A stretch of DNA of 64,000 bases, from assembly GCA_018622675.1 (NCBI GenBank), contig CP076020.1, forward strand, positions 682,001-746,000, given 5' to 3'. The notes under the pieces are model-generated. The model did no database searches and was not told the DNA's origin. It saw only the letters and a list, made by a program, of their open reading frames with translations. The translations under genes were made by a program, and so were the position numbers. This DNA comes from Mycoplasmatota bacterium. Its GTDB lineage: Bacteria; Bacillota_I; Bacilli_A; Izemoplasmatales; Hujiaoplasmataceae. Positions 1-64,000 of this stretch are shown here, one piece after another (position 1 is the first letter of the stretch; the number at the start of each line of letters is the position of its first letter).

Positions 1-1
1 A

Positions 2-313
2 CGTACTATTTTACCTGAAATTTATCATTTACAGACAATAGATTCATTAAATCTTGAATCATATGATCATTTATTTGTTGCATATGCTAGGGAAGAAAGT
101 AAGTCTTTAAAATCATATTTTAACAATATCAATAAATCTGATCGTACAATTGTTTTAATTGGACCTGAAGGTGGATTTACTCAAAAAGAAATTAGTAGAT
201 TAATTGATAAGGGTTTTAAAACCGTTTCCTTAGGGAAGACAATATTAAGGGCAGAGACAGCTGCAATATATTTAACATCAGTATTTAGATATACAATGGA
301 GGAAGAATCATGA
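2..313 (+). CDS. rsmE: 16S rRNA m3U1498 methyltransferase, 3' part
   Basis: Only the last 103 codons lie in the window; the reading frame is open from base 2 to a TGA at 311-313. The visible part carries the SPOUT-fold signature of RsmE: IGPEGGF followed by LGKTILRAETA, the knot region that binds S-adenosylmethionine. The family methylates U1498 of 16S rRNA in the assembled 30S subunit. The stop overlaps the mtaB start by four bases (ATGA), so the two are translationally coupled. The rsmE-mtaB pairing is common in Firmicutes and supports the call. Confidence 0.93.
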   Translation, partial: RTILPEIYHLQTIDSLNLESYDHLFVAYAREESKSLKSYFNNINKSDRTIVLIGPEGGFTQKEISRLIDKGFKTVSLGKTILRAETAAIYLTSVFRYTMEEES

Positions 314-1602
314 AAGTAGCATTTCATACATTAGGATGCAAAGTGAATGCATATGAAACAGAAGCCATTATGGAACTGTTTATGGAAAAAGGATTTGAAA
401 TAGTAGATTATGAAGAGTTTAGTGATGTATATATTGTTAATTCATGTATGGTTACAAACTCAGGTGAAAGAAAATCAAAACAAATGATAAGAAGGCCTAT
501 ATCCATTAATCCAAATGCAATTATTATTGTAATGGGTTGTTTATCTCAATTGAAAGCAAAAGCAATGCTTGACATTCCTGGTGTAAAAATTGTTTTAGGG
601 ACAAAAAATAGACATTTAATTATAGATTATTTAAATGAATATCTTAATAACAAAGTACCTTTAGACAAATCTGAAAAACTTGAAAAAGATGAAAGTTTTG
701 AAAATTTAGAAATCAATCGTTTTAAAAATCACAAGCGCGCTTTTTTGAAAATACAAGATGGATGTAATAATTTTTGTACTTATTGCATCATTCCTTATAC
801 TAGAGGTAGAATTCGTTCAAAAACAAAAGATATTATTCTAGAAGAGGTTAAAGAGTTAGTTGCTAATGGACATATAGAAATAGTTCTTACAGGTATACAC
901 ACTGGTGGATATGGTGAAGATTTAAAAGATTATAGTTTTGCAGATTTATTAAAAGATCTTGAAGTAATTGATGGTTTGAAGAGAATTCGAATATCATCAA
1001 TAGAAATAACTGAGCTGGATGAAAAAGTTTTAGAGGTCATTGCTAATTCTCATAAAATAGTTAATCATTTACATATACCATTACAAAGTGGTAGTGAAAA
1101 GATATTAAAACTTATGAATAGAAAATATACTAAAAAAGAATTTTTATCTAAAATCAGAGAAATAAGAAGTGTTTTTAAAGAAGTTGCAATTACAACTGAT
1201 GTTATCGTTGGTTTTCCTGGAGAAACTGACCAAGACTTTAAGGAAGCTTACGACTTTATAAAAGAAGTTAATTTTCAAGAACTCCATGTCTTTCCTTATT
1301 CTAGAAGACAAGGAACACCTGCTGATAAAATGAAAAATCAGGTGAATGGTAAAGTCAAAAAAGAACGTGTTCACCAACTACTTGAATTAAGTGATATTTT
1401 AAAAGAAAAGTATATGAAATCTCAAATTAATAAGACAAAATCCGTTATTATTGAACAAGAAAAAGATGGTTGGTATTTTGGACATTCCAAAGACTATTTA
1501 TCAGTTAAAATTAAATCTGATATAGATATTATTGGCAAAGAAAAACTAGTTGTCTTAAATCAAATTGATTTTCCAAATATAGTTGCAACCATTAAAAAAT
1601 AG
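310..1602 (+). CDS. mtaB: tRNA t6A37 methylthiotransferase MtaB
   Basis: A 430-residue radical-SAM methylthiotransferase. The N-terminal UPF0004 domain has three conserved cysteines (C10 in LGCKVN, C46 in NSCMVTN, C77 in MGCLSQ) for the auxiliary 4Fe-4S cluster. The radical-SAM cluster motif CNNFCTYC is at residues 152-159, followed by IPYTRGR. A TRAM-like region closes the protein. The family adds a methylthio group to t6A37 of ANN-decoding tRNAs. The GCKVN form together with the rsmE neighbour points to MtaB rather than MiaB. It starts at ATG 310, inside the rsmE stop. Confidence 0.93.
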   Translation: MKVAFHTLGCKVNAYETEAIMELFMEKGFEIVDYEEFSDVYIVNSCMVTNSGERKSKQMIRRPISINPNAIIIVMGCLSQLKAKAMLDIPGVKIVLGTKNRHLIIDYLNEYLNNKVPLDKSEKLEKDESFENLEINRFKNHKRAFLKIQDGCNNFCTYCIIPYTRGRIRSKTKDIILEEVKELVANGHIEIVLTGIHTGGYGEDLKDYSFADLLKDLEVIDGLKRIRISSIEITELDEKVLEVIANSHKIVNHLHIPLQSGSEKILKLMNRKYTKKEFLSKIREIRSVFKEVAITTDVIVGFPGETDQDFKEAYDFIKEVNFQELHVFPYSRRQGTPADKMKNQVNGKVKKERVHQLLELSDILKEKYMKSQINKTKSVIIEQEKDGWYFGHSKDYLSVKIKSDIDIIGKEKLVVLNQIDFPNIVATIKK

Positions 1603-1626
1603 CATTCAACAAGAATGCTATTTTTT
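1601..1626. terminator. Bidirectional terminator between mtaB and the convergent gene
   Basis: The hairpin AGCATTC-AACAA-GAATGCT (1601-1619) is flanked by ATTTTTT on the right and AAAAAAT on the left, so it has a T-tract when read on either strand. Both convergent genes use TAG stops whose AG is the outer end of a hairpin arm (plus-strand stop 1600-1602, minus-strand stop 1618-1620). Confidence 0.85.
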
Positions 1627-2205
1627 GATTTCATCAACTATTTGGTAGGTGATTACATTTTCATTATCATGGTTTTCTAAATGATAAGCTTTTTTAGAAT
1701 CAATGTATTGTGGTAGTTCATAGAGATATGCAATCATATCAAACAAAATTTGATGTTTATCAATCAATTTTCTTAGTTTTTTGAACTTTTGGGATATATA
1801 ATATTTACCAATATTTTGGTTGCTTTTGTTTTTGAATAGAAAAACTAATTTATTTTGTTTTTTATTAGGAGAAATATTGCTTTTAGCTTGAACTAGATCA
1901 TTTAAGTGTTTTTGATAAAACTTAATATACTTTTTTACTTTTCTTTTGCCTTTCTTTTTTAAAGAACTATAGGTATTTGTGTCATCAGTTATATAATTGT
2001 TGTATATTTGATCAATGAAGATATTTGCGTTATATTTTTTTTCTTTAAGTTTGGAAATATATTTTAGTTTTCTTTTGTATTTTCTTACATTAACGTTTTT
2101 GTTATAAAAATATAAGCTTAATATAATCACTAGTATTGCAACAGCAATTGTTATAACTAATACAATCCAATCTGATTGAAAAGCTAAATTTTGATAGAGT
2201 CTCAT
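1618..2205 (-). CDS. Membrane-anchored basic protein of unknown function
   Basis: This 195-residue protein is not recognised. One hydrophobic segment (about residues 13-33) is followed by a long, strongly basic, probably helical cytosolic region rich in Lys, Tyr and Asn, including runs such as KKKGKRKVKK. There is no signal-peptidase or lipobox motif. The topology resembles single-pass anchored adaptor or scaffold proteins, but no enzymatic motif is visible. The start is supported by TAAAGGAG about 7 bases upstream. It is a single-gene transcript converging on mtaB and divergent from rpsU. Confidence 0.75.
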   Translation of the reverse strand: MRLYQNLAFQSDWIVLVITIAVAILVIILSLYFYNKNVNVRKYKRKLKYISKLKEKKYNANIFIDQIYNNYITDDTNTYSSLKKKGKRKVKKYIKFYQKHLNDLVQAKSNISPNKKQNKLVFLFKNKSNQNIGKYYISQKFKKLRKLIDKHQILFDMIAYLYELPQYIDSKKAYHLENHDNENVITYQIVDEIKK

Positions 2206-2240
2206 CGGTATTCTCCTTTATAGATATCCTGAATGCTTAT

Positions 2241-2249
2241 ATTTTAACA
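2241..2249 (-). promoter_or_regulatory. Extended -10 promoter for the anchored basic protein
   Basis: Read on the minus strand the sequence is TGTTAAAAT, an extended -10 (TGn plus TAAAAT), about 36 bases upstream of the start codon. No convincing -35 is seen at the proper distance. Confidence 0.5.
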
Positions 2250-2286
2250 TAGATGGTATTATTTTAGTATATTCAAAATAAAAAAG

Positions 2287-2315
2287 TTTACATTTTTATT
2301 ATAATTTAGTATAAT
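2287..2315 (+). promoter_or_regulatory. SigA promoter for rpsU
   Basis: TTTACA (2287-2292) and TATAAT (2310-2315) are separated by 17 bases, about 30 bases upstream of the rpsU ATG. An AAGGGGTG ribosome-binding site lies in between. Confidence 0.85.
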
Positions 2316-2345
2316 AACTAATGGTAAAGAAAAGGGGTGAAAGCA

Positions 2346-2513
2346 ATGGCTAAAACTGTCGTGAGAGAGAACGAATCTATCGAAGATGCACTTCGTCGTT
2401 TTAAACGTGACGTTTCTCGTGCGGGGAATCTTGCTCAAGCCCGTAAAAAAGAATATTACGAAAAACCTAGTGTAACAAAAAAACACAAGAAAAATAAGAA
2501 CAAACAAAAATAG
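2346..2513 (+). CDS. rpsU: 30S ribosomal protein S21
   Basis: A 55-residue protein beginning [10 protein letters not shown], with the S21 signature [18 protein letters not shown] and a lysine-rich C-terminus ending KKNKNKQK. S21 is a small basic protein of the 30S platform that helps mRNA engagement at initiation. AAGGGGTG upstream sets the ATG. It has its own promoter and a strong terminator. Its position between mtaB and the phoH-ybeY operon is typical of Firmicutes. Confidence 0.96.
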
Positions 2514-2545
2514 CAGTCTTTTATAAGACTTTATGGCAAGAAAAT

Positions 2546-2579
2546 AATGACAATTCACTTGAATTGTCATTAATTTTTT
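2546..2579 (+). terminator. Terminator of rpsU
   Basis: Perfect 11-bp stem AATGACAATTC / GAATTGTCATT with an ACTT loop (2546-2571), followed by AATTTTTTC. Confidence 0.88.
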
Positions 2580-2597
2580 CTTTATCACTAAAAAAAA

Positions 2598-2606
2598 TGT
2601 TATAAT
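2598..2606 (+). promoter_or_regulatory. Extended -10 promoter of the phoH operon
   Basis: TGTTATAAT (TGn plus a consensus TATAAT at 2601-2606) lies just ahead of AAAGGAG and the TTG start of phoH. The -35 region is a T-rich stretch without a clear hexamer. Confidence 0.7.
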
Positions 2607-2628
2607 ATATATAAAGGAGCGTATCATA

Positions 2629-3582
2629 TTGACAAAAAAATTAGATGTGAATATAAAACTTGATAATTTAATTGACCTTTTAGGTGTTAATGATAAAAAT
2701 ATCTCTCTTTTAGCTGATTTGATGGATGTATCCATTTACTCAAATCATCAAGAACTTGTGATAGAAAGTGATGATCCAGTAAAGATAGAATCAGTGAAGA
2801 AAATAATTAACGTTTTAGTTGAACTTGTTAATAATAATATTGCTTTTAATGAAAGAGATTTGATTTATATATATCATTTATTAGATAAAGAACCTGAAGA
2901 AGAAGTCATTGGTCTTTTTTTATCTAGAAAGGAAATCATTAAAACTTTTTCTGGGAAACCAATCTACCCTAAAACTTTTAACCAAAAAAAATATATTGAA
3001 GCAATTGAGTCTAATACATTGACTATGGGAATTGGTCCAGCGGGAACAGGGAAGACATACCTAGCTGTTTTGATGGCTATAAAATATCTTAAATCAAATC
3101 AGGTTAGAAGAATTATTCTAACTAGACCTGCCGTAGAAGCAGGTGAAAAACTTGGATTTTTACCTGGTGATTTAAAAGAAAAAGTAGATCCTTATTTAAG
3201 GCCTTTATATGATGCAATGTATGAAGTTCTTGGACCTAGAGATAGTTTGGATTTGCTTGAAAAACAAGTTATAGAAGTGGCGCCACTTGCCTATATGAGA
3301 GGTCGAACTTTAGATAATGCTTTTGTTATTTTGGATGAGGCACAAAATACAACAGTTAATCAAATGAAATTGTTTTTAACTCGATTAGGATTTGGTTCAA
3401 AAATGGTTGTTAATGGTGACATCACACAAATTGACTTGCCTAGTTATCAATCATCAGGTCTTGTTAAAGCTAAGGAAATATTAGATCATATTCATTCAAT
3501 TAAAATAATTAATTTTGATAGAACCGATGTTGTAAGACATCCGCTTGTCCAAAATATTATTGAGAGGTTTGAAAATGATTGA
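2629..3582 (+). CDS. phoH: PhoH family P-loop ATPase
   Basis: A 317-residue PhoH-like protein. The Walker A motif GPAGTGKT is at residues 136-143, the Walker B VILDEAQN is near residue 235, and GDITQIDLP follows. The N-terminal 100 residues match the KH-like PhoH N-terminal region. The family hydrolyses ATP and is linked to RNA metabolism; its genomic coupling to ybeY suggests rRNA or ribosome quality control. The start is TTG at 2629, chosen because AAAGGAG precedes it at normal spacing and no better start lies nearby. It is the first gene of phoH-ybeY-cdd-era-recO. Confidence 0.92.
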   Translation: MTKKLDVNIKLDNLIDLLGVNDKNISLLADLMDVSIYSNHQELVIESDDPVKIESVKKIINVLVELVNNNIAFNERDLIYIYHLLDKEPEEEVIGLFLSRKEIIKTFSGKPIYPKTFNQKKYIEAIESNTLTMGIGPAGTGKTYLAVLMAIKYLKSNQVRRIILTRPAVEAGEKLGFLPGDLKEKVDPYLRPLYDAMYEVLGPRDSLDLLEKQVIEVAPLAYMRGRTLDNAFVILDEAQNTTVNQMKLFLTRLGFGSKMVVNGDITQIDLPSYQSSGLVKAKEILDHIHSIKIINFDRTDVVRHPLVQNIIERFEND

Positions 3583-4006
3583 TGTAAATATAATAAATCA
3601 ATATGATGATAGTGATTCTTACCAAAAAATTATTATCGATGTATTGAATACTGCTTATGATTTTATGGGCATAAATAATGATAAAATTATTAATATCATT
3701 TTGATGAATAATGATGGCGTTCATCAACTCAATCATCAATTTAGAGGTATTGATAAACCAACAGATGTTTTAAGTTTTGAAAATGTTGACTTGGATGATG
3801 AACTAGGAGATGTTTTCATATCAATTGATAAGGTAAAGTCTCAAGCAGAAGAATATTCACATTCATTTGAAAGAGAATTAGCTTTTTTAACTTTGCATGG
3901 TTTCTTGCATTGTTTAGGCTATGATCATTTAAATGAAAAAGATGAATTAGAAATGTTTGGGCTACAAAATAAAATATTGAATAAAACAAATTATAGGAGG
4001 ACTTAA
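3575..4006 (+). CDS. ybeY: Endoribonuclease YbeY (rRNA maturation factor)
   Basis: A 143-residue metalloprotein with the family-defining zinc motif HGFLHCLGYDH (H108, H112, H118), preceded by DVLSFE and LGDVFIS. YbeY acts in 16S rRNA 3'-end maturation and 70S quality control. The start is placed at ATG 3575 because GAGAGG precedes it and the N-terminus MIDVNII fits the family. The gene overlaps phoH by 8 bases, indicating coupling. An upstream TTG in frame (3545) has no ribosome-binding site and would add 10 unrelated residues. Confidence 0.94.
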   Translation: MIDVNIINQYDDSDSYQKIIIDVLNTAYDFMGINNDKIINIILMNNDGVHQLNHQFRGIDKPTDVLSFENVDLDDELGDVFISIDKVKSQAEEYSHSFERELAFLTLHGFLHCLGYDHLNEKDELEMFGLQNKILNKTNYRRT

Positions 4007-4404
4007 TGATGAAAAAAGATATGTTTAATCAAGCTCAAGAGATTATAAAAAATGCTTATGTTCCGTACTCGAATTTTAGAGTAGCTGCAGTACTGAAACT
4101 TAAAAATGGAGAAACTCTAACCGGGATAAATGTTGAAAATGCTTCATATGGTTTGTCTAATTGTGCTGAGCGTACTGCTTTATTCAGTGCATATGCTAAA
4201 GGAATTAGGAAAGAAGACATTGATTCAATTCTTGTTTATACTGATAAGGATTATTTTGTTTCACCTTGTGGAGCGTGTAGACAAGTCATGAGTGAATTAA
4301 TGGAAGCAGACGCTGATGTGACAATGGCTAACAGTAAAGGTGAAATGAAGACAATTAAAAATAAAGACTTATTGCCACTAGGTTTCTCAAAAGAGGATCT
4401 TTAA
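4006..4404 (+). CDS. cdd: Cytidine deaminase
   Basis: A 132-residue homotetrameric-type cytidine deaminase. It has the zinc and proton-shuttle motif NCAERTAL near residue 53 and the second zinc site PCGACRQV near residue 87. The motif VPYSNFRVAA at the N-terminus binds substrate. It converts cytidine or deoxycytidine to uridine or deoxyuridine in pyrimidine salvage. The ATG overlaps the ybeY TAA (TAATG), with TAGGAGG upstream. A second ATG immediately follows and could be the true start. Confidence 0.94.
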   Translation: MMKKDMFNQAQEIIKNAYVPYSNFRVAAVLKLKNGETLTGINVENASYGLSNCAERTALFSAYAKGIRKEDIDSILVYTDKDYFVSPCGACRQVMSELMEADADVTMANSKGEMKTIKNKDLLPLGFSKEDL

Positions 4405-5294
4405 TGTTTAAGTCAGGTTTTGTAACGATTATAGGCGAACCTAACGTTGGTAAGTCTACATTCTTGAATAAAGTTTTAAAACAAAAACTTGCTATTACAT
4501 CAAACAAACCACAAACTACCCGAAATGTTTTTTCGGGTATTTATAATGATGATGATTCACAGATTATATTTTTAGATACACCAGGTATTCATTCTGGGAA
4601 AACTAAATTAGGTAAGTATATTTCTTCTGCAGCGCTTTCAACTGTAAAAACTGTAGATTTAGTTTTATTTTTAATTAATGCTTATGATGATGTTAAAACA
4701 TATAATATTGAGATTTTGAAACAACTAAAAGGCGTTAAAACGCCAGTGTTTTTAATCATTAATAAATTAGATACTATATCTGATTTTGAAAGATTAGAAG
4801 AATCTATAGATGAGTATAAAAAAAGTTTCGGTTTTAAAGGTGTTTTTGGTATTTCAGCTTTAAGAGGAGATAACGTTGATTTTTTACTAAATGATATTAA
4901 AGATCAACTAGAACCTGGCCCTAAATTTTATCCAGATGGTGAAATTTCTGATAGGCCAGAAACATTCATTATTCAAGAATTTATTAGAGAAAAAGTTTTA
5001 GATTATACTCATCAAGAGGTTCCACATTCGGTCATGGTATATTTAGAGCAATATACTCCAAAAGATAAAATCACTGAAATTAGAGCTGTTGTAGTCGTTG
5101 AAAGAAAATCGCAAAAAGGAATCATTATTGGTAAAAATGGTTCTATGCTAAAGCGCATTGGTAGTGCTGCAAGAAAAGATATTCAAGACTTTTTAAAAAG
5201 GAAGGTTTATTTAGAATTATTTTGTAAAGTTGAGGAAGATTGGCGTAATAGAGAATTCTATTTAAAAAATTTTGGATTTAAAGAATCTGAATAG
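4404..5294 (+). CDS. era: GTPase Era
   Basis: A 296-residue GTPase. G1 GEPNVGKS is at residues 11-18, G2 lies in TTRN, G3 is DTPG, G4 is NKLD and G5 is SALRG. The C-terminal KH domain contains GIIIGKNGSMLKRIG. Era binds the 3' end of 16S rRNA and acts as a checkpoint in 30S assembly. Its start overlaps the cdd stop by one base. The position downstream of ybeY and cdd and upstream of recO is the conserved Firmicute order. Confidence 0.96.
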   Translation: MFKSGFVTIIGEPNVGKSTFLNKVLKQKLAITSNKPQTTRNVFSGIYNDDDSQIIFLDTPGIHSGKTKLGKYISSAALSTVKTVDLVLFLINAYDDVKTYNIEILKQLKGVKTPVFLIINKLDTISDFERLEESIDEYKKSFGFKGVFGISALRGDNVDFLLNDIKDQLEPGPKFYPDGEISDRPETFIIQEFIREKVLDYTHQEVPHSVMVYLEQYTPKDKITEIRAVVVVERKSQKGIIIGKNGSMLKRIGSAARKDIQDFLKRKVYLELFCKVEEDWRNREFYLKNFGFKESE

Positions 5295-5302
5295 GTGGTA
5301 AC

Positions 5303-6019
5303 TTGGAAATCATTGAAGGCATTATTTTAAAACAAATGAACTATAAAGAAAGTTCTAAAATTATTCATGTATATAGTCCAAAGGGATTGGTTTCTGTTTT
5401 GGTCCATGGTTCTAATAAACTAAAAAGCCCTTACTTAAATTTAGTTAGGGTTTTTTCTCATGTAAAACTAAATGTTTCAGGTAAAGAACTTAAGACACTC
5501 AGAGATGGAGAAGTACTAAATTATAATTCAGAAATAGCGCTTGATGTTGTTAAGTATACTTATTCATTACATTTAATGGAAGTTATTAATTATTTTTCTC
5601 ACCATGAACATGACCACGAAAAGTTATATTATTTTATATTAAAAATTGTTGAAGAAATCAAGAATAATCAAAAATTTGAAGTATATATTATGATGGCTGA
5701 ACTTAAATTATTATATTTGCTTGGTGTCCAACCAATGCTAAAACATTGTGTTTTTTGTGACTCTCAAGAAGGACTGACTTTTTCAGTTAAAGATGGGGGT
5801 ATGCTATGTTCAAACCACCGTCAAACGAGTTCTTATCGTTCAACAACCATGCATTTATTAATAACATTATATTATTTTGATTTAAGTCATCCAATAGAGA
5901 TACATTCTGAACTTGAAGACATAGTTGCCCTAAGAAAATTAATTGATGAATATTATGAGTATCATCTTAATTATCAAAGTCGTTCAAGAAAATTATTAAG
6001 AGATTTAATTGGTTATTAA
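5303..6019 (+). CDS. recO: DNA repair protein RecO
   Basis: A 238-residue protein with the RecO N-terminal OB fold (EGIILKQMNYKESSKIIHVYS) and a helical C-terminal half. A zinc-finger-like segment, CVFC followed later by CSNH, replaces the usual CxxC...CxxC pair, so the fourth ligand appears to be histidine. RecO loads RecA with RecR at single-strand gaps. The start is TTG at 5303, 8 bases after the era stop, with AGGTGG ahead of it. No in-frame ATG preserves the conserved N-terminus. Confidence 0.9.
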   Translation: MEIIEGIILKQMNYKESSKIIHVYSPKGLVSVLVHGSNKLKSPYLNLVRVFSHVKLNVSGKELKTLRDGEVLNYNSEIALDVVKYTYSLHLMEVINYFSHHEHDHEKLYYFILKIVEEIKNNQKFEVYIMMAELKLLYLLGVQPMLKHCVFCDSQEGLTFSVKDGGMLCSNHRQTSSYRSTTMHLLITLYYFDLSHPIEIHSELEDIVALRKLIDEYYEYHLNYQSRSRKLLRDLIGY

Positions 6020-6029
6020 GAAGGTTGTA

Positions 6030-6494
6030 ATGATGAGAAAAATTATTGTATTGTTTGTTATTGTATTAAGTTTTACTTTAACTGCTTGTCAGCCAAATGC
6101 TCATACCATTAGAGAAGATATATTTAATATATATCACGATCAGACATCTATTATAGAGGAAGATATTTCTATGAATAGTGATGTTTATTATAGTGGTTTT
6201 TCTAGTTACACAGTAGCTAATGATGATCAAGTGACACTTTTCCTTTTGAAAGAAGACATATATTCTGAAATGATTTTAGATTTTGGTAAAGAGATCAGTA
6301 ATGATATTGAAATTGATAAAATAAAAGTTAAATATTATCATTTTGATTCAAATATCTATTATTCTATAGAAACATCAGATGAAAACTTAGTTCTTTCTAG
6401 TGATAGTTACTCAAAAGTCATTAATGATTTTAGTGAGTTAAGAATTGAAGATATTCAGTGGATACTAGAAGAATTAGGATATGAAGTCGATTAG
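6030..6494 (+). CDS. Small lipoprotein, paralogue A
   Basis: This protein of about 155 residues has a lipoprotein signal peptide: basic MMRK, a hydrophobic core, and the lipobox LTAC followed by QPN. The mature part is acidic with alternating beta-prone stretches and ends IEDIQWILEELGYEVD. It resembles the next gene, especially in its C-terminal half, so the two look like a tandem duplication. The start is at ATG 6030 (or the adjacent ATG 6033) because AAGG lies just upstream and the signal peptide begins there. The function is unknown; it is probably anchored on the outer face of the membrane. Confidence 0.8.
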   Translation: MMRKIIVLFVIVLSFTLTACQPNAHTIREDIFNIYHDQTSIIEEDISMNSDVYYSGFSSYTVANDDQVTLFLLKEDIYSEMILDFGKEISNDIEIDKIKVKYYHFDSNIYYSIETSDENLVLSSDSYSKVINDFSELRIEDIQWILEELGYEVD

Positions 6495-6503
6495 GTGGGT
6501 ATT

Positions 6504-6977
6504 ATGAAAAAATACTTATATATGATTATCTTTATATTATTAACTGCTGCATTATTTAGTTGTTCGACTACTTCTAAGGAGACAAGTAAAGAAGTTGTCG
6601 ATATCATTGAGTCTTTTGAAACACAAGATATTAATCTTGATTTCGATGATGATCTTTTAACATTTACACATAAAGGTGACGCTTACTATTTATTGGGCGA
6701 AAAAAACGATTATATTGAATTGATTATGTATTATAAACAAAAATATGTTTGTATGTTCATGCGTTTTGATAATCATGACAATGAAGAATTAAAAATAAAT
6801 GCATTAACCATAGAATATTTCGATCTTTTAGATGAGATTTATATATCTATCAATGCAAATAGTATGGAATATAGTTATGATTTTGAAGATAAAACATATG
6901 ATGTTTTTTTTGAAGAGTTATCTAAGTTATCTTTAGGGGATATAGAGTGGATTTTAACAACACTTGAAATGCTTTAA
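6504..6977 (+). CDS. Small lipoprotein, paralogue B
   Basis: This protein of about 157 residues begins MKKYLYMIIFILL and has the lipobox LFSC at the end of the hydrophobic core. The C-terminal region aligns by eye with paralogue A: the shared pattern is L-x-I-x-Y-(F/Y)...IY-x-SI followed by (E/G)DI-(Q/E)-WIL-x-x-L. The start at ATG 6504 is preceded by AGGTGG, which overlaps the stop of gene A, so the two are co-translated. The function is unknown. Confidence 0.8.
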   Translation: MKKYLYMIIFILLTAALFSCSTTSKETSKEVVDIIESFETQDINLDFDDDLLTFTHKGDAYYLLGEKNDYIELIMYYKQKYVCMFMRFDNHDNEELKINALTIEYFDLLDEIYISINANSMEYSYDFEDKTYDVFFEELSKLSLGDIEWILTTLEML

Positions 6978-7026
6978 AAGTTGAAAATAAGGGATTATAA
7001 GTTGCTTATTAGAATGATTGAGTTAT

Positions 7027-7055
7027 TTGACAATTAGACCTATTTAATTTATAAT
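7027..7055 (+). promoter_or_regulatory. Consensus SigA promoter for glyQS
   Basis: TTGACA (7027-7032), a 17-base spacer and TATAAT (7050-7055) form a perfect consensus promoter, the strongest seen in the window. There is no room for a T-box leader before the start codon. Confidence 0.92.
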
Positions 7056-7093
7056 TAAAATGAGATATTATGCGAAAAATGGAGGAAATTACT

Positions 7094-8464
7094 TTGGAAT
7101 ATACTTTAGAACAAATAAATGCTTATGCTAAAAGATATGGTTTTGTTTTTCAAGGTTCAGAAATATATGGTGGTTTAGCCAATACTTGGGACTATGGACC
7201 TTTAGGTGTGCATTTAAAAAATAATATTAAGCAATTATGGTGGAAAAAGTTTGTTGGACAAAATAAATTAAATGTCGGTGTTGATTCATCGATTTTATTG
7301 AATCCTAAGACATGGGAAGCCACAGGTCATTTAGATGGATTTAAAGACCCCTTGATGGATTGTAAAGAATGTAAAACAAGATATAGAGCTGATAATTTGA
7401 TTTCTTCATCAACAAAGGGAGAAGTTGATGCTGATGGATGGAGTTATCAGGATATGTATGACTATATTATTGAACACAAGATAAACTGTCCTCATTGTGG
7501 GAACTTAAATTATACTGAAATCAGAGAGTTTAATTTAATGTTTAAAACCCAACAAGGGGTAACGAGCGAAAGTAATAATGATATTTATTTGAGACCTGAG
7601 ACTGCTCAAGGTATTTTTTTGAATTTTAAAAATATTCAAAGAACTTCAAGAAAAAAAATACCTTTTGGAATTGGTCAAATTGGTAAGTCATTTAGAAATG
7701 AGATTACACCTGGTAATTTTATTTTTAGAACACGAGAGTTTGAACAAATGGAATTAGAGTTTTTTTGCAAACCAGGAGAAGAATTAAAATGGTTTGATTA
7801 TTGGAAAAACTTTTCTAAATCATTTTTAAAAGAGTGTGGTTTAAAAGAAAATCATATTAAATTTTATGATCACCCAAAAGAAAAACTTTCTTTCTATTCT
7901 AATGCCACGACGGATATTCTTTTTAAATATCCATGGGGGTTTGATGAATTATGGGGTATAGCATCAAGAACAGATTATGATTTAAAAAGACATCAAGAAC
8001 ATTCAGGTGAGAATCTAGAATATTTAGACCCACAAACAAATGAAAATTATTTGCCTTATGTTATAGAACCAAGTTTAGGGGTTGAAAGATTATTTCTTGC
8101 TATATTAATGGATGCATTAGAAGAAGAAACATTAGAAGATGGATCAACAAGGACTTTATTGAGACTACCGAAGTATTTGGCGCCTTATCAGGTGAATGTA
8201 TTGCCGCTAGTGAAAAAATATCATAGTGGAAAAGCTGAAGAAGTTTATGATATTTTATTAGAAGACTTCACTGCTTTCTATGATGAATCAGGTAATATTG
8301 GTAGAAGATATCGACGCGCTGATGCTATAGGTACACCTTTCTGTGTGACAATTGATAATCAAACAGAAGAAGATCAAACAGTGACTATAAGAGATAGAGA
8401 CTCTATGGAACAAGTACGTGTCCATATCAATGATTTAAAAAATTACCTTAATAAATTATTTTAG
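7094..8464 (+). CDS. glyQS: Glycyl-tRNA synthetase, single-chain (alpha2) type
   Basis: A class II synthetase of about 456 residues. The motifs [53 protein letters not shown] and EPSLGVERL identify the dimeric eukaryote/Gram-positive-type GlyRS rather than the alpha2beta2 enzyme. A zinc-binding insertion ([10 protein letters not shown] ... CPHCG) is present. The start is placed at TTG 7094 because GGAGG sits 8 bases upstream. In-frame ATGs at 7070 and 7079 lack ribosome-binding sites but cannot be fully excluded. It is the first gene of a transcript running into dnaG and rpoD. Confidence 0.95.
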
Positions 8465-8476
8465 GAAGTAGGGTGA

Positions 8477-10285
8477 ATGATGGCAAACATCAGTAAAGAA
8501 AAGATTGATCAAGTGAATCAAGCTGCTGACATTGTTGATGTGATTAGTGAATACGTTTCGCTGCAACCATCAGGTAAAAGTATGAAAGGTTTATGTCCTT
8601 TTCATAGTGAAAAAACCCCCTCTTTTCATGTCAGCAAAGAAAAGCAAATATTTAATTGTTTTGGCTGTCACAAAGGCGGTAATGCAATTACATTTATCCA
8701 AGAATATAAACATTTAGATTTTGTTGAAGCAGTTCGGTTTTTAGCGGACAAATACAATATTGATTTAGAAGAAGATCAAAATACAATTGAAAAGTATAAT
8801 TTTAATAAATTGTATGAAGTTAATAAACTTGCTAAGGATTTTTTCAATCTACATTTATTAAATTTAGATAGTGGAAAAGATGCCTTAAAGTATTTATTAA
8901 ACAGAAACCTAACTAAACATGTACTTAATGAATATAATATTGGCTATTCACCGTCTAGAGATAATTTGTTAATGAAAAATTTATTAGAAAATTTTCAAGA
9001 GTTCGAGTTAGTTGAAGCCGGTCTAGTAAATCGGAATGATTCTGGAAATTACTATGATGTTTTTAGACATAGAATTATGTTTCCGATTCATAATGAACAG
9101 GGAAAAGTTATTGGTTTTAGCGGAAGAACATTATCAAATGATAAAAATCTACCAAAATATGTTAATACCCAAGCGACTAAAATTTTTAATAAAGGTGAAG
9201 TTCTATATAATCTTGATAAAGCGCTACCCTTCATTAATCAAAAGAAAAGACTTGTATTAATGGAAGGTTTCTTTGATGTCATTCAGGCCTCAATTGCTGG
9301 TGTTGAAGAGTCAGTATGCACCATGGGAACTGAACTAACTACTGAACAAGCTAGAAAAATTAAGAAATATACCGATAATGTTGTTATTTGTTATGATGGA
9401 GATGAACCAGGAAAACAAGCAACATATAGAGCGTTAAAAATACTTGAAAATGCACATTTAAATGTTCAAATAGCTTTAATGCCCGATGGATTAGATCCTG
9501 ATGAATATATTAACAAATATTCCGCAACGATGTTTAGAAATCAATTAAACCAACAGTTGATTGATAAGTTTGATTTTGTTTTTGAGATGATAATCAATAA
9601 AGGATTAAAGACAAGTTCTGAAATCGAAAGCGCCAAGAATGCTTTGTTCAAGTTTTTAGTTCAATCAGCTTCAAAAACGATTACAATGATTTATTTACAA
9701 AAGTTTGCAGAAAAGATTGGTATATCTATTGATGTGATTCAACAGGATTACCAACGGTATTTAGTCAATCAAAGAAAATATCATCAAATAGAAAAAACTA
9801 GGCGTAAAATGCCAGAATTAAAAATTTCTAAGGCTAGAATTACTGCTGAAGAAAAACTGATTAACTATTACTTAAAGAGTGATGAATATCGAGAAATTAT
9901 AGAAGAAGATTTTAATAATTTCAAATATTTAAAAGGCATGAGATTTGAAATTTTGATTACAATGAGAGAGATTTTTTTATCGAATCGTGAAGTTGCCTTA
10001 TATAATTTGAAAACTGATTTAAGTGATGAAAGCTTTGACACGTTAAATCAATTATTGCTTAAAGAAGATTATCTTTACAGTGAAAGTGAGTTAAAGCAAC
10101 TTATTGATACCTTGGTTTATGAATCATTAATTGCCGAAATTGATGATTTAAGAAAAGAATTAATGAGAAAAGCAGACAAGAATGATTTAAAAGACTTTTC
10201 AAAATATAAAACTTTGTTAGATGAAAAAAGAAGGTCTTGTGAAATTATTAGGAGGAGAAGGAATGACAAAAAAGCAAATATTTAG
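8477..10285 (+). CDS. dnaG: DNA primase
   Basis: A 602-residue primase. The N-terminal CHC2 zinc ribbon has ligands C40, H43, C61 and C64. It is followed by the catalytic core with IGFSGRT and the TOPRIM motifs LMEGFFDVI and [10 protein letters not shown]. The C-terminal region (about residues 430-602) is the helicase-interacting part and is poorly conserved. It synthesises RNA primers for replication. It lies 12 bases after glyQS and overlaps rpoD by 23 bases, the classical macromolecular-synthesis operon order. Confidence 0.96.
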
Positions 10286-11516
10286 TGAGTTACTAGAAAT
10301 TTTCAAAGAAAACAACGGTCTTACAGTTAAAGAAATATTTGAGTATGTAGACAAAGAAAGTGATGACTTTGAAGATATCGTAGCGACACTAGCGCACAGA
10401 GGTATGTTGCCAGATGAGTTTTTTGATTACGTCAAAAACGAAACTAGCGATGATCAAGTCAGTTTGAATGATTTATCTGATGATTTAATTTCTGAAACTG
10501 AAATTAAAGAAATTCGTGATTTTTCAAAAGAAACAAATGATCGATTAATGAAAGAAAAGGTTTTTGATTCATCTGTTTCAATTAAAGTCGATGATCCTGT
10601 TCGTATGTATCTAAAAGAAATAGGACGAGTAGACCTCCTAACTAGCGAAGAAGAATATGAGTTGGCTACATTAGTAGATCGCGATAAAAAGGTAAGAGAA
10701 ATATATGAATACAGACGCAAAGAAGGCGTTCCAATTAGTAGTGAAGAAATGTTTGAATTTGAAGAAGTATTTAGAAAAGGTGACTTTGCGAGAAAAAAAT
10801 TAGTTGAAGCTAATTTACGGTTAGTTGTCAATATTGCCAAAAGATATGTATCAAGAGGATTACAATTTCTTGATTTAATTCAAGAAGGTAATATGGGATT
10901 GATTAAGGCAGTTGGTAAGTTTGATTATACTAAAGGTTTTAAGTTTTCAACCTACGCTACTTGGTGGATTCGTCAAGCAATCACAAGAGCCATTGCTGAT
11001 CAAGCAAGAACTATTCGTATTCCTGTACATATGGTAGAGACAATTAATAAAATGGTAAGAACTCAAAGAACCTTAACTCAAAAGTTAAAAAGAGAGCCAA
11101 CGCCAGAGGAAGTTGCTGCTGAAATGGGTATAACTGCCGATAGGGTTCAAGCTATACAAAAAACAGCACAAGAACCTATATCTTTAGAGTCACCTGTTGG
11201 TGAAGAAGAAGATTCAAGTTTAGGAGATTTTATTCCGGATAATGATATCTTAAATCCTTATGAGTTTACAACAAAAGAAATGTTAAAAAGAGAGTTAAAC
11301 GCTGCCCTTGCTACATTAACCGATAGAGAAGAAAAAGTTCTAAGAATGAGATTTGGTTTGCTTGATGGAAAACCTAGAACTTTAGAAGAAGTTGGAAAAG
11401 AGTTTAATGTAACTAGAGAGAGGATTCGTCAAATTGAATCAAAAGCAATTAAGAAACTAAGAACACCAAATCGTTCTAAAAAACTTAAGGATTTTAAGGA
11501 TGGGCAGTATAGATGA
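10263..11516 (+). CDS. rpoD: Primary sigma factor SigA/RpoD
   Basis: A 417-residue sigma-70. Region 1.1 (about residues 1-75) is present. Region 1.2 is [17 protein letters not shown], and region 2 runs from [15 protein letters not shown] to [20 protein letters not shown]. Region 3 and region 4 ([15 protein letters not shown] ... [18 protein letters not shown]) follow. It directs RNA polymerase to TTGACA/TATAAT promoters like those found throughout the window. The start is ATG 10263, preceded by AGGAGGAGAAGG inside the end of dnaG. Confidence 0.97.
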
Positions 11517-12169
11517 TTTCTGAACGCTTAAGAGTTGCTAGTCAGTTTCTTAAGGGTTATCATTATCTAGCAGATTGTGGTACAGACCATGCCCTTTTGC
11601 CAATATATGCTATAGAAAAAGGTTTTGTTCAAAAAGCTATTGCATCGGATAATAAACATCATCCACTTTTATCAGCTAAAAATAATATTGCCGAACATCG
11701 CCTATATGGAAAGATAAAAACAGTGTTAGCTGATGGACTAAGTTATTTAAACTTAGAAAATGATGTAGATGTGGTTACTATCTTAGGTATGGGCGGACCA
11801 ACAATTGTGGAAATATTATCTCAAGCTTATTTGTATAATATTAAAAGAATGGTTTTACAACCTAATTCGCAAAGTAAAGAAGTTAGGATATTTTTGGAAT
11901 CAAATAAATGGAAGATTGTTGATGAAGTCTTTTTGAAAGAAAATGATAAATATTATCAAATAATTGTATGTGAACATGGAAATATGGCTTTGTCTGAAAA
12001 AGAGAGAGAGTTTGGGCCTATTATTTTAAATGAAAAATCTGAATTATTTAAGGAAAGAATTCAATTGATGATTGGACAACTTACAAAAGCTATTCAAGAA
12101 ACAAATAATTTAGACACAAGAAAAAAATTAAAATTACGCTTAGAATATTTAGAGGAGGCGATTAAGTGA
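11513..12169 (+). CDS. trmK: tRNA m1A22 methyltransferase TrmK
   Basis: A 218-residue Rossmann-fold methyltransferase with the SAM-binding motif [16 protein letters not shown], then ASDNKHHPL and [12 protein letters not shown] helical C-terminal part (about residues 160-218) is typical of TrmK. It methylates A22 in the D-arm of tRNAs. The ATG overlaps the rpoD stop (ATGA). The rpoD-trmK-Nif3 order is widespread in Firmicutes. Confidence 0.92.
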
Positions 12170-12930
12170 ATTTAGTTGAGATTATTAAATATTTTGAGTC
12201 AAAATACCCAAAAGAATTAGCCTATGATTGGGATAATGTTGGTCTTCAAGTAGGTACGCTTAATATGAAAGCAAAAAGAGTATTGGTTAGTTTGGATTTA
12301 ACTAAAGAAGTTGTAAAGGAAGCAATTGAAAAAAAAGTGAACATGATCATTACCCACCATCCTTTAATTTTTACGCCGATGGATAAAATTGTATTTGATT
12401 CTCCTAAGGGGTGGATTGTTAAAAATTTAATTAAACATAATATCACAGTATATTCAGCCCATACAAATTATGATGTAGCTGAAGGTGGTATGAATGATGT
12501 TTTAGCTAATGCCCTTAAAATCAAGTCTGCCAAAATGCTAGATATGAATGATGAAATTGGACGTTTTGGGCAAATTGATGAAGTGGATTTTATAACATTT
12601 ATTAAAAACGTCAAAAGCTCATTAAAACTAGATTCAGTAAAGGTTATTGGCAGAACTGATAGACTAACAAAAACTATTGGAATATCAGGAGGATCTGGTT
12701 CAAAGCATATGTATGCGGCTAAAAAAGCTGGTTGTGATGTATATTTAACAGGTGATGTTACTTATCATACTGCATTAGATGCAATCGCTTTAGGCATAAC
12801 CATTGTTGATATTGGACATCATGCTGAAAAAATCTTCGTTCCAACAATTAAAAAAGAACTGAGTGAGCAATTTTCTGAAGTTGAATTTCTAGAATCGGAA
12901 ATTAACACAGATCCATATATAGAATATTAA
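12166..12930 (+). CDS. Nif3-like dinuclear metal centre protein (YqfO family)
   Basis: A 254-residue protein with the family metal ligands in ITHHPLIF, SAHTNYD and, near the C-terminus, DIGHHAEK. It is the short form, lacking the PII-like insertion of Bacillus YqfO. The family carries a two-metal site and has been annotated as GTP cyclohydrolase I type 2, but its in vivo role is uncertain. It starts at GTG 12166, overlapping the trmK stop (GTGA), with GAGGAGG just upstream. It is the last gene of the glyQS operon before a terminator. Confidence 0.9.
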   Translation: MNLVEIIKYFESKYPKELAYDWDNVGLQVGTLNMKAKRVLVSLDLTKEVVKEAIEKKVNMIITHHPLIFTPMDKIVFDSPKGWIVKNLIKHNITVYSAHTNYDVAEGGMNDVLANALKIKSAKMLDMNDEIGRFGQIDEVDFITFIKNVKSSLKLDSVKVIGRTDRLTKTIGISGGSGSKHMYAAKKAGCDVYLTGDVTYHTALDAIALGITIVDIGHHAEKIFVPTIKKELSEQFSEVEFLESEINTDPYIEY

Positions 12931-12937
12931 TCTTACA

Positions 12938-12972
12938 AGTTTAAAACCATTTGCGTTTTAAACTTTTTTTTC
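12938..12972 (+). terminator. Terminator of the glyQS-dnaG-rpoD operon
   Basis: Stem AGTTTAAAAC / GTTTTAAACT (12938-12964) with a 7-base loop, followed directly by TTTTTTT. Confidence 0.85.
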
Positions 12973-13001
12973 TTGAAAAATATAAAAACATATGATAGTA
13001 T
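12973..13001 (+). promoter_or_regulatory. Promoter of the DegV-FabT operon
   Basis: TTGAAA (12973-12978), 17 bases, then TAGTAT (12996-13001). It starts immediately after the upstream terminator and would initiate near 13008, inside the first of two palindromic boxes. Confidence 0.55.
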
Positions 13002-13004
13002 ATG

Positions 13005-13034
13005 TTTTGAACTTCAAAATATTTGAAAATCAAA
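13005..13034 (+). promoter_or_regulatory. Two tandem FabT-like operator boxes
   Basis: Two copies of the palindrome TTTGA-N3-TCAAA lie in the leader. Box 1 is TTTGA-ACT-TCAAA (13006-13018), extended by one more T/A pair. Box 2 is TTTGA-AAA-TCAAA (13022-13034). Their centres are 16 bases apart, at and just after the predicted transcription start. As I recall it, the FabT operator of lactic acid bacteria has the same TTTGA-N3-TCAAA half-site layout. Since the operon encodes a FabT-like protein, autoregulation is the natural inference. Confidence 0.65.
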
Positions 13035-13048
13035 GGAAGGAATACATA

Positions 13049-13891
13049 ATGAATAGAATAGGAATAGCAGTAGATGGTAATTCAGGTATTGATTATTTAG
13101 AGAGAGATAAAGATATAAGGATATTTAGGTCGCATTTATTGATTGAGAACCAAGAGTTTGAGGACTATATAGAAATAAGTAGTGATGATTTCTATGATAG
13201 ATTAAATAAAAACCCAGATTTAAATATTTCTACAGCTCAAACGAGTACGGGTAAAATTTTAGAAATGTATGAAGAAATGAAAGCAAGTGGTTATCATCAA
13301 TTATTAATCATAACTATTTCAAAGGAATTAAGCGGTACATATCAAAATGCTGTATTAGCGGCCTCAATGATAGATATTGATGTGAGAGTATATGATTCAA
13401 AATCTGTTTCTTATATTCAAGCATTAATGGCCATGATAGCTCAAAAAATGGTTAAGAGTGGCAAAGATATTGATGAGATTATTGAAAGACTAGATTATAT
13501 TAGAGATCACAATCACATATATATAACTGTAGATACTTTAAAATACTTGGTGAAGAATGGGCGTTTATCAAATGTTGCAGGAGCAATTGGGTCCCTATTG
13601 AAACTAAAACCATTGTTAGAGGTAAATCAAGAAGGAAAAGTTAAAACAGTATCAAAAATTAGAACCACAAAAAAAGCGAGAAAATTATTAATTGAAAGAT
13701 TTGTTCAAGAAACAAATGGTAAAGATATTATTAGTTTTGTTGTATATACAAATAATAAGGATGAAATGGAATTATTTAAAAAAGAACTTGAAGCAGAAGG
13801 TATTAAAGATATTATGTTAGTGCCTCTAACGCCAGTAGTAGGAACACATGCGGGTCCAGGTACAATGGGAGTTGGCTATATTGAAAAATGA
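13049..13891 (+). CDS. DegV family fatty-acid-binding protein (FakB-like)
   Basis: A 280-residue DegV protein. The first lobe contains FRSHLLIENQEF, SDDFYDRL and TAQTSTGKILEMYEE; the second contains LKYLVKNGRLSN and ends GTHAGPGTMGVGYIEK. Family members (FakB) hold a fatty acid for phosphorylation by the kinase FakA, feeding acyl-phosphate to PlsX/PlsY. The start is ATG 13049, preceded by AAGGAAGG; an upstream in-frame ATG (12992) lies in the promoter. It overlaps the FabT-like regulator gene, which supports a role in lipid metabolism. No fakA lies in this window. Confidence 0.88.
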   Translation: MNRIGIAVDGNSGIDYLERDKDIRIFRSHLLIENQEFEDYIEISSDDFYDRLNKNPDLNISTAQTSTGKILEMYEEMKASGYHQLLIITISKELSGTYQNAVLAASMIDIDVRVYDSKSVSYIQALMAMIAQKMVKSGKDIDEIIERLDYIRDHNHIYITVDTLKYLVKNGRLSNVAGAIGSLLKLKPLLEVNQEGKVKTVSKIRTTKKARKLLIERFVQETNGKDIISFVVYTNNKDEMELFKKELEAEGIKDIMLVPLTPVVGTHAGPGTMGVGYIEK

Positions 13892-14324
13892 TCATATAGA
13901 AGCTAAAAAAATAGTCAATGAGTTACTGGTTGATATTTTCAATCGTATTTTAATCATTGAAGCTGAATACATGAAGAAGCAAAATGTTAAGTTATCAATG
14001 AATGAAATACATGTACTAGAAGCAATAGAGAGAGTTGATGAACCTAGCATGTCAAATATTGCTAAACAACTTCATATTACAGTTGGTTCATTAACAACTG
14101 CTATCAATACTTTATTTCAAAAGAAATATGTCATAAGAGATAGAGATGTAGATGACAGACGAAAAGTAATTGTCCGTTTAACTGACTTAAGTTATGACGT
14201 TTTAAGTAAACATGAACAATTTCATAATCATATGATAGATTCTATATTTAAGGATTTAAATGTAGGTGAAGATCAATTATTAATTGACTCATTAAGAAAC
14301 CTTTCTTCTTTCTTTAGTAGATAA
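13881..14324 (+). CDS. fabT: MarR family regulator, FabT-like
   Basis: A winged-helix MarR regulator of about 147 residues. The layout matches FabT: an N-terminal helix with NELLVDIFNRILIIEAEYM, then LSMNEIHVLEAIE, the recognition helix region ITVGSLTTAINTLFQKKYV, and the wing RDVDDRRKVIV. FabT represses fatty-acid synthesis genes with acyl-ACP as co-repressor. The start is placed at TTG 13881 with GGGAG upstream, overlapping the DegV gene by 11 bases. The pairing with a FakB-like gene and the TTTGA-N3-TCAAA boxes upstream make the specific FabT assignment plausible. MarR membership itself is firm. Confidence 0.8.
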   Translation: MKNDHIEAKKIVNELLVDIFNRILIIEAEYMKKQNVKLSMNEIHVLEAIERVDEPSMSNIAKQLHITVGSLTTAINTLFQKKYVIRDRDVDDRRKVIVRLTDLSYDVLSKHEQFHNHMIDSIFKDLNVGEDQLLIDSLRNLSSFFSR

Positions 14325-14325
14325 A

Positions 14326-14357
14326 AAAAACAGCGGATAAGTTATCCGCTGTTTTTA
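14326..14357. terminator. Bidirectional terminator between fabT-like gene and ferredoxin
   Basis: Long perfect stem AACAGCGGAT...ATCCGCTGTT (about 14329-14353), with A-runs on the left and T-runs on the right. It therefore terminates the plus-strand operon and, read in reverse, the minus-strand ferredoxin gene. Confidence 0.9.
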
Positions 14358-14368
14358 TATGAATAAAA

Positions 14369-14536
14369 TTATTTTGTAATGATGCAATCAACAGGACAGT
14401 TTGCTTCGCAAACTCCACAATCAATACAAGCGTCTTCATCAATTACATATGGTTCGCCTTCTTCAATACAATCTACTGGGCAATTTTCTTTACATGTTCC
14501 ACATGCAATACAAGTGTCTAAAATAAATCTTGGCAT
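14369..14536 (-). CDS. 2[4Fe-4S] ferredoxin
   Basis: A 55-residue clostridial-type ferredoxin with two CxxCxxCxxxCP motifs: CIACGTCKENCPVDC and CIDCGVCEANCPVDC. The two halves are near repeats of each other. It is a low-potential electron carrier in the cytosol, for example for pyruvate:ferredoxin oxidoreductase-type enzymes, though the partner is not in the window. The start is ATG at 14536, preceded by AAGGAGG. An inverted repeat overlaps its predicted promoter. Confidence 0.96.
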   Translation of the reverse strand: MPRFILDTCIACGTCKENCPVDCIEEGEPYVIDEDACIDCGVCEANCPVDCIITK

Positions 14537-14570
14537 TTTTATATCCTCCTTAAGAATCTTTAACATACAT

Positions 14571-14603
14571 ATTTTAACAATGATTGCTTGTTTTGTAAAC
14601 AAG
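14571..14603 (-). promoter_or_regulatory. Ferredoxin promoter with overlapping inverted repeat
   Basis: On the minus strand TTTACA and TAAAAT (within TGTTAAAAT) are 17 bases apart (14571-14599). The inverted repeat CTTGTTT-TGT-AAACAAG (14587-14603) covers the -35 hexamer, a position suited to a repressor or redox regulator. Confidence 0.6.
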
Positions 14604-14615
14604 TAATTTAAAAAT

Positions 14616-14636
14616 AATAACATTTGTAATGTTATT
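14616..14636. repeat. Short inverted repeat in the ferredoxin-yneF intergenic region
   Basis: AATAACAT-TTGTA-ATGTTATT, an 8-bp inverted repeat with a 5-base centre, lies between the two divergent promoters. It could be a regulator site or chance symmetry in AT-rich DNA. Confidence 0.4.
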
Positions 14637-14711
14637 TATTATATATTTGAAAATTTATAAAGAAATTTGAAAAGTATTATTTAATTATCGTTAAATACTA
14701 GTGATTAAAAC

Positions 14712-14740
14712 TTGATTAAAATGTCTTGTTTTGGTACAAT
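14712..14740 (+). promoter_or_regulatory. Promoter of yneF
   Basis: TTGATT (14712-14717), 17 bases, then TACAAT (14735-14740), about 28 bases before the start codon. Confidence 0.65.
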
Positions 14741-14768
14741 TATAGTTGAGTTTAAAGGAGTGATTAAA

Positions 14769-14987
14769 ATGATGGAACTATGGTTAGAAATCGTATTAAT
14801 AGTCGTAGCATTAATTGTTGGTTTGGTAATTGGATTCTTTCTTGCAAGAAAGTACTTCAAAAGTTATCTTGATAAAAACCCACCTATTAATGAAAAAATG
14901 ATCAGGGCAATGATGTCACAAATGGGCCGCAAACCTTCGGAAAAACAAGTTAGACAAGTGATGGCATCAATGAAACAAAATCAATAA
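14769..14987 (+). CDS. yneF: UPF0154 (YneF family) small membrane protein
   Basis: A protein of about 72 residues with one N-terminal transmembrane helix ([21 protein letters not shown]). It is followed by [39 protein letters not shown], the signature of UPF0154/YneF. The family is widespread in Firmicutes and Mollicutes and has no established function. The start is ATG 14769 (or the adjacent ATG 14772), preceded by AAAGGAGTG. It is a single-gene transcript converging on plsY. Confidence 0.93.
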
Positions 14988-14991
14988 AAAA

Positions 14992-15022
14992 ATGGTCTCC
15001 ATTAAGGAGATCATATTTTTTT
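14992..15022. terminator. Bidirectional terminator between yneF and plsY
   Basis: ATGGTCTCC (14992-15000), loop ATTAA, GGAGATCAT (15006-15014), with one G-U pair, flanked by AAAAAAA and ATTTTTTT. The plsY stop codon (TCA on this strand, 15011-15013) lies within the right arm. Confidence 0.85.
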
Positions 15023-15649
15023 ATTAGGCTTTTTAAAAAGATAAGATTTATTCTCGTTGCCATGATAAAGTTTAACGAAATTACTTCTATGTCGATAGAA
15101 TATTAGTAAGGTTGCCGTCCATGTGACAATCATAAATATTAAATCATAGGTTGGATTGTCTGAAGCGAAATATAAGATACTAGCAATAATCGAAGTAAGA
15201 AGTGCTGTAGATGTGGAAGCAATTGAAACATATTTTGTAAAATGTACAGTTAATATAAAATAAGGTATTAAAGGAATTCCAACCCATGGCGCATAAGCTA
15301 TTATGAGTCCAAATGACGAAGCAACTCCTTTACCGCCTTTGAATTTCATCCAAATTGGGAAAATATGGCCAATGATAGAAGCTAAACCATAGTACAGAGG
15401 GTGTAACATGGTAACACCAAACAATTCAGGGTTATACCTAACTAATAATACTAATATACCACTTTTTGTTATGTCTAGAATAAGAACAAATATTCCAATC
15501 GTCTTTCCAAGAACTCTAAAAGCATTAGTAGTACCAAGGTTTCCGCTACCATGCTTTCTTAAATCTTTGTTTTTAAATTTTTTTCCAAAAATATATGAAA
15601 AGGGTATAGCCCCAATAATATAAGCGATTACTAGAAATAAGTATTCCAT
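15011..15649 (-). CDS. plsY: Acyl-phosphate:glycerol-3-phosphate acyltransferase PlsY
   Basis: A 212-residue polytopic membrane protein. Conserved PlsY loops are GSGNLGTTNAFRVLG near residue 35 and FKGGKGVASSFG near residue 105, with several hydrophobic helices. It transfers an acyl group from acyl-phosphate to glycerol-3-phosphate, the first membrane step of phospholipid synthesis. GAGAGG precedes the ATG. Its closeness to the FakB/FabT-like pair groups lipid functions in this region. The neighbour parE is transcribed divergently. Confidence 0.95.
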   Translation of the reverse strand: MEYLFLVIAYIIGAIPFSYIFGKKFKNKDLRKHGSGNLGTTNAFRVLGKTIGIFVLILDITKSGILVLLVRYNPELFGVTMLHPLYYGLASIIGHIFPIWMKFKGGKGVASSFGLIIAYAPWVGIPLIPYFILTVHFTKYVSIASTSTALLTSIIASILYFASDNPTYDLIFMIVTWTATLLIFYRHRSNFVKLYHGNENKSYLFKKPNKKI

Positions 15650-15673
15650 TTCGACCTCTCTTTATTGATAATG

Positions 15674-15682
15674 ATTATACCA
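15674..15682 (-). promoter_or_regulatory. Extended -10 promoter of plsY
   Basis: The minus strand reads TGGTATAAT, an extended -10, about 25 bases from the start codon. The -35 region is T-rich and not clear. Confidence 0.5.
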
Positions 15683-15720
15683 AAAAAATCTAGAAAAATA
15701 AAGAAATAACTTGCAAAATT

Positions 15721-15729
15721 TGATATAAT
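15721..15729 (+). promoter_or_regulatory. Extended -10 promoter of parE-parC
   Basis: TGATATAAT, an extended consensus -10, is 30 bases before the parE ATG. No good -35 lies 17 bases upstream. Confidence 0.6.
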
Positions 15730-15758
15730 AAAAGATAGAGCAAAAAGGAGCAGATAAT

Positions 15759-17693
15759 ATGAGCGCAAAGTCAAATGCATATAATGCAAAATCATTACAA
15801 ATACTAGAAGGATTAGAAGCTGTAAGAAAAAGACCAGCTATGTATATTGGATCTACAGATACAAGAGGTCTTCATCATTTAGTATGGGAAATCATTGATA
15901 ATTCTATTGATGAAGCTCTAGCGGGATATGGATCATATATAAAGGTTGAAATTAATGAAGATAATTCAATTAGAGTTTCTGATGACGGTAGAGGTATGCC
16001 TGTTGATAAACATGAATCTGGTTTAAGCGGAGTAGAGTTAATCTTTACGAAGTTACATGCTGGAGGAAAATTTTCTGCAGATGGTGCCTATAAAGTTTCA
16101 GGTGGGCTCCATGGTGTAGGTGCTTCTGTTGTTAATGCGTTATCAGAATTTTTAGAAGTAAATGTATATAGAGATGGTAAAAGTTATTCAATGAGGTTTG
16201 AAAATGGTGGTAAAGCAGTTTATCTTTTAAAGGAAACTGGTGACACTAAGAAAAGCGGTACAGAAGTTTGGTTTAAACCGGATCAAACTATTTTTAGTAC
16301 GACTTTGTTTAACTATAAAATGATTGAAGAACGCGTGAGAGAAAATGCATTTTTGATCAAAGGATTAAAAATGGAAGTGATTGATCATCGTAGTAAGGAA
16401 AAACAAATATTTCAATTCGATAAGGGTATTAGACAATACGTTGAACATATAAATAAAGGTAAATCGATTATCAATAAACCTGTATATTTTATAGGTACGA
16501 GTAATGATATTGAAGTTGAAGTCTCATTTCAATATACAAAGGCCTATTCAGAAAACATTATATCTTTTGTAAATAATGTAAGAACTAAAGATGGTGGAAC
16601 CCATGAAACGGGTTTCAAATCAGCCTTTACAAAAGCTTACAATGAGTATGGTAGAAAAATGAACCTTATCAAAGAAAGAGATAGCTCTTTGGAAGGGACA
16701 CATGTTAGAGAAGGTATGACTGCAATTATTTCTGTTAGAATTCCTGAATATTTACTTCAGTTTGAAGGGCAAACTAAAAACAAACTAGGGACTACAGAGG
16801 CTAGACCCGCTGTAGAAACGGTTGTTAGTGAAAAAATAACAACATATTTAATGGAAAATCCGCAAACGTCTCAAGAGTTAATATCTAAATCGATTAAGGC
16901 AAGAAATGCTTGGGAAGCAGCAAGAAAAGCAAGAGAAGACGCTAGACTTGTAAAAAAAATCAAGAAAAAAGATACCGTATTATCTGGTAAATTAGCACCA
17001 GCTTCTTCAAAAGATTCATCTGTAAAAGAATTATTTTTAGTTGAGGGAGATTCTGCTGGTGGTTCTGCTAAGCAAGGGAGAGATAGAAAGTTTCAAGCGA
17101 TTTTACCATTAAGAGGAAAAGTTATTAATGCTGAAAAACAAAAAATGGAAGATGTTTTTAAAAATGAAGAAATATCGACGATTATTTCTACTATTGGCGC
17201 AGGCATAGGAAGTGATTTTCAAGTTAAAAAATCAAATTATAATAAGGTTATTATTATGACTGATGCTGATACTGATGGAGCTCATATTCAAGTTTTATTA
17301 ATCACTTTTTTCTTTAGATATATGCCTGAATTAATTGAAGCAGGTAAGCTTTTTATTGCCTTACCACCACTTTATAAAATTTCTGCATCAAACTCGAAAA
17401 AATATGAATATGCATGGACAGAAGAGGATAGAGAAGTGATTTGTAAACGTTATAAAAATTATTCTATTCAAAGATACAAAGGTTTAGGTGAAATGAACTC
17501 TAGCCAGTTATGGGAAACTACAATGGATCCAAGGACACGATCTTTAATTGAAGTCAGTATTGATTCATTAGCCGAAGCAGACCAACGAATATCAATTCTC
17601 ATGGGTGATAAAGTTGAACCAAGAAAAGAGTGGATTGATAACAATGTTACATTTGCTAACGAGGATGATTTCATCATTGGGGAGGACAAATAA
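15759..17693 (+). CDS. parE: Topoisomerase IV subunit B
   Basis: A 644-residue type IIA topoisomerase ATPase subunit. The GHKL fold shows EIIDNSIDEALAG, SDDGRGMPV and GGLHGVGASVVNALS. The TOPRIM part contains LVEGDSAGGSAKQGRDR and IIMTDADTDGAHI, and QRYKGLGEMN follows near the C-terminus. The N-terminal YNAKSLQILEGLEAVRKRPAMYIG and the partner gene with ParC features favour ParE over GyrB. It decatenates daughter chromosomes with ParC. AAAAGGAG precedes the ATG, and the stop overlaps the parC start by one base. Confidence 0.92.
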   Translation: MSAKSNAYNAKSLQILEGLEAVRKRPAMYIGSTDTRGLHHLVWEIIDNSIDEALAGYGSYIKVEINEDNSIRVSDDGRGMPVDKHESGLSGVELIFTKLHAGGKFSADGAYKVSGGLHGVGASVVNALSEFLEVNVYRDGKSYSMRFENGGKAVYLLKETGDTKKSGTEVWFKPDQTIFSTTLFNYKMIEERVRENAFLIKGLKMEVIDHRSKEKQIFQFDKGIRQYVEHINKGKSIINKPVYFIGTSNDIEVEVSFQYTKAYSENIISFVNNVRTKDGGTHETGFKSAFTKAYNEYGRKMNLIKERDSSLEGTHVREGMTAIISVRIPEYLLQFEGQTKNKLGTTEARPAVETVVSEKITTYLMENPQTSQELISKSIKARNAWEAARKAREDARLVKKIKKKDTVLSGKLAPASSKDSSVKELFLVEGDSAGGSAKQGRDRKFQAILPLRGKVINAEKQKMEDVFKNEEISTIISTIGAGIGSDFQVKKSNYNKVIIMTDADTDGAHIQVLLITFFFRYMPELIEAGKLFIALPPLYKISASNSKKYEYAWTEEDREVICKRYKNYSIQRYKGLGEMNSSQLWETTMDPRTRSLIEVSIDSLAEADQRISILMGDKVEPRKEWIDNNVTFANEDDFIIGEDK

Positions 17694-20332
17694 TGGCAAA
17701 ATCTGTGAAAAAGAAACTGGATGACTATGTAGAAAATATTATCTCAATGAACTTAGAAGAGATCGTTGGAGAGAGATTTAGTCGTTATTCAAAATATATT
17801 ATACAAGATCGAGCTTTACCTGATGTAAGAGATGGTTTAAAGCCAGTCCAAAGAAGAATTTTATATGCGATGAACGAATTAGGAATGGGCTCAACTAAAG
17901 CTTTTAAAAAGTCAGCGAGAATTGTTGGTGAAGTTATTGGGAAATTTCATCCTCATGGAGATTCAAGTGTCTATGAAGCAATGGTCAGAATGTCTCAAGA
18001 TTGGAAAATGAAGAATCGACTCATAGAAATGCATGGAAACAATGGGTCTGTAGATAATGACCCAGCTGCTGCTATGCGTTATACAGAAGCCAGGTTAACT
18101 GTTTTTTCTGAAGCTTTACTAGAAGATATTGATAAGAAGACAGTAAATTTTATTCCAAATTTTGATGATTATGAGCTAGAACCGGTTGTTTTACCGGCTA
18201 AATTTCCTAATCTATTGGTGAATGGTGGCTCAGGTATGGCGACTGGATACGCAACCAATATTCCGCCACACAATTTAACTGAAGTCATGCAAGCTTTAAT
18301 ATATAAAATACAACACAAAGATGCCACTTTAAAAGACTTACTAAAATTCATTAAAGGTCCTGATTTTCCTACAGGAGGTATCGTTGAAGGTATTGATGAA
18401 ATCGAAAAAGCTTTTCGAACCGGTCGTGGTCGTGTTGTAATAAGAAGTAAAGTAGAAGTCAATGATACTGAACTGATTGTGACAGAAATCCCTTATGAAG
18501 TCAATAAGGCTGATTTAGTTAGAAAAATAAATGATATTTCTTTAAAGAAAAAAATAGATGGTATTGTTGAAATTAATGATATATCTGATCGTGATGGAAT
18601 TAGAATAGAGATCAAATTAAAAAAAGATATCGCCAGTGATGTTGTTTTAGCTTATCTTTATAAAAACACTGATTTATCAAAGACTTTTAATTATAATATG
18701 GTAGCTATTAGCCAAAGAAGCCCACGTTTACTTAATTTGGAAGAAATATTAAATGAATATATATTACATCAAAAAGAAGTGATTCGTAATCGCTCTAACT
18801 ATGAATTACAAAAATTTGAAAAGAGAAAACATATTGTTTTAGGCTTTTTGAAAATGGTTAGTGTTCTAGATGAGGTCATTAAAATAATTCGTGAATCTGC
18901 TGGGAAAAAGGATGCCGAAAACAAATTAATTGAACGATTTAAATTTACCAATGAACAAGCGGATGCAATTGTTTCATTAAGACTATATAGATTATCATCT
19001 ACGGATGTTACAGAGATGGAAAAAGAGTCAATTGCTCTCTCTAAGGAAATTAAGAAATTGACAAAAATTCTTAATAACGAAAATGAGTTAGAAACAGTCA
19101 TTATTAATGAAATTAAAGCTTTTATCGAAAAATATCCTACACCTAGAAAGTCTGTTATCAAGGATGAAATTAAAAAGATCGAAATTGATGAGCAAGAATT
19201 AATTGAAAATGAAAACGTTATGTTAGTCATTTCCAGAGATGGATATATTAAGCGTTCATCGATGAAATCTTATCAAGCCACTCAAGGATCAACTGGCTTA
19301 AAAGAAAATGATACTATATTAAAGAAAACTGAAGTTAATACTAGAGATACCATCTTATTATTTACAAATTTAGGTAATTTTATTAATTTACCTGTTCATA
19401 AAATAATGGATGCTAAATGGAAAGACTTAGGCGATTATATAGGTAATTATGCTAGCCTAAAAAACAAGGAAAAAGTGATTGATTACTTGGTTATTGATGA
19501 TTTTGATGATAAGCGATATGTCTTAGTCGCTAATCAAGATGGAGCAATAAAAAGGGTAGTTCTCGATGAGTTTTCCAAAACGAGAATTAATAAAACATTT
19601 AATGTCTTATCATGCTCAAAGGTAAATGAAATGGTATCAGTCGATATCCAGGAAGAATATGATCAATTTGTCGTCTTGTTATCAGAAAATGGATATGTTG
19701 TAAAATATGAAGTAGAGGAAATACCAGTCCAATCATTAATGGCAAAGGGCGTAAAGGGTATTAATTTACGTAAAGATTCCTTAGTAGGTGCTAAGTTTGC
19801 GACTAAAATTAATAAAGATGAGTTATTGGCATTAACCAATCGCGGTGGATTAAAACGCGAATTTACATCTAATATTGACATTTCTCACCGACCTGCTAAA
19901 GGTAAAAGATTATTTAAGTTGATTAAGTCTAATCCATATAAAGTTGTAGGCATGGATGTGGAAAATATCTTTAGATTAAAAGAGAATATTGCCATTCGTT
20001 TGACCGCTAAAAAGAATAATATTTGTATTGAAGGACAAGATTTAAAATCTGATAGATACGAAAACGGAATTCCATATTTGAAAAAAAGTGATCATCCACA
20101 ACATTTGATGATTGATAAAGATAGATATGGAGAAACTCATGAAATCCTTCTTGAACTTGTTGATGAAGTTGACGAAAAAATAGAGGATGATCAAGACGAT
20201 GTTATGTCTGAATTAGAAAAAATAATTTCTATTTCTGATGATGATCAAGATGATATCGAAGAGAAAAATTTAGATGAAGAAGAAAATAATGAAGATGATG
20301 AAGACGACATCATCCAACAAAGACTATTTTAA
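17693..20332 (+). CDS. parC: Topoisomerase IV subunit A with long acidic C-terminal tail
   Basis: An 879-residue ParC. The catalytic tyrosine lies in AAMRYTEARL. The quinolone-determining region HPHGDSSVYEAMVRMSQDW has the usual serine and glutamate. A tower/coiled-coil region and a beta-pinwheel C-terminal domain follow. Unusually, the last ~55 residues are a very acidic tail (runs such as DDQDD, DDDQDDIEE, DEEENNEDDEDD). Acidic GyrA tails are known to modulate wrapping, but such a tail on ParC stands out. It is coupled to parE by a TAATG overlap. Confidence 0.92.
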   Translation: MAKSVKKKLDDYVENIISMNLEEIVGERFSRYSKYIIQDRALPDVRDGLKPVQRRILYAMNELGMGSTKAFKKSARIVGEVIGKFHPHGDSSVYEAMVRMSQDWKMKNRLIEMHGNNGSVDNDPAAAMRYTEARLTVFSEALLEDIDKKTVNFIPNFDDYELEPVVLPAKFPNLLVNGGSGMATGYATNIPPHNLTEVMQALIYKIQHKDATLKDLLKFIKGPDFPTGGIVEGIDEIEKAFRTGRGRVVIRSKVEVNDTELIVTEIPYEVNKADLVRKINDISLKKKIDGIVEINDISDRDGIRIEIKLKKDIASDVVLAYLYKNTDLSKTFNYNMVAISQRSPRLLNLEEILNEYILHQKEVIRNRSNYELQKFEKRKHIVLGFLKMVSVLDEVIKIIRESAGKKDAENKLIERFKFTNEQADAIVSLRLYRLSSTDVTEMEKESIALSKEIKKLTKILNNENELETVIINEIKAFIEKYPTPRKSVIKDEIKKIEIDEQELIENENVMLVISRDGYIKRSSMKSYQATQGSTGLKENDTILKKTEVNTRDTILLFTNLGNFINLPVHKIMDAKWKDLGDYIGNYASLKNKEKVIDYLVIDDFDDKRYVLVANQDGAIKRVVLDEFSKTRINKTFNVLSCSKVNEMVSVDIQEEYDQFVVLLSENGYVVKYEVEEIPVQSLMAKGVKGINLRKDSLVGAKFATKINKDELLALTNRGGLKREFTSNIDISHRPAKGKRLFKLIKSNPYKVVGMDVENIFRLKENIAIRLTAKKNNICIEGQDLKSDRYENGIPYLKKSDHPQHLMIDKDRYGETHEILLELVDEVDEKIEDDQDDVMSELEKIISISDDDQDDIEEKNLDEEENNEDDEDDIIQQRLF

Positions 20333-20342
20333 GAGGAGATTT

Positions 20343-21590
20343 ATGAAAAAAATATTTGCAGTATTTATAGTTTTTTCAGTTTTAATGCTTTCGGGTTGTA
20401 ATTTTTTAGCTGAAGATGAAACAGAAAAAATTGAAGTAGATTATTCAAATTATATAAAAATATCAACAGTAGAAGACTTAATGCAAATGGATATGAATAA
20501 ATCCTATGAATTAGATCAAAATATAGATATGAATGGTCAGGAATGGGTACCAATGGGTACTTTAAACAATCCATTTAGAGGCCATTTTAGAGGTAATGGG
20601 TATACTATTTCCAACTTTGTTATTACAGAAAATAATCTGGGATATTATGGCTTGTTTGGTTACATGGAAGGGAATATTGAGAATTTAAAAGTTATTCAAT
20701 TTTCAATCGATATTAGCAGTGATTTTCTTGTCAATGTGGGAGGACTTGCTGGTGTAAGTTATGGTTCTATCAACAATGTATATGTTGATGGATCCATTAG
20801 GGTTTCATCTCCTAATTCTAATGTATATGCCGGCCTTTTAGTTGGGAATTCTAACACTTCACTTCAAAAGTTAGTCATTGCTAATGAATTTAAACCTGTT
20901 TCTTTATCTAATAATATTGTTAAGGGAAACATTGAAATTAATCACAGTGATATTCTATATGCTGGTGGTTTAATTGGTAAATCTCAAAATATCAGCATAA
21001 GTGAAAACGAAGTTAATGATGTTAGTATTTCAGCTTCTGCAAAAACATCAGGTTTTATTGGTGGAGTTGTAGGCCATAATTTTCTATATGATATTGAATC
21101 AACTGATGCTTCTTTGTCAGTAGATAAAGATTTGGTTTTTAATAATATTATTGAAATCGATATGATAGTTGATGAAACACCAAGATTATCTTTAGGTGGA
21201 ATTGCCGGTTATAATCAAAATGTTAATATAATTAATAACTTTACATTGCTTTCTTTTGATGTTTCGGTAGAAGATTATCTTATTGGTCTTGTTGTTGGTG
21301 AGAATTGGTCTTTAGACATAAGCAAGAATTTATCCGTATTAACATCATATACAAGTGAATTTGATACTTTACAAACACATGTTTTAGGAACTTATGTTGG
21401 AAAAAATTATCTCAATGCTGTAAGTGAAGAAGGACTATATGCATCATATATTGATATCGAGAATTTTGATAATCAAGTTAGTCAAGTAGATGTTAGTCAT
21501 TTAAATCTAATCTCATTTTATCAAGAGGAATTTCCAACTTTAGAAAGTGATTTTATAAATAGAATTATTGAATTATTATTCGCTGATTAG
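20343..21590 (+). CDS. Lipoprotein with GLUG-type repeats
   Basis: A lipoprotein of about 415 residues with signal MKKIFAVFIVFSVL and lipobox LSGC. The mature part starts with a motif typical of beta-helix proteins (DLMQMDMNKSYELDQNIDM, GHFRGNGYTISNF). It then shows about seven G-(G/L)-x-x-G units such as GGLAG, AGLLVG, GGLIG, GGVVG and GGIAG, matching GLUG repeats of surface proteins. It is probably anchored outside the membrane; the ligand is unknown. The start is ATG 20343 after GAGGAG, 10 bases from the parC stop, so it is probably co-transcribed with parE-parC. Confidence 0.85.
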   Translation: MKKIFAVFIVFSVLMLSGCNFLAEDETEKIEVDYSNYIKISTVEDLMQMDMNKSYELDQNIDMNGQEWVPMGTLNNPFRGHFRGNGYTISNFVITENNLGYYGLFGYMEGNIENLKVIQFSIDISSDFLVNVGGLAGVSYGSINNVYVDGSIRVSSPNSNVYAGLLVGNSNTSLQKLVIANEFKPVSLSNNIVKGNIEINHSDILYAGGLIGKSQNISISENEVNDVSISASAKTSGFIGGVVGHNFLYDIESTDASLSVDKDLVFNNIIEIDMIVDETPRLSLGGIAGYNQNVNIINNFTLLSFDVSVEDYLIGLVVGENWSLDISKNLSVLTSYTSEFDTLQTHVLGTYVGKNYLNAVSEEGLYASYIDIENFDNQVSQVDVSHLNLISFYQEEFPTLESDFINRIIELLFAD

Positions 21591-21601
21591 AGGTGAAATA
21601 G

Positions 21602-22684
21602 ATGAAATGTATAAAAACAATCATGACCAAAGCTATACCTCATGATGTTTTCATTGAAATGACAAAGCTTTATAAGTGTATTGGAATGAATGATTACTAT
21701 GAAAATCAATTTTCCAAAAGTCTTGATTATTATAAACAAAAAACTGCAGAAGATAACGCTAAAAGCTTTTATCAGTTTTTTCTTCCTGATTTTAAAAGTA
21801 TTTCCTCATCTCGTTTATCTTCCTTAACTCTCGATTCTTCCGTAGCTAATAATAAATCTGAACAATTATTTAAGAATATTTATAAAGTTTTTCGAAAAAT
21901 CCATTATGAAAGTTATGAACCTTTTAAATTAGAATTAGCTGAAATAAGAGAACTTGTCAGTTTCTTATTTAAGGATGTAATAGAATTACCGAGATATAGA
22001 AAATATGGTACTAAAAAATCATTACTGAATTCAACAACAGTTTCAATAAGAGAAGTATTTGAAAAATACTTAGAAGATGTTAATAAATTATCAAAATCGC
22101 AAGTCATTGAACCATTCTATTTATACATCAACTTTATGATTGATTTTATTAATATGAAAGTATATGATTTTAAATACAACGAAATATTAGCGACTTTATT
22201 ATTCTATATTTTAATGATAGAAAACGATATTAAAGTTAGTTATTATATTGGATTTTTCCCCAAATTATTAATGATTAAAGAAGACTATTTTAAATTATTG
22301 CATCAATCTTCATTTCAATGGGAAGAAGGATTGTCTGAAGTAGTTCCATTAACTAATTTTATGATTGGCATATACAAAAGAATGTATGATGATTTATACG
22401 ATTTAGCTAGGGATATACAATATGATAAAGACTTACCAATTTTAAAGTCTGATTATATAGAAAATATTATATTAAAAATGCCAGAGACTTTTTCTAAACA
22501 AGATATAAGAAAAAAACATCCACTTGTTTCTGATTCAACTATTAATAGAACATTAAAAAGATTACAAGAGGATAATGTAATTCGCTCACTAGGTAAAGGA
22601 CGTAGTGCTAAATGGGTTAAAATCATCGATAATGATGATCAAGAAGGTCAATTAAAACTTCATTTGAATGATCATGATGAGTGA
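21602..22684 (+). CDS. Fic-like protein lacking the catalytic motif, with winged helix
   Basis: A 360-residue protein without a firm assignment. The C-terminus (about residues 281-342) is a winged helix (SKQDIRKKHPLVSDSTINRTLKRLQEDNVIRSLGKGRSAKWVKI). The preceding helical region has the layout of Fic proteins: an R-Y-R region near residue 131, a helix ahead of a would-be active loop at about 184-195, then a YY/EDYF segment and a tryptophan. The HPFxDGNGR motif is absent; VYDFKYNEIL stands in its place. This suggests a non-AMPylating Fic relative, perhaps regulatory. GAGGTG precedes the ATG. It could also be an unrelated helical regulator. Confidence 0.5.
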   Translation: MKCIKTIMTKAIPHDVFIEMTKLYKCIGMNDYYENQFSKSLDYYKQKTAEDNAKSFYQFFLPDFKSISSSRLSSLTLDSSVANNKSEQLFKNIYKVFRKIHYESYEPFKLELAEIRELVSFLFKDVIELPRYRKYGTKKSLLNSTTVSIREVFEKYLEDVNKLSKSQVIEPFYLYINFMIDFINMKVYDFKYNEILATLLFYILMIENDIKVSYYIGFFPKLLMIKEDYFKLLHQSSFQWEEGLSEVVPLTNFMIGIYKRMYDDLYDLARDIQYDKDLPILKSDYIENIILKMPETFSKQDIRKKHPLVSDSTINRTLKRLQEDNVIRSLGKGRSAKWVKIIDNDDQEGQLKLHLNDHDE

Positions 22685-22955
22685 GAAAATGTTCAACTAG
22701 GATAAAATTGGAATAATAGTTATTAGATAAGATAATTTGTTATGATATTTTGATTCTATATCTTAATGTTTTATAATGTATACCTTGACACCCTATATAA
22801 AACTATTAGAACGAAAAAGCGTGGAAATTCAATAAAAGTAAATAACTATGATATTTTAATAGATAATATAATTAGTTAATAATCATTTGATAAGTATTTT
22901 AAAGATCATTATTAAAATTTTTTAGATTTATTAAACACAGAAATGGGGCCTTATC
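22685..22955 (+). other. AT-rich intergenic region before recJ
   Basis: No gene is seen in these 271 bases. They hold a promoter candidate, TTGATT (22750-22755) 16 bases from TATAAT (22772-22777), giving a leader of about 170 bases. A weak all-AT stem, TTAATAAT (22876-22883) with ATTATTAA (22908-22915), is followed by a T-run and resembles an attenuator only loosely. An 11-bp direct repeat TATGATATTTT occurs at 22741 and 22848. Confidence 0.4.
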
Positions 22956-25043
22956 TTGATTGAAAGTAAATATTTATGGACTAAACAAATTGAAGGTATA
23001 GTTAAAGACAAAGATATCTTCGAGCTGATTAATAAAAATAGAGACATTCATGACCATGAAGCTTTTTTCTCCATGGGTATAGAAGCTATTCATTCACCAT
23101 TCTTATTGAATGACATGGATAAGGCAGTTGATAGGATTAACAAGGCAATAGAACTAAACGAAAAAATATTAATTTTTGGTGATTATGATTGTGACGGCAT
23201 TACTTCTGTTTCAATCATGTATAGAGTTCTATCTTATAAGAACGCTGATGTGCACTATCAAATACCTGATCGATTTAGTGATGGTTATGGATTGAATTTA
23301 GATATAGCTAAAAAAATTGTTGAGGATGATTATGATTTAGTTATAACAGTTGATAATGGTATTTCATCAATTGAAGAAATTAGTTTTCTTCAAGATAATC
23401 AAATTGACGTTATTTTAACAGATCATCATGAGTTTAAAGAAACTTTACCTAATGCTTATGCTATATTACATTCAAAATTAAGTAACCTTTATCCTTTTAA
23501 AGAAATAGCTGGTTGTATGGTTGCATTTAAGTTTGCCTGGGCGATTAAGGGCGAATTTCCTGAAGAATTAAGTGATTTAGCAATGATAGGGACTATTGCT
23601 GATTTAATGCCTTTAGAAGACGAAAATCAGGCAATCGTTAATATAGGTTTAAAACAACTTAAAAAGACCTCTAATTTAGGTTTAAGAAAAATCTTGAATT
23701 TTTCGGATTTGGATATAGTTAATCAAACATCAATTGCTTTTCAGATAGCACCCAAAATTAATAGTAGTGGTCGCCTAAATAAAGCTAGACTTGCCATAGA
23801 ACTATTAATTACAGATGATATAAAAAAAGCTAATGATTTAATTTTAAAAATTGAAGAAAATCATGTATTAAGAAAGAAACATACAGAACAGTCCTTTGCT
23901 ATTGCTGAAAATTTAGTAAATCATTTAGATCAAGTTTTGGTTCTAAGCTCAGATAAATTTCATGAAGGTGTTATTGGTATTTGTGCTCAACGAATTTCCG
24001 AAAAATACCAAAAACCAACAATTGTTTTAACTATTGACGGTGACATAGCCAAAGGATCAGCTCGTACCTTTGGTCAAATATCAATCTTAGACATGTTAAA
24101 TAAGACCTCTGATTTACTTGAAAGATATGGAGGACATGACCAAGCAGCAGGCATGCAATTAAAAACTGAAAATATAGATGCTTTTAGAAAACGTTTAAAT
24201 CAACTTGATATTGAAGATCAAGAACCTGTTCTGAATATTGATATGGAAATAGACTTATCAGATGTTAGAAAAGAGACAATTCGTAAGTTACAAGAAAAAT
24301 CTTTTCACACTGCACTATTTTTGATGAATGATTTAAGGGTTGTAAGAAAACAAATCATTGGAAAGAATCATGTTAAACTTACATTGGAATACAAAAACTT
24401 ATTATTTGATGCAATTAAATTTAATAGTTTGGAGTATTTTTATAATTTAAATGAAAATGACCTTATTGATGTCTGTGGTGGTTTAACTATCAATCGCTTT
24501 AGAAATATAGAATCCATTCAAATTATGATTAATGATTTGAGGTGCAAACATTTACAAGTTATTGACTATCGCCATTCATTTAACACAGTTGAGATTCAAG
24601 ATAATCTTTATTCTAATTTTGTTGTTTTAAATGATGAGACTATTTTAAAAACAAAAGATATAACAAAACTATTTGAAAAATATCGATCATTTGCTTTATT
24701 CCCTAAGTTTTTAAATATTAATTTCAATCAAATCATTGATCGAAATGAGTTATTAAAGATATATATGCGGTTAAAAAAGCTACAGCAATTTACAAAATTT
24801 GATATAATGAATATATTAGGTTTACATGAAGATGTTGCTAACATTATTATTCAAATTTTTGATGAACTGCATTTCTTAAAAACGAATAAGAAGTACTACA
24901 GTATTAAAGAAAAAAATAAAGCTGACTTATCTAGTTCAAAAACTTACAATTTAATGCTAGATAAAAAGAAAGCAATTGATTGGTTGTACCAATCAACAAG
25001 CGATAAAATAAAGAACTATTTGGAGGTTCAATATGGATTATAG
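22956..25043 (+). CDS. recJ: Single-stranded-DNA-specific exonuclease RecJ
   Basis: A 695-residue DHH-family nuclease. Motif I FGDYDCDGITS (D76, D78, D80), motif II TVDNGI and motif III TDHHEF form the metal site. The DHHA1 part has GGHDQAAGMQL near residue 390, and an OB-like domain follows. The enzyme degrades single-stranded DNA 5' to 3' in recombination and mismatch repair. The start is TTG 22956; the ribosome-binding site (GGGG) is modest. The last 11 bases overlap apt. The C-terminal ~150 residues are poorly conserved, as is usual in Firmicute RecJ. Confidence 0.93.
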   Translation: MIESKYLWTKQIEGIVKDKDIFELINKNRDIHDHEAFFSMGIEAIHSPFLLNDMDKAVDRINKAIELNEKILIFGDYDCDGITSVSIMYRVLSYKNADVHYQIPDRFSDGYGLNLDIAKKIVEDDYDLVITVDNGISSIEEISFLQDNQIDVILTDHHEFKETLPNAYAILHSKLSNLYPFKEIAGCMVAFKFAWAIKGEFPEELSDLAMIGTIADLMPLEDENQAIVNIGLKQLKKTSNLGLRKILNFSDLDIVNQTSIAFQIAPKINSSGRLNKARLAIELLITDDIKKANDLILKIEENHVLRKKHTEQSFAIAENLVNHLDQVLVLSSDKFHEGVIGICAQRISEKYQKPTIVLTIDGDIAKGSARTFGQISILDMLNKTSDLLERYGGHDQAAGMQLKTENIDAFRKRLNQLDIEDQEPVLNIDMEIDLSDVRKETIRKLQEKSFHTALFLMNDLRVVRKQIIGKNHVKLTLEYKNLLFDAIKFNSLEYFYNLNENDLIDVCGGLTINRFRNIESIQIMINDLRCKHLQVIDYRHSFNTVEIQDNLYSNFVVLNDETILKTKDITKLFEKYRSFALFPKFLNINFNQIIDRNELLKIYMRLKKLQQFTKFDIMNILGLHEDVANIIIQIFDELHFLKTNKKYYSIKEKNKADLSSSKTYNLMLDKKKAIDWLYQSTSDKIKNYLEVQYGL

Positions 25044-25545
25044 TAAGTATATTAAAAATGTTCCAGATTTCCCAGTAGAGGGTATTCAATTCAAAGATAT
25101 TACTCCTTTGATAGGAAATGGAAAGGCTTTTAAGGCCTGTATTGATGAATTTAGTGATTTTGCAAGAGAAAAAAAAGCAACAAAAATAGTCGGGCCTGAT
25201 GCTAGAGGTTTTATTGTTGGGGCACCTGTTGCCTATGCACTAGAATTACCTTTTATTCCCATAAGAAAACCTGGAAAACTACCAAGAGATACATTTGATT
25301 ATGATTATGATTTAGAATACGGTTCTAACTCTCTTTCAATGCATAAAGACGCAATTGAACAAGGAGATAGAGTGATCATTACTGATGATTTATTGGCGAC
25401 TGGCGGTACTTTGGAAGCAACTATTAAATTAGTTGAAGAAGCGGGTGGCCAAGTTGTTGGATTAACATTTATTATAGAATTACTAGAATTAAAAGGTAGA
25501 GAAAGAGTTGGAAAATATCCAATAAAAGTTTTACTCAAATATTAG
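25033..25545 (+). CDS. apt: Adenine phosphoribosyltransferase
   Basis: A 170-residue type I phosphoribosyltransferase. It starts DYSKYIKNVPDFPVEGIQFKD and contains GPDARGFIVGAPVAY and the PRPP-binding loop VIITDDLLATGGTLEA. It converts adenine and PRPP to AMP in purine salvage. TTGGAGG precedes the ATG within the end of recJ. The recJ-apt-rel-dtd order is the standard Firmicute arrangement. Confidence 0.96.
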   Translation: MDYSKYIKNVPDFPVEGIQFKDITPLIGNGKAFKACIDEFSDFAREKKATKIVGPDARGFIVGAPVAYALELPFIPIRKPGKLPRDTFDYDYDLEYGSNSLSMHKDAIEQGDRVIITDDLLATGGTLEATIKLVEEAGGQVVGLTFIIELLELKGRERVGKYPIKVLLKY

Positions 25546-25555
25546 GAGGATTTCA

Positions 25556-27739
25556 TTGACTCAAACTGACTTTTACAAACCACTTCAAGAGGCGCTAACT
25601 AAATATATTTCTAAACCCAAGCATCTTAAATTTATAAGAAGCGCTTTTGATTATGCCCAATCTAAACATACCAATCAATATCGTAAATCAGGGGAACCAT
25701 ATATCATACATCCGCGTGATGTCGCTATTACCTTAGCCGAATACGAAGTTGATCCTAATACAATCATTGCTGGACTTTTACATGATATTTTAGAGGATAC
25801 GGATACTACCTATGAAGAGATTTATGAAATATTCGGTGAAGAAGTTGCTGATATAGTTGAAGGTTTAACAAAGTTAAAACAACTTCAATATCAAAATTCA
25901 AAAGTTCTTCAGCAGGCTAAAAATCATCAAAAAATGATTTTAGCTATGGCTAAGGATATTAGAGTAATATTAGTAAAACTAGCTGATAGGCTAAATAATA
26001 TGCGTACTTTATCTTTTTTAAATGATGAAAGACAGACAAGAATTTCAAGAGAAACATTAGACATTTTTGTTCCTATTGCCCATCGTTTAGGTATGTATAG
26101 ACTCAAAGCAGAGTTAGAAGATTTAGCTTTTAAATATTTATACCCATATGATTATCAGGATATTGCAAAAAAACTTCGTGATAAAAAAGGGAGTCGAGAA
26201 TCTGATGTTTATAGAATGGAAGAAGAGTTAACTAAACTTCTAAAAACTGAAAATTTTAATTTTGAAATTAAAGGTAGAATTAAAAATATCCATTCTGTAT
26301 ATACAAAAATGAAAAATAAAAAAATCGATTTTGATGAGATTCATGACTTATTGGCCTTGCGTATTATTGTAGATACTGTGAGTGATTGTTATAGAGCCAT
26401 AGGTATTGTGCATTCTAAGTTTATCCCTGTTCCGGGTAGATTCAAAGACTATATAGCTATGCCTAAACCTAATATGTATCAATCATTGCATACAACAGTA
26501 GTAAGTAATGGGAAGATTTATGAGATTCAAATCAGAACCCAAGAGATGGATGAAATTGCTGAAAAAGGTGTTGCTGCTCACTGGGCTTATAAAGAAACAC
26601 ATGGAAAACGTTCTAATAGAAAAGATATTGAAAATATCATGTCTTCTAAGTTAAGATGGTATTCTGAATTGATTAAATATACAGAGGAATCAGATTCTGA
26701 AGAAGAAATATTAGATATCTTTACTGGTGATATTTTAAATGCTAATGTTTATGTTTTTACGCCTAAAGGGGACATCATAGATTTAGCTGCAGGAGCAACT
26801 CCGCTTGATTTTGCTTTCAGAATTCATACTAAAGTTGGAGAAAAAACTGTAGGTGCCATTGTAAATGGGAAAATTAGACCATTAGATTATAAGTTGAAAA
26901 CCGGAGATCTTGTTGAAATTAAAACTTCTAAGAATGCGGTTGGTCCTAATGAGAATTGGTTGAATATTGCTAAAACATCTAATGCTAGAAGCAAGATTAA
27001 AAACTTTTTGAATCGTCAAAAAAGAGACTTTTTAATTGACAAGGGTAAAAGTGACTTTGATAAAGAAGTTAAGAGTAGACATATAGAATTAACCATAGAT
27101 GATAAAGTCATAAATAATCATTTTAAAGCAAGACATATTGAAACTGAAGATGACTTATATTACGAAATTGGTAAAGGCGTGTTATCAGCTATCAACGCTG
27201 TTAATGTCTTAGTTGGAAAACCCGAAATTACTGAAGAAGAACTGCTTGAAAAATATAACCGTGATGAAGCCAATAAGAAAAAACGATATGTTCACTCTGA
27301 CATTAATGTGGTTGTGGAAGGTGTAGATAAACCATCCATAAAACTTGCCAACTGTTGTAAACCTATCTATGGTGATGATATTATTGGCTATGTATCTAAA
27401 TCATATGGTATTATGGTGCATAGAAAATCTTGTAATAATTTAGATACATATGATAAAAACCGCCTTATCGATGTTTATTGGGGAGACGATCCAGGAAAGA
27501 AATATTTAACAAGTTTAAAAATTTATGTAGAAAACAGAGATAATATTTTAGCTGAAATCATTAATGCTTCAACATCTTCTAAAGGAAAAATAGTACAAGT
27601 ATCAGCACAAACTAATGATATTAAACAAGGGACAATTATTACTAAAATTGAAATATCAAGTGTTGGTGAACTAGATAATCTTATAGCAAATTTGCAAAAA
27701 GTAAAGGGTGTTTACTCAATTGAGAGGATGGGCACATGA
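25556..27739 (+). CDS. relA: Bifunctional (p)ppGpp synthetase/hydrolase Rel
   Basis: A 727-residue RSH enzyme. The HD hydrolase domain is intact (H52, H76-D77, E80-D81). The synthetase domain has RFKDYIAMPKPNMYQSLHT; the RxKD form is typical of bifunctional Rel rather than synthetase-only RelA. A TGS domain (VYVFTPKGDIIDLAAGATPLDFAF), a zinc-finger region with ANCCKPI, and a C-terminal ACT domain follow. It makes and destroys the stringent-response alarmone at the ribosome. The start is TTG 25556, preceded by TAGGAGG. Confidence 0.95.
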   Translation: MTQTDFYKPLQEALTKYISKPKHLKFIRSAFDYAQSKHTNQYRKSGEPYIIHPRDVAITLAEYEVDPNTIIAGLLHDILEDTDTTYEEIYEIFGEEVADIVEGLTKLKQLQYQNSKVLQQAKNHQKMILAMAKDIRVILVKLADRLNNMRTLSFLNDERQTRISRETLDIFVPIAHRLGMYRLKAELEDLAFKYLYPYDYQDIAKKLRDKKGSRESDVYRMEEELTKLLKTENFNFEIKGRIKNIHSVYTKMKNKKIDFDEIHDLLALRIIVDTVSDCYRAIGIVHSKFIPVPGRFKDYIAMPKPNMYQSLHTTVVSNGKIYEIQIRTQEMDEIAEKGVAAHWAYKETHGKRSNRKDIENIMSSKLRWYSELIKYTEESDSEEEILDIFTGDILNANVYVFTPKGDIIDLAAGATPLDFAFRIHTKVGEKTVGAIVNGKIRPLDYKLKTGDLVEIKTSKNAVGPNENWLNIAKTSNARSKIKNFLNRQKRDFLIDKGKSDFDKEVKSRHIELTIDDKVINNHFKARHIETEDDLYYEIGKGVLSAINAVNVLVGKPEITEEELLEKYNRDEANKKKRYVHSDINVVVEGVDKPSIKLANCCKPIYGDDIIGYVSKSYGIMVHRKSCNNLDTYDKNRLIDVYWGDDPGKKYLTSLKIYVENRDNILAEIINASTSSKGKIVQVSAQTNDIKQGTIITKIEISSVGELDNLIANLQKVKGVYSIERMGT

Positions 27740-28176
27740 AAGTCATCGTTCAAAGAGTAGAAAAAGCTAGTGTGACAGTAAAAAAAACTGTTATTAGCCA
27801 AATTAATCACGGATTTCTATTATTAGTTGGTTTACATAAAAACGATAATTATAAAGATATAGCATATGTGGCAAAAAAAATTGCTAAGCTAAGAATATTT
27901 TCTGATGAAAAAGGATTAATGAATTTAAATATTCATCAAGTTCAAGGTGAAATACTATCTATTTCACAATTTACTCTTTATGGGGATACTAAAAAACAAA
28001 ATAGACCTGGTTTTTCTGATGCAATGCCATATGCTTTAGCAAAGGAATTGTATGAATCTTTTAATAAGGAATTAATTAATCAGGGTTTAAATGTCAAAGA
28101 AGGCCTGTTTGGAGAAGATATGAAAGTATCTTTAGTGAATGATGGACCGGTGACAATAATAATTGATACAGACTAA
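27736..28176 (+). CDS. dtd: D-aminoacyl-tRNA deacylase
   Basis: A 146-residue DTD fold. It begins MKVIVQRVEKASVTV and contains LLLVGLHKND and the active-site motif SQFTLYGDTKKQNRPGFSDAMP. It ends with NDGPVTIIIDT, the cross-subunit Gly-cisPro element in its NxGPxT form. It removes D-amino acids mischarged on tRNA. The ATG overlaps the rel stop by four bases, as in many Firmicutes. Confidence 0.95.
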   Translation: MKVIVQRVEKASVTVKKTVISQINHGFLLLVGLHKNDNYKDIAYVAKKIAKLRIFSDEKGLMNLNIHQVQGEILSISQFTLYGDTKKQNRPGFSDAMPYALAKELYESFNKELINQGLNVKEGLFGEDMKVSLVNDGPVTIIIDTD

Positions 28177-28185
28177 CAAGATTAT

Positions 28186-28214
28186 TTGACTAGTAGTCTT
28201 AAATCGAATATAAT
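28186..28214 (+). promoter_or_regulatory. SigA promoter of acpP
   Basis: TTGACT (28186-28191), 17 bases, then TATAAT (28209-28214). It is near consensus and just downstream of the dtd stop. Confidence 0.88.
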
Positions 28215-28247
28215 ATTTATATAAAAATTAATGGAGGGCAATACAAT

Positions 28248-28508
28248 ATGGAAAAAAAAGAAAAAGTATTTAATAAGATAAAAGAAATGATTGTTCAAGA
28301 ATTAGGAGTTAAACCAGAAGTAGTTAAATTAGATGCTGGTTTAGCAGAAGATTTTGGAGCAGATTCATTAGACGCTTTAGAATTATTTAATCAACTTGAA
28401 AGTGAATTTTTAATCACCATCACTGATGAAGCTGCAACAGAAATGAAAAATGTTCAAGATTTAGTGGATTATGTAGCTGATAGTGTGAGTGACGATTATT
28501 TTGGATAA
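28248..28508 (+). CDS. acpP: Acyl carrier protein
   Basis: An 86-residue acidic four-helix protein. The 4'-phosphopantetheine attachment serine is S40 in FGADSLDALEL, followed by LVDYV near the C-terminus. It carries acyl chains for fatty-acid and phospholipid synthesis and could donate to PlsX upstream of PlsY. GGAGGGC precedes the ATG. It is a monocistronic unit with its own promoter and terminator, consistent with high expression. No TTTGA-N3-TCAAA box is seen at its promoter. Confidence 0.95.
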   Translation: MEKKEKVFNKIKEMIVQELGVKPEVVKLDAGLAEDFGADSLDALELFNQLESEFLITITDEAATEMKNVQDLVDYVADSVSDDYFG

Positions 28509-28516
28509 AAATAAAT

Positions 28517-28543
28517 ATCGTCCTTTTTAGGACGATTTTTTTT
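28517..28543 (+). terminator. Terminator of acpP
   Basis: Stem ATCGTCC / GGACGAT (28517-28536) with a T-rich loop, followed by eight Ts. hisS starts only 14 bases further on with no evident promoter of its own, so some readthrough is likely. Confidence 0.85.
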
Positions 28544-28557
28544 AGAAAGGAATTGCT

Positions 28558-29865
28558 ATGATAAGAAGAATTAAAGGCACATATGATATATTACCTGAAG
28601 AAGCTGAAAAGTGGCAAAAAATTGAAGATGTCATGCGTAAAGTCGCAAATATTTTTAATTTTAAAGAAATAAGAACACCTATTTTTGAAGCTTCAGAGCT
28701 TTTCCATCGATCTGTAGGTGAAAGTAGCGACATTGTAAAAAAAGAAACTTATGATTTTCAAGATAGGGGAAATCGCTCAAATACTTTAAGACCTGAGGGC
28801 ACAGCACCTATAGCTAGAGCTGTTATAGAGAATAAATTATATGCTGATCCATCTCAACCTCAAAAATTATATTATTTTGGTCCAATGTTTAGATATGAAA
28901 GACCACAAAAAGGACGGCAAAGACAGTTTCATCAATTTGGTGCTGAAATTATTGGTTCAGCGTCACCTTTAGTTGATGTAGAAGTTATTAACTTTGCCAT
29001 CACATATTTAAAAGCATTAGGTATTAAAGATGTTGTTGTTAAAGTTAACTCACTTGGTGATAAAGAATCCAAAGATAATTATACACAAGTATTAAAAGAA
29101 TATTTAAGTAGTAAAATAGATCATTTATGCCAAGATTGTCAAAGACGTCAATCAGAAAATCCATTAAGGGTATTAGACTGTAAAGTTGATCAAATGAACC
29201 CTGTCATTATAAATGCGCCAAAACCTATTGATTATTTATCAGGTTCTGCTAGATATCATTTTGATCATGTCATTCAAGGCTTGGAAGCTCTTGATCTTGA
29301 TTTTGAAATCGATGGAAATTTAGTACGCGGTTTAGATTATTACACTCATACTGTTTTTGAAATTCAAAGTCAATCTGATTCTATGGGATCACAATCAACC
29401 ATTGTAGGTGGTGGAAGATATAATCATTTAATTGAAGAATTAGATGGCCCAGATACGCCTGCAGTTGGATTTGCATTTGGTGCAGAGCGATTGCTACTGG
29501 CTTTAGAAAATTCAAATGTACTTGAATCGAAATCTGAAATCCATGCTTATTTTATCAGTTTGGATAATATTTTTACTAATGGTGGATTAAAAATCATTAA
29601 TGATTTAAGAATGTCAGGAGTTTTAGTTGATTATGATTTTCTTAATAGAAGTTTAAAGGCACAATTTAAGCAAGCAGATAGATTAAATGCAAGATTCTAC
29701 CTCATATATGGGGATAAAGAAGCTAAAGCAGGAATGATTAATATAAAAGATGCGCAAAGCGGAGAACAAGAGTCTGTGAAAATTGAAGAAATATACCAGT
29801 ATATTCTAAAACATTTACAGGGTAATGGTTGTTCAGGTGGTTGTGGATCTTGTGATGGATGTTAA
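28558..29865 (+). CDS. hisS: Histidyl-tRNA synthetase with Cys-rich C-terminal tail
   Basis: A 435-residue class II synthetase. Motif 1 lies in the N-terminal third, motif 2 is FRYERPQKGRQRQFHQFGAE, and the histidine-specific element is GLDYYTHTVFEI. GGGRYNHLIEELDGP and the motif 3 AVGFAFGAERLLLAL follow, and the anticodon-binding domain starts near residue 330. The last residues form a glycine/cysteine tail with C425, C429, C432 and C435 (C-x3-C-x2-C-x2-C), which ordinary HisRS lacks. AGAAAGG precedes the ATG. No T-box leader is present. Confidence 0.95.
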   Translation: MIRRIKGTYDILPEEAEKWQKIEDVMRKVANIFNFKEIRTPIFEASELFHRSVGESSDIVKKETYDFQDRGNRSNTLRPEGTAPIARAVIENKLYADPSQPQKLYYFGPMFRYERPQKGRQRQFHQFGAEIIGSASPLVDVEVINFAITYLKALGIKDVVVKVNSLGDKESKDNYTQVLKEYLSSKIDHLCQDCQRRQSENPLRVLDCKVDQMNPVIINAPKPIDYLSGSARYHFDHVIQGLEALDLDFEIDGNLVRGLDYYTHTVFEIQSQSDSMGSQSTIVGGGRYNHLIEELDGPDTPAVGFAFGAERLLLALENSNVLESKSEIHAYFISLDNIFTNGGLKIINDLRMSGVLVDYDFLNRSLKAQFKQADRLNARFYLIYGDKEAKAGMINIKDAQSGEQESVKIEEIYQYILKHLQGNGCSGGCGSCDGC

Positions 29866-29897
29866 TTTTATAATTTAGTTTTTTTAAAATCAAAATA

Positions 29898-29906
29898 TGT
29901 TATAAT
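29898..29906 (+). promoter_or_regulatory. Extended -10 promoter of the AI-2E permease gene
   Basis: TGTTATAAT at 29898-29906 would start transcription only about 11 bases before the ATG at 29924, giving a very short leader with AGGA as the ribosome-binding site. Confidence 0.5.
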
Positions 29907-29923
29907 TATTTCAGGATGTGGCT

Positions 29924-31045
29924 ATGGATAAAAAGAAAATAAGTGATGAAAAACTTAATAGAATGATAAAATATTTAGTCATTATTTTGTTGAGCATGGG
30001 TGTTTTATTTATTGCTATGCAATTTAGTGGTTTTTGGCAATGGATTTTTTCTGCGATTAGAGCTGTTATTATACCCATTGGAATCGCATATATTTTTGCA
30101 TTAATATTATTTCCACTCATTCGGTATTTAGAAAAAAAGGGCATAGGACCAAGAGGGTTTTCATTAGGCTTAGTTTTTGTTTTCACTGTAGCCTTAATTT
30201 TTGCAGCATTTTATTTTTTGATACCTTTGGTTGCCAATGAAATTCAAAGTTTCTTTGAAAATGATTTTCAAAATATTATCGATTATGTAACAACTGATTT
30301 GAGAACAGATTTTATATTTGGTCAAGATATTTATGATCAAATTGCTGCATATCTTATTGAATCTAATGTTATAGAAGATACTTTGGAGTCATTTGTTCCT
30401 GGTTTAATAGCTGGAATTAGTCATTGGATATTGCCGTTGATAACAAGTGTTGCTCTTTTACCAATATTATTATTGTATTACTTATATGATTATGAGTTAA
30501 TAGGTGATCATATAAGAGGAATCATACCTAAAAGACACGAAAAGAATGTTTCTAAATTAACAACTAGATTGAATGAAACTGTGGGCGCATATTTAAGGGG
30601 CCAATTAATGCTTATGATTGCCTTAGGTTCTGTAGCAACCATTGTTTATAAATTAATAGGCTTAAAATATTATTTTGTTTTTGGATTACTTGCTGGAATT
30701 ACAAATATTATTCCATATTTTGGATTAATTATTGCAGCACTACCTCCGATTATATATTCAATGCTAGCAACAAGTGGACCAGGACCATTACTTGTCATTA
30801 TGGTTAACTTTGTATTGCAGTTTATAGAAGGTAATATATTCCAACCATTAATTATGTCTCATCAATTATCCATACACCCTATATTAATTATTATGTCAAT
30901 TCTATTCTTTGGATCATTGTTTGGAGCTATTGGTGTTATATTTGCTTCCCCAATTGCGGCTTCTATTAGAGTCTTTTACCAATTTTACAGAGATTTACGT
31001 AAAGAAAAGAATGAACATAATTTATCTGAAGCAAAGGGAACATGA
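29924..31045 (+). CDS. AI-2E family transporter
   Basis: A polytopic membrane protein of about 373 residues with seven or eight hydrophobic segments. It matches the AI-2E/UPF0118 family: a long soluble insert after the third helix, then RLNETVGAYLRGQLMLMIALG, GITNIIPYFGLIIAALPPIIYS and LQFIEGNIFQPLIMS. Members export diverse small molecules or act as Na+/H+ antiporters, so the substrate cannot be assigned. The start is set at ATG 29924, after AGGA. It overlaps the next small membrane-protein gene. Confidence 0.88.
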   Translation: MDKKKISDEKLNRMIKYLVIILLSMGVLFIAMQFSGFWQWIFSAIRAVIIPIGIAYIFALILFPLIRYLEKKGIGPRGFSLGLVFVFTVALIFAAFYFLIPLVANEIQSFFENDFQNIIDYVTTDLRTDFIFGQDIYDQIAAYLIESNVIEDTLESFVPGLIAGISHWILPLITSVALLPILLLYYLYDYELIGDHIRGIIPKRHEKNVSKLTTRLNETVGAYLRGQLMLMIALGSVATIVYKLIGLKYYFVFGLLAGITNIIPYFGLIIAALPPIIYSMLATSGPGPLLVIMVNFVLQFIEGNIFQPLIMSHQLSIHPILIIMSILFFGSLFGAIGVIFASPIAASIRVFYQFYRDLRKEKNEHNLSEAKGT

Positions 31046-31482
31046 TGAAATTAAGAAGAGAAAAGATATATTCTCATTATGAAGTTTCTTCCATTATGTT
31101 TTATTGGACAATGATTTGCTTTCTACCCTTAGTTTTAGTATTCTCATATACATTTGATGTTGATCAAGTGGTAGAACCTAGAAGATATATACTTATTATT
31201 TTAAGTGTGAATGGATTATTGACCTTGTTTGGTAGTTTATTTTTATTTATAAAAAAAGACAAACTCAAAAGAGAAGTAAAAGCACATTATCGTGGAGAAT
31301 TTTTATATTTAATTTTTGTAAGTGCTTTTGCCATTCTTGGCTTTGTTGTTTTGTTTGACTACCTAGATGGAAATAGAGATTATATAGCTAATATTTTGGT
31401 TTTAATAGTTGTTATAACTTTGATATTGCTTGGTTTTTTAAGTAAAAAATATTTTAAATTTGATTATATAAAAAGAAAATGA
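31042..31482 (+). CDS. Four-helix membrane protein of unknown function
   Basis: This 146-residue protein is not recognised. It has four predicted transmembrane helices (around residues 14-34, 46-67, 83-103 and 113-134) joined by short charged loops such as KKDKLKREVKAHYRGE. There are no catalytic motifs. It starts at ATG 31042 (or the next codon but one, 31045), overlapping the transporter stop, so it is co-translated with it. It may assist or regulate the transporter; that is inference from position only. Confidence 0.7.
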   Translation: MMKLRREKIYSHYEVSSIMFYWTMICFLPLVLVFSYTFDVDQVVEPRRYILIILSVNGLLTLFGSLFLFIKKDKLKREVKAHYRGEFLYLIFVSAFAILGFVVLFDYLDGNRDYIANILVLIVVITLILLGFLSKKYFKFDYIKRK

Positions 31483-31483
31483 C

Positions 31484-31507
31484 GGCTGCCTTTGCGGCCT
31501 TTATTTC
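31484..31507 (+). terminator. Probable weak terminator after the small membrane protein
   Basis: GGCTGC-CTTT-GCGGCC (31484-31499), a 6-bp stem with one G-U pair, is followed by TTTATTTCT. It is one of the few GC-rich spots here. Confidence 0.5.
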
Positions 31508-31518
31508 TAGGAGTGCAT

Positions 31519-32214
31519 ATGCGTTTTAATAGATTAGAAAATTTAGTATCAAAAAATGGAATAGAACTTTTAAAAAATAAGACAATGATGGTTTTTGGTT
31601 TAGGAGGCGTCGGTTCATTTGCTGCTGAAGCTCTTGTAAGAAGTGGCATAGGCCAATTAATTGTTGTTGACTATGATTCAGTTGATATTACCAATATTAA
31701 TAGACAATTAATTGCTTTAGATTCTACAATTGGTCATAAAAAAACTGATGTATTCTTAAAAAGAGCTAAAGATATAAATCCAAACATTAATATTACTTCT
31801 ATAACAGAAAAAGTAAGTCAAGAGAATGTCAATAGCATGCTTGAAATTAGACCTGATTTTGTTTTAGATTGTATTGATGATGTTTTTGCAAAAGTAGAAT
31901 TAGCTAAAGCTTGTTATCATATGAATATACCTATCATGTTAGCCATGGGTTTTGCCAATAAATTTCATCCAGAAATGATTAAAATATCTACACTTAAAAA
32001 AACAAGTGTCTGCCCTTTAGCAAAAGTCATGCGAAGAAAAATTAGAGATATTGGTTTGCCTTTAGATATTCCTGTTGTATATTCAGAGGAAAAACCAGCA
32101 AGTGTAATAGATAATCAAATACTTGGTTCGACAGCCTTTTGTCCAAGTACAGCTGGATTAATGATGGCTTCCTATGCCATAAATTATATGATAGAAAGAG
32201 AAAATGAAAAATGA
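31519..32214 (+). CDS. tcdA: E1-like tRNA t6A dehydratase (TcdA/YgdL family)
   Basis: A ThiF/E1-superfamily adenylating enzyme of about 231 residues. The nucleotide-binding motif MVFGLGGVGSFAAEALVRSG is near residue 22, followed by DYDSVDITNINRQ and DCIDDV. The C-terminal PLAKVMRRKIRDIG ... VVYSEEKP is typical of TcdA, which cyclises t6A37 of tRNA to ct6A, rather than of MoeB or ThiF. The start is ATG 31519, preceded by AGGAGTG. It overlaps msrA by four bases. Together with MtaB this gives two enzymes acting on t6A37 in the window. Confidence 0.88.
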   Translation: MRFNRLENLVSKNGIELLKNKTMMVFGLGGVGSFAAEALVRSGIGQLIVVDYDSVDITNINRQLIALDSTIGHKKTDVFLKRAKDINPNINITSITEKVSQENVNSMLEIRPDFVLDCIDDVFAKVELAKACYHMNIPIMLAMGFANKFHPEMIKISTLKKTSVCPLAKVMRRKIRDIGLPLDIPVVYSEEKPASVIDNQILGSTAFCPSTAGLMMASYAINYMIERENEK

Positions 32215-32717
32215 AAAAAATTGTGTTAGCAGGTGGATGCTTTTGGGGTGTCCAAGCATACTTTGATTTAGTCAATGGTGTAAAAAAGACTGAAGTTGGA
32301 TATATAGATGGTATGATGGACAATCCTTCTTATCAAGATGTATTAAATGGTAGTGGTCATGCTGAAGCATTATATCTAGAATATGATGAAGAAGAAATCA
32401 GTTTGACATTAATTTTGGACCATTATTTCAATATTATTGATCCAACATTGGTGAATAGACAAGGGAATGATATAGGACAATCTTATCGCACAGGGATTTA
32501 TTGTTATAATGATCAAGATATTGATGATGTCAATACTTATATTGATGGAATTAGAGATCAATATGAAGATGAAATTGTAACGAGTGTAAAATTAGTTAAA
32601 GATTTTTCATTAGCTGAAGATTATCATCAAAATTATCTTGAAAAGAATCCGAATGGATATTGCCATATTAATTTAAATAAAGTTTATAATATTCAAAAGT
32701 TTATAGTTAAAAAATAA
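32211..32717 (+). CDS. msrA: Peptide methionine-(S)-sulfoxide reductase
   Basis: A 168-residue MsrA. The catalytic GCFWGVQAYF is near residue 9, and TEVGYIDG, SGHAEALYLEYDE, GNDIGQSYRTGIY and the C-terminal DYHQNYLEKNPNGYCHIN follow. It reduces oxidised methionine in proteins, an oxidative-stress repair function. The ATG lies in the tcdA stop. No MsrB domain is fused. Confidence 0.95.
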   Translation: MKKIVLAGGCFWGVQAYFDLVNGVKKTEVGYIDGMMDNPSYQDVLNGSGHAEALYLEYDEEEISLTLILDHYFNIIDPTLVNRQGNDIGQSYRTGIYCYNDQDIDDVNTYIDGIRDQYEDEIVTSVKLVKDFSLAEDYHQNYLEKNPNGYCHINLNKVYNIQKFIVKK

Positions 32718-32754
32718 AGACAAAGTCATAAAAAGATAATAAAGAGGTATTGTT

Positions 32755-33237
32755 ATGAAAAGAAATGATTATATTCACTGGGACGAGTATTTTATGGGCG
32801 TTGCCGATTTATCATCTAAACGATCAAAAGATGATACATCGCAAGTTGGAGCTTGTATTGTTAATCAAAGAAATCATATCGTTGGTATAGGATATAACGG
32901 TTTTCCAATTGGATGCTCTGATGATGTGTTGTCATGGAAAAGAGAAGGCGAGTTTTTAGATACAAAGTATGCATATGTTGTCCACGCTGAAGCAAATGCT
33001 ATTTTAAACTCGAGCACTGATTTATTAGGGTCACGCATTTATGTTACTTTATTTCCCTGTAACGAATGTGCCAAGTTAATCATACAATCAGGCATTAAAG
33101 AGGTTATATATTTAGAAGATAAATATCCTGATTTAGACATGACAAAAGCATCAAAAAAATTATTTGATCTTGCTAAAGTTCAATATAAGAAACTAGATAA
33201 ATATGATTTAAGGATTTCGTATGAAAGAGTTAAGTAA
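32755..33237 (+). CDS. Deoxycytidylate deaminase family protein (ComEB-like)
   Basis: A 160-residue zinc deaminase. The motif HAEANAIL supplies the histidine ligand and catalytic glutamate, and [15 protein letters not shown] supplies the cysteines. [17 protein letters not shown] and [12 protein letters not shown] match dCMP deaminases. It probably converts dCMP to dUMP for dTMP synthesis. AAAGAGG precedes the ATG. It overlaps the YlbL-like protease gene by 17 bases. Confidence 0.9.
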
Positions 33238-34273
33238 GATTTTATGGCCAACAATAAGAATCTTAATTATTCCCTATCTTATTTTAATGTTTTTGTTAGT
33301 GTATCGGATTGATTATCTAATTTATGCTCCAGGTGGTATTACTGAAGTTGAATCAGTGATAGATATTGATTATGAAGTTGATGATATCGATGGTTCAATT
33401 TCATCAACTTATATTATTTCTTTTAAAAAACCAACTTTTTTTCAGTTTGTGATTAATGACTTCTCTAAATATAATGAAGTTATCATTTTACCTGAATATT
33501 ATCGACACTATACAGATCAGGAAAATAGAGAAATTTCTTATCTTCAAAAATTAACGAGTGTAGATGCTGCCGTTATCGTTGCCTATTCTTTAGCCAGTGA
33601 AAATAACAGTGATATTATATTTAATGAATCTTCAACATATCATGTTGTATTGATAACAGGTAAATCTGAGGATTTATCAAATTATGATGCAGTTGGTTTG
33701 GGAGATGAATTTATTTCGATGATTGGTGAGAACGATACTCATGTCACTGATTTTAACGACTTAGAAGATTATATGTTAGAAAACGAAGAATATATTTTTA
33801 CTTTTAAGAATGAAGAAAGAGAATATCAAGCACTTCTCTCAAGAGAAGATATCACTAATAATGAATTAATTTTAACTGAATATATTCTCGTTGATGAACA
33901 AGAGATATACCCTAAATTCTTTGAAAAAGATTCGAATATTGGTGGACCTTCTGGAGGCTTATTACAAACTCTATCCATTTATAATCACTTAATAAAAGAC
34001 GACATTACTCATGGTTTGAAAATTGCTGGAACAGGTACCATAAGATATGATGGAAGTGTTGGTTATGTTGGAGGTATTAAGCAGAAAATTGCTACTGCAT
34101 ATATTAATGAAGTAGATCTTTTCTTCATACCTGATATTGATGAAAGGTATTCATCTCATAATTATTTAGAGGCTTTGGCAGCCTGTGAAGAGTTTGGGAT
34201 AGACCCTGAGGGTTGGTTAATTCCTGTTTCAACTATTGAAGATGCAATTGAATATCTAGAAGGGATTGAATAA
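33221..34273 (+). CDS. Membrane-anchored Lon-like (S16) protease, YlbL family
   Basis: A 350-residue protein with an N-terminal transmembrane helix (about residues 10-30), an extracytoplasmic region and a degenerate PDZ-like segment near residues 155-205. The C-terminal S16 protease domain has the catalytic serine S244 in [11 protein letters not shown] and lysine K287 in GGIKQK. YlbL-type proteases process envelope or secreted substrates; the target here is unknown. AAGGA precedes the ATG, which lies in the end of the deaminase gene. It has no AAA domain, unlike the true Lon further along. Confidence 0.88.
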
Positions 34274-34274
34274 A

Positions 34275-34643
34275 ATGGAAAAATGGTTTAATTCCTGGAT
34301 AATATTAAAAAAAGAATTAGGAATCGATGAGATACTTGATGGATTATTCGCTAGTATTTTTTATTCATTACTGATTACTATACCCACAATTTTAATCTTT
34401 GGACAAATAATCACCATGTACTATTATCTTCTTAATCTTTGGGTTGTTTTAATAATGCTTGTTGCTTTAGGTATATCTATGTTACAATTATTGATGTGGA
34501 AAAAAGCATTGCTAGCTAAAAAGAATGATATTTCAATAAACTTAAATCATTTATTTATTAAACTATTAATGATTTATAGTGTCATCATTCTCATAATTGG
34601 TATATTATTTATTTGTGTCTTTATTCCAATGATGCAAATTTAG
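34275..34643 (+). CDS. Small membrane protein of unknown function
   Basis: A 122-residue protein, not recognised. Three hydrophobic segments are visible (about residues 24-48, 51-72 and 92-117), separated by the basic loop WKKALLAKKND. AAGGGA precedes ATG 34275, two bases after the protease stop. It lies between the protease and lspA in one operon, which hints at an envelope role but does not prove it. Confidence 0.72.
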   Translation: MEKWFNSWIILKKELGIDEILDGLFASIFYSLLITIPTILIFGQIITMYYYLLNLWVVLIMLVALGISMLQLLMWKKALLAKKNDISINLNHLFIKLLMIYSVIILIIGILFICVFIPMMQI

Positions 34644-34651
34644 GAGGACAT

Positions 34652-35143
34652 ATGAAAAAGTGGATAGGACTGATGATTGGCTTATTAGCTCTTGATCAAA
34701 TAACAAAATTTTTAGTAGCGACTTATGAAGTGAATTACAGCATTATAGAGAATTTTTTACATATAACATATGTAAGAAATCTTGGCTTAGTTTTTGGCTT
34801 TTTTCAAGGTGCTACTGCTACACATACATTTATGTTAACAGCTTTTGCAGTGATTGCTGTCACTGTTTTTGGCGTTTTGTTTTTCAAAAATGATTTTGAA
34901 GATAAAAGAACTCGATGGTACGCCTTAGCACTTAGTTTGTTGATAGCGGGAACTTTAGGAAATGCGATTGATCGATTATTTCAACCAGACCATGGTGTGA
35001 TAGATTTTATTGATTTTAAAGGATTAGGAGATTTATGGACTTATATTTTTAACTTTGCAGATGTGTATTTAAATGTCGGTTTAGCTATATTATTTGTCGA
35101 TGTATTTTTTTTAGAAAGTAAAAGGAAAAAAGAACATGAGTGA
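34652..35143 (+). CDS. lspA: Lipoprotein signal peptidase
   Basis: A 163-residue LspA with four transmembrane helices. The catalytic aspartates are D107 in GNAIDRL and D137 in FNFADVYLNVG; the conserved NLGLVFG is near residue 43. It cleaves lipoprotein signal peptides after lipidation and would process the three lipoproteins seen in this window. AGGAGG precedes ATG 34652. It overlaps rluD by 8 bases. Confidence 0.95.
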   Translation: MKKWIGLMIGLLALDQITKFLVATYEVNYSIIENFLHITYVRNLGLVFGFFQGATATHTFMLTAFAVIAVTVFGVLFFKNDFEDKRTRWYALALSLLIAGTLGNAIDRLFQPDHGVIDFIDFKGLGDLWTYIFNFADVYLNVGLAILFVDVFFLESKRKKEHE

Positions 35144-36041
35144 AGATGTAAAAAAGATTATATTTGATAAAAAAAGTAATAGCGTAAGAGTTGATAAGTT
35201 TTTATCTACCGAATTAAAAGATATCTCAAGATCAACTATACAATCTTTAATTGATGAAGATTATATCTTTGTTAATGGGAAATCAACAAAATCATCCTAT
35301 AAGCTAAAAGCAGATGATATTATTGAAATATTTGAAACGGAATTAGATTCAAAAGAGATTATTCCTGTAGATATACCCTTAGAAATAGTATATGAAGATG
35401 ATGATTTGTTAGTGGTCAATAAACCGTCTGGGATGGTTGTACATCCAGCCCCAGGACATTATAAAGACACTTTAGTAAATGCCTTGATGTTTCATCTAGA
35501 ATCATTATCTAATATTAATGGACACTTAAGGCCAGGAATTGTTCACCGCCTTGATAAGGATACAAGTGGCCTACTAATGGTTGCTAAAAATAATTATGCT
35601 CACGAAAGATTAGCTAATGAATTACAATCTAAGGATACTAAAAGAGAATACATTGCTCTAGTTCATGGTGTGATAAAAAATAAACGTGGAAAAATTAATG
35701 CTCCAATTGGACGAGATCCAAATAACAGATTAAGAATGAGTGTAACTTCTGGCGGTAAAAATGCAGTAACTCATTTTGAAGTGATTGAAGTATTTAATGA
35801 TATGACCCTTATAAAATGTATTTTAGAAACTGGAAGAACACATCAAATCCGAGTACATATGAAATACATTAGTCATCCACTTGTTAATGATGAATTATAT
35901 GGAGATAAAATAGACGATTTTGGTCAATATCTCCATGCAAAAATTATTGGTTTTACACATCCAAGAACTAAAGAATGGATGGAGTTTGATTCAACATTGC
36001 CCAATGAATTTCAAAAATTTATAGACAAAAAAAGAGGTTAA
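35136..36041 (+). CDS. rluD: 23S rRNA pseudouridine synthase, RluD/YlyB family
   Basis: A 301-residue protein with an N-terminal S4 RNA-binding domain (VDKFLSTELKDISRSTIQSLIDEDYIFVNGK) and a RluA-type catalytic domain. The catalytic aspartate is in HRLDKDTSGLLMVAKN, and GRTHQIRVHM and HPLVNDELYG follow. It forms pseudouridines in 23S rRNA. The lspA-rluD order is conserved in Firmicutes. The stop codon is part of a bidirectional terminator hairpin. Confidence 0.93.
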   Translation: MSEDVKKIIFDKKSNSVRVDKFLSTELKDISRSTIQSLIDEDYIFVNGKSTKSSYKLKADDIIEIFETELDSKEIIPVDIPLEIVYEDDDLLVVNKPSGMVVHPAPGHYKDTLVNALMFHLESLSNINGHLRPGIVHRLDKDTSGLLMVAKNNYAHERLANELQSKDTKREYIALVHGVIKNKRGKINAPIGRDPNNRLRMSVTSGGKNAVTHFEVIEVFNDMTLIKCILETGRTHQIRVHMKYISHPLVNDELYGDKIDDFGQYLHAKIIGFTHPRTKEWMEFDSTLPNEFQKFIDKKRG

Positions 36042-36063
36042 CACTTGTTAACCTTTTATTTTT
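36037..36063. terminator. Bidirectional terminator between rluD and rnhC
   Basis: GGTTAAC-ACTT-GTTAACC (36037-36054), followed by TTTTATTTTTT and preceded by a run of As. Both convergent genes end in GGT-TAA formed by the two arms, so each gene's last glycine codon and its stop lie within the hairpin. Confidence 0.88.
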
Positions 36064-36947
36064 TGCATATTTTTAAAATTTATTTTAGCGATGCGATAAA
36101 ATATATCATCACCATACTTTAAATGGATTAACTTACCAATAGCATCTACTGAAGCGGATGCTCCTTTAGGTAAAGTGATTTTAATATCTTCACTCAATTT
36201 ATCCATTTCAACTAGAAAGGTATATCTAGCAATAATAGCTGCAACTGCAACGGATTGATGTATTGATTCGGCTTTTTCGATTAATTCAACATTCTTAACA
36301 ACTTCTTGTTCTTTGAGATACTTGAAATAATTATCTTCACTGCAGAATTGATCAATGATAATAGTATTAAAATTCTTATCTTTAGTCATTAATTTTTTGA
36401 TTGCGTGATTATGAAGATATGCTTTTATCTTATTTAAGTTATAACCATTTTTTGTTAAATCGTTAAATTTTTCGTTATGTAAAATAATAGTATGATGTGG
36501 TATGTTTTTGATTAATATTGGAGCAATCTGTAGAATGATTTGGTCATTAATATTTTTACTGTCTTGGATATTATACTCTTTTAAAAATGGATAGTTTTTG
36601 GGGCCGACTAATGCAGCTGTAACGACAATAGGGCCAAAAAAATCACCTGTTCCGACTTCATCTGATCCAATAGCGTTTTTTTTATAATATTCATTCATAT
36701 AAGCAGTTTGGTTAATTGGTTTAGGGATAGTTGGTTGAATACCAGTTACTTTAACCCATTTTTGATATTCTTTCTCTGCGTCTTCACCTTGAAATAAAAC
36801 CTTATTAGATGTATATACACTAATGGTAAATTCATCGGTTTTAAACAAATTCTTAATATGTGGAGTATTGGGTTTTACCTCACATGATTTATAGTAATTT
36901 ATTAGTTTTTCTAAATATTTATCACTGATTTCTAAAACAGTCTTCAT
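36048..36947 (-). CDS. rnhC: Ribonuclease HIII
   Basis: A protein of 299 residues. The N-terminal ~80 residues form the TBP-like substrate-binding domain of RNase HIII. The catalytic domain begins IGSDEVGTGDFFGPIVVTAALV, supplying the first Asp-Glu pair, with later conserved DSKNI, IIDQFCSE and LPKGASASVDAIGKLI. It cleaves RNA in RNA/DNA hybrids. The start is ATG at 36947, preceded by GAGGAG; an upstream extension would run through the promoter into mutS2. It is divergent from mutS2. Confidence 0.93.
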   Translation of the reverse strand: MKTVLEISDKYLEKLINYYKSCEVKPNTPHIKNLFKTDEFTISVYTSNKVLFQGEDAEKEYQKWVKVTGIQPTIPKPINQTAYMNEYYKKNAIGSDEVGTGDFFGPIVVTAALVGPKNYPFLKEYNIQDSKNINDQIILQIAPILIKNIPHHTIILHNEKFNDLTKNGYNLNKIKAYLHNHAIKKLMTKDKNFNTIIIDQFCSEDNYFKYLKEQEVVKNVELIEKAESIHQSVAVAAIIARYTFLVEMDKLSEDIKITLPKGASASVDAIGKLIHLKYGDDIFYRIAKINFKNMQKIKG

Positions 36948-36966
36948 TGTCTCAACTCCTCTTTTT

Positions 36967-36991
36967 ATTTTATCACATAATGTGGTAAAAT
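36967..36991. promoter_or_regulatory. Face-to-face extended -10 promoters for rnhC and mutS2
   Basis: The near-palindrome ATTTTATCACATAATGTGG plus TAAAAT supplies TGATAAAAT on the minus strand and TGGTAAAAT on the plus strand, two extended -10 elements pointing apart with overlapping upstream parts. Both transcripts would start only 10-15 bases before their start codons. Confidence 0.6.
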
Positions 36992-37011
36992 AGAAGATAC
37001 GGAGAGTGAAT

Positions 37012-39327
37012 ATGATTGCAGATATAAAAAAACTCGAATTTGATAAAATTAAAGAAATATTGTCTTCATATACAGGGACTGACATAGGTCATGAAGATGT
37101 TTTAAATATTCAGCCAATAAATCATAAAGAGACAATAGAAAAAAACTTGTTAGAAGTTGAACAAGCAAAAATTATGATTTTACGACTTGATCGCACACCT
37201 TTAACAGGTGTTTTAGATATTAGATCAGTTATAAAAAAAGCGAGAATTCAATCAGTTTTAAGCATCGATGAATTTATGAAGATAGTTTCTCATCAAGAAG
37301 CTATAGCGCGAACTGATCAATATATAAAGAAAATCCAAAATTTAGATATAGATTATAGTGCTTTAGAATCATATTATCATGGTATTGTTAATTTATCATC
37401 TTTAAAAAAACAAATTGATTCTGTTATTGATAATAAAGGAGATATCTATGACAATGCATCCTCAAAATTATCTAGACTCAGAAATCAAATGAAAACAACT
37501 GAAGATAAAATTGACCAGAAGATGGCATCACTTTTGAAAAGTGAAGCAAATAAATTAACAGATAGTATTATAACTATTAGAAATAATCGATTAGTTTTGC
37601 CTGTTAAATCTGAGTTTAAAAACAGTTTTAAAGGGATGATTCATGATCAATCAGCAAGTAAAGAAACTGTCTTTATTGAACCGATGGCATGTTTTACATT
37701 GAATAATGAGTTACAAAACTTAATGCTTGAAGAAGAAGCTGAAATCGAGAGAATATTAAGAGAATTAACTGTATATGTGACTGAACATGTAGAGGATTTA
37801 ACTAACAATCTAAATATATTTACTTATTTAGATATTGTTTTTTCAAAAGCTAAGTTTGCTTGTGATTATAATATGACTAGACCTACAATAGGTAACAAAA
37901 TCAAATTAATCAACGCAAGACATCCACTTATTGATCCAAAAGAAGTTGTTGGTAATAATATCATTTTTAGAGATTATCATCATATTATCATTACTGGACC
38001 TAATACAGGTGGTAAGACAGTCGCATTAAAAACACTAGGTTTATTATCTATCATGGTTCAATCAGGTATGCTTATTCCTGTAAATGAACAATCAGAAACA
38101 ATGATTTTTGCAAATATTTTTTCAGATATTGGCGATGAACAATCTATTGAACAATCACTATCCACTTTTTCATCACATATTGGAAATATCATTCGTATAC
38201 TAAATGCTTTAGAAGATCATTCATTAGTTTTGTTAGATGAAATTGGTTCTGGTACTGATCCTAAAGAGGGAGCTTCTTTGGCGATTTCAATCATGGATTA
38301 TATTAGAAGAAAAAGTATATATTCAATGGTGACAACACATTATCCTGAGTTAAAAACTTATGCATATAATCAAGATGATATTATCAATGCATCTGTTGAA
38401 TTTGATATTGAAAGTCTTAAACCCACATATAAACTAAAAGTTGGAGTTCCTGGCCAATCCAACGCTATATCAATCGCTAGAAGATTAGGATTGGATGAAT
38501 CTATATGTCTTGATGCAGAAAAAGTTTCAATAAGTTTTGATACAGATGTTACTAAGTTGATTCAAAAACTTGAAAAACAAAGTATCCATTTAGAAGATCA
38601 AATCAATGATTATCATGATAAGATTCAATCATTAGAAAATCAAGAACTTAGATTGAAAGCAGATAAAGAAAAGCAAATTCAAGAGCATAATCGATTGATA
38701 GCGCAATATGAAAAAGATAATTTAATTAAACAAAAAGAAGCTTTAAAAGAGGTAGAACAATTAATTGAAGAACTAGATGAGTTAAAATCGCAAGCTAGTT
38801 TTAAGGAACACAAGCTTGCTGATATTAAACATCGAAGTAAAAATGTTATTAAAACTCAACCAACTTATCAAAAATCAACAGATAAAAAAATTAAAGTTGG
38901 AGATCAAGTGAAAGTACTGACCTATCAAAGAAATGGTATTGTCAATAAGAAACTTAAAAATCATGAGTTTGAAGTACAAATGGGTGTATTAACAGTGACT
39001 GCTAAAGAAAAGGAACTGGAATACATTGGAAAACCCAAAAAAGAAAAAATCCAGTATAAAACCACCCCTAAACCTATTAAAAATGTTAAAATAGAATTAG
39101 ACTTACATGGTAAAAGGTATTTAGAAGCTATGGAAGAACTAGATAAATTTGTTGATGATTGTTTATTAAATAATTTAGAGTTTGCATATATTATTCATGG
39201 TATAGGAACAATGGCCTTGAAAAAGGGTGTTGAAAAATATGCAAAGAAAAATCCACAAATAAAGAATTTTCGCACAGGTGGAGAATCTGAGGGTGGAAAT
39301 GGAGTTACAGTAATATATTTTAAGTAA
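37012..39327 (+). CDS. mutS2: Endonuclease MutS2 (RqcU)
   Basis: A 771-residue MutS2. The core clamp region leads to the ABC-type ATPase with Walker A TGPNTGGKT, a Q/ABC signature region around STFSSH, and Walker B LVLLDEIGSGTDP. A coiled coil (about residues 505-610) and a KOW-like linker follow. The C-terminal Smr domain has LDLHGKRYLEAMEEL and HGIGTMALKKGV. The family suppresses recombination and, in Bacillus, splits collided ribosomes. The start is ATG 37012 after GGAGAGTG. Confidence 0.95.
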   Translation: MIADIKKLEFDKIKEILSSYTGTDIGHEDVLNIQPINHKETIEKNLLEVEQAKIMILRLDRTPLTGVLDIRSVIKKARIQSVLSIDEFMKIVSHQEAIARTDQYIKKIQNLDIDYSALESYYHGIVNLSSLKKQIDSVIDNKGDIYDNASSKLSRLRNQMKTTEDKIDQKMASLLKSEANKLTDSIITIRNNRLVLPVKSEFKNSFKGMIHDQSASKETVFIEPMACFTLNNELQNLMLEEEAEIERILRELTVYVTEHVEDLTNNLNIFTYLDIVFSKAKFACDYNMTRPTIGNKIKLINARHPLIDPKEVVGNNIIFRDYHHIIITGPNTGGKTVALKTLGLLSIMVQSGMLIPVNEQSETMIFANIFSDIGDEQSIEQSLSTFSSHIGNIIRILNALEDHSLVLLDEIGSGTDPKEGASLAISIMDYIRRKSIYSMVTTHYPELKTYAYNQDDIINASVEFDIESLKPTYKLKVGVPGQSNAISIARRLGLDESICLDAEKVSISFDTDVTKLIQKLEKQSIHLEDQINDYHDKIQSLENQELRLKADKEKQIQEHNRLIAQYEKDNLIKQKEALKEVEQLIEELDELKSQASFKEHKLADIKHRSKNVIKTQPTYQKSTDKKIKVGDQVKVLTYQRNGIVNKKLKNHEFEVQMGVLTVTAKEKELEYIGKPKKEKIQYKTTPKPIKNVKIELDLHGKRYLEAMEELDKFVDDCLLNNLEFAYIIHGIGTMALKKGVEKYAKKNPQIKNFRTGGESEGGNGVTVIYFK

Positions 39328-39349
39328 AAAAATCGAGGAGATGTAAAAG

Positions 39350-40234
39350 ATGAGTCAAATAGAAAATGGTGTATTAATTATTGATAAACCAAAAAGTATG
39401 ACTTCACACGATGTAGTTGATGTTGCAAGGAAGGCACTAAAAACAAGACGTATAGGCCATATAGGAACTTTAGACCCTAATGCTACTGGAGTCTTAGTTT
39501 TATGTGTAAATAAAGCAACTAAGTTGGTTAAGTTCTTTTCTGAAAATACCAAAACATATGAAGCTGAAATAGTCATTGGTAAAGCAACTGACTCTGATGA
39601 TTTAACTGGAAAAATTCTTGAAGATATAGATGCGAGTTCTTTAAAAGAAAAAGATGTATATGATGCACTTATGTCTTTTAAAGGAAAGTCTATGCAAACA
39701 CCACCAAAATTTTCGGCCATAAAAATGAATGGTTTAAAACTTTATGAACTTGCTAGAAGGGATATTGAAGTTAATCATATTGAACCACGAGAAATCAATG
39801 TTTATGACATTGATGGTTTTGAGGTTTTAGAAAAGGGCTCTGATTTTAGGTTTAAAGTGACTTTAAAAGTATCTAAAGGGACATATATAAGAGGTATTGC
39901 CAGGGATCTTGGGAAAAAACTTGGTTTAGTTGGAGCTTTAGGTGAACTACGTAGAACAAGCATTGAAAAATTTCATATACAAGATGCCTATACCATTGAA
40001 GAACTAAAAAAAGGAGATGTTAAACTTAAAGAACCTTTCCAATTTTTAACCATGCAAAAACTAGTGGTTGATGAAAGAGCTAAATCTTATATAGAAAACG
40101 GTCGGTTTTTAGAGTTTTCATTATTTAAAAAGAAAACAGATACTATTATTTATTCTAGCGAAGGACAAGTTTTAGCTATATATTACTACGATGAGGAAAA
40201 AGACGTTATGAGGATGTCGGTGAAATGGTGTTAA
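39350..40234 (+). CDS. truB: tRNA pseudouridine-55 synthase
   Basis: A 294-residue TruB. It has GVLIIDKPKSMTSHDVV, the catalytic aspartate in GHIGTLDPNATGVLVL, and ETDSDD-like GKATDSDDLTGKI. QTPPKFSAIKMNG and KGTYIRGIARDLG follow. It modifies U55 in the T-loop of tRNAs. GAGGAG precedes the ATG. It overlaps ribF by 10 bases, a conserved arrangement. Confidence 0.95.
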   Translation: MSQIENGVLIIDKPKSMTSHDVVDVARKALKTRRIGHIGTLDPNATGVLVLCVNKATKLVKFFSENTKTYEAEIVIGKATDSDDLTGKILEDIDASSLKEKDVYDALMSFKGKSMQTPPKFSAIKMNGLKLYELARRDIEVNHIEPREINVYDIDGFEVLEKGSDFRFKVTLKVSKGTYIRGIARDLGKKLGLVGALGELRRTSIEKFHIQDAYTIEELKKGDVKLKEPFQFLTMQKLVVDERAKSYIENGRFLEFSLFKKKTDTIIYSSEGQVLAIYYYDEEKDVMRMSVKWC

Positions 40235-41142
40235 GGGTTGAGTATTTAGATTATCAAGATCACATAAAAAGCAAAGGTGGAATTGCGTGTTTAGGTTTTT
40301 TTGATGGTCTACATATTGCTCATCAAGAACTCATTAAAAAAGGACAATTAATTAAAAAAGAAACAAATAAGCCATTATTTGTTTTTACTTTTGATCAAAG
40401 TATAGGTAAGTATTTAAATAACAAACCATTTTATTATTTAACTTCCATTGAAGATAAAAAAGCTTTATTAAAAGAATTTGATGTTGATGTATTATATGTC
40501 TTTAAAGTTTCAAAAGAATTTATTAGCTTAAGTCCTGATGATTTTATAAGACAATATTTAATCGATATGTCTCATATAGTCGTAGGCTTTGATTTTACAT
40601 ATGGATTTAGAAGCTTAGGAACAGTAGATGACCTATTGAAATATAAAGAATTTGAAACAACAATTTTGCCAGAAATTACTTATCAAGCCGATAAAATCGG
40701 CTCGACAATTATAAGAAAATATTTAGATGAAGGTGAAATGGATTTAGCCAATTATCTTTTAGGTAGGAATTATCAAATTAAAGGTGAAGTTATTCATGGC
40801 ATGGGCATGGGAAAAAAATTAGGGTTTCCAACTGCTAATATAGATTTCACTAATTATTATTTACCTAAACTAGGTGTTTATTTAACTAAAATTGTGATAG
40901 GTAATCAATCTTATTATGGTGTTACAAATGTTGGGAAGAAACCAACTTTTAAAGATCAATCTATAAGTTTAGAAGCCTATATTTTTGATCTTAATAGAGA
41001 TTTATATGGGCAAATGATATCTATTGAATTTATTGAATTTATGCGTGATGAAATTAGGTATTCAAATAAAGAAGCTCTAATCAAACAAATTAATAAGGAT
41101 GTTGAACGAGCAAAACGTATTTTGTCGAGGAGAAGTTTATGA
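40225..41142 (+). CDS. ribF: Bifunctional riboflavin kinase/FAD synthetase
   Basis: A 305-residue protein. The N-terminal nucleotidyltransferase domain contains CLGFFDGLHIAHQELI and VGFDFTYGFRSLGT. The C-terminal flavokinase domain has GRNYQIKGEVIHGMGMGKKLGFPTANI and YYGVTNVGKKPTF. It converts riboflavin to FMN and FAD. It overlaps truB and is four bases into the following DUF697 gene. Confidence 0.94.
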   Translation: MVLRVEYLDYQDHIKSKGGIACLGFFDGLHIAHQELIKKGQLIKKETNKPLFVFTFDQSIGKYLNNKPFYYLTSIEDKKALLKEFDVDVLYVFKVSKEFISLSPDDFIRQYLIDMSHIVVGFDFTYGFRSLGTVDDLLKYKEFETTILPEITYQADKIGSTIIRKYLDEGEMDLANYLLGRNYQIKGEVIHGMGMGKKLGFPTANIDFTNYYLPKLGVYLTKIVIGNQSYYGVTNVGKKPTFKDQSISLEAYIFDLNRDLYGQMISIEFIEFMRDEIRYSNKEALIKQINKDVERAKRILSRRSL

Positions 41143-42053
41143 AAAAATTAGGAAAATCTTTTTGGGTTTTTATAGGTATTGCCTCAGTATTTTTTTTAAT
41201 CATGATCATACTATCTGCAGTTTTAAATTTAGGGGATAGAATTTCTTCTGTTCATCCTTATGTAGAATATGCTTTTTATGGACTATCAGGATTATTGTTT
41301 TTAATTTTGTTTGTAAGGCCGCTTTTAATCGTTATTTTTTCACCAAGTTTTTCTATGGACCATTTATTTACTGATGAGCAAAATGCAAAGAAAAATTATC
41401 GGATGTATAAAAAAGTATCAAAAAATCTTTTAAAAGAAGATTACCTAAGTAATGAAGAAAAAGAAATGTTAGAAGAAAGCATGAATGATAGTATACTTTT
41501 GAAAGGAACTTTATCTGAGATTTTTGATAAAACCATAAAAAAAGAATTAAATAAAATGATCATTGAACACGCTGAAACAGTTTATTTATCAACTGCAATA
41601 TCACAAAACGGAAGGTTAGATGCATTAGCTGTTATAACGATTAATTTAAAATTAATTAAGGCTTTAGTACAAAAATGTGGTTTTAGACCAAGCTACATGA
41701 GCTTGGGCAGATTATCTTTGAATGTATTATCTACAGCTATTATCGCTGAAAACCTAGAAGATATGGATTTTTCTGAGGTTTTTCCTTCTTCGACAATAAA
41801 TGCTTTACAAGAGATGCCTCTAGTGAAAACAATAACAGGATCTTTCGCTCAAGGGTTAGGAAATGCGCTTTTATCCTTGCGTGTTGGAATTATATGTCGG
41901 AACTATTTATTCATGGATTTAAAAGGTTTAGATAGAAAACAAATTAGAAAAATTGCTTTTGGAGAAGCAGTTATATTATTACCTAGAGTAATTGCAGAAT
42001 CAATGAAAAAATTACCTAGTCGATTGAAAGGTATATTTAACAAAATTTTTTAA
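41139..42053 (+). CDS. DUF697 (YcjF-like) membrane protein
   Basis: A 304-residue protein with two N-terminal transmembrane helices (about residues 10-30 and 46-67). A soluble region and then a DUF697-type domain follow (AETVYLSTAISQNGRLDALAVITINLKLIKALVQKCGFRPS). The latter has membrane-prone helices with many small residues. DUF697 often accompanies dynamin-like or Era-like GTPases, but no GTPase domain is fused here. The function is unknown. GAGGAG precedes the ATG, which overlaps ribF; it closes the mutS2 operon. Confidence 0.75.
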   Translation: MKKLGKSFWVFIGIASVFFLIMIILSAVLNLGDRISSVHPYVEYAFYGLSGLLFLILFVRPLLIVIFSPSFSMDHLFTDEQNAKKNYRMYKKVSKNLLKEDYLSNEEKEMLEESMNDSILLKGTLSEIFDKTIKKELNKMIIEHAETVYLSTAISQNGRLDALAVITINLKLIKALVQKCGFRPSYMSLGRLSLNVLSTAIIAENLEDMDFSEVFPSSTINALQEMPLVKTITGSFAQGLGNALLSLRVGIICRNYLFMDLKGLDRKQIRKIAFGEAVILLPRVIAESMKKLPSRLKGIFNKIF

Positions 42054-42062
42054 TTGAATTAT

Positions 42063-42091
42063 TTGCTTTATGTGTATATTTTTGTTATAAT
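42063..42091 (+). promoter_or_regulatory. SigA promoter of tig
   Basis: TTGCTT (42063-42068), 17 bases, then TATAAT (42086-42091) preceded by TGT, an extended -10. Confidence 0.85.
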
Positions 42092-42132
42092 TTGAAAAGT
42101 GAAAAAATAGACGACACGGGGGTATAAAAACT

Positions 42133-43461
42133 ATGTCATTAAAAATTGAAAAAGTAAAAGGATCAAAGGTGCAATTTGATGTAAATGTTTCATCAGAGAA
42201 ATTTGAAGAAGGTTTAGATCATGCATTTAAGATTGAAAATGAAAAAGTAGAAATTAAAGGTTTTAGAAAAGGTAAAGCGCCTAGAAAAGTATTTGAAAAC
42301 AAATATGGTATTGAATCTTTGTATAACGAAGCAATTCAATATGTATTACAAGATACTTATTATAATGCTGTTGTTGATAATAATATCGACGTTGTGGCTC
42401 AACCTAAAATCGATTTAGATCCTAACGCGATCACACGTGGTGAAGATTTCACTTATGGTGTAACTGTAGCTATAAGACCAGAAGTTGAACTTGGTGATTA
42501 CAAAGGTTTAAAAGTAAGTTTAGTACCAGCTAAAGCTAGCGATTCTGAAGTGGAAGCTGAAATCAATCGCAAATTAGAAGAAAATGCTGAAATGGTATTG
42601 AAAGAAGAAGGTACACTTGAAAAAGGAAACACAGCTGTATTTGACTTTTCTGGATCAGTTGATGGTGAAAAATTCGAAGGTGGAACTGCAGAGAACTATG
42701 AATTAGAAATTGGTTCAGGTCAATTTATTCCTGGCTTTGAAGATCAAATGATTGGAATGAAAGCCGAAGAGGAAAAAGATGTAAAAGTAACTTTCCCTGA
42801 AGATTACCAACAAGAATCTTTAGCTGGAAAAGAAGCTGTTTTTGCAGTTAAGCTTCATGAAATTAAAGAAAGACAAGTTCCAGAATTCAATGAAGATTTT
42901 GTCAAAGACTTAGATATCGAAAACGTTGAAACTATGGATGACTACAAGGAACATATTAGAAAAGAACTTGAAGCTGCAAAAGAAACGCAAAATCAAAACC
43001 ATGTAAAACAAACAGTTATTGAAAAAGCTGTTGAAAATGCAAACTTTGACATTCCTGAAGAGATGATTGAAGAAGAAACAAATCGTATGCTTCAACAACA
43101 AGAAAGTCAAATCAAGCAATATGGTTTAGACTTTAATACTTATTTACAATACATGGGTAAAACAGTTGAACAATTTAAAGATGAACTTAAAGGCCAAGCA
43201 GAAAAAAATATTGGACAACAACTAGTTATTGTACAAATAGGAAAAGCTGAAGACTTTGAAGTTAAAGAAGAAGACATCAATGCTAAATATGATGAATTAC
43301 TTGAACAATACAAGTCACAAAATGTTTCAATGGAGCAAATTAAACAAGCTGTTCCACAATCTGCGATTGAATCTGAAATTTTATTTGGAAAAACCATTGA
43401 TTTCTTAGTTGAAAATGCAGATGTAGAAGAAAAAGAAGAAGCAAAAAAAGAAGAAAAATAA
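42133..43461 (+). CDS. tig: Trigger factor
   Basis: A 442-residue ribosome-associated chaperone. The N-terminal ribosome-binding loop is GFRKGKAPRKVFENKYG. The FKBP-like PPIase domain (about residues 150-240) has GNTAVFDFSGSVDGEKFEGG and FIPGFEDQMIGMKAEEEKDV. The C-terminal substrate cradle runs to the end. GGGGGT precedes the ATG. It is single-gene, with a strong promoter and terminator, and adjacent to lon, as in many Firmicutes. Confidence 0.96.
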   Translation: MSLKIEKVKGSKVQFDVNVSSEKFEEGLDHAFKIENEKVEIKGFRKGKAPRKVFENKYGIESLYNEAIQYVLQDTYYNAVVDNNIDVVAQPKIDLDPNAITRGEDFTYGVTVAIRPEVELGDYKGLKVSLVPAKASDSEVEAEINRKLEENAEMVLKEEGTLEKGNTAVFDFSGSVDGEKFEGGTAENYELEIGSGQFIPGFEDQMIGMKAEEEKDVKVTFPEDYQQESLAGKEAVFAVKLHEIKERQVPEFNEDFVKDLDIENVETMDDYKEHIRKELEAAKETQNQNHVKQTVIEKAVENANFDIPEEMIEEETNRMLQQQESQIKQYGLDFNTYLQYMGKTVEQFKDELKGQAEKNIGQQLVIVQIGKAEDFEVKEEDINAKYDELLEQYKSQNVSMEQIKQAVPQSAIESEILFGKTIDFLVENADVEEKEEAKKEEK

Positions 43462-43486
43462 TTACTAATTTATAACGATTACAATG

Positions 43487-43529
43487 AAAAACCCTGAGAC
43501 TTTTGAGATTAAAATATTAGGGTTTTTTC
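43487..43529 (+). terminator. Terminator of tig
   Basis: Stem AAAAACCCT (43487-43495) with AGGGTTTTT (43519-43527), a 23-base loop, ending in a T-run. Confidence 0.75.
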
Positions 43530-43537
43530 TATTATTA

Positions 43538-43546
43538 TGGTAAAAT
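43538..43546 (+). promoter_or_regulatory. Extended -10 promoter of lon
   Basis: TGGTAAAAT, an extended -10, about 35 bases before the lon ATG. No CIRCE or CtsR heat-shock operator is seen in the gap. Confidence 0.5.
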
Positions 43547-43581
43547 ATACTTTGAAGATTATTAATTAAAGAGGTGACGAA

Positions 43582-45903
43582 ATGTATAATCCAAATGAAA
43601 TATTCTCAGATCAATTACCAGTTATTGCAGTAAGAGGAATCATTTTCTTACCTATATCAGATATACGCGTAGAAGTAGGAAGAGAATTCACAAAAGAAGC
43701 CATCCATGAAGCAGAAGAAAATAGAGATGGACATGTATTGTTGGTTTTCCAACAAAATCCTAGGATTGAAAAACCAGAGTTTGGTGACTTTATAGATGTA
43801 GGTATTTTAGCTAAAATAGCAGTTAAAATTAAGTTGCCTAATGGCAATTATAAAATTAAATTCACACCTATTACAAGAGTTAAATTAGACGACTTAATGA
43901 TTAGCAGTCCTTATTACGAGATTGAGTTTACATCTTTATTAACCAAAGCTGATGATATGGATGAACAACAGGTTTCTTCGAAAATATTATCTAAGGAAGT
44001 TGTGGAAAACGCAAAGTTCTTATTTAGAGACCAAAAGAAAGTTTTAAATGCACTAAAAGAAGGTGTAACTTCATCTAGTTTGTCTGATTTGGTAGCATCT
44101 GAATTAAATATTAACGAAAATGAAAGAGTAAAGTATTTAAAAGAATTGTCTGTTAATAGAAGAATTCAAATGTTGTTAGAAGATATTGAAAAACAAAAAA
44201 GATTACAAGCAATTGAAAATAGAATTAACGAAAATGTTAGAAAATCTTCTGATCAAAATCAAAAAGAATACTATTTAAGACAAAAAATGCGTGCTATTCA
44301 AGAAGAATTAGGCGATTCTAAGCAAAGCGATTATGACAAGTTCTTAAAAGAAATTAACGAGTCAAATATGCCTAAAAAAGTTAAAGAAAAAGCCTTAAAA
44401 GAATTAAAGAGATATGAATATTTAGCACCTAATTCAAATGAATCAAATGTTGCTAGAACCTATATTGAAACTCTTATATCTATTCCATGGTCTAAAGAAA
44501 CAGAAGACGAAAAAGATATCAATGTTGCGATCGATAAACTTGAGGCTTCTCACTATGGCCTGAAAAAAGTGAAAGATCGTATTATAGAGTATCTATCAGT
44601 TAAAATGTTAACTGGAAAAAATCCACAAACTATTCTTTGTTTGGCAGGGCCTCCAGGTGTAGGTAAAACTTCGCTTGCTAAGTCTATTGCTAATGCATTG
44701 AATCGTAAGTTTGTTAAAACTTCACTAGGTGGAGTTCATGATGAGGCTGAAATTAGAGGGCATAGGAGAACTTATGTAGGAGCTTTACCAGGTAGAATCA
44801 TGAATGGTATGATTAAATCTGGAGTTACAAATCCTGTTTTCTTAATTGATGAAATTGATAAATTAACACAGAATCAAAAAGACGATCCTTCATCTGCTTT
44901 ATTAGAAGTATTGGATCCTGAACAAAACAAATTCTTTAGTGATCATTATGTAGAAGAAGATTATGATCTTTCAAAAGTAATGTTTATTACAACGGCAAAC
45001 TATCTACAAAATATTCCTGCCCCATTAAGAGATCGTATGGAAGTTATTGATGTCAGTTCTTATACTGAAATTGAAAAATTCCATATAGCTAAAAACTTTT
45101 TGATTGAAAAACAAATCAAAGGTCATGGCTTAGATAGTGATAAGTTTAGTATCACTGACTCTGCCATCAAAACAATTATTAGAGAATATACACGTGAAGC
45201 TGGTGTAAGACAATTGGAAAGATTAATTGGAACAGTTGTTAGAAAGGCAATCAAAGAAATACTGATTAAGAAAAAAGAATCCGTTGCTGTAACATTAAAT
45301 AATGTGCATAAATATTTAGGAAAAAAATTATTTAAGAATAATCAAATACCATCAAGTAATATGATAGGTGTGGTTACTGGTTTAGCTTATACAATGGCCG
45401 GAGGAGACACTTTAGAAGTTGAGGCCACTTATTATCCTGGAAAGAATAATCTTGTATCTACGGGTAATTTAGGTGATGTTATGAAAGAATCTGCCATGGC
45501 TGCTTTGTCATTTGTTAAATCTAATCAAAAGAAATTAAATATTGATCCTGAAATATTAGAAAAAAATGATTTTCATATCCATGTTCCAGAAGGTGCTATT
45601 CCAAAAGATGGCCCATCTGCCGGAGTAACGATTGCAACTGCTTTAATTTCAGTTTTAGCTAATAAAAAAGTTAACCGTTTTGTCGGTATGACTGGTGAAA
45701 TTACTTTAAATGGACGGGTATTACCAATCGGTGGATTGAAAGAAAAAGCCATTGCTGCAAGCCGTTCTGGGTTAAAAGAAATTATTATTCCAGAAGGTAA
45801 TGAAAAGGATGTTGAAGATATTCCAAAAGAAGTACAAGATAAACTTAAAATACATTTTGCTAAGAAATTAGACGATGTTATTAAGATTGCTTTATTAGAC
45901 TAA
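43582..45903 (+). CDS. lon: ATP-dependent protease Lon
   Basis: A 773-residue Lon. The N-terminal LAN domain begins LPVIAVRGIIFLPISDIRVEVGR. A helical linker leads to the AAA+ module with GPPGVGKTSLAKSIA and VFLIDEIDK. The S16 protease domain has the catalytic serine in PKDGPSAGVTIATAL and the lysine in GGLKEKAIAASR. It degrades misfolded and regulatory proteins in the cytosol. AAAGAGGTG precedes the ATG. Confidence 0.97.
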   Translation: MYNPNEIFSDQLPVIAVRGIIFLPISDIRVEVGREFTKEAIHEAEENRDGHVLLVFQQNPRIEKPEFGDFIDVGILAKIAVKIKLPNGNYKIKFTPITRVKLDDLMISSPYYEIEFTSLLTKADDMDEQQVSSKILSKEVVENAKFLFRDQKKVLNALKEGVTSSSLSDLVASELNINENERVKYLKELSVNRRIQMLLEDIEKQKRLQAIENRINENVRKSSDQNQKEYYLRQKMRAIQEELGDSKQSDYDKFLKEINESNMPKKVKEKALKELKRYEYLAPNSNESNVARTYIETLISIPWSKETEDEKDINVAIDKLEASHYGLKKVKDRIIEYLSVKMLTGKNPQTILCLAGPPGVGKTSLAKSIANALNRKFVKTSLGGVHDEAEIRGHRRTYVGALPGRIMNGMIKSGVTNPVFLIDEIDKLTQNQKDDPSSALLEVLDPEQNKFFSDHYVEEDYDLSKVMFITTANYLQNIPAPLRDRMEVIDVSSYTEIEKFHIAKNFLIEKQIKGHGLDSDKFSITDSAIKTIIREYTREAGVRQLERLIGTVVRKAIKEILIKKKESVAVTLNNVHKYLGKKLFKNNQIPSSNMIGVVTGLAYTMAGGDTLEVEATYYPGKNNLVSTGNLGDVMKESAMAALSFVKSNQKKLNIDPEILEKNDFHIHVPEGAIPKDGPSAGVTIATALISVLANKKVNRFVGMTGEITLNGRVLPIGGLKEKAIAASRSGLKEIIIPEGNEKDVEDIPKEVQDKLKIHFAKKLDDVIKIALLD

Positions 45904-45911
45904 TTACAATT

Positions 45912-45940
45912 TGCTATCCTAAATGGGTAGCATTTTGTTG
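45912..45940 (+). terminator. Probable terminator of lon
   Basis: TGCTATCC (45912-45919), loop TAAAT, GGGTAGCA (45925-45932), 8 bp with one G-U pair, then TTTTGTTG. Confidence 0.6.
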
Positions 45941-45953
45941 TATGGAGAAAAAC

Positions 45954-46592
45954 ATGAAAAAAATTACAAAACCGATTATTTACGCTATGGCATTAATGAT
46001 TTTAGGGATGAGTATTGCGCTCATTCAAAATACGAGTCTGGGTATGTCACCATGGGATGCCTTGTCAAGGAACTTTTATGAAGGTATTCCTATTCAATAC
46101 ACTTATTTATCACCAATTTTATCAGTGATGCTTATTTTTTTAGCATACTTAATTAATTGGAAAAGACCTGATTTAAAAATGATAGTACCAGTATTGGTAT
46201 CAACTATTATAGGCTTCTCAATTGACCTATCATTATTATTTATACCAAATGTTGCTGGATATCATATTTTGATCAATTATTTGTATTTATTTTTAGCTAT
46301 GATTTTGATTTCTATAGCTTTAAATGTTATTATTTATTGTGGTTATACTTTACCAGCATTGGAACAGTTTATTTTCGCTATATCAAATCGGTTAAAAATT
46401 TCATTTGGTAGAGCAAAATTATTAGGTGAACTATTAGCATTTATATTAACAATTATTTTTGGATTTATCTTCCACCATCAATCTGATTTCTTTTTTATTG
46501 GTCAAACAACCATCATTGTTTTATTGTTTATAGGATTAATGGTAGATGTATTCCAAAAACCAACTTATAAATTGTTAGGAAGGATTATATGA
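45954..46592 (+). CDS. YczE-like integral membrane protein
   Basis: A protein of about 212 residues with five hydrophobic segments. It shows the YczE/YyaS-type motif LGMSIALIQNTSLGMSPWDALSRNFYEGIP followed by a second helix pair. The family has no assigned substrate. The start is set at ATG 45954 because GGAG lies 6 bases upstream; ATG 45942 is an alternative four codons earlier. The next gene overlaps by four bases. Confidence 0.75.
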   Translation: MKKITKPIIYAMALMILGMSIALIQNTSLGMSPWDALSRNFYEGIPIQYTYLSPILSVMLIFLAYLINWKRPDLKMIVPVLVSTIIGFSIDLSLLFIPNVAGYHILINYLYLFLAMILISIALNVIIYCGYTLPALEQFIFAISNRLKISFGRAKLLGELLAFILTIIFGFIFHHQSDFFFIGQTTIIVLLFIGLMVDVFQKPTYKLLGRII

Positions 46593-47065
46593 TTTTAGAA
46601 GTATTTGCAGACGGATTAACAAAAAAAGATATTAGTAAGAATAGTTATCATTCTTCACGCGCCATTATTAAGGATGAAGATCAAGTTTTATTATTATATT
46701 CAAAAAAATTAGATTACTACATGTTGCCAGGAGGTAGAATTGAAAAAAATGAATCTCCTGAAGACTGTGTTGTTAGAGAAGTTAAAGAGGAAACTGGCTT
46801 AGATGTAATCATTGAAAACCCTACGGTTTTAATTAAAGAATATTATGAAGATTCGACTTGGAATAGCCATTTCTTTTTATGCAAAATTAAAGATAGTCAA
46901 CAAGCTCAACAAAACTTAACAGAAGAAGAACATTATTTAGATATAGAAATAAAATGGATGCCGTATTTAGATGCCTTGAATTTACTTGATAGTCATGATT
47001 CATCATTTTCAAAGGCTTATAATATAATGCAAAGGGAATTTTTGGCTTTATCAAATTCATTATGA
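46589..47065 (+). CDS. NUDIX hydrolase
   Basis: A 158-residue protein with a complete NUDIX box: GG-R-I-E followed by SPEDCVVREVKEETGLDV, near residues 50-72. The N-terminal HSSRAIIKDEDQVLLLYSKKLDYYMLPGG matches nucleoside-diphosphate hydrolases of the MutT/ADP-ribose type. The substrate cannot be inferred. GGAAGG precedes the ATG in the end of the YczE-like gene. Confidence 0.88.
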   Translation: MILEVFADGLTKKDISKNSYHSSRAIIKDEDQVLLLYSKKLDYYMLPGGRIEKNESPEDCVVREVKEETGLDVIIENPTVLIKEYYEDSTWNSHFFLCKIKDSQQAQQNLTEEEHYLDIEIKWMPYLDALNLLDSHDSSFSKAYNIMQREFLALSNSL

Positions 47066-47077
47066 CAGGGTGTTAAT

Positions 47078-48733
47078 ATGATTGTCACATCAAATAAATT
47101 ATTTAATTACATAAGGTGTCGTCGATTTGCTGCATTACATGATGCTAATGCAGAAACGGATCCATATAAAAATGATGATTACTATCATAAGAGTTTATCC
47201 AAGTTTAAAGATATATTTTTAGGATTAAATTATAAAGAAAATATGTCATATGAAAAAGACATTAATCTTACATACGATTTTCATCATGATTTTACTTTAT
47301 CAGAGAATTTTGATTTTATTTTTGATGATCAAGATATATATATTATGGTCACTGAATCATCTAAACATTTTTTGAATTTGAAATATAAACAAATTGATCA
47401 AACACACCAACTTTTTAAGAAAAATGCTGAAGGCTACTATAAATTAGTTAAACATGTAAAAAACTCAGAAAATTACGATGATAAAATCAAAAAAATGAAA
47501 AGTCGTAGTGAATTGACAGGACAAATTATATTAAAGTACGCTTTTTTACAATATCTATATAAAAATGTTTATCCAAAAAAACAATTTAATATGTATGTTG
47601 TTATGTTAAATGAAGATTATATTCATGACGGAATAGCTTTTAATAAAATGCTCTATCATGTATTTGATTTAAGCAATATAGATGACCTAGATAATCAAAT
47701 TGAAATAGCATTATTTAGGATGATTAACCATATTGAACTCAATGATTTCACTCCTTGTGAACTTGTAAGAAATGCTTGTTTAATTGGTAAGGAAATGCAA
47801 TGTAAGTTTGTTGATTTTTGTTATGGGCACTTACCAAAAGCCAATTCAATTTTAGATTATTTTGATTCTCATTTAGGCTTTAAAGAACCATTAAAGAATA
47901 CAACTTTACATCATGACACCTATGAGTTATTGAATGAAGGCTATATTAAGATGCAAGATATACCATTAGATTGGATTACCCATAAAAATAGACTGATGCA
48001 AAGATATTGCTTAGATAATGATGTGCAATATGTTAATAAAGAAAAAGTGTCTTTAATGTTTGATAGGTTAAAATATCCTTTAACGTATTTGGACTTAAGT
48101 TTAATGCCGACCATTATTCCTAAGTTTAAAGGAGAAAGACCCTTTGAAAATCTAGGTTTTCAATATTCAATATATTATCAAAATAAAGATTGCACACTAA
48201 CCATAAATGATAAAAACTTCATAAATAGTTTTAAGGAAACAAGAACGGATACTAGAACTGCTTTTGCAGATAGATTTGCCGAGCATTTATTAGAGTATGA
48301 GGGAAGTATTATAGTTTATAATAAACCCAAACTTTTAAGTGTTATAGAAAGTATTAAGATTGTTTTCCCAACTTTATCTACTAAGTTTGACATGATTTCT
48401 AAGAGGCTGATAGATATTTTAGATATTTTGCAAATAGATGCTAAGTATCTTAGAAGTTTAAAAAAATCTGATTTGGATTTAAGCACTTATAATTTTTATG
48501 ATAATCGTTTATCAGGTTCTTATTTAAGGAAAAATTTAGCTGGAATTTTTGATTTGGCTGAAATGAATCAACTTCCTATTCATGATGATAAAAATGAGTA
48601 TAAAACATTTAGGTTATATAATGATTTTGTTGGTGAAAGTAGACGCAAAGCAAAAAATCATATGATTGATTATAGCCAACATAAAGCATATTTATTGTAT
48701 AAAATTATTCATAAGTTAGATCAAATGATTTAG
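47078..48733 (+). CDS. Cas4-like/DUF2779 protein with altered catalytic residues
   Basis: A 551-residue protein. The N-terminal half resembles Cas4-type PD-(D/E)xK modules with four probable Fe-S cysteines: C14 in YIRCRRFAALHD, then C234, C242 and C248 in a CxxxxxxxCxxxxxC cluster. The C-terminal part (about residues 334-490) aligns by eye with DUF2779: LTYLDLSLMPTIIPKFKGERPFENLGFQYSIY, EGSIIVYN and a late GSYLRKNLAGIF. As I recall, DUF2779 has LDFE at the first motif; here it is LDLS (D339, S341), so the second acidic residue is missing. It may be inactive or structural. AGGGTG precedes the ATG. Confidence 0.7.
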   Translation: MIVTSNKLFNYIRCRRFAALHDANAETDPYKNDDYYHKSLSKFKDIFLGLNYKENMSYEKDINLTYDFHHDFTLSENFDFIFDDQDIYIMVTESSKHFLNLKYKQIDQTHQLFKKNAEGYYKLVKHVKNSENYDDKIKKMKSRSELTGQIILKYAFLQYLYKNVYPKKQFNMYVVMLNEDYIHDGIAFNKMLYHVFDLSNIDDLDNQIEIALFRMINHIELNDFTPCELVRNACLIGKEMQCKFVDFCYGHLPKANSILDYFDSHLGFKEPLKNTTLHHDTYELLNEGYIKMQDIPLDWITHKNRLMQRYCLDNDVQYVNKEKVSLMFDRLKYPLTYLDLSLMPTIIPKFKGERPFENLGFQYSIYYQNKDCTLTINDKNFINSFKETRTDTRTAFADRFAEHLLEYEGSIIVYNKPKLLSVIESIKIVFPTLSTKFDMISKRLIDILDILQIDAKYLRSLKKSDLDLSTYNFYDNRLSGSYLRKNLAGIFDLAEMNQLPIHDDKNEYKTFRLYNDFVGESRRKAKNHMIDYSQHKAYLLYKIIHKLDQMI

Positions 48734-48745
48734 CATATATAGTTC

Positions 48746-48774
48746 TTGCTTTTTAAAGGCATATATGATAATAT
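48746..48774 (+). promoter_or_regulatory. Promoter of rpsO
   Basis: TTGCTT (48746-48751), 17 bases, then TAATAT (48769-48774) preceded by TGA. Transcription would start near 48781, at the 5' edge of a structured leader. Confidence 0.65.
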
Positions 48775-48780
48775 ATAAAT

Positions 48781-48859
48781 CGCGCCTATATCTGAATTAA
48801 TCGATACTCCAACGTTTTATTCGGATTCAGGTAAGTATAGAAATTAAGGAGGAAATATT
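48781..48859 (+). promoter_or_regulatory. Structured rpsO leader, possible S15 autoregulatory RNA
   Basis: The whole 5' untranslated region can fold. An outer stem pairs CTATA (48786-48790) with TATAG (48836-48840), and an inner stem pairs CTGAAT (48792-48797) with ATTCAG (48825-48830) around a loop with CGATACTCC. The ribosome-binding site AAGGAGG follows. S15 commonly represses its own mRNA by binding such leaders. Whether this one mimics the 16S rRNA junction is not shown. Confidence 0.5.
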
Positions 48860-49129
48860 ATGGCTTTAAACAAAGATCAAATCAAGAAAATTGTTGATGA
48901 ATTTCAAGTGAAAGAAGGAGATACTGGTTCTCCAGAAGTACAAGTTGCATTGTTAACTGAAGAAATCAATATACTTATTGAACATTTAAAAATTCATAAA
49001 CATGATCATCATTCAAGAAGAGGACTTTTAATGAAAGTTGGTAAACGTAGAAGTTTATTAAACTATCTTAAAGGAAAATCACTTGATCGATACGCTGATT
49101 TAATTAAAAGATTAAAATTAAGAAGATAG
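48860..49129 (+). CDS. rpsO: 30S ribosomal protein S15
   Basis: An 89-residue protein with the full S15 pattern: [54 protein letters not shown], ending [10 protein letters not shown]15 binds the central domain of 16S rRNA early in 30S assembly. AAGGAGG precedes the ATG. It is monocistronic, with a terminator before pnp, a conserved adjacency. Confidence 0.97.
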
Positions 49130-49133
49130 CGAT

Positions 49134-49170
49134 TAAGCACCCATTATTTTGGGTGCTTATTGTTTATTTT
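49134..49170 (+). terminator. Terminator of rpsO
   Basis: Stem TAAGCACCC / GGGTGCTTA (49134-49159) with loop ATTATTTT, followed by TTGTTTATTTT. Confidence 0.8.
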
Positions 49171-49195
49171 AATGTTTTTAAAAATAGTTAATGTA

Positions 49196-49204
49196 TGTTA
49201 TAAT
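49196..49204 (+). promoter_or_regulatory. Extended -10 promoter of pnp
   Basis: TGTTATAAT (49196-49204), a consensus extended -10, 42 bases before the pnp ATG. Confidence 0.65.
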
Positions 49205-49246
49205 ATATCAATGAATATATGTAAATTATTGAAGTGAGGTAAATAA

Positions 49247-51370
49247 ATGGAAAAAGTATTTAAGAAAGATTTTTATGGAACTGATTTGGTTGTAGAAACC
49301 GGTAAGTTCGCTAAACAAGCTACAGGATCTTGTATGGTAAGATATGGCGACACAGCTGTACTTTCAGCATCAGTCATTGGGAAAGAACCAACAAATTTGG
49401 ATTTCTTTCCATTGTTAGTAGTCTATCAAGAAAAATTATATTCTGCTGGTAAAATCCCTGGAGGCTTTTTAAGAAGAGAAGGTCGTCCAACAGAACATGA
49501 AACATTGATTTCAAGAGCTATAGATAGACCTTTAAGACCTTTATTTGGTGAAGGTTTTAGATACGAAGTACAAGTTATCAACACAGTAATGAGTGCTGAT
49601 GCTAATAAAACACCAGAGATGACTGCTTTATTTGGTGCTTCTTTATCATTAAAACTAGGTGGTGTTCCATTTGATGGACCAGTAGCTGGTGTTATGGTTG
49701 GATATATTGATGGTGAATACATTTTAAATCCAACACCTGAACAATTATTAGTATCAGACATTGATTTAATTGTTGCAGGAACCAAAGATGCTATTAATAT
49801 GGTTGAAGCTGGTGCCAAAGAAGTTGATGAAGACATTATGCTTGATGCTATTATGTTTGCACATGAAAAAATTAAAGAATTATGTGCTTTTCAAGATGAA
49901 ATCATTAATGAAATTGGCAAAGAAAGAATGGAAGTTGAACGAAAACTACCATCTCAAGAAATCATTGATCAAGTCTATGAATTAGAAGCTGGTAGAATTA
50001 CTAAAGCAGTGTCTAACCCTGATAAACTTGATAGAGAAGATACAATCAAAAATATCGAAAATGAAGTTTTAACTAATATTGAAGAAAAGTATTTAAGTGA
50101 AGGTATTGATAAATTTGATATTAAAGCTTACATCAAAGACGCTAAAGCTGTATTAGAAGAAATACAAGTGAAAGAAGTAAGACGCTTAATTACTGAAGAT
50201 AAGGTTAGACCTGATGGAAGAAAGACAGATGAACTTAGAGATTTAACATCAGAAATAGATGTTTTACCAAGAACACATGGTTCATCAATGTTTACAAGAG
50301 GACAAACTCAAGCTCTAGCAACAGTTACATTAGGGGCTTTAAGAGAATCTCAAATCATCGATGATATCAGTGTTGATGAAAATAAACGTTTTATGTTACA
50401 TTATAATTTCCCACAATTTTCAGTTGGGTCTACAGGACGTTATGGTGGCCCAGGACGAAGAGAGATTGGACATGGTGCTTTAGGAGAGAGGGCCTTGCTA
50501 CAAGTGCTACCTGATGAAGAAGAATTCCCTTATGCAATTCGTGTTGTGTCTGAAATTTTAGAATCTAATGGTTCTTCATCTCAAGCAACAATTTGCGCAG
50601 GATCGATGGCTTTAATGGCTGCTGGTGTTCCAATTAAATCACCTGTTGCTGGTATAGCTATGGGACTTATTATGAATGGAGATAAGTATACAATCTTAAC
50701 CGATATCCAAGGTTTAGAAGATCATTTTGGCGATATGGACTTTAAAGTAGCTGGTACAGATAAAGGAATTTGTTCATTACAAATGGACATTAAAATTTCT
50801 GGTATTACAAGAGATATTTTTAAAGAGTCTTTGTCACAAGCGAAAAATGCACGTATGCAAATTTTAGATAATATGAAATCTGCAATAGCTGAACCGAAAA
50901 AAGAATTGTCAGTATATGCACCAAAAGTGAAGTTAATGAAGGTATCACCTGATAAAATTAGAGATATTATTGGTGCAGGTGGCAAAAATATTTCTGCTAT
51001 TATTGAAAAATGTAACGATGTTAAAATTGACATTGAACAAGATGGCCGCATTATATTAATGCATGAAGAAACTTACTTTATTGATAAAGCAATGAAATTG
51101 ATTGAAGATATCATACGTGAAGTTGAAGTTGGAGAGAAATATACTGGTAAGGTTACAAGAATTGAAAAATTCGGTGCTTTTGTAGAATTATGGCCAGGAC
51201 AAGATGGATTGGTTCATATTTCAAAACTTGATAATAAACACATAAAAAATGTTGAAGATGTTGTAAAACTTGGAGATATTATTGAGGTTAAAGTTATCAA
51301 AGTTGATGAAAAAGGTAGAGTTGACTTATCAAGAAAAGCAGTATTAAATGATATAAAAGATAAAGAATGA
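49247..51370 (+). CDS. pnp: Polynucleotide phosphorylase
   Basis: A 707-residue PNPase. Two RNase PH domains are present (first with FFPLLVVYQEKLYSAGKIPGGFLRREGRP, second with GRYGGPGRREIGHGALGERAL and SNGSSSQATICAGSMALMAAGVP), separated by a helical linker. A KH domain (IRDIIGAGGKNISAII) and an S1 domain (GEKYTGKVTRIEKFGAFVEL) follow. It degrades RNA 3' to 5' by phosphorolysis. GTGAGGT precedes the ATG. The TGA stop is part of the downstream rnpB promoter. Confidence 0.97.
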   Translation: MEKVFKKDFYGTDLVVETGKFAKQATGSCMVRYGDTAVLSASVIGKEPTNLDFFPLLVVYQEKLYSAGKIPGGFLRREGRPTEHETLISRAIDRPLRPLFGEGFRYEVQVINTVMSADANKTPEMTALFGASLSLKLGGVPFDGPVAGVMVGYIDGEYILNPTPEQLLVSDIDLIVAGTKDAINMVEAGAKEVDEDIMLDAIMFAHEKIKELCAFQDEIINEIGKERMEVERKLPSQEIIDQVYELEAGRITKAVSNPDKLDREDTIKNIENEVLTNIEEKYLSEGIDKFDIKAYIKDAKAVLEEIQVKEVRRLITEDKVRPDGRKTDELRDLTSEIDVLPRTHGSSMFTRGQTQALATVTLGALRESQIIDDISVDENKRFMLHYNFPQFSVGSTGRYGGPGRREIGHGALGERALLQVLPDEEEFPYAIRVVSEILESNGSSSQATICAGSMALMAAGVPIKSPVAGIAMGLIMNGDKYTILTDIQGLEDHFGDMDFKVAGTDKGICSLQMDIKISGITRDIFKESLSQAKNARMQILDNMKSAIAEPKKELSVYAPKVKLMKVSPDKIRDIIGAGGKNISAIIEKCNDVKIDIEQDGRIILMHEETYFIDKAMKLIEDIIREVEVGEKYTGKVTRIEKFGAFVELWPGQDGLVHISKLDNKHIKNVEDVVKLGDIIEVKVIKVDEKGRVDLSRKAVLNDIKDKE

Positions 51371-51376
51371 TATAAT
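51368..51376 (+). promoter_or_regulatory. Extended -10 promoter of rnpB, using the pnp stop codon
   Basis: TGATATAAT: the TGn element is the TGA stop of pnp (51368-51370), followed by a consensus TATAAT. A start 6-7 bases later coincides with the 5' strand of helix P1 of the RNase P RNA. Confidence 0.7.
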
Positions 51377-51380
51377 CAAT

Positions 51381-51727
51381 AATCAAGCCATTGGGCAATC
51401 GAGCGCTTTTAGCGTTAGGAAAGTCCATGCTAGCACAAACTGAGATGTTTGTAGTGTTTGCGCTAAACGAAACAATAAGTTTAGGCACCCATTCGGGTGA
51501 CGGCGAAGAAAAGGATGTTAAAGGCCTTAGTATTCATAAAGTGCCACAGTGACGAATCATAGAGAATATCTATGAGTGAAACGGGTAAACCCCACAAGCT
51601 AGAAACCCAAATTTTGGTAGGGGCACAATTGTTCAAGAAATGAATTGAAACAATTGACGGGAAACCGTAGATAAATGATTGCCAGCTTTTATGGCGACAG
51701 AACATGGCTTATAGATGGCTTGATATT
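51381..51727 (+). ncRNA. rnpB: RNase P RNA, class B
   Basis: The universal core is evident: TAGGAAAGTCCATGCTAGCAC (51416 onward), AGTGCCACAGTGACGAA, GAAACGGGTAAACCCCAC, GAAACCCAAATTTTGGTAGGGG, AGATAAATGATTGCC and ACAGAACATGGCTTA. Helix P1 pairs ATCAAGCCAT (51382-51391) with ATGGCTTGAT (51715-51724), fixing both ends to within a few bases. The elements match the Bacillus (class B) layout. The RNA is the catalytic part of RNase P, which matures tRNA 5' ends. It has its own promoter and a strong terminator. Confidence 0.96.
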
Positions 51728-51764
51728 AAAAAGCATATAATTTAACGGTTATATGCTTTTTTTA
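51728..51764 (+). terminator. Terminator of rnpB
   Basis: Stem AAAAGCATATAA / TTATATGCTTTT around an 8-base loop, ending in seven Ts. Confidence 0.9.
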
Positions 51765-51784
51765 AAAGAATTAGAGGTAGAGAT

Positions 51785-53605
51785 ATGTTGTTAGAAAAAA
51801 GAGAACAGAGCAAAATTAGAAATTTTTCAATTATTGCTCATATTGACCACGGTAAATCAACTTTAGCTGATCGTATTCTAGAATCTACACATTCTGTTGA
51901 AAAAAGAGACATGAAAGAACAAATATTAGATTCAATGGATTTAGAGCGAGAACGTGGGATTACCATTAAATTAAATAGTGTTAAAATTAAGTATAAAGCA
52001 AATGATAATGTAGAATATATGCTTAACTTGATAGATACACCAGGACATGTTGATTTTACTTATGAAGTGTCTCGTTCACTGGCTGCATGCGATGGTGCGA
52101 TTTTAGTTGTTGATGCTACACAAGGCATTGAAGCTCAGACATTAGCCAATGTTTATTTGGCACTTGATAATGACCTTGAAATCATTCCCGTGATAAATAA
52201 AATTGATTTAGATAGCGCTGATGTAGAGGGTGTAAAGAAATCATTAGAAGAAACTTTAGGTATATCACCAGATGAATGTATTCCTGTTTCTGCTAAAACA
52301 GGTATGGGGATAGAAAATGTATTAGAAGCAATCGTTAAAAGAATACCGGCACCACAAGGAGATATTCATCAATCCCTTCAGGCTTTAATTTTTGATTCAT
52401 TTTATGATTCATATCGAGGCGTAATACCTTTAGTTATGGTGAAAAACGGAGTTATTAAAAAAGGTGATAAAATCAAAATGATGGCATCTAATTCTGTTTA
52501 TGAGGTTAATCAATTAGGTATTTATACGCCAAAAGAAATGCCGGTTGAATATTTAGCTGCAGGCGATGTAGGCTGGATATCAGCTGCTATTAAGGATATT
52601 GAAAATGTTCATGTAGGTGACACTGTGACACTTGTGAATCATCCAGCAAAAGAACCGTTACCTGGTTATAGAGAATTAACACCAATGGTCTATTCTGGAG
52701 TTTATCCAGTAGAAGCAGATGATTATCTATCATTAAAAGATGCGATTGAAAAAATCAAATTAAGTGATGCTTCACTTAAGTTTACCCCTGAAACTTCATC
52801 AGCTTTAGGCTTTGGTTTCAGAGTTGGTTTTTTAGGTATGTTGCATATGGAAATTTTTCAAGAACGTCTTGAAAGAGAGTTTAATCAAAATTTAATTACC
52901 ACTGCACCTTCAGTGAATTATTTGGTTTACTTGGAGAATGGTGAGGTCATAGAGATTGATAATCCAGCAAAGATGCCTGATAGACAAATGGTTCAAAAAA
53001 TAGAAGAACCTTATGTAATAGCCACCATTATTACACCCAATGATTTTGTTGGTAATGTAATGGAAATATGCCAGTATAAAAGAGGGATATTTAAAGATAT
53101 GAAATATCAATCAGATATACGTGTTGAAATTGTTTATGAGATGCCCCTATCTGAAATTGTATACGACTTTTTTAATCGATTAAAGTCAAGTACAAAAGGA
53201 TATGCATCATTTGACTATGAATTGGCTGATCTCAGGGAATCTGATTTAGTCAAAATTGATATATTATTAAATTCCGAACCAGTAGATGCATTAGCCTTTT
53301 TAGTTCATAAAGACTTTTCAAGAGAAAGAGGCTTAAAAATCTGTCAAAAATTAAAAGACATCATCCCGAGACATATGTTTGAAATCCCTATTCAAGCTGC
53401 AATAGGCTCAAAAGTTATCGCAAGAACAAACATTAAAGCATTAAGAAAAGATGTATTGTCTAAATGTTATGGTGGAGATATATCTAGAAAGAAAAAATTA
53501 TTAGAAAAGCAAAAGAAAGGTAAAAAACGCATGAAGAGTGTAGGATCTGTAGAAATTCCTCAAGAAGCCTTCATGTCAGTCTTGTCTTTAGAATCAGATG
53601 AATAA
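51785..53605 (+). CDS. lepA: Elongation factor 4 (LepA)
   Basis: A 606-residue translational GTPase. G1 is [15 protein letters not shown]2 lies in [11 protein letters not shown]3 is DTPGHVDF and G4 is [10 protein letters not shown]. The LepA-specific C-terminal domain ends [33 protein letters not shown]. It acts on elongating ribosomes, promoting back-translocation or assembly under stress. AGAGGTAG precedes the ATG. A terminator follows. Confidence 0.97.
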
Positions 53606-53610
53606 TAGTA

Positions 53611-53639
53611 AAACGCCTTAATTTTTAAGGCGTTTTTTT
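53611..53639 (+). terminator. Terminator of lepA
   Basis: Stem AACGCCTTAA / TTAAGGCGTT with a short T loop, followed by TTTTTTA. Confidence 0.9.
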
Positions 53640-53677
53640 AATGAATTAGTGATACTATTTGCTTTTAAAATTAAACA

Positions 53678-53695
53678 TATTATGTTAACATAATA
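53678..53695. promoter_or_regulatory. 18-bp perfect palindrome at the hemW promoter
   Basis: TATTATGTTAACATAATA is a perfect palindrome 12 bases before the hemW ATG. A candidate promoter (TTGCTT at 53659-53664 and TATGTT at 53681-53686, 16-base spacing) has its -10 inside it. This is suited to a repressor, but no regulator is identified. Confidence 0.5.
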
Positions 53696-53706
53696 ATGGT
53701 GATAGT

Positions 53707-54816
53707 ATGATAAAAGGGTTATATATACATATACCTTTTTGTGATCAAATATGTACCTATTGCGATTTTTGTAAGATGGTTACTTCTGATCATACAAAGA
53801 AGGAATATATGCGGGCGTTAATTAAGGAAATGGAATATTATAGTGATTTATTAACACATATTGAAACCATCTATATTGGTGGGGGAACGCCATCATCAAT
53901 TGACAATGACTTAATTGATGCTTTTTTAGAGGAATTATCTTTGATGGTAGATATGAAAAAAATAAAAGAATTTACCATAGAAGCAAATCCTAATGATGTG
54001 AATGAAGAGTGGATTGGTATTTTAAAGAAACATCACGTGACAAGAGTTTCAATGGGTGTTCAATCTATGAATGAAGACATATTAAAGTTTTTAGGAAGAA
54101 CACATACTATTGAAATCGTAGAAGACGCAGTTGATATATTAAAAAAATCAGATATGAATTTTAATTTAGATTTTCTTTATGCAGTTCCAGGACAATCTAA
54201 AGAAGATCTTATCAATGATTTATTATATATAAAAAAGTTTAACCCACATCACATATCATATTATTCTTTGATTTTAGAAGATAAAACCGTCTTAAATTAT
54301 TTGATAAATAAGCATAAAGTAGAGGATTTTTCAGAAGATTTAGCAAGAGAATTTGGTGAAATTATTGATCTTGAATTAAATGACTTAGGTTATCAAAAAT
54401 ATGAATTTTCAAATTATTGTAAACCAGGATTTGAATCAAAACATAATTTGATATATTGGAATCTAGAGGAATATCTTGGAATTGGCCTTAATGCAAGTTC
54501 TCAGTTTAATTACACTAGAATGATTAATCCTAGCAAGATATCAGTGTATCTTGATGGTATAAATGATAAAAGTTTAACAATGCATCAACTTGAAGATTTT
54601 AATCCTAAGCTAGAAACTTTATTGGTTGGTTTAAGAAAAACAAATGGCATTGATTTAAATGCATATAAGAAAAAATTTAATATAGGTGTTTTTGAATTAT
54701 ATCCACAATTGAATAAATACATTGAATTAGGATTACTTAAAATTGAAGACTCTAGATTAAAATTTACAAATGAAGGTATTTATCTCTCGAATCAAGTTTT
54801 TGTAGATATTGTATAG
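53707..54816 (+). CDS. hemW: HemW-like radical SAM protein
   Basis: A 369-residue protein with the radical-SAM cysteines in HIPFCDQICTYCDFCK (C-x3-C-x2-C plus a fourth cysteine). IYIGGGTPSSI, EANPNDV, RVSMGVQSMN, LDFLYAVPGQ and SYYSLILEDKT follow, the HemW/coproporphyrinogen-dehydrogenase-like pattern. HemW is a haem chaperone rather than an oxygen-independent CPDH, although annotations often mix the two. GGTGATAG precedes the ATG. The lepA-hemW adjacency is common in Firmicutes. Confidence 0.9.
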   Translation: MIKGLYIHIPFCDQICTYCDFCKMVTSDHTKKEYMRALIKEMEYYSDLLTHIETIYIGGGTPSSIDNDLIDAFLEELSLMVDMKKIKEFTIEANPNDVNEEWIGILKKHHVTRVSMGVQSMNEDILKFLGRTHTIEIVEDAVDILKKSDMNFNLDFLYAVPGQSKEDLINDLLYIKKFNPHHISYYSLILEDKTVLNYLINKHKVEDFSEDLAREFGEIIDLELNDLGYQKYEFSNYCKPGFESKHNLIYWNLEEYLGIGLNASSQFNYTRMINPSKISVYLDGINDKSLTMHQLEDFNPKLETLLVGLRKTNGIDLNAYKKKFNIGVFELYPQLNKYIELGLLKIEDSRLKFTNEGIYLSNQVFVDIV

Positions 54817-54820
54817 AATT

Positions 54821-55732
54821 ATGATATTAGATACATATTTAAAAGAGTATTTGTACTACTTAAAAATAACCAAAAACTTGTCAAAAAATACAATTAATTC
54901 TTATGAGAGAGATTTAAAAGCCTATATTCAATTTATTAAAGATAATTATCACTTTAAAGATTTAAATCAAGTAAATAAAGAACATATTCAAAATTTTTCT
55001 AGAAGTTTAGCTAGGAAAAACAATTCAAATTCTACAATCACTCGAAAATTATCGTCGATTCGTTCTTTTCATAGGTACCTTACAAGTGAAAATATAGTTG
55101 ATAAAGATATTTCTAGAAAAATAAGAAAACCCAAAACTAAAAAGTCCCTGCCTACAGTTTTAAATATTAAAGAAATCGACCAAATCATTGATATAACTTA
55201 TCAATCCACTGATCCTTTAGCTTTAAGAAATCAAGCATTGATTGAATTAGCCTATGGCTCGGGATTAAGAGTTAGTGAGTTATTAGATTTGCGTATTAGT
55301 GATTTGCATTTAAATAAAGGCCTAGTTAATGTATTAGGTAAAGGAAACAAAGAAAGAATCATTCCATTAAATGAAAATGCCATTCAAGCATTACAAAAAT
55401 ATATAGTTGAAGCAAGACCTTTATTGAAAGCAAAAAAAGCTGATATATTATTTGTTAATAAATTTGGAAATCCATTAAGTCGTGTCGGTTTTTTTAAGTT
55501 AATTAAAAAACTAGCTGAGCAAGCGAATATTAATAAAATTGTTTCTCCGCATACATTAAGACATTCTTACGCTACTCATTTACTTGAAAATGGCGCTGAT
55601 TTAAGAACTGTCCAAGAATTGTTAGGACATGAAGATATCCTAACAACTGAAAATTATACACATGTTTCAAAAAAACAGTTATCAAAAATTTATAATAATG
55701 CACATCCGCGTGCAAATAAGAAAGAGGTATAA
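54821..55732 (+). CDS. xerD: Tyrosine recombinase, XerD-like
   Basis: A 303-residue site-specific recombinase. The N-terminal SAM-like DNA-binding domain contains KNLSKNTINSYERDLKAYIQF. The catalytic domain has the first arginine in YGSGLRVSELLDL, the H-x-x-R in SPHTLRHSYATHLL, and the nucleophile tyrosine in GHEDILTTENYTHVS. It probably acts in chromosome dimer resolution; the position before deoB mirrors xerD in Bacillus. The start is set at ATG 54821; the ribosome-binding site is weak and translation may be coupled to hemW. Confidence 0.9.
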   Translation: MILDTYLKEYLYYLKITKNLSKNTINSYERDLKAYIQFIKDNYHFKDLNQVNKEHIQNFSRSLARKNNSNSTITRKLSSIRSFHRYLTSENIVDKDISRKIRKPKTKKSLPTVLNIKEIDQIIDITYQSTDPLALRNQALIELAYGSGLRVSELLDLRISDLHLNKGLVNVLGKGNKERIIPLNENAIQALQKYIVEARPLLKAKKADILFVNKFGNPLSRVGFFKLIKKLAEQANINKIVSPHTLRHSYATHLLENGADLRTVQELLGHEDILTTENYTHVSKKQLSKIYNNAHPRANKKEV

Positions 55733-55734
55733 AT

Positions 55735-56913
55735 ATGAAATTTAAACGAGTATTTTTAATTGTTATTGATTCAGTTGGCGTTGGTGAAATGCCTGATGCT
55801 AAAAAATTTGGAGATGAGGGCGCTAATACGATTGGTAATTTAGCAAAAGCAACTGGTGGCGTTCATTTACCTATTCTTGAGTCATTTGGATATGGAAATT
55901 TAACTGATATTTTAGGTGTATCACCTGTTGATCAACCTAAGGCGAACACAACAAAAATGGCTGAGATTTCTAATGGAAAAGATACTATGACAGGTCATTG
56001 GGAAATTATGGGTATCAAAACAGTCAAACCATTTAAAACATTCACAGACACTGGATTTCCTAAGGAATTAATTGATAAAATAGAAGAATTGTCAGGTCGT
56101 AAGGTTATTGGTAATATTGCAGCGTCAGGAACTGAGATTATAAAAGATTTAGGGCCTGAACAAGAAGATACTGGAGCTTTAATTGTATATACAAGTGCTG
56201 ATAGCGTTTTACAAATCGCTGCGCATGAAGAAGTTGTTCCATTAGATGAACTTTATGATATATGCGAAAAAGTAAGAGAATTAACCTTAGATGAAAAATG
56301 GCGTGTTGGTAGAATTATTGCTAGACCATACCTTGGAAATAGAGAAGATGGTTATAAACGCACAACTAATAGACATGATTATGCTTTATCACCAAGTTCA
56401 AAAACTGTCCTAAATGTATTAGAAGAAAATAATCTTGATGTTATTTCAGTTGGGAAAATTAAAGATATCTTTAATGGTTCTGGTATTACTGATCATTATG
56501 GTATTAAATCAAATCATGATGGTATGGAAAAAGTGATGATGTTAGTGGATAAAGACTTTACTGGTTTGAATTTTACTAATTTGGTTGACTTTGATGCTTT
56601 ATATGGACATAGAAGAGATTCACAAGGCTATAAAGAAGCAATGGAGGAGTTTGATACTGATCTAGGTCATCTTATTCAAAAGCTCTCAGATGACGATTTA
56701 TTAATCGTTACAGCTGACCACGGAAATGATCCAACACATGATGGTACAGATCATACTCGAGAATATGTTCCATTATTTATGTATAATCATAAATTAAAAG
56801 GAAAATTCTTGCCTACAAGTGATACATTTGCAGATATAGGTGAAACTATAGCTGATAATTTTGGCTTAAAGGGAACTGATATTGGTAAAAGCCTGTTAGG
56901 TGAACTAGAATAA
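55735..56913 (+). CDS. deoB: Phosphopentomutase
   Basis: A 392-residue alkaline-phosphatase-superfamily enzyme. The N-terminal metal ligand is in LIVIDSVGVGEMPDA, followed by the phosphothreonine loop DTMTGHWEIMG. The C-terminal metal ligands are in TADHGNDPTHDGTDHTREYVP. It interconverts (deoxy)ribose-1- and 5-phosphate in nucleoside catabolism. It fits with cdd and apt, also in the window, as nucleoside salvage. AAAGAGGT precedes the ATG, two bases after xerD. Confidence 0.96.
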   Translation: MKFKRVFLIVIDSVGVGEMPDAKKFGDEGANTIGNLAKATGGVHLPILESFGYGNLTDILGVSPVDQPKANTTKMAEISNGKDTMTGHWEIMGIKTVKPFKTFTDTGFPKELIDKIEELSGRKVIGNIAASGTEIIKDLGPEQEDTGALIVYTSADSVLQIAAHEEVVPLDELYDICEKVRELTLDEKWRVGRIIARPYLGNREDGYKRTTNRHDYALSPSSKTVLNVLEENNLDVISVGKIKDIFNGSGITDHYGIKSNHDGMEKVMMLVDKDFTGLNFTNLVDFDALYGHRRDSQGYKEAMEEFDTDLGHLIQKLSDDDLLIVTADHGNDPTHDGTDHTREYVPLFMYNHKLKGKFLPTSDTFADIGETIADNFGLKGTDIGKSLLGELE

Positions 56914-56920
56914 TTATATT

Positions 56921-56957
56921 AAAGTAGCTCTCATATGATATGAGAGCTACTTTTTAG
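56921..56957. terminator. Bidirectional terminator between deoB and the coiled-coil operon
   Basis: A 15-bp perfect stem, AAAGTAGCTCTCATA (56921-56935) with TATGAGAGCTACTTT (56939-56953) around TGA. It is flanked by TTTTTAG on the right and an AT-rich tract on the left. It is the longest stem in the window. Confidence 0.85.
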
Positions 56958-59714
56958 TTAAAATATATCAAAGTGTTTTTTTTCTTTCTTTAAAAGTTTG
57001 TGTTTTCTTCTCTTTTCTTTTTTGTGTAATCTAAGCGTGTGATGAATCACTTTTTTAATATTAGGTGTTTTCTTAGAATACTTAATATAATCACCAAATG
57101 AATCAACTAATTGTGAATAATCATTTTGTAATTCATCATAAAATTGTGAGTTTAACTCAATATTAGATAAATATGTTTCTAATAATTTGTTCAGTGTTTC
57201 TTTATTTTTTTTGTTTGTCTTTTTAATAAATTCATTAAAAACAGTATCACTATGATTAATCTCATTAATTTTATTTTTTATGATAGAATTTTTTTCTGAA
57301 ATAACATTATTTTTTAATGCTTCATAGTCAACTTGAATATGTCTAATTTGGTTATTTAAACTATCAATTGTCATGAAATATTTTTCATTAATATTAGATA
57401 GCTGATGATGATAAGTATTTTTTATCTCTTCCTTATCCTTTTGATATGCATCTAAAAGTTTAACAATTTCAGATGAATTAACCTCGTATTTTAATTTAAA
57501 ATATAGTGTCTTATAATTTTCTAATAAATGACCAATTTTAGTATCCAATGTAATTTCAGCATATTTTAATTTTTCGTGAAGTCTCTTTTTGCTTTTTTGT
57601 AAACTTTCGTATAGAAAATCGTCTAAAGGATGTGCAGACTTATCAACACTATCAATAAATTCTTGATATTTTGCTTGTGAATAACGGTATATTTCATCCA
57701 TTTCTCGTATAGTTTCATCATGGATTTCACTTGCTGCATGATAAGAATCTTCTAAGTACATATCAAGTTCATCTAAACGTTTTTGGTAAAGTTGTATTTT
57801 TTCGTTATTTCTGTATTTAGAAATAATATGATTAATTTCTTGATGATAAGAATTTTTTACTATCTTAAGTTCTTTCTCTAATTTTTTAATCAAAGAAAGA
57901 TCATTTGTGTTTTCGATTGCATGAATGATATCATAAACATCTTTTTGGTATTTAAAGAAATTATGATTGGATGCATCTTCTTTAAGCTTGACTTCATGAG
58001 TTATCATATCATAAAAATGTATACGCTCATTATCAATATTATGAACTATGCTAGTGAGTCGCATTTTTAAGTCATCATCAGCTAATTTAATTTGTTCCTT
58101 TGCGAATCTCATTTGATTTAAGTATGTTTCTGAAATCAATTTATAATTTATCTCAGTTTCAGATTCAATACGTTTTTGCTGGATTAACAACATTCTTTTT
58201 TCATGTTCAAATAAAGTTTTGTAGTGAAGTGTTTCTACTTCACTCTCTTTTAACGCCAGTCTAATATCAGAAGAAGCATTGATAATTTCTGTGTCTATGT
58301 CGGATTTTTTATAAACATTTTGATTAAGTTGATTTGAAAATTCCGATAAAAATTTTCTGTTTAAATTTTCGATTTTACTATGATAATCAACATATTCATT
58401 AATCAATTCATTTAAAAATACAATATATTGTTTGTCACGCTTTAAAACCACTTTTGCTGAATCGATCTGAGCTTGACTGTCTAGTAAATATGAGTGGATA
58501 TCTTTAATGATATTTAAAACATCAAGTTCTTGACTCGCAAACTTTGATTCAATAAAATGGACTAATTGATACTCATATGTTTTAATTTGATGATTTAATT
58601 GTACTAGTTTATAGGTAAAGTAAATATGATACTTAAGAGCCTTATTCATCTTATAAAGACGTGTGAATTCAATTTCCTTATGAATAATGCTAGCGCCTTT
58701 GTCTGAGTATAGTTGAGCTAAAAACGGATCAGTTTTATATAGATTCAAATAAAGTTTCAAACTCTTATCTAAAGTTAATAAAGCATTTAAATTATTTTCT
58801 TTAAATTGAAATAAAATATTTTTCTTGTCTCTAATAAGGGTTTTGATTTTCTTGTGAGCATATTTTTCTGCTTTAGATTGATTATGATTAAGTTTATATT
58901 TTCTGTGGTATAAATCATTGTATTTAGTTTCTATTTCCTCAATTAATTGGTTTTTTAAACGATTTTCTTGGTGAAGTAAAAATTCAGAATATTGATTATA
59001 TTGTCTTTCTTTTTCATGAGTCATCTTTTGGATTTCACTTGAATAAGGATCTTCGTTAGTGGAAAAATTAATTTGGCTTTCAATTAAATTTTTAATCTCA
59101 ATATCAAAAAATTCATCTAAAATATCTTCTTTATGACTTTTAGTAGATATGAGATTTTTTATTGTTTCATCTATATCTGAAATCTTATGATCTATGTTAT
59201 TAAATTCATCAGTTATTTCTTTAAAATGTTTCTCAATTACATAATTCATGGTTTGATTCTTGTTCTTTAAATAGCTATTATTGTCATTGATAATATCAAT
59301 AGTTGAATCAAAGAAGAACTTATAAGTTTTATAATAATCTAAGTTCTCATTTATCAGTTGGTTGTGTAAGTAGTCTATAGAAAAGACTCGATCTTTGATT
59401 TTATCGCTTTCAAAGTTTAAGATACTTACGTTATTTTTGTGAATATCAACCAAAGCATTTCTGATTACTTTTTGTTTTTGAATAATCATATCTTCATCAT
59501 GATTGATTATTTTATCTGTCATTTGCTTGGTTTTTTGTCTTATTGAATTTAGAGATTCATGAATACTATTTAAATTATTTATTGTGATTTGTCGATTTGA
59601 ATGGATTGTTTCTTCAATGTTATGATGGAAATTTGCGAAAAAAGATAACTCATCTTGTGATGATTTATCATATTTTTCTTTATAATTCTTGGTATTATAG
59701 TTATCTTTATCCAT
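56958..59714 (-). CDS. Giant coiled-coil protein B, unknown function
   Basis: A 918-residue protein, not recognised. Almost the whole length is predicted alpha-helical coiled coil: heptad-like spacing of I/L/Y with E/K/N/Q between, only about four prolines, and no tryptophan or cysteine. There is no Walker A, transmembrane segment or signal peptide. Two similar blocks, KNSYHQEINHI...KY and KNTYHHQLSNI...KY, suggest internal repetition. The last 30 residues are extremely basic (RLHKKEKRRKHKLLKKEKK), a possible nucleic-acid or membrane contact. GAGGTGG precedes the ATG. It is 22 bases downstream of its larger partner. Confidence 0.85.
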   Translation of the reverse strand: MDKDNYNTKNYKEKYDKSSQDELSFFANFHHNIEETIHSNRQITINNLNSIHESLNSIRQKTKQMTDKIINHDEDMIIQKQKVIRNALVDIHKNNVSILNFESDKIKDRVFSIDYLHNQLINENLDYYKTYKFFFDSTIDIINDNNSYLKNKNQTMNYVIEKHFKEITDEFNNIDHKISDIDETIKNLISTKSHKEDILDEFFDIEIKNLIESQINFSTNEDPYSSEIQKMTHEKERQYNQYSEFLLHQENRLKNQLIEEIETKYNDLYHRKYKLNHNQSKAEKYAHKKIKTLIRDKKNILFQFKENNLNALLTLDKSLKLYLNLYKTDPFLAQLYSDKGASIIHKEIEFTRLYKMNKALKYHIYFTYKLVQLNHQIKTYEYQLVHFIESKFASQELDVLNIIKDIHSYLLDSQAQIDSAKVVLKRDKQYIVFLNELINEYVDYHSKIENLNRKFLSEFSNQLNQNVYKKSDIDTEIINASSDIRLALKESEVETLHYKTLFEHEKRMLLIQQKRIESETEINYKLISETYLNQMRFAKEQIKLADDDLKMRLTSIVHNIDNERIHFYDMITHEVKLKEDASNHNFFKYQKDVYDIIHAIENTNDLSLIKKLEKELKIVKNSYHQEINHIISKYRNNEKIQLYQKRLDELDMYLEDSYHAASEIHDETIREMDEIYRYSQAKYQEFIDSVDKSAHPLDDFLYESLQKSKKRLHEKLKYAEITLDTKIGHLLENYKTLYFKLKYEVNSSEIVKLLDAYQKDKEEIKNTYHHQLSNINEKYFMTIDSLNNQIRHIQVDYEALKNNVISEKNSIIKNKINEINHSDTVFNEFIKKTNKKNKETLNKLLETYLSNIELNSQFYDELQNDYSQLVDSFGDYIKYSKKTPNIKKVIHHTLRLHKKEKRRKHKLLKKEKKHFDIF

Positions 59715-59736
59715 TAAATCACCACCTCTTATCATA

Positions 59737-62700
59737 TTAAGAATTAATAATCCTACTTTGTTTTTTTTCAGAACTTAGTTTTTCTTCGTGTAATTCATTA
59801 ATTTTTGTTTGTGTTTTATTAGACGTTTCTTTATGAATTGTTTTTGTGATATCAATCATGGATGATTGCGTGTTTAACAAATCATTCAATGGTTGATTAA
59901 GTCCGAGATCAAAACTTAAAGATGAAGGTATCTTATTGTTACGAAAAGCTCTATGGTGATCTGTAAAATCTTTGTTAAAATGTATATATTGATTTAAATA
60001 TTCATCTTCTAATTTTTTATGTTTATTATATAAAACATTGAAATCTTCAGAAATTTTTTCTTCTCGAATTTTTATTTTTTTCTCTAGAATAGGTGTTTTG
60101 ATAAACTTATCCTTTTCTATTTTGGCATATTTTTGCACTAATATATCATAGTGTCTATTAAATGCTTTCTGATTATCAACTTCAACCGAAGATAATCTAG
60201 TTTGTTTTTCAGCAGGTAAGACATCTAATTGTTTTAATAACTGTTGACGTGTTTGTTGTAATTGCGTTTTATGTTCATCCATCATATAGTTATTATATTG
60301 GATTTCTACATTTGCATCGAAGTTAATTTTATCAATTTGCTTTTGAATGATCTTTTTCGTTATTTTGTAGTCATCTAACAATAATTTATAATCATCAACT
60401 ATTGAATGATCAATATTTTTTAACAATTTAGGTAATTTTTTATCATTATAAGTGATCATTTTTATGATTTCTTTTTCTAAATATTTAAAAAGTTTTGTGT
60501 ATTGTTTGTTTTTAAGTAAAAATTGATTATTCTTTTTAATAACTTTTGAAGTAAAATAATCATTCATATCAGTAGTATACTTATTAATTAATCTCTTTTG
60601 ATATTTTATTTTATTTTTTAGTCTAAGTGATTTATTTTTTAAAAGTTTGTATTCATAGTTTATATATGTTTTATGATTTCTAATATTAACTTGTACGATT
60701 GCGAGTTGCTTAGCTAAAGTATTAAGTGTCAATGCAAAAGTGCTTTGTACCATTTTATCCATATATAAATATGCTTTTTCAAGTTTTTCTATGGTGTATA
60801 TTAGGTATTCTTTAAGTGCTTTATTAACTTTCTTTTGTTTTTTATAATGGTCAATTTTATCGTATATCCTAGTAAAATTCTCAGTAAACTCAATGATAAA
60901 ATCATCATAATAATTATTTAATTGATTAATTTTTGAATGAGCTGAGTTCTGATATAGGTAATTTAATAACTCATAATATACAATGGTGAACGTATGCATA
61001 GTATGGATGAATTTATTTTTTTCTAAAACTCGTTTTACTGGAATACCATTATTAAATTCTAACCTATTAAGTAAATATTTATAATGATCTTTGAGTGAGT
61101 TAATATGGTCTTCAGTAGATTTAATTAATTGTTTTTGTTTTAAGTATGAACGTTTAACTTCACGATTAATAGAAGAGGTTTTCTTATTTTCTACAAATTG
61201 TATTTGTGATAATAATTTGTCTTCAGATTCTTTAAAGTAATTCTCAAGCGAAAAATATTGATCTTTTTCACTTAAAAGTGAAGCTATATATTTAGAGTTT
61301 TTATGATTAGCTTTAATAAATTTTTGCATTTTTTTAATAAAAGAAACGAGATTGAATTCTTCATTCTTTAGAGAATTAGTTTTATTATCTTTAATCAAAA
61401 AATAATTTTTGGCTAATTGATAATTAACAGCTTTTGTTGATTGTGTTAATTTTTCTTTCATAATCTTCATAAATATTTCAGATAATGTCGTTTGATAATT
61501 ATAAAAATTGTCTGTTTGACTTGAAAGATTATAATAAATTTCACGATGTGATTCAGACTCAATTTCTATCAATTTATCATTATAATTTCTATGAATATCA
61601 ACTAAGTCTAACTCATGATTTAAGTCTGTAGAAGTTTTATAAATCTCTAGCAACTTGTCTTTATACAATTTATGAATATTAATTTTCTTTAATCTGTTCT
61701 TGTACTGGTTATTTGCTATTTCATAATCAGTATTTAAAGACTCAAGAAATTTAAGATAATCACCTTTAATATCAACATTAACCATTTCTTTTTTTATTTC
61801 GGCGATTTTTAATCTATAATTAGATTCTAATGTTGTAATTTTAAAGGCTACTTCATCGATATTAAATAACAAATCTGATAATTTTTCTGAGACTTGAGTT
61901 ATTTTAGCTAATAAGTTATTTTGATAATCAGAAAACTCTTTTTTATTTGATAGTAATTCTTGATCTCGTATGTCATTGAATTTTTGTGAAAAAGATATTA
62001 ATTCAGTTAAAAGCTTATCTAAATCATTAAAACCTTGATTAAAATAGAAGTTGTAATTAGAGTAAATATTAATTGAATTTTCAATAAACTTCATTGGAAC
62101 TGAATATGTGTATTTAATTTCTTCATTTCTGGTAAAAGCTTCAACTTTAATTTCTTTAATTCTTTTTTGGTAGGTTGAAATATTATAGTTAGTTATTTTT
62201 TCGATTTTTGTATTTAAAAAATCAGCTTTTTTTTCTAAAGCTTCTGTTTGTAGTATATATTTCTCAATGAGATCATTGTTTCTTTCTTTTTCTGCTTTTA
62301 TAATTAATGGATAAATTTTATCCTTTGATTCTTGCAAGTCTTTTTTTATTATATTTTGATATTTAATCTTATTATCATTGGCTATTCTGATTTGTCTTAC
62401 AAGTTTTTGTATGAGTTTTTGATTGATATCTGTATAAGGTCTTTGTTTTGATTTTCTGATTTTGTATATTTCATCTTTATAATCTTGTAAAAGAGAAGAA
62501 GTATCTTTGAACATGACGTTAATATCATTTCTAGTCCCTCTCATTTCTGAAAGTGATTTTATAATATTCTTATTCAAGGATATTAAATCATTTTTATCAA
62601 TTTGGTTAATGTCGTTTTCTAATTGATTTATTGAATTCTTAGACTTTTCAATGGTCCACATTAATTTGTTATTAAGCTTTGCATTTAATTCATCATAATT

Positions 62701-63183
62701 TTCTTTAAATTTATTTAGCTTTTTTTGTTCTTTCTTGATAAAGTCAGCATGTACACTCATGTCTTTATCGATTAAATCATTGTTTTCTTTTGTAAGTTTT
62801 AAATATATTTCAAAAGCATCATGCTTTCTCATTTCAAATTGTTCGAGAATATCCTCATAAATTAAGTGCTCATTTTCTGCTTTCTCATCCAAAACTTTTA
62901 GTTGTCTATATACATCTTCGTTAAATTCATTATTGATATTTTGATAGGTCATTCTTATGAAATTAATTTTTTCAAGATAATTTCTATGAAGTGAAGAGAA
63001 ATGATTGTATGAAATATCTTGATTTTTATGAAGTTCTTCTATTAGTTTCGTTGTTTTTTTATTATAATCATCTTTTACATTAGAAAAAGACCGTTTAAGT
63101 TCATTTAAACGATTATTTGACTGAGATTCAAAATTGGGATATTCTTTAATATATTTTAATAAAATATCGCCTGTATTTGCCAT
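59737..63183 (-). CDS. Giant coiled-coil protein A, unknown function
   Basis: A 1148-residue protein, not recognised. It is low in proline (about ten), has a single tryptophan (W176), no cysteine and no ATPase motif. Long helical heptad-like stretches run nearly end to end. A repeat of about 27-31 residues is visible as VDIKGDYLKFLESL (470), INIHKLYKDKLLEI (501) and VDIHRNYNDKLIEI (528). The C-terminal ~60 residues are less coiled (NNKIPSSLSFDLGLNQPLNDLL). AAGGAGAG precedes the ATG. It is the first gene of the operon with coiled-coil protein B and is divergent from ruvB. A cytoskeletal or scaffold role is a guess. Confidence 0.85.
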   Translation of the reverse strand: MANTGDILLKYIKEYPNFESQSNNRLNELKRSFSNVKDDYNKKTTKLIEELHKNQDISYNHFSSLHRNYLEKINFIRMTYQNINNEFNEDVYRQLKVLDEKAENEHLIYEDILEQFEMRKHDAFEIYLKLTKENNDLIDKDMSVHADFIKKEQKKLNKFKENYDELNAKLNNKLMWTIEKSKNSINQLENDINQIDKNDLISLNKNIIKSLSEMRGTRNDINVMFKDTSSLLQDYKDEIYKIRKSKQRPYTDINQKLIQKLVRQIRIANDNKIKYQNIIKKDLQESKDKIYPLIIKAEKERNNDLIEKYILQTEALEKKADFLNTKIEKITNYNISTYQKRIKEIKVEAFTRNEEIKYTYSVPMKFIENSINIYSNYNFYFNQGFNDLDKLLTELISFSQKFNDIRDQELLSNKKEFSDYQNNLLAKITQVSEKLSDLLFNIDEVAFKITTLESNYRLKIAEIKKEMVNVDIKGDYLKFLESLNTDYEIANNQYKNRLKKINIHKLYKDKLLEIYKTSTDLNHELDLVDIHRNYNDKLIEIESESHREIYYNLSSQTDNFYNYQTTLSEIFMKIMKEKLTQSTKAVNYQLAKNYFLIKDNKTNSLKNEEFNLVSFIKKMQKFIKANHKNSKYIASLLSEKDQYFSLENYFKESEDKLLSQIQFVENKKTSSINREVKRSYLKQKQLIKSTEDHINSLKDHYKYLLNRLEFNNGIPVKRVLEKNKFIHTMHTFTIVYYELLNYLYQNSAHSKINQLNNYYDDFIIEFTENFTRIYDKIDHYKKQKKVNKALKEYLIYTIEKLEKAYLYMDKMVQSTFALTLNTLAKQLAIVQVNIRNHKTYINYEYKLLKNKSLRLKNKIKYQKRLINKYTTDMNDYFTSKVIKKNNQFLLKNKQYTKLFKYLEKEIIKMITYNDKKLPKLLKNIDHSIVDDYKLLLDDYKITKKIIQKQIDKINFDANVEIQYNNYMMDEHKTQLQQTRQQLLKQLDVLPAEKQTRLSSVEVDNQKAFNRHYDILVQKYAKIEKDKFIKTPILEKKIKIREEKISEDFNVLYNKHKKLEDEYLNQYIHFNKDFTDHHRAFRNNKIPSSLSFDLGLNQPLNDLLNTQSSMIDITKTIHKETSNKTQTKINELHEEKLSSEKKQSRIINS

Positions 63184-63213
63184 TTAACTCTCCTTATGGA
63201 CTTATATATTCTA

Positions 63214-63242
63214 ATTATAATATAAAGATAGGTATTAATCAA
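63214..63242 (-). promoter_or_regulatory. SigA promoter of the coiled-coil operon
   Basis: On the minus strand TTGATT (63242-63237) and TATAAT (63219-63214) are separated by exactly 17 bases, about 30 bases before the start codon of protein A. Confidence 0.75.
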
Positions 63243-63280
63243 TAATATAGGAAAAATAGGGTGTTATTTTTACAATATAT

Positions 63281-63289
63281 TGTTATAAT
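63281..63289 (+). promoter_or_regulatory. Extended -10 promoter of ruvB
   Basis: TGTTATAAT, a consensus extended -10, 16 bases before the ruvB ATG; no clear -35. The leader would be about 10 bases. Confidence 0.6.
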
Positions 63290-63304
63290 ATTAGAGAGGT
63301 GTTT

Positions 63305-64000
63305 ATGGATAAAAGAATAATTACAAGTGACCTTCTTGTTGATGAAGAGATTGATGTCACATTAAGACCACAATATTTTAAAGAATATATAGGGCAAAAA
63401 GATGTTAAAGAAATGATTGAGATAGCTGTTAAAGCAGCAAAAAAAAGAAATGAATCTCTAGATCATGTTCTTCTTTATGGACCTCCCGGACTCGGTAAAA
63501 CGACATTAGCTCAAGTTATAGCAAATGAGATGGATGTAAACATGAAGTTTGTGAGCGGACCAACAGTTGAGAGAACTGGTGATTTAGCTGCGATTTTAAC
63601 ATCTCTTGAACCAGGTGATGTTTTATTTATTGATGAAATTCATCGTTTACCAAAAATAGTTGAGGAAATTTTATATTCTTCTATGGAAGATTATGTTATT
63701 GATATAGTCGTAGGTAAAGATGCCGGAGCAAAATCTATAAGAGTTGATTTATCACCTTTTACTTTAATTGGTGCAACAACACGTTTTGGTGATTTAACAG
63801 GTCCATTAAGAGATCGATTCGGAATCATTCATAAGTTAGAGTTTTATTCTGATGATGAATTGAAAAAGATTTGTAAACGTACTGCAAGTATTTATGAATG
63901 TGAATTTGAAAGTAAGGCCATTGTTGAATTAGCAAAAAGAAGTAGAGGTACTCCAAGAATAGTCAATAGACTCTTTAGACGAGTTAGAGATTTTGCGGAT
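63305..64000 (+). CDS. ruvB: Holliday junction branch migration helicase RuvB, 5' part
   Basis: The first 232 codons are present; the gene runs off the window. RuvB signatures are [17 protein letters not shown], Walker [48 protein letters not shown], and sensor region [20 protein letters not shown]. It pumps DNA through RuvA-bound junctions. GAGAGGTG precedes the ATG. ruvA is not immediately upstream; the coiled-coil operon diverges there instead. Confidence 0.96.

Follow-up and report, generated by a model that had tools for sequence, protein, structure and literature searches.

A conserved pair of giant, predicted all-helical proteins with a straight-helix pitch in the wall-less order Izemoplasmatales

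Two adjoining genes, here called ccA and ccB, lie between deoB and ruvB in the window (the whole stretch of 64,000 nucleotides that was analysed) and form a co-transcribed operon. Their products are predicted to be helical almost from end to end, with one hydrophobic stripe whose period is that of a straight helix, and the pair is kept across the order Izemoplasmatales in place, pairing and length while its sequence changes fast. We tentatively read ccA and ccB as a cytosolic strut or scaffold of fixed length serving wall-less cells, a reading that we offer as possible rather than probable.

The operon and its products

Table 1. Features of the ccA-ccB locus, in positions of the window
Feature	Position	Strand	Remarks
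deoB (phosphopentomutase)	55735-56913	+	conserved downstream flank; ORF list, relatives' loci
bidirectional intrinsic terminator	56921-56953	.	between convergent ccB and deoB; 15-bp hairpin
ccB	56958-59714	-	918 aa, by start-codon choice; all-helical partner of ccA (predicted)
ribosome-binding site of ccB	59718-59728	-	AAGAGGTGGTG region; short gap 3′ of ccA stop
ccA	59737-63183	-	1148 codons/aa; ORF list; upstream gene of pair; all-helical (predicted)
ribosome-binding site of ccA	63188-63193	-	AAGGAG, from sequence; kept in close relatives
sigma-70-type promoter of ccA-ccB operon	63214-63242	-	TTGATT-17-TATAAT; 10 of 12 consensus matches
ruvB (5′ part)	63299-64000	+	conserved divergent flank; RuvB_N E 6.3e-77

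The positions and lengths originally proposed for the two genes agree with the ORF list (Table 1). For ccB the start at 59714 was preferred over a longer ORF of 925 aa because AGAGGTGGTG directly precedes its ATG. The promoter lies directly 5′ of ccA, and 7 relatives in the alignment retain its -10 element and TTGA. It may be noted that promoter-like matches over the region number 45 against 60.9 ± 9.4 by chance, i.e. there is no excess. The terminator hairpin folds with -21 kcal/mol (z = -5.5), and in most relatives an inverted repeat of different sequence is kept at this site. The shared promoter and strong terminator of the original prediction were thus both found, and with them its claim of expression as a pair is supported.

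Residue counts (10 Pro, 1 Trp and 0 Cys in ccA; 4 Pro, 0 Trp and 0 Cys in ccB) confirm the near-absence of these amino acids that had been remarked on earlier, and Lys, Leu, Ile, Asn and Glu are abundant in both proteins. Neither has a membrane helix, as the 19-residue hydropathy peaks at 1.13 in ccA and 0.56 in ccB, and no secretion signature was found in either. The whole ccB protein has a net charge of -4 and is therefore not net basic; its C-terminal tail is basic (net +2 to +20 over the last 60 residues), a feature which the original prediction had named and which is conserved in all 31 sequences examined. This tail is absent from ccA. The best-conserved core of ccB lies at about residues 480-565, with K489, E505, Q512, R515, Q534, F537, Q541 and R552 invariant.

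Distribution, gene order and origin

The source genome is a single contig of 1.65 Mb. With a cross-family profile, ccB was found in 79 of the order's 90 genomes, in 29 of the 33 good ones among them and in 26 of 29 genera. Wherever the locus could be read whole ccA adjoins ccB, with one known exception. The good genomes G017 and G053 match neither ccB nor ruvB, and since the ruvB match is missing too, the region is probably absent from these assemblies. In G055, which has no ccB match, the locus holds one ORF of 702 aa with similarity to part of ccA (E 5e-16). The gene order in families f1 and f3 is lepA-hemN-xerC/D-deoB> <ccB<ccA ruvB>queA, with extra genes occasionally present on the deoB side (e.g. 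loci L043, L050, L053 and L116). The f1 and f3 pairs have almost no pairwise similarity and occupy the same place between deoB and ruvB.

The routine search gave no match at first in the remaining family of the order, f2. The DNA beside ruvB in this family carries two adjoining ORFs of 1108-1129 and 931-971 aa, which abut ruvB directly in G034, while in G036, G038 and G040 hydrogenase-like genes stand between the intact pair and ruvB. As helical proteins match one another too readily, a cross-control was needed in the profile comparison. The first f2 ORF aligned with the ccA profile in register across 974 columns (97.3%), as against 5.1% for ccB; the second aligned with the ccB profile across 683 columns (98.9%), also in register, as against 33.2% and out of register for ccA. 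MukB and other helical controls reached 70% or less. Synteny and this cross-controlled comparison show the f2 ORFs to be the same ccA-ccB pair, which is thus present in each of the order's three families. The original prediction had pointed to conserved pairing and neighbourhood as telling features, and both are strongly evident across the order.

The same comparisons bear on a reading in which the proteins have no special role, being low-complexity helical filler whose likeness is an artefact among unrelated helices. Helical similarity is overrated by profile methods (PMC3695513), and the ccA and ccB profiles reach 95.9% in hhalign at 8% identity; this may reflect paralogy of ccA and ccB, but it is within the generic range of helix similarity. 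Yet place, order and length are equal across the three families, both f2 proteins match their own counterparts specifically and in register where the helical controls do not, and the ccB core has invariant residues. Filler is thus already contradicted, and we consider it very improbable.

Also, the gene order and the basic tail of ccB could be taken to indicate chromosome-architecture proteins, in which the tail binds DNA and the helices bridge or space the nucleoid, maybe in connection with recombination. The tail is conserved and the pair is constantly divergent from ruvB or ruvAB, as such a role would have it. However, the ruvB neighbourhood looks inherited rather than functional, because the pair stays intact in the three f2 genomes where hydrogenase-like genes split it from ruvB; domain scans found no DNA-binding domain or ATPase in ccA or ccB, and ccA lacks the tail. 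We therefore hold a chromosomal role to be unlikely.

The profile was also run on 344 genomes of the phylum drawn evenly, many of them of 0.6-1.3 Mb, and among about 331 genomes outside the order it gave no credible ccB. Matches in G149, G315, G318, G269 and G372 are short helical ones and were rejected on context, and the match in G080 is to an ORF that is the ccA-position gene of another family. In two families, f12 and f16, which presumably belong to the Acholeplasmatales, a single helical ORF of 1178-1237 aa stands divergent and upstream of ruvA-ruvB-queA, in the exact ccA position and with no ccB. The f12 and f16 profiles match at 99.8%. Against ccA, f16 scores 95.2% with 563 columns in register; its score against ccB is 76%, and that alignment is out of register. 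Single f12 or f16 sequences score low. Since ccA against ccB itself scores as high as noted above, these figures are not by themselves proof of homology between the f16 protein and ccA, but on place, direction and length the f12/f16 protein is probably a ccA homologue. In a tree of RuvB and QueA, one clade (support 0.979) takes in f1, f2, f3, f12 and f16, and f7 as well, whose single locus is interrupted by a contig end. What fits best is that a ccA-like gene arose once and that only the Izemoplasmatales gained or retained ccB.

Length, helical pitch and family searches

The length of ccA is 1147-1213 aa, or 1108-1129 aa in f2 (CV under 2%), and that of ccB is about 918-990 aa (CV 1.6-2.4%). 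Length variation is just 0.7-2.4%, the value for f16 being inflated by two contig-cut sequences. Identity between families goes down to 10-15% for both proteins. With dN/dS of 0.14-0.28 (dS near saturation), ccA changes several-fold faster than the neighbouring genes and yet is constrained by purifying selection; a value for ccB against L042 was left out, as it had been computed in a wrong frame. Coiled coils with divergent sequence and constant length serve as spacers (PMC5082667), and in ccA and ccB also the constraint may fall on length and helical pitch rather than on sequence, as in a molecular spacer.

AlphaFold models of the monomers, made with 14-16 homologues per protein, are an almost unbroken helix for ccA (pLDDT 74.6) and ccB (pLDDT 76.2), with low pTM for both (0.31-0.38). 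On spectral analysis ccA has a hydrophobic stripe of period 3.62 in every family, and so has the f16 protein; the peaks of full-length ccA lie at 3.616-3.652, mostly near 3.625, and the ccB peak is broader (3.54-3.72) and also centred near 3.62. Power at 3.5 is near 1-2. The same code puts the peak of MukB arms and of synthetic heptads at 3.45-3.5, with 3.49 for the MukB arms. The number of residues per turn is 3.63 in a straight alpha-helix as against 3.5 in a heptad coiled coil (PMC4786415); since the observed 3.62 is close to the former and not to the latter, the helices are predicted to be straight and not supercoiled. The stripe stays in phase along the whole of ccA (power 25, with no more than 9.3 in ten further long ORFs from the window), and the f1 and f3 members of ccA have a coherent full-length stripe at 3.60-3.65 with power 19-55. 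Pitch alone is not specific, since values of 3.61-3.67 were also obtained for three long helical ORFs of families elsewhere in the class. A myosin-type long-period charge repeat was looked for and none was found. The classical left-handed heptad coiled coil is rejected on the peak at 3.62 and the little power at 3.5. The proteins had originally been described as nearly continuous coiled coil; this stands in so far as nearly all of their length is predicted helix and the predictions do give a long helical assembly, but it fails in the heptad sense.

A hendecad (11/3, 3.667) or class-A apolipoprotein-like repeat was likewise rejected, as ccA peaks at about 3.625 and its Lys and Arg do not flank the hydrophobic face but are spread across the polar one. 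This bears on a further reading, that of an amphipathic coat lining the membrane, with the stripe lying on its inner face as in apolipoprotein or perilipin helices. One continuous hydrophobic face with no transmembrane helix would suit such a coat, as would cells without a wall, and ccA 111-229 matches the apolipoprotein A-I profile (E 3e-4). But this match is one weak stretch, the Lys/Arg distribution departs from the class-A lipid-binding pattern, ccB is not net basic and the period is not 11/3, which makes a membrane coat quite unlikely in our estimate.

Searches of Pfam, NCBIfam and PDB sequences gave nothing above cut-off for ccA or ccB, and PHROGs and PADLOC gave 0 matches each, so that no anti-phage or phage structural family was matched. 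Among 51 members scanned no SMC, AAA or ABC domain was present, and Foldseek against the PDB returned generic SMC and axoneme helices only (TM about 0.1). Identity with SMC, MukB or RecN is ruled out, as there is no ABC-type ATPase head, the models are all helix and MukB misses the ccA and ccB profiles. In these respects the original prediction holds well: it had excluded those three proteins and any ATPase, membrane or secretion motif, on which the domain scans and hydropathy agree, and it had taken the pair as being of no annotated function, for which a profile search placing it in a family with a defined role would have been the counter-evidence. No such family was returned, and ccA and ccB appear to belong to no curated family or solved structure among those searched.

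A possible role in wall-less cells

The lineage had earlier been supposed wall-less, and this stands. A search for penicillin-binding transpeptidases found none among 30 good relatives, whereas 10 of 14 control genomes have one, and the cultured relative zrk13 (Xianfuyuplasma coldseepsis) is coccoid, 300-800 nm and without a wall (PMC8397711); no organelle was reported for it. True MreB (E below 1e-100) is present in only 10 of 61 relatives. In the source genome a weak MreB match falls in a 607-aa ORF that we read as DnaK, leaving no convincing MreB there. A strict substitution of MreB or wall genes by ccA-ccB is rejected, as those 10 relatives within the order have MreB too.

For the strut or scaffold, the two proteins would be soluble, giant, structural and alpha-helical. 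Packed through the one hydrophobic stripe, both with their own kind and with the partner, their long straight helices would build a rod, strut or lattice whose dimensions are fixed and which would support or space something inside the wall-less cell. Taking 0.15 nm per residue, ccA would reach ~172 nm and ccB ~138 nm as one fully extended helix, a sizeable fraction of a cell of 300-800 nm. Counting against the strut are the co-occurrence with MreB, the low pTM of the monomer models, the coccoid shape of zrk13 with no organelle reported, the occurrence of this pitch in other long helical ORFs of the class and the missing myosin-type charge repeat.

The genes past ruvB suggest another possibility, a cell-division scaffold, i.e. 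a spacer that acts with FtsZ to place or brace the division site of a cell that has no wall to drive constriction. The ftsZ gene lies ~5 genes past ruvB in f1 and f2. The f3 loci read showed no ftsZ close to the pair, so the link is inconstant, and we know of no FtsZ-binding motif in ccA or ccB. We regard a division scaffold as distinctly unlikely.

The strut or scaffold has known counterparts in kind. In the wall-less Mycoplasma pneumoniae, HMW2 has been proven to act as a helical ruler ~190 nm long (PMC8191905). By description ccA and ccB resemble it in being giant, mostly helical, soluble and from a wall-less host, and length, which matters in HMW2, is conserved in them. However, HMW2 is a single ~200-kDa protein and belongs to a terminal organelle that carries adhesins, whereas ccA and ccB are two genes with no sequence link to it found and no known organelle, and their order includes environmental and free-living bacteria; neither the ccB profile over the phylum genomes nor Pfam and NCBIfam showed homology with Mycoplasma cytadherence proteins. 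The spacer coiled coils of golgins, spindle-pole bodies and kinetochores also diverge fast in sequence and hold their length (PMC5082667), but they are mostly eukaryotic heptads with end domains, and in ccA and ccB the period is 3.62 and no end domain is recognisable. SMC and MukB arms share very long helices and are the top Foldseek matches, unlike ccA and ccB in having ATPase heads and a hinge and in their pitch (3.49 in MukB arms), apart from the low TM. Spectrin-like EzrA, crescentin and FilP are helical cytosolic proteins of cell shape or division. The N-terminal transmembrane anchor of EzrA is lacking in ccA and ccB, as their hydropathy maxima indicate, and from all three they differ in not being heptad and in matching no curated family. 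The two proteins would work like known long helical scaffolds but fail the tested features of SMC, heptad coiled coils, class-A repeats and EzrA. That they represent a new class of skeletal element seems doubtful to us at present; this would be a two-part, length-fixed strut or cortex of non-supercoiled, straight-pitch helices over 900-1200 residues, derived from one ancestral ccA-like gene beside ruvAB in the ancestor of the order and its neighbouring families.

The pair bears on the question of how wall-less bacteria beyond the mycoplasmas keep their shape, divide and resist stress. Nearly all of the order retains it, down to genomes of ~1 Mb without transpeptidases and mostly without MreB, and its role is testable because at least one relative is in culture. 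Also, ccA and ccB are a clear case of conserved length and pitch without conserved sequence, which ordinary family searches miss; f2 and the two neighbouring families f12 and f16 were found mainly by means of gene order.

A single helical protein upstream of ruvAB

In the neighbouring families f12 and f16, one helical protein of 1178-1237 aa was found upstream of ruvAB in divergent orientation. Its sequence evolves fast, and its hydrophobic period of 3.61-3.63 residues is as in ccA, the larger of the paired giant helical proteins; no ccB accompanies it. It is probably a ccA homologue. ccA itself (59737-63183 in the window) gave a weak match to apolipoprotein A-I at residues ~111-229 (profile E 3e-4), which may perhaps merely reflect the long amphipathic helices of both proteins.

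Departures from the pair and other helical ORFs

A lone ccA-like ORF lies between deoB and ruvB in G055 in place of the pair; a ccB match was also absent in its genus-mate G338, whose genome is just 51% complete. In the congener G001, ccB is whole and ccA is interrupted by stop codons, which leave two ORFs (95 and 477 aa); either assembly error or decay could account for the breakage. A helical ORF was also seen upstream of ruvA-ruvB-queA-tgt-ftsZ in G046, a contaminated MAG whose contig 43 was placed next to family f2 by RuvB/QueA. Another, in G116 (family f9), is away from ruvB; its hydrophobic stripe repeats every 3.62 residues with extremely high coherence (power 34.5).

Coordinates of helical ORFs, by locus, and genomes with mreB-like triplets
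Feature	Locus	Coordinates	Genome
f12/f16 helical ORF	L160	5387-9004	
f12/f16 helical ORF	L194	9008-12619	
f12/f16 helical ORF	L195	7981-11616	
f12/f16 helical ORF	L196	8790-12326	
f12/f16 helical ORFs	L179-L187		
702-aa ccA-like ORF	L158	1680-3788	G055
Broken ccA	L045	8759-12152	G001
609-aa helical ORF	L159	11965-13794	G046 contig 43
639-aa helical ORF	L166	4989-6908	G116
Tandem mreB-like triplets			G035, G037, G039, G041, G045, G050, G059

ruvA position and mreB-like genes

At most loci of the window's order, ruvB has no adjoining ruvA (window ruvB at 63299); the two genes adjoin in the majority of the class's other families (loci of other orders, L138-L154). Several genomes of family f3 carry three mreB-like genes in tandem and lack penicillin-binding transpeptidases.
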